DNA from: Bacteroidetes bacterium UBA4009
Lineage (GTDB): Bacteria > Bacteroidota > Bacteroidia > NS11-12g > UBA9320
DNA: 13,499 bases
Assembly (NCBI GenBank): GCA_002384205.1
Contig: DGBH01000096.1
Span: 15,332-28,830 of the forward strand
Reading direction: 5' to 3'
The position numbers and the translations under genes were made by a program. The notes beneath the pieces were generated by a model. The model was given only the letters and a program-made list of their open reading frames with translations, was not told where the DNA came from and ran no database searches. Shown here piece by piece: positions 1 through 13,499 of this stretch (position 1 is its first letter; the number at the start of each line of letters is the position of its first letter).

Positions 1-669
1 TTATGTGTTGGAGTAAACAGTGATGATTGGTTGACTCGTAAAAAAGGTCAGCCCTTCATGTCTTTTGAAGAACGTATAAATATAGTTAATAATATCAAAT
101 GTGTTGGTCATACTTTTGGATTTGATGATAGTGATGATTCTGCTTGTGACGCTATAAAATATATCAAAAACTACTTCCCTAAAACAGCTGAGATAGTATT
201 TGCTAATGGCGGTGACAGAACAAGATATAATATTCCAGAAATGGTATTTGATGATGTTCAATTTGTGTTTGGTGTCGGTGGCCACGACAAAAAGAACAGT
301 TCATCTTGGATTCTAAAGAACTGGGATAAGCCTAAAACACAAAGACTCTGGGGCACATATAGAGATCTAGACCAGAACGGCCATTGGAAAGTAAAAGAAC
401 TATCTATTGATGTTGGAAAATCTTTAAGCGATCAAAGACACTTTATTAGATCTGAACATTGGCATATCGTTGATGGTAAACTTAAGATGGAATTACAGTT
501 TACAAACGATTACAGTACTTCTAAGACATATGAAACTGGTGATAGTATTGACATACCGAAGCTTTGTTGGCACAAAGCAACTAACGTTGGCAGCACTCCT
601 GTTAAAGTAATAGAAGTTTGGATGGGTGATACATTGTCTGAAGATGATATAGAAAGAAGAAACAATTAA
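1..669 (+). CDS. Nucleotidyltransferase-cupin fusion protein (5' partial)
   Basis: The reading frame is open to the left edge, so the N-terminus, including the HxGH nucleotide-binding motif expected in this family, is missing; 222 residues are visible. Residues 1-80 look like the second half of a cytidylyl/adenylyltransferase fold (glycerol-3-phosphate cytidylyltransferase or HldE-like): VGVNSDDWLTRKKGQPFM, then an EER helix and the segment VFANGGDRT, which corresponds to the KGGD-type loop of HldE. Residues about 110-215 look like a cupin of the type II mannose-6-phosphate isomerase kind: RLWGTYRDL, KVKELSIDVGKSLSDQRHF, RSEHWHIVDG, and a late CWHKATN. Likely metal ligands are Q145, H147, E152 or H153, and H191. 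The expected role is sugar-nucleotide or polyol metabolism, perhaps glycan modification; the exact substrate is not readable. It is not a virion gene by sequence, although it directly precedes the structural block. An internal TTG at 31 is not a credible start because the homologous pattern continues upstream of it. Confidence 0.8.
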   Translation, partial: LCVGVNSDDWLTRKKGQPFMSFEERINIVNNIKCVGHTFGFDDSDDSACDAIKYIKNYFPKTAEIVFANGGDRTRYNIPEMVFDDVQFVFGVGGHDKKNSSSWILKNWDKPKTQRLWGTYRDLDQNGHWKVKELSIDVGKSLSDQRHFIRSEHWHIVDGKLKMELQFTNDYSTSKTYETGDSIDIPKLCWHKATNVGSTPVKVIEVWMGDTLSEDDIERRNN

Positions 670-684
670 TTAACTTCTTATTAT

Positions 685-708
685 TATAAAGGACATAATC
701 CTATTATA
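685..708 (+). terminator. Weak hairpin after the nucleotidyltransferase-cupin gene
   Basis: TATAAAGGA (685-693) can pair with TCCTATTATA (699-708) around a 5-base loop, giving nine base pairs with one bulged A at 703. It lies 15 bases after the stop codon. No U-tract follows directly; the nearest T-run is at 734-740. It could be a weak terminator or an mRNA 3' stabilising hairpin separating this gene from the late block, but the stem is AT-rich and may be chance. Confidence 0.25.
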
Positions 709-739
709 CACTGTTTTGAAAGGTTGTCAACTGTTTTTT

Positions 740-747
740 TATAAATA
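740..747 (+). promoter_or_regulatory. T4-type late promoter TATAAATA
   Basis: This is a perfect match to the T4 late promoter element (TATAAATA, read by the gp55 sigma factor). It lies in the only long spacer of the left half, 32 bases before the ATG at 780. It would start late transcription of the three small beta-rich genes and probably the gp13-gp17 block. Confidence 0.75.
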
Positions 748-779
748 TCAATAAATTAATACAAACAAAGGAGACAATG

Positions 780-1187
780 ATGGCTTTTCAGTTATCGGTG
801 ACCGCAAGAAACGCGACATTAACCGCGTTAGAAACAGAAATTGGTATTAACCCGATTTTGACCATATCAACAGGATCTGTACCAGCAGACGCTGCAACCG
901 CCAATACTGGTGTAGTTGTAGCAACAATGGTTCTTCCTTCAGATTGGCTAGGAGCACCTTTTGGTGGATCTATTGCTTTATCAGGAACCTGGCAAGACTT
1001 ATCTGCAGACGCAGGCGGCACAGCTGGCTATTTTAGAGTGCACAACAATGCTGGTACTGTTTGCCACATGCAGGGTACTGTTACAGCTACTGGTGCCGGA
1101 GGCGACATGCAATTAGATAATACTAACATTGCAACAGGTCAGCAAATTAATATTACTACATTCACCATCACAGCTGGCGGCGCTTAA
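780..1187 (+). CDS. Small beta-rich putative virion protein, 135 aa
   Basis: Two adjacent ATGs occur at 777 and 780. The strong Shine-Dalgarno AAAGGAGA (767-774) leaves three bases before the first and six before the second, the same spacing as the sheath gene, so 780 (MAFQLSVTARNA) is preferred. The protein has no signal peptide or membrane segment and is rich in G, A, T, N and S. It has a conserved-looking middle (LPSDWLGAPFGGSIALSGTW) and an end made of alternating beta strands (GTVTATGAGGDMQLDN, INITTFTITAGG). Similar small proteins starting MAFQLS occur as uncharacterised phage proteins, from memory. A virion role, such as decoration or fibre-associated protein, is inferred from the late promoter, strong ribosome site and position before the neck genes; function is not known. 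Confidence 0.75.
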   Translation: MAFQLSVTARNATLTALETEIGINPILTISTGSVPADAATANTGVVVATMVLPSDWLGAPFGGSIALSGTWQDLSADAGGTAGYFRVHNNAGTVCHMQGTVTATGAGGDMQLDNTNIATGQQINITTFTITAGGA

Positions 1188-1209
1188 ATTTAACTTAAGG
1201 TAAAGCCTC

Positions 1210-1800
1210 ATGTCTGCAAATGGCGCGTTTTCTACAACACTAGATTTCGAATTTTTTGGCGGTGGTTACACACAGCTTTCAGGGGGAGTTTCAGGATTAA
1301 TTGAAACTTCCTTTGTTTCTTATGCGCAGATCCCAATTGCTGGTACTCTAAATAACTTTAATTTAGACTTTGAGTTAATAGGTTTTATTACTGCACCAAT
1401 AATTCAAGCTTCTGCTGAATTAAGTTTTGGTTTTACATCAAGTTCTACTATAGAATTTGGTGTTATACGCTACGCAACGGTAGAATACGGCGCACTTGTA
1501 ATACCGTTTACTCAATCTGCGCAAGGTTATAATCTTACTCACGCACATTTCAATCCTACTTTAGAATTTACACTTGATACAAATATATACGTATGGTCAG
1601 TAGGTGATAGTGTTGGATCATACGGCTTTAGTGTAGAAAGCGTTGGGGTAAATGTATCGACACGAACTTACTCTAAAGATGGTGCAAACTATGTTGTGTT
1701 TAACCAAATCGACTTTAATGACTTACATATCAACGATGAGTCTAATTCTATTAAGATAATAAGCAACGGAATGACACAAGCTGAAATTATTCAGAAATAG
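1210..1800 (+). CDS. Hypothetical beta-rich late protein, 196 aa
   Basis: I do not recognise this family. The ATG at 1210 follows TTAAGG (1195-1200) by nine bases and lies 22 bases after the preceding stop, so the gene is probably co-transcribed from the late promoter at 740. The protein is dominated by short aromatic and hydrophobic strands with a loose recurring pattern of acidic or aromatic plus F/L residues (LDFEFFGGG, NLDFELIGF, AELSFGFTSS, PTLEFTLDTN), suggesting stacked beta strands as in fibre or jelly-roll virion proteins. The C-terminal part (residues 150-196) is more polar, containing NYVVFNQIDFNDLHINDESN. There is no signal peptide or membrane helix. A structural role is likely from context, but this is inference. 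Confidence 0.7.
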   Translation: MSANGAFSTTLDFEFFGGGYTQLSGGVSGLIETSFVSYAQIPIAGTLNNFNLDFELIGFITAPIIQASAELSFGFTSSSTIEFGVIRYATVEYGALVIPFTQSAQGYNLTHAHFNPTLEFTLDTNIYVWSVGDSVGSYGFSVESVGVNVSTRTYSKDGANYVVFNQIDFNDLHINDESNSIKIISNGMTQAEIIQK

Positions 1801-1811
1801 TTTTTAGTTTT

Positions 1812-1819
1812 AATAAATA
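1812..1819 (+). promoter_or_regulatory. Late promoter variant AATAAATA
   Basis: The element fits NATAAATA, the form reported for late promoters of T4-like cyanophages, and sits 12 bases after the previous stop and 23 bases before the ATG at 1843. Seven of eight bases match the T4 form. Its place in a short spacer ahead of a good ribosome site (GGAGA, 1832-1836) supports function, but in AT-rich DNA chance matches are easy. Confidence 0.45.
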
Positions 1820-1842
1820 AAAGTAAACCTTGGAGAAAAATA

Positions 1843-2175
1843 ATGGCGGCTAGCTTTTACATAAAACAGAATGACACGGCACCGTCTATCGAGGCTGCTC
1901 TTAAGGATTCTAACGGTAGAGTCAAATCAATGGCAAACGCGTCTTTAGTAAAATTTCATATGAAAGACGAAGATGGTACTATCAAAATCAACGGCGGGAC
2001 TGGTACTATTGTTAATGCTACTAAAGGTACCGTAGCATATGAATGGCAAACTGGAGATACTTCCAGCGTTGGTACTCATACAGCAGAATTCCAAATAGAA
2101 TACGTCAATGGTCAGATTGAAACTTTTCCGAATACTGGTTATATCAAAGTAATCATTAAAGACGAACTGGCTTAA
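1843..2175 (+). CDS. BppU-like baseplate/virion Ig-like domain protein, 110 aa
   Basis: The protein reads like the N-terminal domain of phage baseplate upper proteins (BppU family): FYIKQNDTAPSIEAALKDSN at the start, then a strand pair with VKFHMKDEDG, then GTVAYEWQTGDT, THTAEFQIEYVNGQ and a terminal GYIKVIIKDELA. The family pattern is a substrate-like 'NDTAP' start, a 'Y-W-x-x-D-T' turn and an 'AEF' strand, all present. At 110 residues it is just this single domain, so it probably acts as a small structural or adaptor subunit on the virion. The start has a clear GGAGA ribosome site six bases upstream. The stop codon overlaps the Shine-Dalgarno of gp13, so the two are probably translated together. 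Confidence 0.7.
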   Translation: MAASFYIKQNDTAPSIEAALKDSNGRVKSMANASLVKFHMKDEDGTIKINGGTGTIVNATKGTVAYEWQTGDTSSVGTHTAEFQIEYVNGQIETFPNTGYIKVIIKDELA

Positions 2176-2185
2176 GGGGAAAAAC

Positions 2186-2929
2186 ATGGCACAACCACAG
2201 TCAAGAGAAGAGTTCATTCAGTATATTTTAAGGAAAATTGGTGCACCAGTTATCCAAATCAACGTTGCTGAAGAACAAATTGACGACCGAGTAGACGAAG
2301 CTGTTTCTTTCTGGAGAGATTACCATTATAATGGTAGCCAATTAGTTTATTTAAAGCACATAATTACAGAACAAGATAAAGTAAATGGTTGGATTCCATT
2401 ACCAGAAAAATTGCTAGGTATATCTAATATTTTTAATTTTGATACCTCAATCTCTATGGGCGGCGGTATTTTTAACGTCCAGTATCAATTTGTTCTAAAT
2501 AACGTACAAGACATGTCAAGCTATAGCATGGTCAATTATTATATGACTATGCAGCACATCGAGTTTATGCAAGAAATGCTTGTTGGTAAACCGATTATAC
2601 GTTATAACAAACACGTAAACAAAGTATTCATTGATAACGATAAAGAACGCTGGACTGTTGGTACGTATATCATCGTTGAAGCATACGACATTATTGATCC
2701 GGACGAATACTCAGATGTATGGGGCGACCGTTGGTTGCAGAATTACGCGTCAGTTCTTGTACGTGAACAGTGGGGTCTTAACCTAACTAAGTTTACAAAT
2801 ATGCAATTAGTTGGCGGTGTTTCTTTTAACGGCGAGCAAATACTAGCTGAAGCAAGAGCCGAAAGAGAAAAGATGGAAGAAGAAGCTATTAATAATTTGC
2901 AGCCACTAACATACAATTTTATTGGGTAA
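2186..2929 (+). CDS. gp13: Neck protein gp13
   Basis: This is the T4 gp13 neck (head completion) protein family, in the form found in marine T4-like phages. Signatures include an N-terminal helical pair with YILRKIGAPVIQINV and QIDDRVDEAVSFWRDY, then YLKHIITEQDKVNGWIPLP, a central PIIRYNKHVNKVFIDND and a C-terminal VWGDRWLQNYASVLVREQWG. The length of 247 residues is close to that of marine homologues. gp13 forms a ring with gp14 that seals the DNA-filled head and provides the docking site for the tail. AAGGGGA (2174-2180) overlaps the previous stop and sits five bases before the ATG. The gene is followed by gp14 after only three bases, so translation of the neck pair is coupled. Confidence 0.9.
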   Translation: MAQPQSREEFIQYILRKIGAPVIQINVAEEQIDDRVDEAVSFWRDYHYNGSQLVYLKHIITEQDKVNGWIPLPEKLLGISNIFNFDTSISMGGGIFNVQYQFVLNNVQDMSSYSMVNYYMTMQHIEFMQEMLVGKPIIRYNKHVNKVFIDNDKERWTVGTYIIVEAYDIIDPDEYSDVWGDRWLQNYASVLVREQWGLNLTKFTNMQLVGGVSFNGEQILAEARAEREKMEEEAINNLQPLTYNFIG

Positions 2930-2932
2930 ATC

Positions 2933-3616
2933 ATGGCAACCAATGTATACTTTAGCAATTACGACAACTTTAATGAGCAGAATTTAATTGATGATCTCGT
3001 AATTGAATCTATTCAGATCTTCGGCCTCGATGTAACCTACATAAGCGGGTTGTTCAATAACATCGATAGTATCTTTAACGAAGATGATACACCTCTTTAC
3101 GATGAGATGTATTCTTTTGAAGTATATGTTAAGAACGTTGATGGCTTTGAAGGTGAAGGCGACTTCCTATCTAAGTTCGGCTTACAGATCAGAGATCAAG
3201 TTACGTTTACTGTTGCGATTAGAACATTCGAAAGATTTGTTACAAGAGTTAACCAAACTAAAGTTCGCCCTAGAGAAAACGATATTATCTGGCTTCCTTT
3301 AAACCAGAAAATGTACAGAGTAACATACGTAGAACATGAAAGTGTTTTCTATCAGTCTGGCTCTCTACAAGTATACGATATCAAATGCGAATTAATGGAA
3401 TATTCAAACGAAAGATTCGATACAGGCCGCTACGATATAGATCATTATTTCGATGATATTAATTCTACTAGTACCTTTGTGACTACGCTTGAAGATGTGG
3501 CAAACAACGATGTAATGGCACAAAACCTTGAGTTCGAACAGTTAGCAGACGACATTTTAGACTTTAGCGAGTTCGATCCGTTCAGCGAAAACATTACTAT
3601 TCAGGATAACAACTAA
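2933..3616 (+). CDS. gp14: Neck protein gp14
   Basis: This matches the T4 gp14 neck protein family. It has LIDDLVIESIQIFGLDVTYI near the start, the acidic SIFNEDDTPLYDEMYSFEVY, then the diagnostic VDGFEGEGDFLSKFGLQIRD and a beta region with VRPRENDIIWLPLNQKMYRV and VFYQSGSLQVYDIKCELMEY. The 227 residues end in an acidic tail (DDILDFSEFDPFSENITIQD). gp14 works with gp13 at the head-tail interface. The ribosome site is poor (only GGGT three bases before the ATG), so translation probably depends on ribosomes finishing gp13. The stop overlaps the gp15 start by one base (TAATG at 3614-3618). Confidence 0.9.
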   Translation: MATNVYFSNYDNFNEQNLIDDLVIESIQIFGLDVTYISGLFNNIDSIFNEDDTPLYDEMYSFEVYVKNVDGFEGEGDFLSKFGLQIRDQVTFTVAIRTFERFVTRVNQTKVRPRENDIIWLPLNQKMYRVTYVEHESVFYQSGSLQVYDIKCELMEYSNERFDTGRYDIDHYFDDINSTSTFVTTLEDVANNDVMAQNLEFEQLADDILDFSEFDPFSENITIQDNN

Positions 3617-5709
3617 TGGCAATTGCTAATTATTTCTATAACGAAACGACTAGAAGATATGTCGCGTTATTTGGCACTATTTTCAATCAACTCAAAATTG
3701 AAAGAAAAGATAATGCCGGTGTGTTAATACAGTCTATGATTGTACCGTTGTCCTATGCGCCATTCCAAAAAGTTCTTTCAAGATTAAATGAAGATCCTGA
3801 CCTTATTAATAGCAGAAGACCTGCTATGACTTTGCCGCGCATGTCTTTTGAAATTACAAGCTTGTCGTATGATCCAGTGCGCAAAATTGCGTCAACACAA
3901 AAGATGCGCAAAGCATCAAAAGCAGAGTCAAACTCTTCTCGTAATTTTGTTTACGCTTCTGTGCCATACAATTTAGAATTCTCTTTGTATATTATGACAA
4001 AGTATTCAGAAGATGCAACAAAACTTATGGAACAAATCATTCCGTTCTTTACACCCGATTGGACTGTTACTGCTAAAATGGTGCCAGACTTAGATCCTAT
4101 TGATATTCCTATTATTTTAAATAGTGTTACTACAGAAGATCTTTACGAAGGTGATTACGAGACACGACAAACTATTCTGTACACTCTTACTTTTACTTTA
4201 AAAGGTTGGTACTTCGGTCCTGAGAAAACAAAGAAAGTTATCAAGTTCATTGATGTCGATATGTCTACCACCACTGCTTCTAATGCAACTCCAGAAGAAA
4301 GAGTTATAATTAAGCCAGGTCTTGATGGAAATGGCAATCCGCTTTACGAAGACGGCATAACTGTTACGGCAACATCTTCTCTCTCAAACGGAGCTGTATC
4401 TGGAATTACTATTGTAAATGATGGTGAAAACTACGATCCAAACAATAGCATCCCAGTTACTGTTGCTGCACCAAGTTCTTTAAACGCACAAATTACTCCC
4501 GTTATCACTAACACTTCTATAACTTCATTCAGTATTCCCGAAGCAGGTGGATACTATTCTGCTTCTCCTGCCATAGTAATTAGTGCTCCAGACTCTCCTG
4601 TAACCACCGCCAGTGGCACTGCAGTGCTCTCTGGCGACACCGTTGGATCTATTGGTATTACTAACAGCGGTACATATTATAACTCAGCCACCGTCTCTAT
4701 ATCCGAGGCACCTGTAAAATCACAATATATTAAGTTTGGTGACGACGCGCTCTATCATGCAAACCATACTGATGTAATTCTCGACCATGTAACAACATAT
4801 AATTTAGTCACTGCTGGTACTGGTTTTGCTATAGAATTTTGGATTTACCCTGAAGAGTTCCACGCTAACGATTCTCATGTTCTAAATTTCGCCGGTACTA
4901 CTATGAGAATTGAAATAGAAGCTTCAGGAGAACTTGTATATCGGCCAGTTCTTAATAGTGCACCGACAAGATCTACTCCAGAAGTCTTAGTTTTAAACCA
5001 ATGGAATCATTGCCGCCTTGAACATTATGGTGCAACAGCAAGATGGTTAGTAAACGGTACTGCAGATGCTGGGGCTGCTGCACCGCAGGGTTTCTTAATT
5101 GGCGGTGGTACAAGTGTGTATATTGGCGAACGTTCTACGAATGAAAGAAGCTTTTTAGGAGCTTTAGATAACTTGACTATTAGCCAAATCTCTGGATTAA
5201 CTGCAGTTGGATCGTATGTAGTACCAACCACTGCCCAGACTGGTACATATTTTACATCTAATTTTGATAAAGATAATGCTACAGCACTTGTGACTGTGTC
5301 AGCCGGCGAAGTAACAGCAATTACTATGACAAATGGTGGTGCTAATTATGCCAACACGACACCGGAAATCACTTTTTCGGCGCCTACCGGTGTCGCTGCA
5401 GATTATCAAGCAACTGCTACGGCAGTTCTAACTGACGGTTCTGTATCTTCAATTAGTATAAATAACAATGGTAAGTTCTATATTTCAGCGAGTGCTACTA
5501 TAGATACAGTTGTTGCTAACACTGCAACAGCTACTATCTCTATCGGTGTTGATGGCCAAGCTACGGGTATTACAGTAACCAATGCTGGCTCTGGCTATAG
5601 ATCTCCACCGCTAGTTACTGTTGGTGACCCAGCAGCCATATCAGTAGCTTACCAACAAATTGAGTTCGATGATGACTGGGGTATTATTACAATATTTGAG
5701 GATGTATAA
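3616..5709 (+). CDS. gp15: Tail sheath stabiliser gp15 with large inserted LamG/repeat region
   Basis: Residues 1 to about 215 are a normal gp15 (tail sheath stabiliser and completion protein, which caps the contractile tail and joins it to the neck): NYFYNETTRRYVALFGTIFN at the start, PLSYAPFQKVLSRLNEDPDL, PRMSFEITSLSYDPVRK, YNLEFSLYIMTKYSEDATKL, IIPFFTPDWTVT and LTFTLKGWYFGP. The last 22 residues (QIEFDDDWGIITIFEDV) look like the usual gp15 C-terminus. Between them lie about 430 extra residues: three beta repeats (about 257-367), a LamG/concanavalin-like domain (about 369-525), and three more repeats (about 560-675). T4 gp15 is about 270 residues, so 697 is far larger than the family norm. 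One frame runs through without a stop, so this is a genuine enlarged protein and not a frameshift join. The start codon overlaps the gp14 stop; AGGA lies nine bases upstream. Confidence 0.88.
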   Translation: MAIANYFYNETTRRYVALFGTIFNQLKIERKDNAGVLIQSMIVPLSYAPFQKVLSRLNEDPDLINSRRPAMTLPRMSFEITSLSYDPVRKIASTQKMRKASKAESNSSRNFVYASVPYNLEFSLYIMTKYSEDATKLMEQIIPFFTPDWTVTAKMVPDLDPIDIPIILNSVTTEDLYEGDYETRQTILYTLTFTLKGWYFGPEKTKKVIKFIDVDMSTTTASNATPEERVIIKPGLDGNGNPLYEDGITVTATSSLSNGAVSGITIVNDGENYDPNNSIPVTVAAPSSLNAQITPVITNTSITSFSIPEAGGYYSASPAIVISAPDSPVTTASGTAVLSGDTVGSIGITNSGTYYNSATVSISEAPVKSQYIKFGDDALYHANHTDVILDHVTTYNLVTAGTGFAIEFWIYPEEFHANDSHVLNFAGTTMRIEIEASGELVYRPVLNSAPTRSTPEVLVLNQWNHCRLEHYGATARWLVNGTADAGAAAPQGFLIGGGTSVYIGERSTNERSFLGALDNLTISQISGLTAVGSYVVPTTAQTGTYFTSNFDKDNATALVTVSAGEVTAITMTNGGANYANTTPEITFSAPTGVAADYQATATAVLTDGSVSSISINNNGKFYISASATIDTVVANTATATISIGVDGQATGITVTNAGSGYRSPPLVTVGDPAAISVAYQQIEFDDDWGIITIFEDV
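4384..4716 (+). repeat. Gly/Tyr beta repeats R1-R3 within gp15
   Basis: Three repeat units of about 25-30 residues follow the pattern V-x-S/G-I-x-I-x-N-x-G-x-x-Y-x-(3-6)-P/A-x-V-x-I-x-A-P. They are R1 (GAVSGITIVNDGENYDP, then VTVAAP; residues 259-286), R2 (TSFSIPEAGGYYSASPAIVI; 303-325) and R3 (VGSIGITNSGTYYNSATVSI; 343-362). This glycine-tyrosine repeat is common in tail and fibre proteins of T4-like phages. Similarity is at protein level; the DNA units have diverged, so they are not recent duplications. Confidence 0.75.
4720..5190 (+). other. LamG/concanavalin-like domain embedded in gp15
   Basis: Residues about 369-525 of gp15 carry the hallmarks of a LamG-type jelly roll (Laminin_G_3-like). 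These are QYIKFGDDALYHANHT at the start, then TGFAIEFWIYPEEFHANDSH, a strand-rich middle with LNFAGTTMRIEIEASGELVY, NQWNHCRLEHYGATARWLVN, GGTSVYIGERST and a closing FLGALDNLTISQ. The 'F-x-I-E-F-W-I-Y-P', 'W-x-H-x-x' and 'G-x-L-D-x-L-x-I' positions are the usual family landmarks. Such domains bind glycans or proteins, so a role in surface adhesion or virion decoration is possible. No ligand can be inferred from the sequence. Confidence 0.75.
5290..5637 (+). repeat. Gly/Tyr beta repeats R4-R6 within gp15
   Basis: Three further units of the same repeat follow the LamG domain: R4 (VTAITMTNGGANYANTTPEI; residues 566-585), R5 (VSSISINNNGKFYISASATI; 610-629) and R6 (ATGITVTNAGSGYRSPPLVT; 649-668). 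With R1-R3 they bracket the LamG domain symmetrically, three on each side. Unit R5 has F-Y in place of G-Y; R6 is closest to the consensus found in other phage tail proteins (GSGY-x-x-P-P-x-V). Confidence 0.75.
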
Positions 5710-6167
5710 TGAGCGACGAAAAGATTTCTTCTGCACTAGGCATTAGACAAATGTCTGACATAGATGAAGCCGAAATGCATCTGCCAGCTCAGGTTGCTCC
5801 TCCATCCGATAATCCTGTTGCAATAGTTTCAGCTGACGACGGAGAAAACTTGCGTGATATTGAATCGGTACGTAAGAATATCGAAAGTATTATGGAAACC
5901 GGAAGATCAGCAATGGAAGAGATGCTTGAGATCGCGAAACAATCTGAGCAACCTAGAGCATTTGAGGTCGTTTCTACTCTTATGAAAACACTGCTTGATG
6001 CTAACAAAGATTTTGCAGATATATCTTCTAAAAAGAAATACGCTTTAGAAGAAATAAACGGCCCGAAAGAAGCAGCACAGACAAATGTTACAAACAATAA
6101 TTTAATCGTCTCCACAGCAGACTTACTTAAAATGCTAAAAGATAATAGTGGAACTAAAGATGGGTGA
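5709..6167 (+). CDS. gp16: Small terminase subunit gp16
   Basis: This is the T4 gp16 DNA-packaging small subunit family. Signatures are the central helix-rich oligomerisation region (residues about 50-115: RDIESVRKNIESIMETGRSA, MEEMLEIAKQSEQPRAFEVV, STLMKTLLDANKDFADISSK) and the C-terminal VTNNNLIVSTADLLKMLKD, a strong family landmark. The size of 152 residues is near that of T4 gp16 (164). gp16 forms a ring that recognises concatemeric DNA and regulates the ATPase and nuclease of gp17. The ATG overlaps the gp15 stop by one base (TAATG) and GAGGA (5698-5702) sits six bases upstream. The acidic, proline-rich first 45 residues look flexible. Confidence 0.92.
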   Translation: MSDEKISSALGIRQMSDIDEAEMHLPAQVAPPSDNPVAIVSADDGENLRDIESVRKNIESIMETGRSAMEEMLEIAKQSEQPRAFEVVSTLMKTLLDANKDFADISSKKKYALEEINGPKEAAQTNVTNNNLIVSTADLLKMLKDNSGTKDG

Positions 6168-7749
6168 CGGTTACTTAGGCAATTCGCATCTTAAAAAAGT
6201 TCAAGAGAATATTGAATGGACACCTGAACTCCTTAAGGAGTACATGAAGTGTGCGGATGACCCTATCTATTTTTCTAAAGAATACATCAAAATTGTGCAT
6301 GTTGATAGAGGTCTTATTCCTTTTGATATGTACGATTACCAAAAAGAAATTTGTGATAAGATCTTTAAAAACAGACGTGTAGCCGTTCTAACTGCTAGAC
6401 AATCAGGCAAAACCACTACCGCAGTTGCGGTTATTCTGCATTATATCTTGTTTAATGAGTTTAAGACTGTAGCTATCCTTGCTAACAAAGGTGATGCTTC
6501 TAGAGAGGTTATGGCAAGGGTTAAGTTAGCATATGAAGCTTTACCTAAGTGGCTTCAGCAAGGTATCGAAGAATGGAACAAGGGTAACATTGCATTAGAA
6601 AATGGTTGTCAAGTACTTGCTGGTACTACATCTTCATCAGCAATTCGTGGTAAATCTGTTAACTTTCTATATCTCGACGAGGTCGCGTTTATTGAAGGTT
6701 ACGACGAATTCTTCGCTTCTGTTTATCCTACTATTTCGTCTGGTGAATCTACGAAGCTATTAATGACTTCTACACCAAACGGTTTAAACCACTTTTGGAA
6801 AACATGCAAAGGCGCAAAAGAAGGCACAAATGGTTATCAATACCAAGAAGTTATGTGGTATGATGTTCCTGGTCGTGACGAGAATTGGCGTAAAGAAACT
6901 ATTGAAGCCCTTGACCATGATGAAGAAAAGTTTAACCAAGAATATTGCTGCGAATTCTTGGGTTCTTCTGGCACTCTTATTAGTGGTAGTAAGCTAAAAG
7001 AGTTATATCCTGACCAACCTATTGCTAAAGCAGAAGGATTAACTCAGTATGAAAAAGCCGATAAAAATAAGCAATATGTAATTACTGCAGACGTTGCAAG
7101 AGGTAAAGGATTAGACTATTCTACTTTTACCATTTTCGATATTTCAGAAATGCCGTATAGGCAAGTAGCAGTTTATAAAGACAACCTAATAGGACCAGTT
7201 GATTTTGCATCAGTTTTATATAGAGCTGGTATGATTTACAATGAAGCTGGCATATTAGTAGAAATTAATGATATTGGAGGCCAAGTTTCTGATGTTCTTA
7301 CAATAGATCTTGGTTACGAAAATTTACTCTACACTCAGAACAGCGGGCGGAGCGGTAAAGTTTTAAGTCCTGGTTTTGGCAAAAACGTTGATAATGGTAT
7401 TCGAACAACCAAACTTGTAAAAAATACAGGTTGTTCTATGCTTAAAATGCTCGTTGAACAAAACCAACTCCTCATAAGAGATTATGATACTATTCAAGAA
7501 TTGAGTAGATTTTCCAAGAAAGCAAACTCGTTTGAAGCAGAATCTGGGTTTCACGACGATTTAGTAATGAACCTAGTACTATTTGCTTGGATGACTGAGC
7601 AACAATACTTCAAAGATATGACAGACATAAATACATTAACAAAGTTAAGAGAAAAAACAGACGAGCAAATTGAACAAGATATGCTGCCGCTAGGCTTCTG
7701 CGATATCGGTGATCCATCTTTTTACGAAGACGACGGCATTAGACTATGA
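6160..7749 (+). CDS. gp17: Large terminase subunit gp17 (packaging ATPase and nuclease)
   Basis: gp17 is the motor that translocates and cuts phage DNA at the portal. All catalytic motifs are visible (numbering from the ATG at 6160, 529 aa). These are Walker A TARQSGKTTT (78-87), Walker B FLYLDE (169-174), the coupling motif MTSTPNG (202-208), and the RNase H-like nuclease acidic residues: ITADVARG (D311), VEINDIGG (E368 and D371) and HDDLVMN (D466/D467). Length is in the range of marine T4-like homologues. A GTG at 6148 would add four residues, but the ATG at 6160 gives the typical start MGDGYLGNSHLKK; it overlaps the end of gp16 by eight bases, which couples the two subunits. No intein or intron interrupts the gene, although gp17 is a known site for such elements in some phages. 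Confidence 0.95.
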   Translation: MGDGYLGNSHLKKVQENIEWTPELLKEYMKCADDPIYFSKEYIKIVHVDRGLIPFDMYDYQKEICDKIFKNRRVAVLTARQSGKTTTAVAVILHYILFNEFKTVAILANKGDASREVMARVKLAYEALPKWLQQGIEEWNKGNIALENGCQVLAGTTSSSAIRGKSVNFLYLDEVAFIEGYDEFFASVYPTISSGESTKLLMTSTPNGLNHFWKTCKGAKEGTNGYQYQEVMWYDVPGRDENWRKETIEALDHDEEKFNQEYCCEFLGSSGTLISGSKLKELYPDQPIAKAEGLTQYEKADKNKQYVITADVARGKGLDYSTFTIFDISEMPYRQVAVYKDNLIGPVDFASVLYRAGMIYNEAGILVEINDIGGQVSDVLTIDLGYENLLYTQNSGRSGKVLSPGFGKNVDNGIRTTKLVKNTGCSMLKMLVEQNQLLIRDYDTIQELSRFSKKANSFEAESGFHDDLVMNLVLFAWMTEQQYFKDMTDINTLTKLREKTDEQIEQDMLPLGFCDIGDPSFYEDDGIRL

Positions 7750-7777
7750 AGCGCTCAATAAAGCAAATCGTATAATT

Positions 7778-7785
7778 TATAAATA
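7778..7785 (+). promoter_or_regulatory. T4-type late promoter TATAAATA before gp18
   Basis: This perfect TATAAATA lies in the 90-base spacer between gp17 and gp18, 54 bases before the sheath ATG. The following leader is very AT-rich and unstructured and ends in a strong ribosome site, AAAGGAG (7827-7833), six bases before the start. It gives the sheath gene its own late transcription start, as expected for a protein made in well over a hundred copies per particle. Confidence 0.85.
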
Positions 7786-7839
7786 GAAACAATAATATTA
7801 AAATATAAACGCGTTTCTAATTAATTAAAGGAGAAAAAC

Positions 7840-9774
7840 ATGGCTTTTTCCGTAAGTCCTTCCGTCATTGTTCGTGAAGTGGATGCGAGTCAAACAGTGC
7901 CGGGCGTTGCTACAGCTCCGGCAGCAATGGCCGGCATTTTTAAGTGGGGTCCAGTTAACGATCCTATTCTAATCACTTCAGAAAATGACCTAGTAGATCG
8001 CTTTGGTAAACCAACCGACGACAACTATGAAACATTTTTCGTAGCGTCTGACTACTTATCATACGCGAACGCGTTATATGTTGTACGTGCTGATGACGCA
8101 TCTGCAACAGCATCTGGTACAACTCTTGTATATGATGCTAATAGCGTGATCGTTCCAGAAAGTAGTACATACGCCGCGTTTGATGCAAAATACCCTGGCG
8201 CATTAGGCAACTCAATTGAAGTTTCTTGGTGTACTAACTCTGCATATTCTATATCAGTTGTTGCAGTCGGTGGTATTGATGAAAACGCAGTTTCTAACAG
8301 TGCTGTTTTCCAAACTATTGCTTTCAACAGCACTGCAGTTTCTTTTGAAGTTGCGAATACTGTAAGTCTACCGGCTGTTAATGTCGGTGATGTTATCGTT
8401 ATTGGTAACGCAAGCATTGGATACCAAGAACTTGTAGTCGCAACTGCTTCTGTTGCTGACATTGATGAAGTGTTTGGATCAGGCAACACAGCCGTAACAG
8501 CAACTGTTGGCTTCACTCAAGCTATCGGATTTACAGGTCGCTATACACTTGCAGAAACTGATCTTTCTAAGCTTTCAATGACTAAAAGATGGCAGCATAA
8601 CGCTATCTTTGGAACAGCTCCTTCTGCCAATCATCTTCATATCGCAGTTATCGATAAAGATGGTGGAATCACTGGTACACCAAACACAGTTCTAGAAGCA
8701 TTTGATAACTTATCAACAACCGCTGGAGCTACAAACGCGCAAGGTGCTACTAACTATTATCCAATTGTTATTGAAAATAGTTCTTCGTGGATTAAACTAG
8801 CAAACTCATCAGTAATTGGTACTGCTACTCAAACAGTAAACAAATATGAAAATATGGTTGCTGGTACCGATGCTAAAACTGAATCTTCAGCAACATTGGG
8901 CTCCTTAGCTTTTGCTTGGGACACTCTTAAGAATGCAAATGAAATCGACATTGCATTTGTTCTTCAGGGCAAAGGCGATGATAATGCTACTCGTGCAAAC
9001 TATATTGTTGCTAACTTAGCAGATTACAGAAAAGATTGTGTGGCATTCCTATCACCATCTAAAGAAGCGGTAGTCGATGAGCTAAAAACAAATTCAAAAC
9101 TAGATAACGCTATTGCTTATCGCAACAAAGTTCAGAACTCTTCTTACTGGTTCATGGACAGCGGTTATAAATATCGGTATGACAAGTTTAACGACAAATA
9201 TCGTTGGACTCCTCTAAACGGTGATATGGCAGGCCTTGCATCAAGAGTAGATGCGTGGGAATCTCCAGCTGGTTACAGAAAAGGTATTATTAAGAATATC
9301 GTTAAACTTGCGTTTAACCCAAGTAAACCACAAAGAGATCAATTGTACAGCGCAGACGTTAACCCAGTTATGTCTCAGACAGGACGAGGAATCGTACTAT
9401 TTGGTGATAAAACAGGGCTTGGGACAGCAAGCGCATTTGACCGACTTAATGTTCGCAGATTGTTTATTGCAGTTGAAAAGACAATTGCAACAGCAGCGGA
9501 AAGCTTCTTATTCGAGTTTAACGACGACTTTAGTCAGACTCAGTTTAAGAACATTGTAGATCCATTCCTTCGTGACATCCAAGGGCGTCGGGGCATTATT
9601 GATTTTAGAGTTGTTTCTGATTCTACAGTTAATACTGCTGAAGTTATTGATCAAAACAAATTCCGTGCAAGCATATTCATTAAGCCAGCTCGTTCTATTA
9701 ATACTATCGAATTAACTTTCGTAGCAACTAGAACCGGTGTTGAGTTTGACGAAATTGTCGGACAGCTAGCGTAA
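7840..9774 (+). CDS. gp18: Tail sheath protein gp18
   Basis: This is the contractile tail sheath subunit of T4-like phages. The start MAFSVSPSVIVREVDASQTV is the standard sheath N-terminus (the arm that links neighbouring subunits), followed by VATAPAAMAGIFKWGPVNDP and FGKPTDDNYETFFVASDYL. The last 87 residues (from FEFNDDFSQTQFKNIVDPFL, with RDIQGRRGIIDFRVV and KPARSINTIELTF) are the conserved C-terminal domain that inserts into the next ring. Residues about 90-350 are variable and alanine/serine/threonine-rich, and correspond to the surface-exposed protrusion domains. The 644 residues compare with 659 in T4. Sheath contraction drives the tube through the host envelope. The stop codon is overlapped by the next late promoter. 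Confidence 0.95.
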   Translation: MAFSVSPSVIVREVDASQTVPGVATAPAAMAGIFKWGPVNDPILITSENDLVDRFGKPTDDNYETFFVASDYLSYANALYVVRADDASATASGTTLVYDANSVIVPESSTYAAFDAKYPGALGNSIEVSWCTNSAYSISVVAVGGIDENAVSNSAVFQTIAFNSTAVSFEVANTVSLPAVNVGDVIVIGNASIGYQELVVATASVADIDEVFGSGNTAVTATVGFTQAIGFTGRYTLAETDLSKLSMTKRWQHNAIFGTAPSANHLHIAVIDKDGGITGTPNTVLEAFDNLSTTAGATNAQGATNYYPIVIENSSSWIKLANSSVIGTATQTVNKYENMVAGTDAKTESSATLGSLAFAWDTLKNANEIDIAFVLQGKGDDNATRANYIVANLADYRKDCVAFLSPSKEAVVDELKTNSKLDNAIAYRNKVQNSSYWFMDSGYKYRYDKFNDKYRWTPLNGDMAGLASRVDAWESPAGYRKGIIKNIVKLAFNPSKPQRDQLYSADVNPVMSQTGRGIVLFGDKTGLGTASAFDRLNVRRLFIAVEKTIATAAESFLFEFNDDFSQTQFKNIVDPFLRDIQGRRGIIDFRVVSDSTVNTAEVIDQNKFRASIFIKPARSINTIELTFVATRTGVEFDEIVGQLA

Positions 9775-9780
9775 TAAATA
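9773..9780 (+). promoter_or_regulatory. Late promoter variant AATAAATA overlapping gp18 stop
   Basis: The element begins on the second base of the gp18 TAA stop and lies 21 bases before the gp19 ATG. It fits NATAAATA. Its position in the 27-base spacer, directly before the very strong ribosome site AAAAGGAG (9786-9793), makes an independent late start for the tail tube gene plausible. The transcript leader would be only about ten bases or so. Confidence 0.55.
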
Positions 9781-9801
9781 CAATTAAAAGGAGAAAGACA
9801 C

Positions 9802-10335
9802 ATGGCATTTAACATCAACCAGTTCAAATCCGAACTCGTGGGTGGCGGTGCGCGTCCTACGCTCTTCCAATGTCAAATCACCAATCCGATTAATTCCTCT
9901 GCCGATATCAAAGTACCATTTATGATAAGAGCAGCAGGAATTCCGGAGTCTACAATTGGCCAATATACGGTACCTTACTTTGGGCGCCAGGTCAAATATG
10001 CAGGTGATAGGGTATTCGCAGACTGGACAGTAACCGTTATCAACGATGAAGATTTCGCTATTCGTAACGCTTTAGAAGAGTGGATGAATTTTATTAACTC
10101 TCACGATTCCAACTCGAGAGGATTGCCGCAACAGTATAAGTCTACTGGGCAAGTTACTCAGTACAGCAAAGATGGTTCTGCATTGCGCACGTACGTTTTT
10201 GAAGGTATGTTCCCGATTTCCGTTGACGGTATTCAGTTAGACTGGAGCCAAACAGATTCAATCGAAGAATTTGGCGTTACATTCCAGTATGACTTATGGA
10301 GAGTTGAAGGAAACACCGGCGTACCAACAACTTAA
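9802..10335 (+). CDS. gp19: Tail tube protein gp19
   Basis: This is the T4 gp19 tail tube family. Features include MAFNINQFKSELVGGGARPT at the start, then FQCQITNPI, the central PFMIRAAGIPESTIGQYTVP, YFGRQVKYAGDRVFADWTVT, VINDEDFAIRNALEEWMNFI and the terminal FGVTFQYDLWRV. The length of 177 residues is close to T4 (163) and marine homologues. gp19 hexamers stack to form the rigid tube that DNA passes through and around which gp18 assembles. It has the strongest ribosome site in the window (AAAAGGAG, eight bases before the ATG). The spacer to the portal gene is 21 bases. Confidence 0.95.
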   Translation: MAFNINQFKSELVGGGARPTLFQCQITNPINSSADIKVPFMIRAAGIPESTIGQYTVPYFGRQVKYAGDRVFADWTVTVINDEDFAIRNALEEWMNFINSHDSNSRGLPQQYKSTGQVTQYSKDGSALRTYVFEGMFPISVDGIQLDWSQTDSIEEFGVTFQYDLWRVEGNTGVPTT

Positions 10336-10356
10336 TATATAATGTGAGGAATTAAA

Positions 10357-11937
10357 GTGAAGCTTTTTGGATTTGAAATACGAAGAGAAGGCGAAGAGAC
10401 TGGGCATATTCCAGTCTCTTTTGCTGAACCTTTAAATGATGACGGTGCTATTACCGTCGGCAATGCTATGGGCGGGTTTTACAGTACTATTCTAGATTTA
10501 GAAGGTAATGCTAAAACTGAATCAGAGCTTGTATCAAAATACCGCGGTTTGGCGATGCAACCTGAAATTACTCAGGCTGTAGATGAAATCGTGAATGAAG
10601 CTATTAGCGTTGATACTGATGACAAAGTAGTAGAAATCATATTAGATGACACTGATTTGCCAGACAAAGTTAAAGATAAATTAGTTGAAGAGTTTGAAAA
10701 CGTACTCTCGCTTTTAGATTTTAGTAATACTGCTTACGACACATTTAGCAAATTCTATGTAGATGGCAGAGTTAATTACCATTGTATCATAGATCCTGAA
10801 GATATTAAAGCAGGCCTCCAAGAAGTACGTTATGTGGATCCACGCAAGCTTAAACTTATCCGTGAAATAGATAAGAGTGGAAAAGACAAACATTCTGGCG
10901 CTCCAATTAAAAAAGTTAAATCTGAATACTACATGTATTCAGAAAACGGTTTTGGTAGTGATAAAGGTTCGTCTAGTAGTTCACAAGGAACACAAGGCTT
11001 TAAGATCGCAAAAGATTCTATTGCTCGTATTACATCCGGCGTAATGACTGAAAATAACTCTCTTGTTCTTTCTCATCTTAACGCTGCAATTAAACCGATC
11101 AACCAGTTGAGGATGCTTGAAGATGCTGTTATCATTTATACTCTTACAAGAGCTCCTGAAAGACGAGTTTTCTATATTGACGTTGGTAACTTGCCTAAAT
11201 CGAAGGCTGAACAGTATCTAAGAGATATGATGGTTCGTCATAAAAACAAGCTACAGTATAATTCATCTACTGGTGAAATATCAGATGCTCGTAAAATGAT
11301 GACTATGACTGAAGACTTGTGGTTCCCACGTCGTGGTGGTGAAAGAACTACTGAAGTTGATACGTTAGCTGGCGGCAATGCTGCTGGGTTAACAAGCGAC
11401 GAGAACTTGCAGTACTTCCAACGCAAACTATATAAGTCGTTGAAGGTGCCTATTTCTCGCTTAGAACCAGAAACAATGGCGACATTTGGTCGTACATCTG
11501 AAATTACTCGTGATGAGCTTAAGTTTGGCAAGTTCATTCAAAGATTACGCAATCGTTTCTCATCGCTGTTTACACAGATTCTTGAAAAGCAGCTAGTCCT
11601 TAAAGGTATTATGACACCCGAAGAGTTCGCTGAAATCAAGAATGATTTAAGATACGACTTTATTCAAGATAACTATTTTACAGAATTGAAAGAAGCTGAG
11701 ATTACCCGTGAAAGACTTACTACTCTTCGTGAAGTTGAAGAACATATTGGTACATATTATTCTAGAGAGTGGGTTCGTAAAAACGTTCTTCGTATGTCTG
11801 ATGAAGATATTAAAGAAATGGCAAAAGAGATTGCTAAAGAAGCAGCAGAAGCGCCAGAAGAAGAGCCAACTGATGACGGTGATATGGAGAGTCAGAGTAA
11901 CACAGATCAGAGAGATTCAAAAATCGTTAATGGATAA
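10357..11937 (+). CDS. gp20: Portal vertex protein gp20
   Basis: gp20 forms the dodecameric portal at which the prohead is initiated, DNA is packaged and the neck is attached. Family signatures are the N-terminal MKLFGFEIRR, YRGLAMQPEITQAVDEIVNE, the wing region VDGRVNYHCIID, YVDPRKLKLIRE, IYTLTRAPERRVFYIDVGNL, the stem/clip region FPRRGGERTTEVDTLAGGNA, LYKSLKVPISRLEPE, FGRTSEITRDELKF and FIQRLRNRFSSLF. The 526 residues match T4 (524). The start is GTG, with GAGGA (10346-10350) six bases upstream; no in-frame ATG lies nearby. It is the only gene of the right half without a NATAAATA element ahead of it. A perfect hairpin lies 37 bases into the gene. The C-terminus is an acidic, glutamate- and alanine-rich tail. 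Confidence 0.95.
   Translation: MKLFGFEIRREGEETGHIPVSFAEPLNDDGAITVGNAMGGFYSTILDLEGNAKTESELVSKYRGLAMQPEITQAVDEIVNEAISVDTDDKVVEIILDDTDLPDKVKDKLVEEFENVLSLLDFSNTAYDTFSKFYVDGRVNYHCIIDPEDIKAGLQEVRYVDPRKLKLIREIDKSGKDKHSGAPIKKVKSEYYMYSENGFGSDKGSSSSSQGTQGFKIAKDSIARITSGVMTENNSLVLSHLNAAIKPINQLRMLEDAVIIYTLTRAPERRVFYIDVGNLPKSKAEQYLRDMMVRHKNKLQYNSSTGEISDARKMMTMTEDLWFPRRGGERTTEVDTLAGGNAAGLTSDENLQYFQRKLYKSLKVPISRLEPETMATFGRTSEITRDELKFGKFIQRLRNRFSSLFTQILEKQLVLKGIMTPEEFAEIKNDLRYDFIQDNYFTELKEAEITRERLTTLREVEEHIGTYYSREWVRKNVLRMSDEDIKEMAKEIAKEAAEAPEEEPTDDGDMESQSNTDQRDSKIVNG
10394..10420 (+). terminator. Perfect 10-bp hairpin inside the start of gp20
   Basis: AAGAGACTGG (10394-10403) is perfectly complementary to CCAGTCTCTT (10411-10420) with a 7-base loop (GCATATT), and the right arm runs into a short T-run (10419-10422). 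It lies in codons 13-22 of gp20, 58 bases after the gp19 stop. It resembles a weak intrinsic terminator or attenuator that could lower portal expression below that of the tube gene, or a translation-elongation or mRNA-processing element. The T-run is short, so full termination is unlikely. Function is inferred from structure and position only. Confidence 0.45.
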
Positions 11938-11940
11938 ATA
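11933..11940 (+). promoter_or_regulatory. Late promoter variant GATAAATA overlapping gp20 stop
   Basis: The element spans the gp20 stop codon (TAA at 11935-11937) and lies 33 bases before the ATG of the next gene, with AGGAG (11962-11966) between. It fits NATAAATA. As for gp18/gp19, the promoter is folded into the end of the upstream gene, which suggests that the following internal protein is made in large amounts. Confidence 0.5.
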
Positions 11941-11973
11941 TAATCAAATTAAAGTAAATTCAGGAGATTTCAA

Positions 11974-12003
11974 ATGAAGTCGTTTAGACAAGTTATTGCG
12001 GAA
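11974..12003 (+). other. Candidate capsid-targeting sequence and gp21 cleavage site
   Basis: These ten codons encode MKSFRQVIAE. T4 internal proteins carry a ten-residue capsid-targeting sequence of the form M-K-T-Y-x-E-F-I/L-x-E, which directs them into the prohead core and is cut by gp21. Here M1, K2, the small hydroxyl residue 3, aromatic 4, hydrophobic 7, I8, A9 and E10 are kept. The residue after the cut is V instead of the usual A or G, which weakens the match. Confidence 0.5.
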
Positions 12004-13140
12004 GTTGCTGAGCCAAATTCGCGGGCAGAAGAAGAGCAAGCATTTAAGGATATGCATACTTACGAAGTGATCGGTCACCCAGTTGCTTTAGATCACCAGT
12101 TCACTGGCGAGATTGCTAAGCCGAAAGCGGCTCGCATTGCAGACCAAGAAGGTGATGCTAATTACGATACTGCATATGCTTATGGTATGAATGCAATGTA
12201 TGATAAAGCGTTCGCTATTGAACAAGTTAATGAAAATGCAGCTGAAGAAATTCCAATGATGAGTCAGCAACTTGACTTTATCACAATGGCTGCTAAAGCT
12301 ATTAAAGCTTCTTTAAGCAAGGGTGGCGATCCTGAAGAATGGTATCAAAACAAACTTGCTACCGCACATGAGGCAATCAAAACACTTCATGCTAATATTG
12401 CTAGTGACGTAACTGAAAGCGAAATGGCTAAAAGAGACGCGCTCGATAAAGCTGCTGCTCCTTCAAAAGAAGGCAAGAAAGCAGTATCTTTGAAAAAAGC
12501 TCCTTGGGATAAAACAGAAGAACTTTCTCCTAAGCAAAAGAAAATTGATCATAACAAAAATGGCAAAATTGATGGCCACGACTTAGCTATGATTAGAGCT
12601 AAAAAGAACGAAGAAGCTGAACTTGATGAAGTATCACAAGAAACTCTTAAAGATTACCATGCAAAAGCAGCTGTTGATCTGAGAAATAAAAGAGAAAAAC
12701 TTAGAAACGGCACCCTTACATCTAAAGATCTTAAAGGTGGTCAAAATAGAGTAAAAGGTCTTAATAGAGCTGCTGACAAAATGGAAGAAGTAGTTGCTGA
12801 AACTACCAACTCTGCTCTTAAAAAACCAATTACTATGACTGGCGCCGATGGCAAAACTCGTACTGTTATGAAATCTACAAAATCGAACTATACTGATGAG
12901 CGCGGTCAAGATAAGATTACAACAAAAGAATCAGTCGATCGGATTGATGAAGCGTTTTCTGCAGGTATTGTAAAGTTTAAAGATAATACTTCTGCCATTA
13001 TTAAAAAAGAAGACGCGGACATTCTTAACAAATTGTTCAAGAAAATGTCATCAGCTAGTGTAAAGAAAATGACTGAAACTGCTATGAAAAACAAAGCTGG
13101 TATGGCTGAAATTCTGGAATTTGCTAGAGAAGCTCTATAA
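11974..13140 (+). CDS. Putative internal/prohead core protein with capsid-targeting start and EF-hand, 388 aa
   Basis: The position directly after the portal is where T4 has the prohead core genes 67 and 68. The first ten residues, MKSFRQVIAE, align without gaps to the capsid-targeting sequence of T4 internal protein III (MKTYQEFIAE), which the prohead protease gp21 removes after the glutamate. Other matches to the gp21 site (L/I-x-E) are LDE at 217-219 and IDE/A at 324-327; the latter would free a compact 62-residue C-terminal domain ending EILEFAREAL. Residues 192-203 (DHNKNGKIDGHD) form a canonical EF-hand loop with D1, N3, N5, G6, I8 and D12. Residues 216-270 (ELDEVSQETLKDYHAKAAVD onward) are a lysine-rich helical module of a type seen in other marine T4-like phages, from memory. 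The protein is very rich in K, A and E. A packaged internal or scaffold role is inferred; exact function is unknown. Confidence 0.8.
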   Translation: MKSFRQVIAEVAEPNSRAEEEQAFKDMHTYEVIGHPVALDHQFTGEIAKPKAARIADQEGDANYDTAYAYGMNAMYDKAFAIEQVNENAAEEIPMMSQQLDFITMAAKAIKASLSKGGDPEEWYQNKLATAHEAIKTLHANIASDVTESEMAKRDALDKAAAPSKEGKKAVSLKKAPWDKTEELSPKQKKIDHNKNGKIDGHDLAMIRAKKNEEAELDEVSQETLKDYHAKAAVDLRNKREKLRNGTLTSKDLKGGQNRVKGLNRAADKMEEVVAETTNSALKKPITMTGADGKTRTVMKSTKSNYTDERGQDKITTKESVDRIDEAFSAGIVKFKDNTSAIIKKEDADILNKLFKKMSSASVKKMTETAMKNKAGMAEILEFAREAL

Positions 13141-13499
13141 TGGCTTGGGCGGATGTTCTAGGATCTGAAGGTGGGGTAGCTAATACTTGCATCTGGGAAT
13201 ATGATAATGCAGCAACAGCAGCAGACACATATTTAGACGCTAATGGAACAACCGCTTCTGGCATCAGAACGTTTACACCTACTGGTGGTAATGCACAGTA
13301 TACTTATGTTAAGGTCAGAAAAAAAGGTGAGACAGCATTACGTGGCGAGATCAGTAAATCATATTGGGATTTTAGATCGTCGGTATCTGTGTATGCAATA
13401 CTTACTCTTGAGCCAAGTTTCATTCTCGACTTCAAGGCGAGTGTCTTTAACAAAAATGGTGTTTCCTCTACCTTCGGTGCATCTATAACTCACGCAGCT
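13140..13499 (+). CDS. Unrecognised late protein, 3' partial (first 120 aa)
   Basis: An ATG overlaps the previous stop by one base (TAATG at 13138-13142) and the frame stays open to the right edge, giving 120 residues. It begins MAWADVLGSEGGVANTCIWE, then NAATAADTYLDANGTTASGI, and continues with mixed polar and beta-like segments (YTYVKVRKKGETALRGEISK, SYWDFRSSVSVYAILTLEPS, FILDFKASVFNKNG). I do not recognise a family; it is not the prohead protease gp21, which would be expected soon after this point in T4 order. No signal peptide or membrane segment is visible. The ribosome site is weak (AGAGAAG at 13126-13132), so translation probably depends on the upstream gene. A structural role is a guess from context. 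Confidence 0.65.
   Translation, partial: MAWADVLGSEGGVANTCIWEYDNAATAADTYLDANGTTASGIRTFTPTGGNAQYTYVKVRKKGETALRGEISKSYWDFRSSVSVYAILTLEPSFILDFKASVFNKNGVSSTFGASITHAA

Follow-up and report, generated by a model that had tools for sequence, protein, structure and literature searches.

The gp15 of a marine T4-like phage (tail sheath stabiliser or tail terminator) was found to be enlarged by an insert in which a LamG-type jelly roll lies between two sets of three beta repeats, confirming what a reading of the sequence alone had proposed; the interpretation given in that reading is supported in part. Judged by sequence comparison, this insert is a standing feature of one clade of marine T4-like phages. 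The stretch of DNA analysed, hereafter the window, is the final 13.5 kb of a 28.8-kb phage contig (C74) binned within a 2.18-Mb bacterial assembly. Relatives in GTDB genomes numbered three, all from one Rhodobacteraceae bin, and the named matches of the gp15 core were headed by Sinorhizobium phages; the host is therefore likely to be alphaproteobacterial.

Architecture of the enlarged gp15 and its gene neighbourhood

The neck and tail genes of the window, assigned with Pfam and PHROG, follow the order gp13-gp14-gp15-gp16-gp17-gp18-gp19-gp20, the T4-type order being kept from gp13 through gp18 (Table 1). Gp16 (5709-6167) is followed by the large terminase, sheath, tube and portal, the tube gene scoring under the Pfam cut-off, and gp13 is shorter than that of T4 (309 aa). 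Directly before gp13, at the place where T4 has wac, a 110-aa protein (1843-2175) with weak similarity to BppU_N is encoded (E 1.4e-4, below cut-off). The terminal part of a longer ORF occupies positions 1-669; it encodes a cupin of the mannose-6-phosphate-isomerase type (PF01050, E 1.3e-21) and a stretch weakly resembling nucleotidyltransferases (PHROG match, E 2.8e-9), and some of the frame upstream is masked. Farther upstream on the contig (C74:1-15400, positions 3-10534, - strand) lie genes for four radical-SAM-like proteins (three of them under the Pfam cut-off and one over it), a 2OG-Fe(II)-oxygenase-like protein (also under it), a tryptophan halogenase and a 194-aa orphan whose C-terminal tail is rich in Cys, His and Tyr; for a T4-like phage, this set has the look of a peptide-modification cassette.

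Table 1. Neck genes of the window and the parts of its enlarged gp15, in window positions.
Feature	Positions	Strand	Basis
gp13 neck protein, 247 aa	2186..2929	+	phrog_211
gp14 neck protein, ordinary size (227 aa), without cassette	2933..3616	+	PF11649 E 2.2e-28; phrog_460
gp15 (tail sheath stabiliser / tail terminator), 697 aa, enlarged	3616..5709	+	
gp15 core, residues 1-230	3616..4305	+	
inserted segment, about residues 244-676	4345..5643	+	comparison with P0154
beta repeat 1, residues 249-286	4360..4473	+	repeat HMM 31.8 bits; strands 251-257, 260-268, 281-283
beta repeat 2, residues 290-325	4483..4590	+	repeat HMM 36.6 bits; predicted strands
beta repeat 3, residues 331-365	4606..4710	+	repeat HMM 34.8 bits; predicted strands
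LamG/pentraxin-like jelly roll, residues 369-552	4720..5271	+	
beta repeat 4, residues 554-590	5275..5385	+	repeat HMM 41.7 bits; predicted strands
beta repeat 5, residues 598-632	5407..5511	+	repeat HMM 42.5 bits; predicted strands
beta repeat 6, residues 636-672	5521..5631	+	repeat HMM 40.6 bits; predicted strands
conserved closing tail / anchor, residues 676-697, ...QIEFDDDWGIITIFEDV	5641..5706	+	pairwise identity, motif

The identity of the protein as a gp15 was established by Pfam (PF16724, E 3.2e-66; domain at residues 6-227), PHROG (phrog_227, E 7.8e-75) and T4 gp15 in the PDB (E 5e-21). Its closing anchor (FDDDW) aligns with IDPEDW of T4 gp15 at residue 242, and the motif [DNE][DNE][DN]W was present in the final 20 residues of 94 of 98 gp15 sequences. 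The assignment of the jelly roll to the LamG type was borne out both by profile, Laminin_G_3 matching residues 390-523 with 54.1 bits against a curated cut-off of 27.6, and by the LamG/concanavalin A-like fold predicted for it. In the AlphaFold2 model (alignment of 98 sequences; mean pLDDT 83.3, pTM 0.49), the insert was predicted with confidence as three repeats, a jelly roll and three repeats, each repeat comprising two longer strands and a short one; core and anchor were of low confidence (anchor blocks, pLDDT 44-51), and with so low a pTM the model does not fix how core, insert and anchor are placed relative to one another. Sequence searches of the PDB returned no match for the LamG part alone (181 aa), and chance matches only for repeats 1-3 (E 0.17 and worse).

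Pentraxins ranked first among the fold matches of the jelly roll. The motif HxCx[ST]Wx[ST], which we take to be the pentraxin signature, was absent from all 98 gp15 sequences, that of the window included, and the pentraxin assignment was rejected for this reason despite the rank. Botulinum-type toxin chains, or chains of the toxins' partner protein, also appeared among the Foldseek and VIA matches by way of the common jelly roll, and were taken as likeness of fold only. Within the gp15 gene, two short two-copy families of DNA repeats and no inverted repeats were found, and thus no sign of a mobile-element boundary. The Gly/Tyr repeat itself was seen in 16 copies in a 1186-aa protein with a signal-peptide-like start (P0141), so that phage virions may not be its only setting.

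Distribution, alleles and selection

A search for long relatives returned 192 proteins and a second search 251; among the 120 matches listed from each, 140 proteins carried the gp15 domain (P0001-P0140, the window's own included). Six repeats and a LamG were present in 139 of these 140, and 138 were 692-707 aa in length, the other two being cut short: P0122 (623 aa) begins within the core, and P0095 (429 aa, on a contig of 1,669 bases) ends within the LamG. In IMG/VR, 378 stretches encode relatives; 80 were kept, and all 68 complete gp15s among these possessed a LamG and were 695-707 aa long, though both this and the long-relative search favour full-length matches. The gp14 beside the IMG/VR full-length forms was 225-230 aa in 66/66 complete cases.

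A search restricted to short proteins found 1,187 relatives, of which 120 were listed; 115 of the latter reached 255 aa or more, and in this group 114 lacked any repeat and one had two, as scored with a repeat HMM that may overlook diverged copies. The five listed proteins below 255 aa are probable fragments, including one (P0201) 100% identical to the window. The sequence-only reading had added that the insert would not be special if most relatives carried it; this applies to the listed long proteins and fails for the listed short ones. Enlargement of gp15 as such is not rare, since BFVD lists enlarged gp15-like proteins from Campylobacter phage CPt10 (456 aa) and Vibrio phage V09 (434 aa). 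A 2,400-aa protein, 'T4-GC_117' of metaG-MbCM1, which comes from a record named after a metagenome, was left out of the evidence.

That an ordinary gp15 with normal start and end had received an insertion was upheld by empty-site alleles. In P0154 (270 aa; core 80% identical), the core runs directly into the anchor, and the gp15 of the window exceeds it by 427 residues at the insertion point. Two repeats and no LamG occupy the site in P0221 and L254 (356 aa) and in L268, L275, L293, L295, L301 and L302 (352-370 aa), and other inserts or another ending were found there in L318, L325, L327 and forms of 301-307 aa. Those of 301-303 aa (P0153, P0155-P0163), with cores 78-81% identical and, in the sequences inspected, a different C-terminal ending, represent a third allele of the region.

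On a quick tree of 129 gp15 cores (118 different; three of 132 candidates were removed by a core-length filter, and Pelagibacter phage Mosig was assigned by hand to the full-cassette state), the repeats-LamG-repeats state required seven changes, at least three of them being forced by starred branches. A single clade of 33 (SH-aLRT 97) mixes 18 full rows (15 different) with 15 empty ones (14 different), and gains and losses of the cassette are indistinguishable on this tree.

The insert is maintained by purifying selection. Mean pairwise identity among the 98 gp15s was 0.71 for the core, 0.48 and 0.50 for the two sets of repeats, 0.48 for the LamG and 0.70 for the anchor, with LamG identity tracking core identity (r 0.77). 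Pooled dN/dS over 20 non-overlapping pairs was 0.087 for the core, 0.204 for repeats 1-3, 0.139 for the LamG, 0.201 for repeats 4-6 and 0.079 for the anchor.

Related cassettes at the gp14-gp15 joint

Related cassettes occur in the gp14 of other phages, a point absent from the sequence-only reading. A tblastn search of 50,697 phage records with the insert gave 13 matches, labelled Synechococcus phage or cyanophage, and the four with the highest insert coverage were gp14 genes. The gp14 proteins of S-SSM7 and Sf-FS3 (762 and 763 aa) carry repeats and a LamG between core and C-terminal motif, as does the gp15 of the window, with 26% identity across 81-82% of its insert; in these phages, however, the cassette is borne by gp14, and gp15 (359-360 aa) has another, non-repeat insert. 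The HMM of the window-family insert matched S-SSM7 gp14 with an E-value of 6.5e-49, and the Pfam LamG matches fell just below the cut-off for S-SSM7 (E 7.6e-6) and above it for Sf-FS3 (2.9e-7). Relatives of S-SSM7 gp14 are encoded by 242 IMG/VR stretches; the best 80 were kept, and in these the family HMM found a LamG in 71/71 complete gp14 proteins. Of the 71 complete gp14 proteins in the S-RIM2 set, 48 contained two repeats.

The gp14 of an S-RIM2-like cyanophage contig (L361, 725-3001) harbours an FG-GAP beta-propeller within its repeat array, six FG-GAP_2 stretches (E 1.9e-69) interrupting the first of two repeats. The earlier suggestion that the LamG was put into an existing repeat array is favoured, as a probable order of events, by this propeller and by the two-repeat alleles without LamG. 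A different, non-repeat insert precedes the C-terminal motif in the gp14 (318-325 aa) of L296, L298, L299 and L320, and in the two scanned, those of L296 and L320, this insert gave no Pfam match. A structure predicted for gp14 (alignment A3, first row L174, 33 rows) had a mean pLDDT of 33 and was discarded.

A further variant was recognized in the gp15 of Pelagibacter phage Mosig EXVC030M (532 aa, MT647606), where a repeat, a jelly-roll-sized segment and a repeat accompany the core; this cassette differs in following the anchor (DADDDFG, residue 241 of 532) and in having a single repeat on each side. Mosig was absent from the tblastn matches at E 1e-3, and its LamG went undetected by Pfam and by the family's LamG-only HMM. 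The whole-insert HMM matched residues 251-530 with an E-value of 3.7e-15 for 2611 sequences, the best of 200 shuffles reaching 3.8. The top BFVD fold match was a 532-aa protein, the same length as Mosig gp15. Among the Mosig relatives kept from IMG/VR, 77/77 complete gp15s were ordinary (255-269 aa).

At 330 loci with complete gp14 and gp15, the cassette was present in neither protein in 144, in gp14 only in 111, in gp15 only in 75 and in both in none; the 273 distinct pairs divided into 123, 95, 55 and 0. As the loci were chosen by similarity, are related and include some contigs fetched twice, these counts describe a pattern and are neither frequencies nor a test, and the zero covers repeats plus LamG only. 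Other insert types fall outside it: S-SSM7-type phages combine a gp14 cassette with a different gp15 insert, and L327 combines gp14 repeats with another gp15 insert.

By alignment, the insert of the window falls at about T4 gp15 241/242, and the gp14 cassettes start past a core that ends near residue 167 of 762 in S-SSM7 and 178 of 390 in S-RIM2 (about 177-181 in T4) and precede C-terminal motifs at 750 and 370, respectively. In the T4 virion, residues 203-245 of gp15 contact 178-256 of gp14, according to a preprint (PMC12270204). Both kinds of insert thus map to one joint, and would appear to represent its two faces. Tentatively, and with slightly more weight against than for, the gp14-gp15 joint of marine T4-like phages may be a hot spot of a general kind, where exchangeable adhesin cassettes settle: beta-repeat arrays built into gp15 or gp14 near a conserved C-terminal anchor would host different binding domains (LamG, FG-GAP propeller). 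The neck would then be a second adhesion organ, evolving through the exchange of modules and independently of the tail fibres.

Proposed function of the neck cassette

The gp15 gene is expected to yield a working ring protein, its core and short C-terminal anchor (FDDDWG) docking as in T4 and the 427-residue insert exiting the ring immediately ahead of the anchor. T4 gp15 is described as a hexameric ring on the tail tip (PMC3004832); by analogy, we infer that six copies would display six LamG-type jelly rolls outward round the head-tail joint, each held by two short beta-repeat arms. Their putative role would be accessory and non-essential, the weak binding of surface or extracellular glycans or glycoproteins, which would keep the virion close to cells until the tail fibres engage. 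Such a binding function at the neck is the favoured interpretation, with a chance we consider about even.

Several known systems offer parallels. Lactococcal 936 phages likewise display binding modules at the neck, and one such carbohydrate-binding module (CBM) bound host cells in vitro, though called a poor binder (PMC6669499); there, however, a separate BppU/BppA-type collar protein of siphophages is involved, and not an insert in the tail terminator. In Anabaena phage A-1(L), a carbohydrate-binding module terminates the neck fibre and is reported to have failed to bind the host (PMC10966104). The fibritin (wac) whiskers and collar of T4 are also accessory structures at the neck, made of a separate trimeric protein, and the D domain of collar protein gp13 of phage Milano is jelly-roll-like, lies round the neck and resembles glycan-interacting proteins, although it belongs to a separate protein forming C15 rings (PMC10491603). 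Against the favoured binding function stand the poor rating of the 936 module and the failure of that of A-1(L), and a LamG whose identity follows the core (r 0.77), with dN/dS under that of its repeats, unlike a fast-swapping host-range determinant; with a pTM of 0.49 and low confidence for core and anchor, moreover, outward display is not computed by the model.

Less probably, the jelly rolls bind the virion itself, with the folded long tail fibres, the head vertex, the sheath or gp13 as partner, and serve in these phages as the fibritin whiskers and collar do in T4. The narrow length range of 692-707 aa, kept by 138 of the 140 listed proteins, and the LamG being the most constrained part of the insert are consistent with this self-binding, as are the neck structures other than fibritin described for Milano and A-1(L). 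A match to T4 wac was found in none of nine records, of which seven are possibly fragmentary virus contigs, with no positive control. The gp13 proteins of the window, phiM12, Mosig, S-RIM2 and S-SSM7 also lack T4 gp13 171-190 and 197-216, which overlap in part the fibritin-binding domain III (190-239); however, these gaps lie within a poorly conserved part of the alignment, and phiM12 has no neck cassette, so that the gap does not track the cassette. Close relatives, moreover, manage without the insert. It is rather unlikely that the cassette merely stiffens the gp14-gp15 joint or guards the top of the sheath with no ligand. The location of cassettes at this contact, in one partner or the other and never in both among 273 distinct pairs, would fit such a role, as would the Milano collar, which is reported to tie sheath to neck with disulphides adding stability (PMC10491603), but the conserved lectin-type fold and the FG-GAP propeller in one gp14 point to binding domains, and the two-repeat alleles are far shorter. 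Least probable by a wide measure is a mere passenger, a module that now does nothing and that recombination has carried from one virion gene to another: related cassettes do occur in several proteins and places, with presence and absence interleaved, but dN/dS values of 0.14-0.20 and strict conservation of length speak for maintenance.

Concanavalin A domains are known in unidentified structural proteins of pelagimyophages (PMC7029224), and no report of a LamG in gp14 or gp15 was found among the listed titles and opening lines of abstracts of openly licensed papers; as far as this literature shows, it is new for such a domain to lie within gp15 or gp14 and for empty and partial alleles to accompany it. 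The cassette-bearing Mosig and the cassette-free HTVC008M are both cultured and share one host strain, Pelagibacter ubique HTCC1062. Together with the empty, two-repeat and full alleles, the empty and full cores being about 80% identical, this pair makes function and origin directly testable. If the binding function proposed here is true, abundant marine phages would build ligand-binding domains into essential proteins of the neck, which is commonly regarded as the plumbing of the virion.
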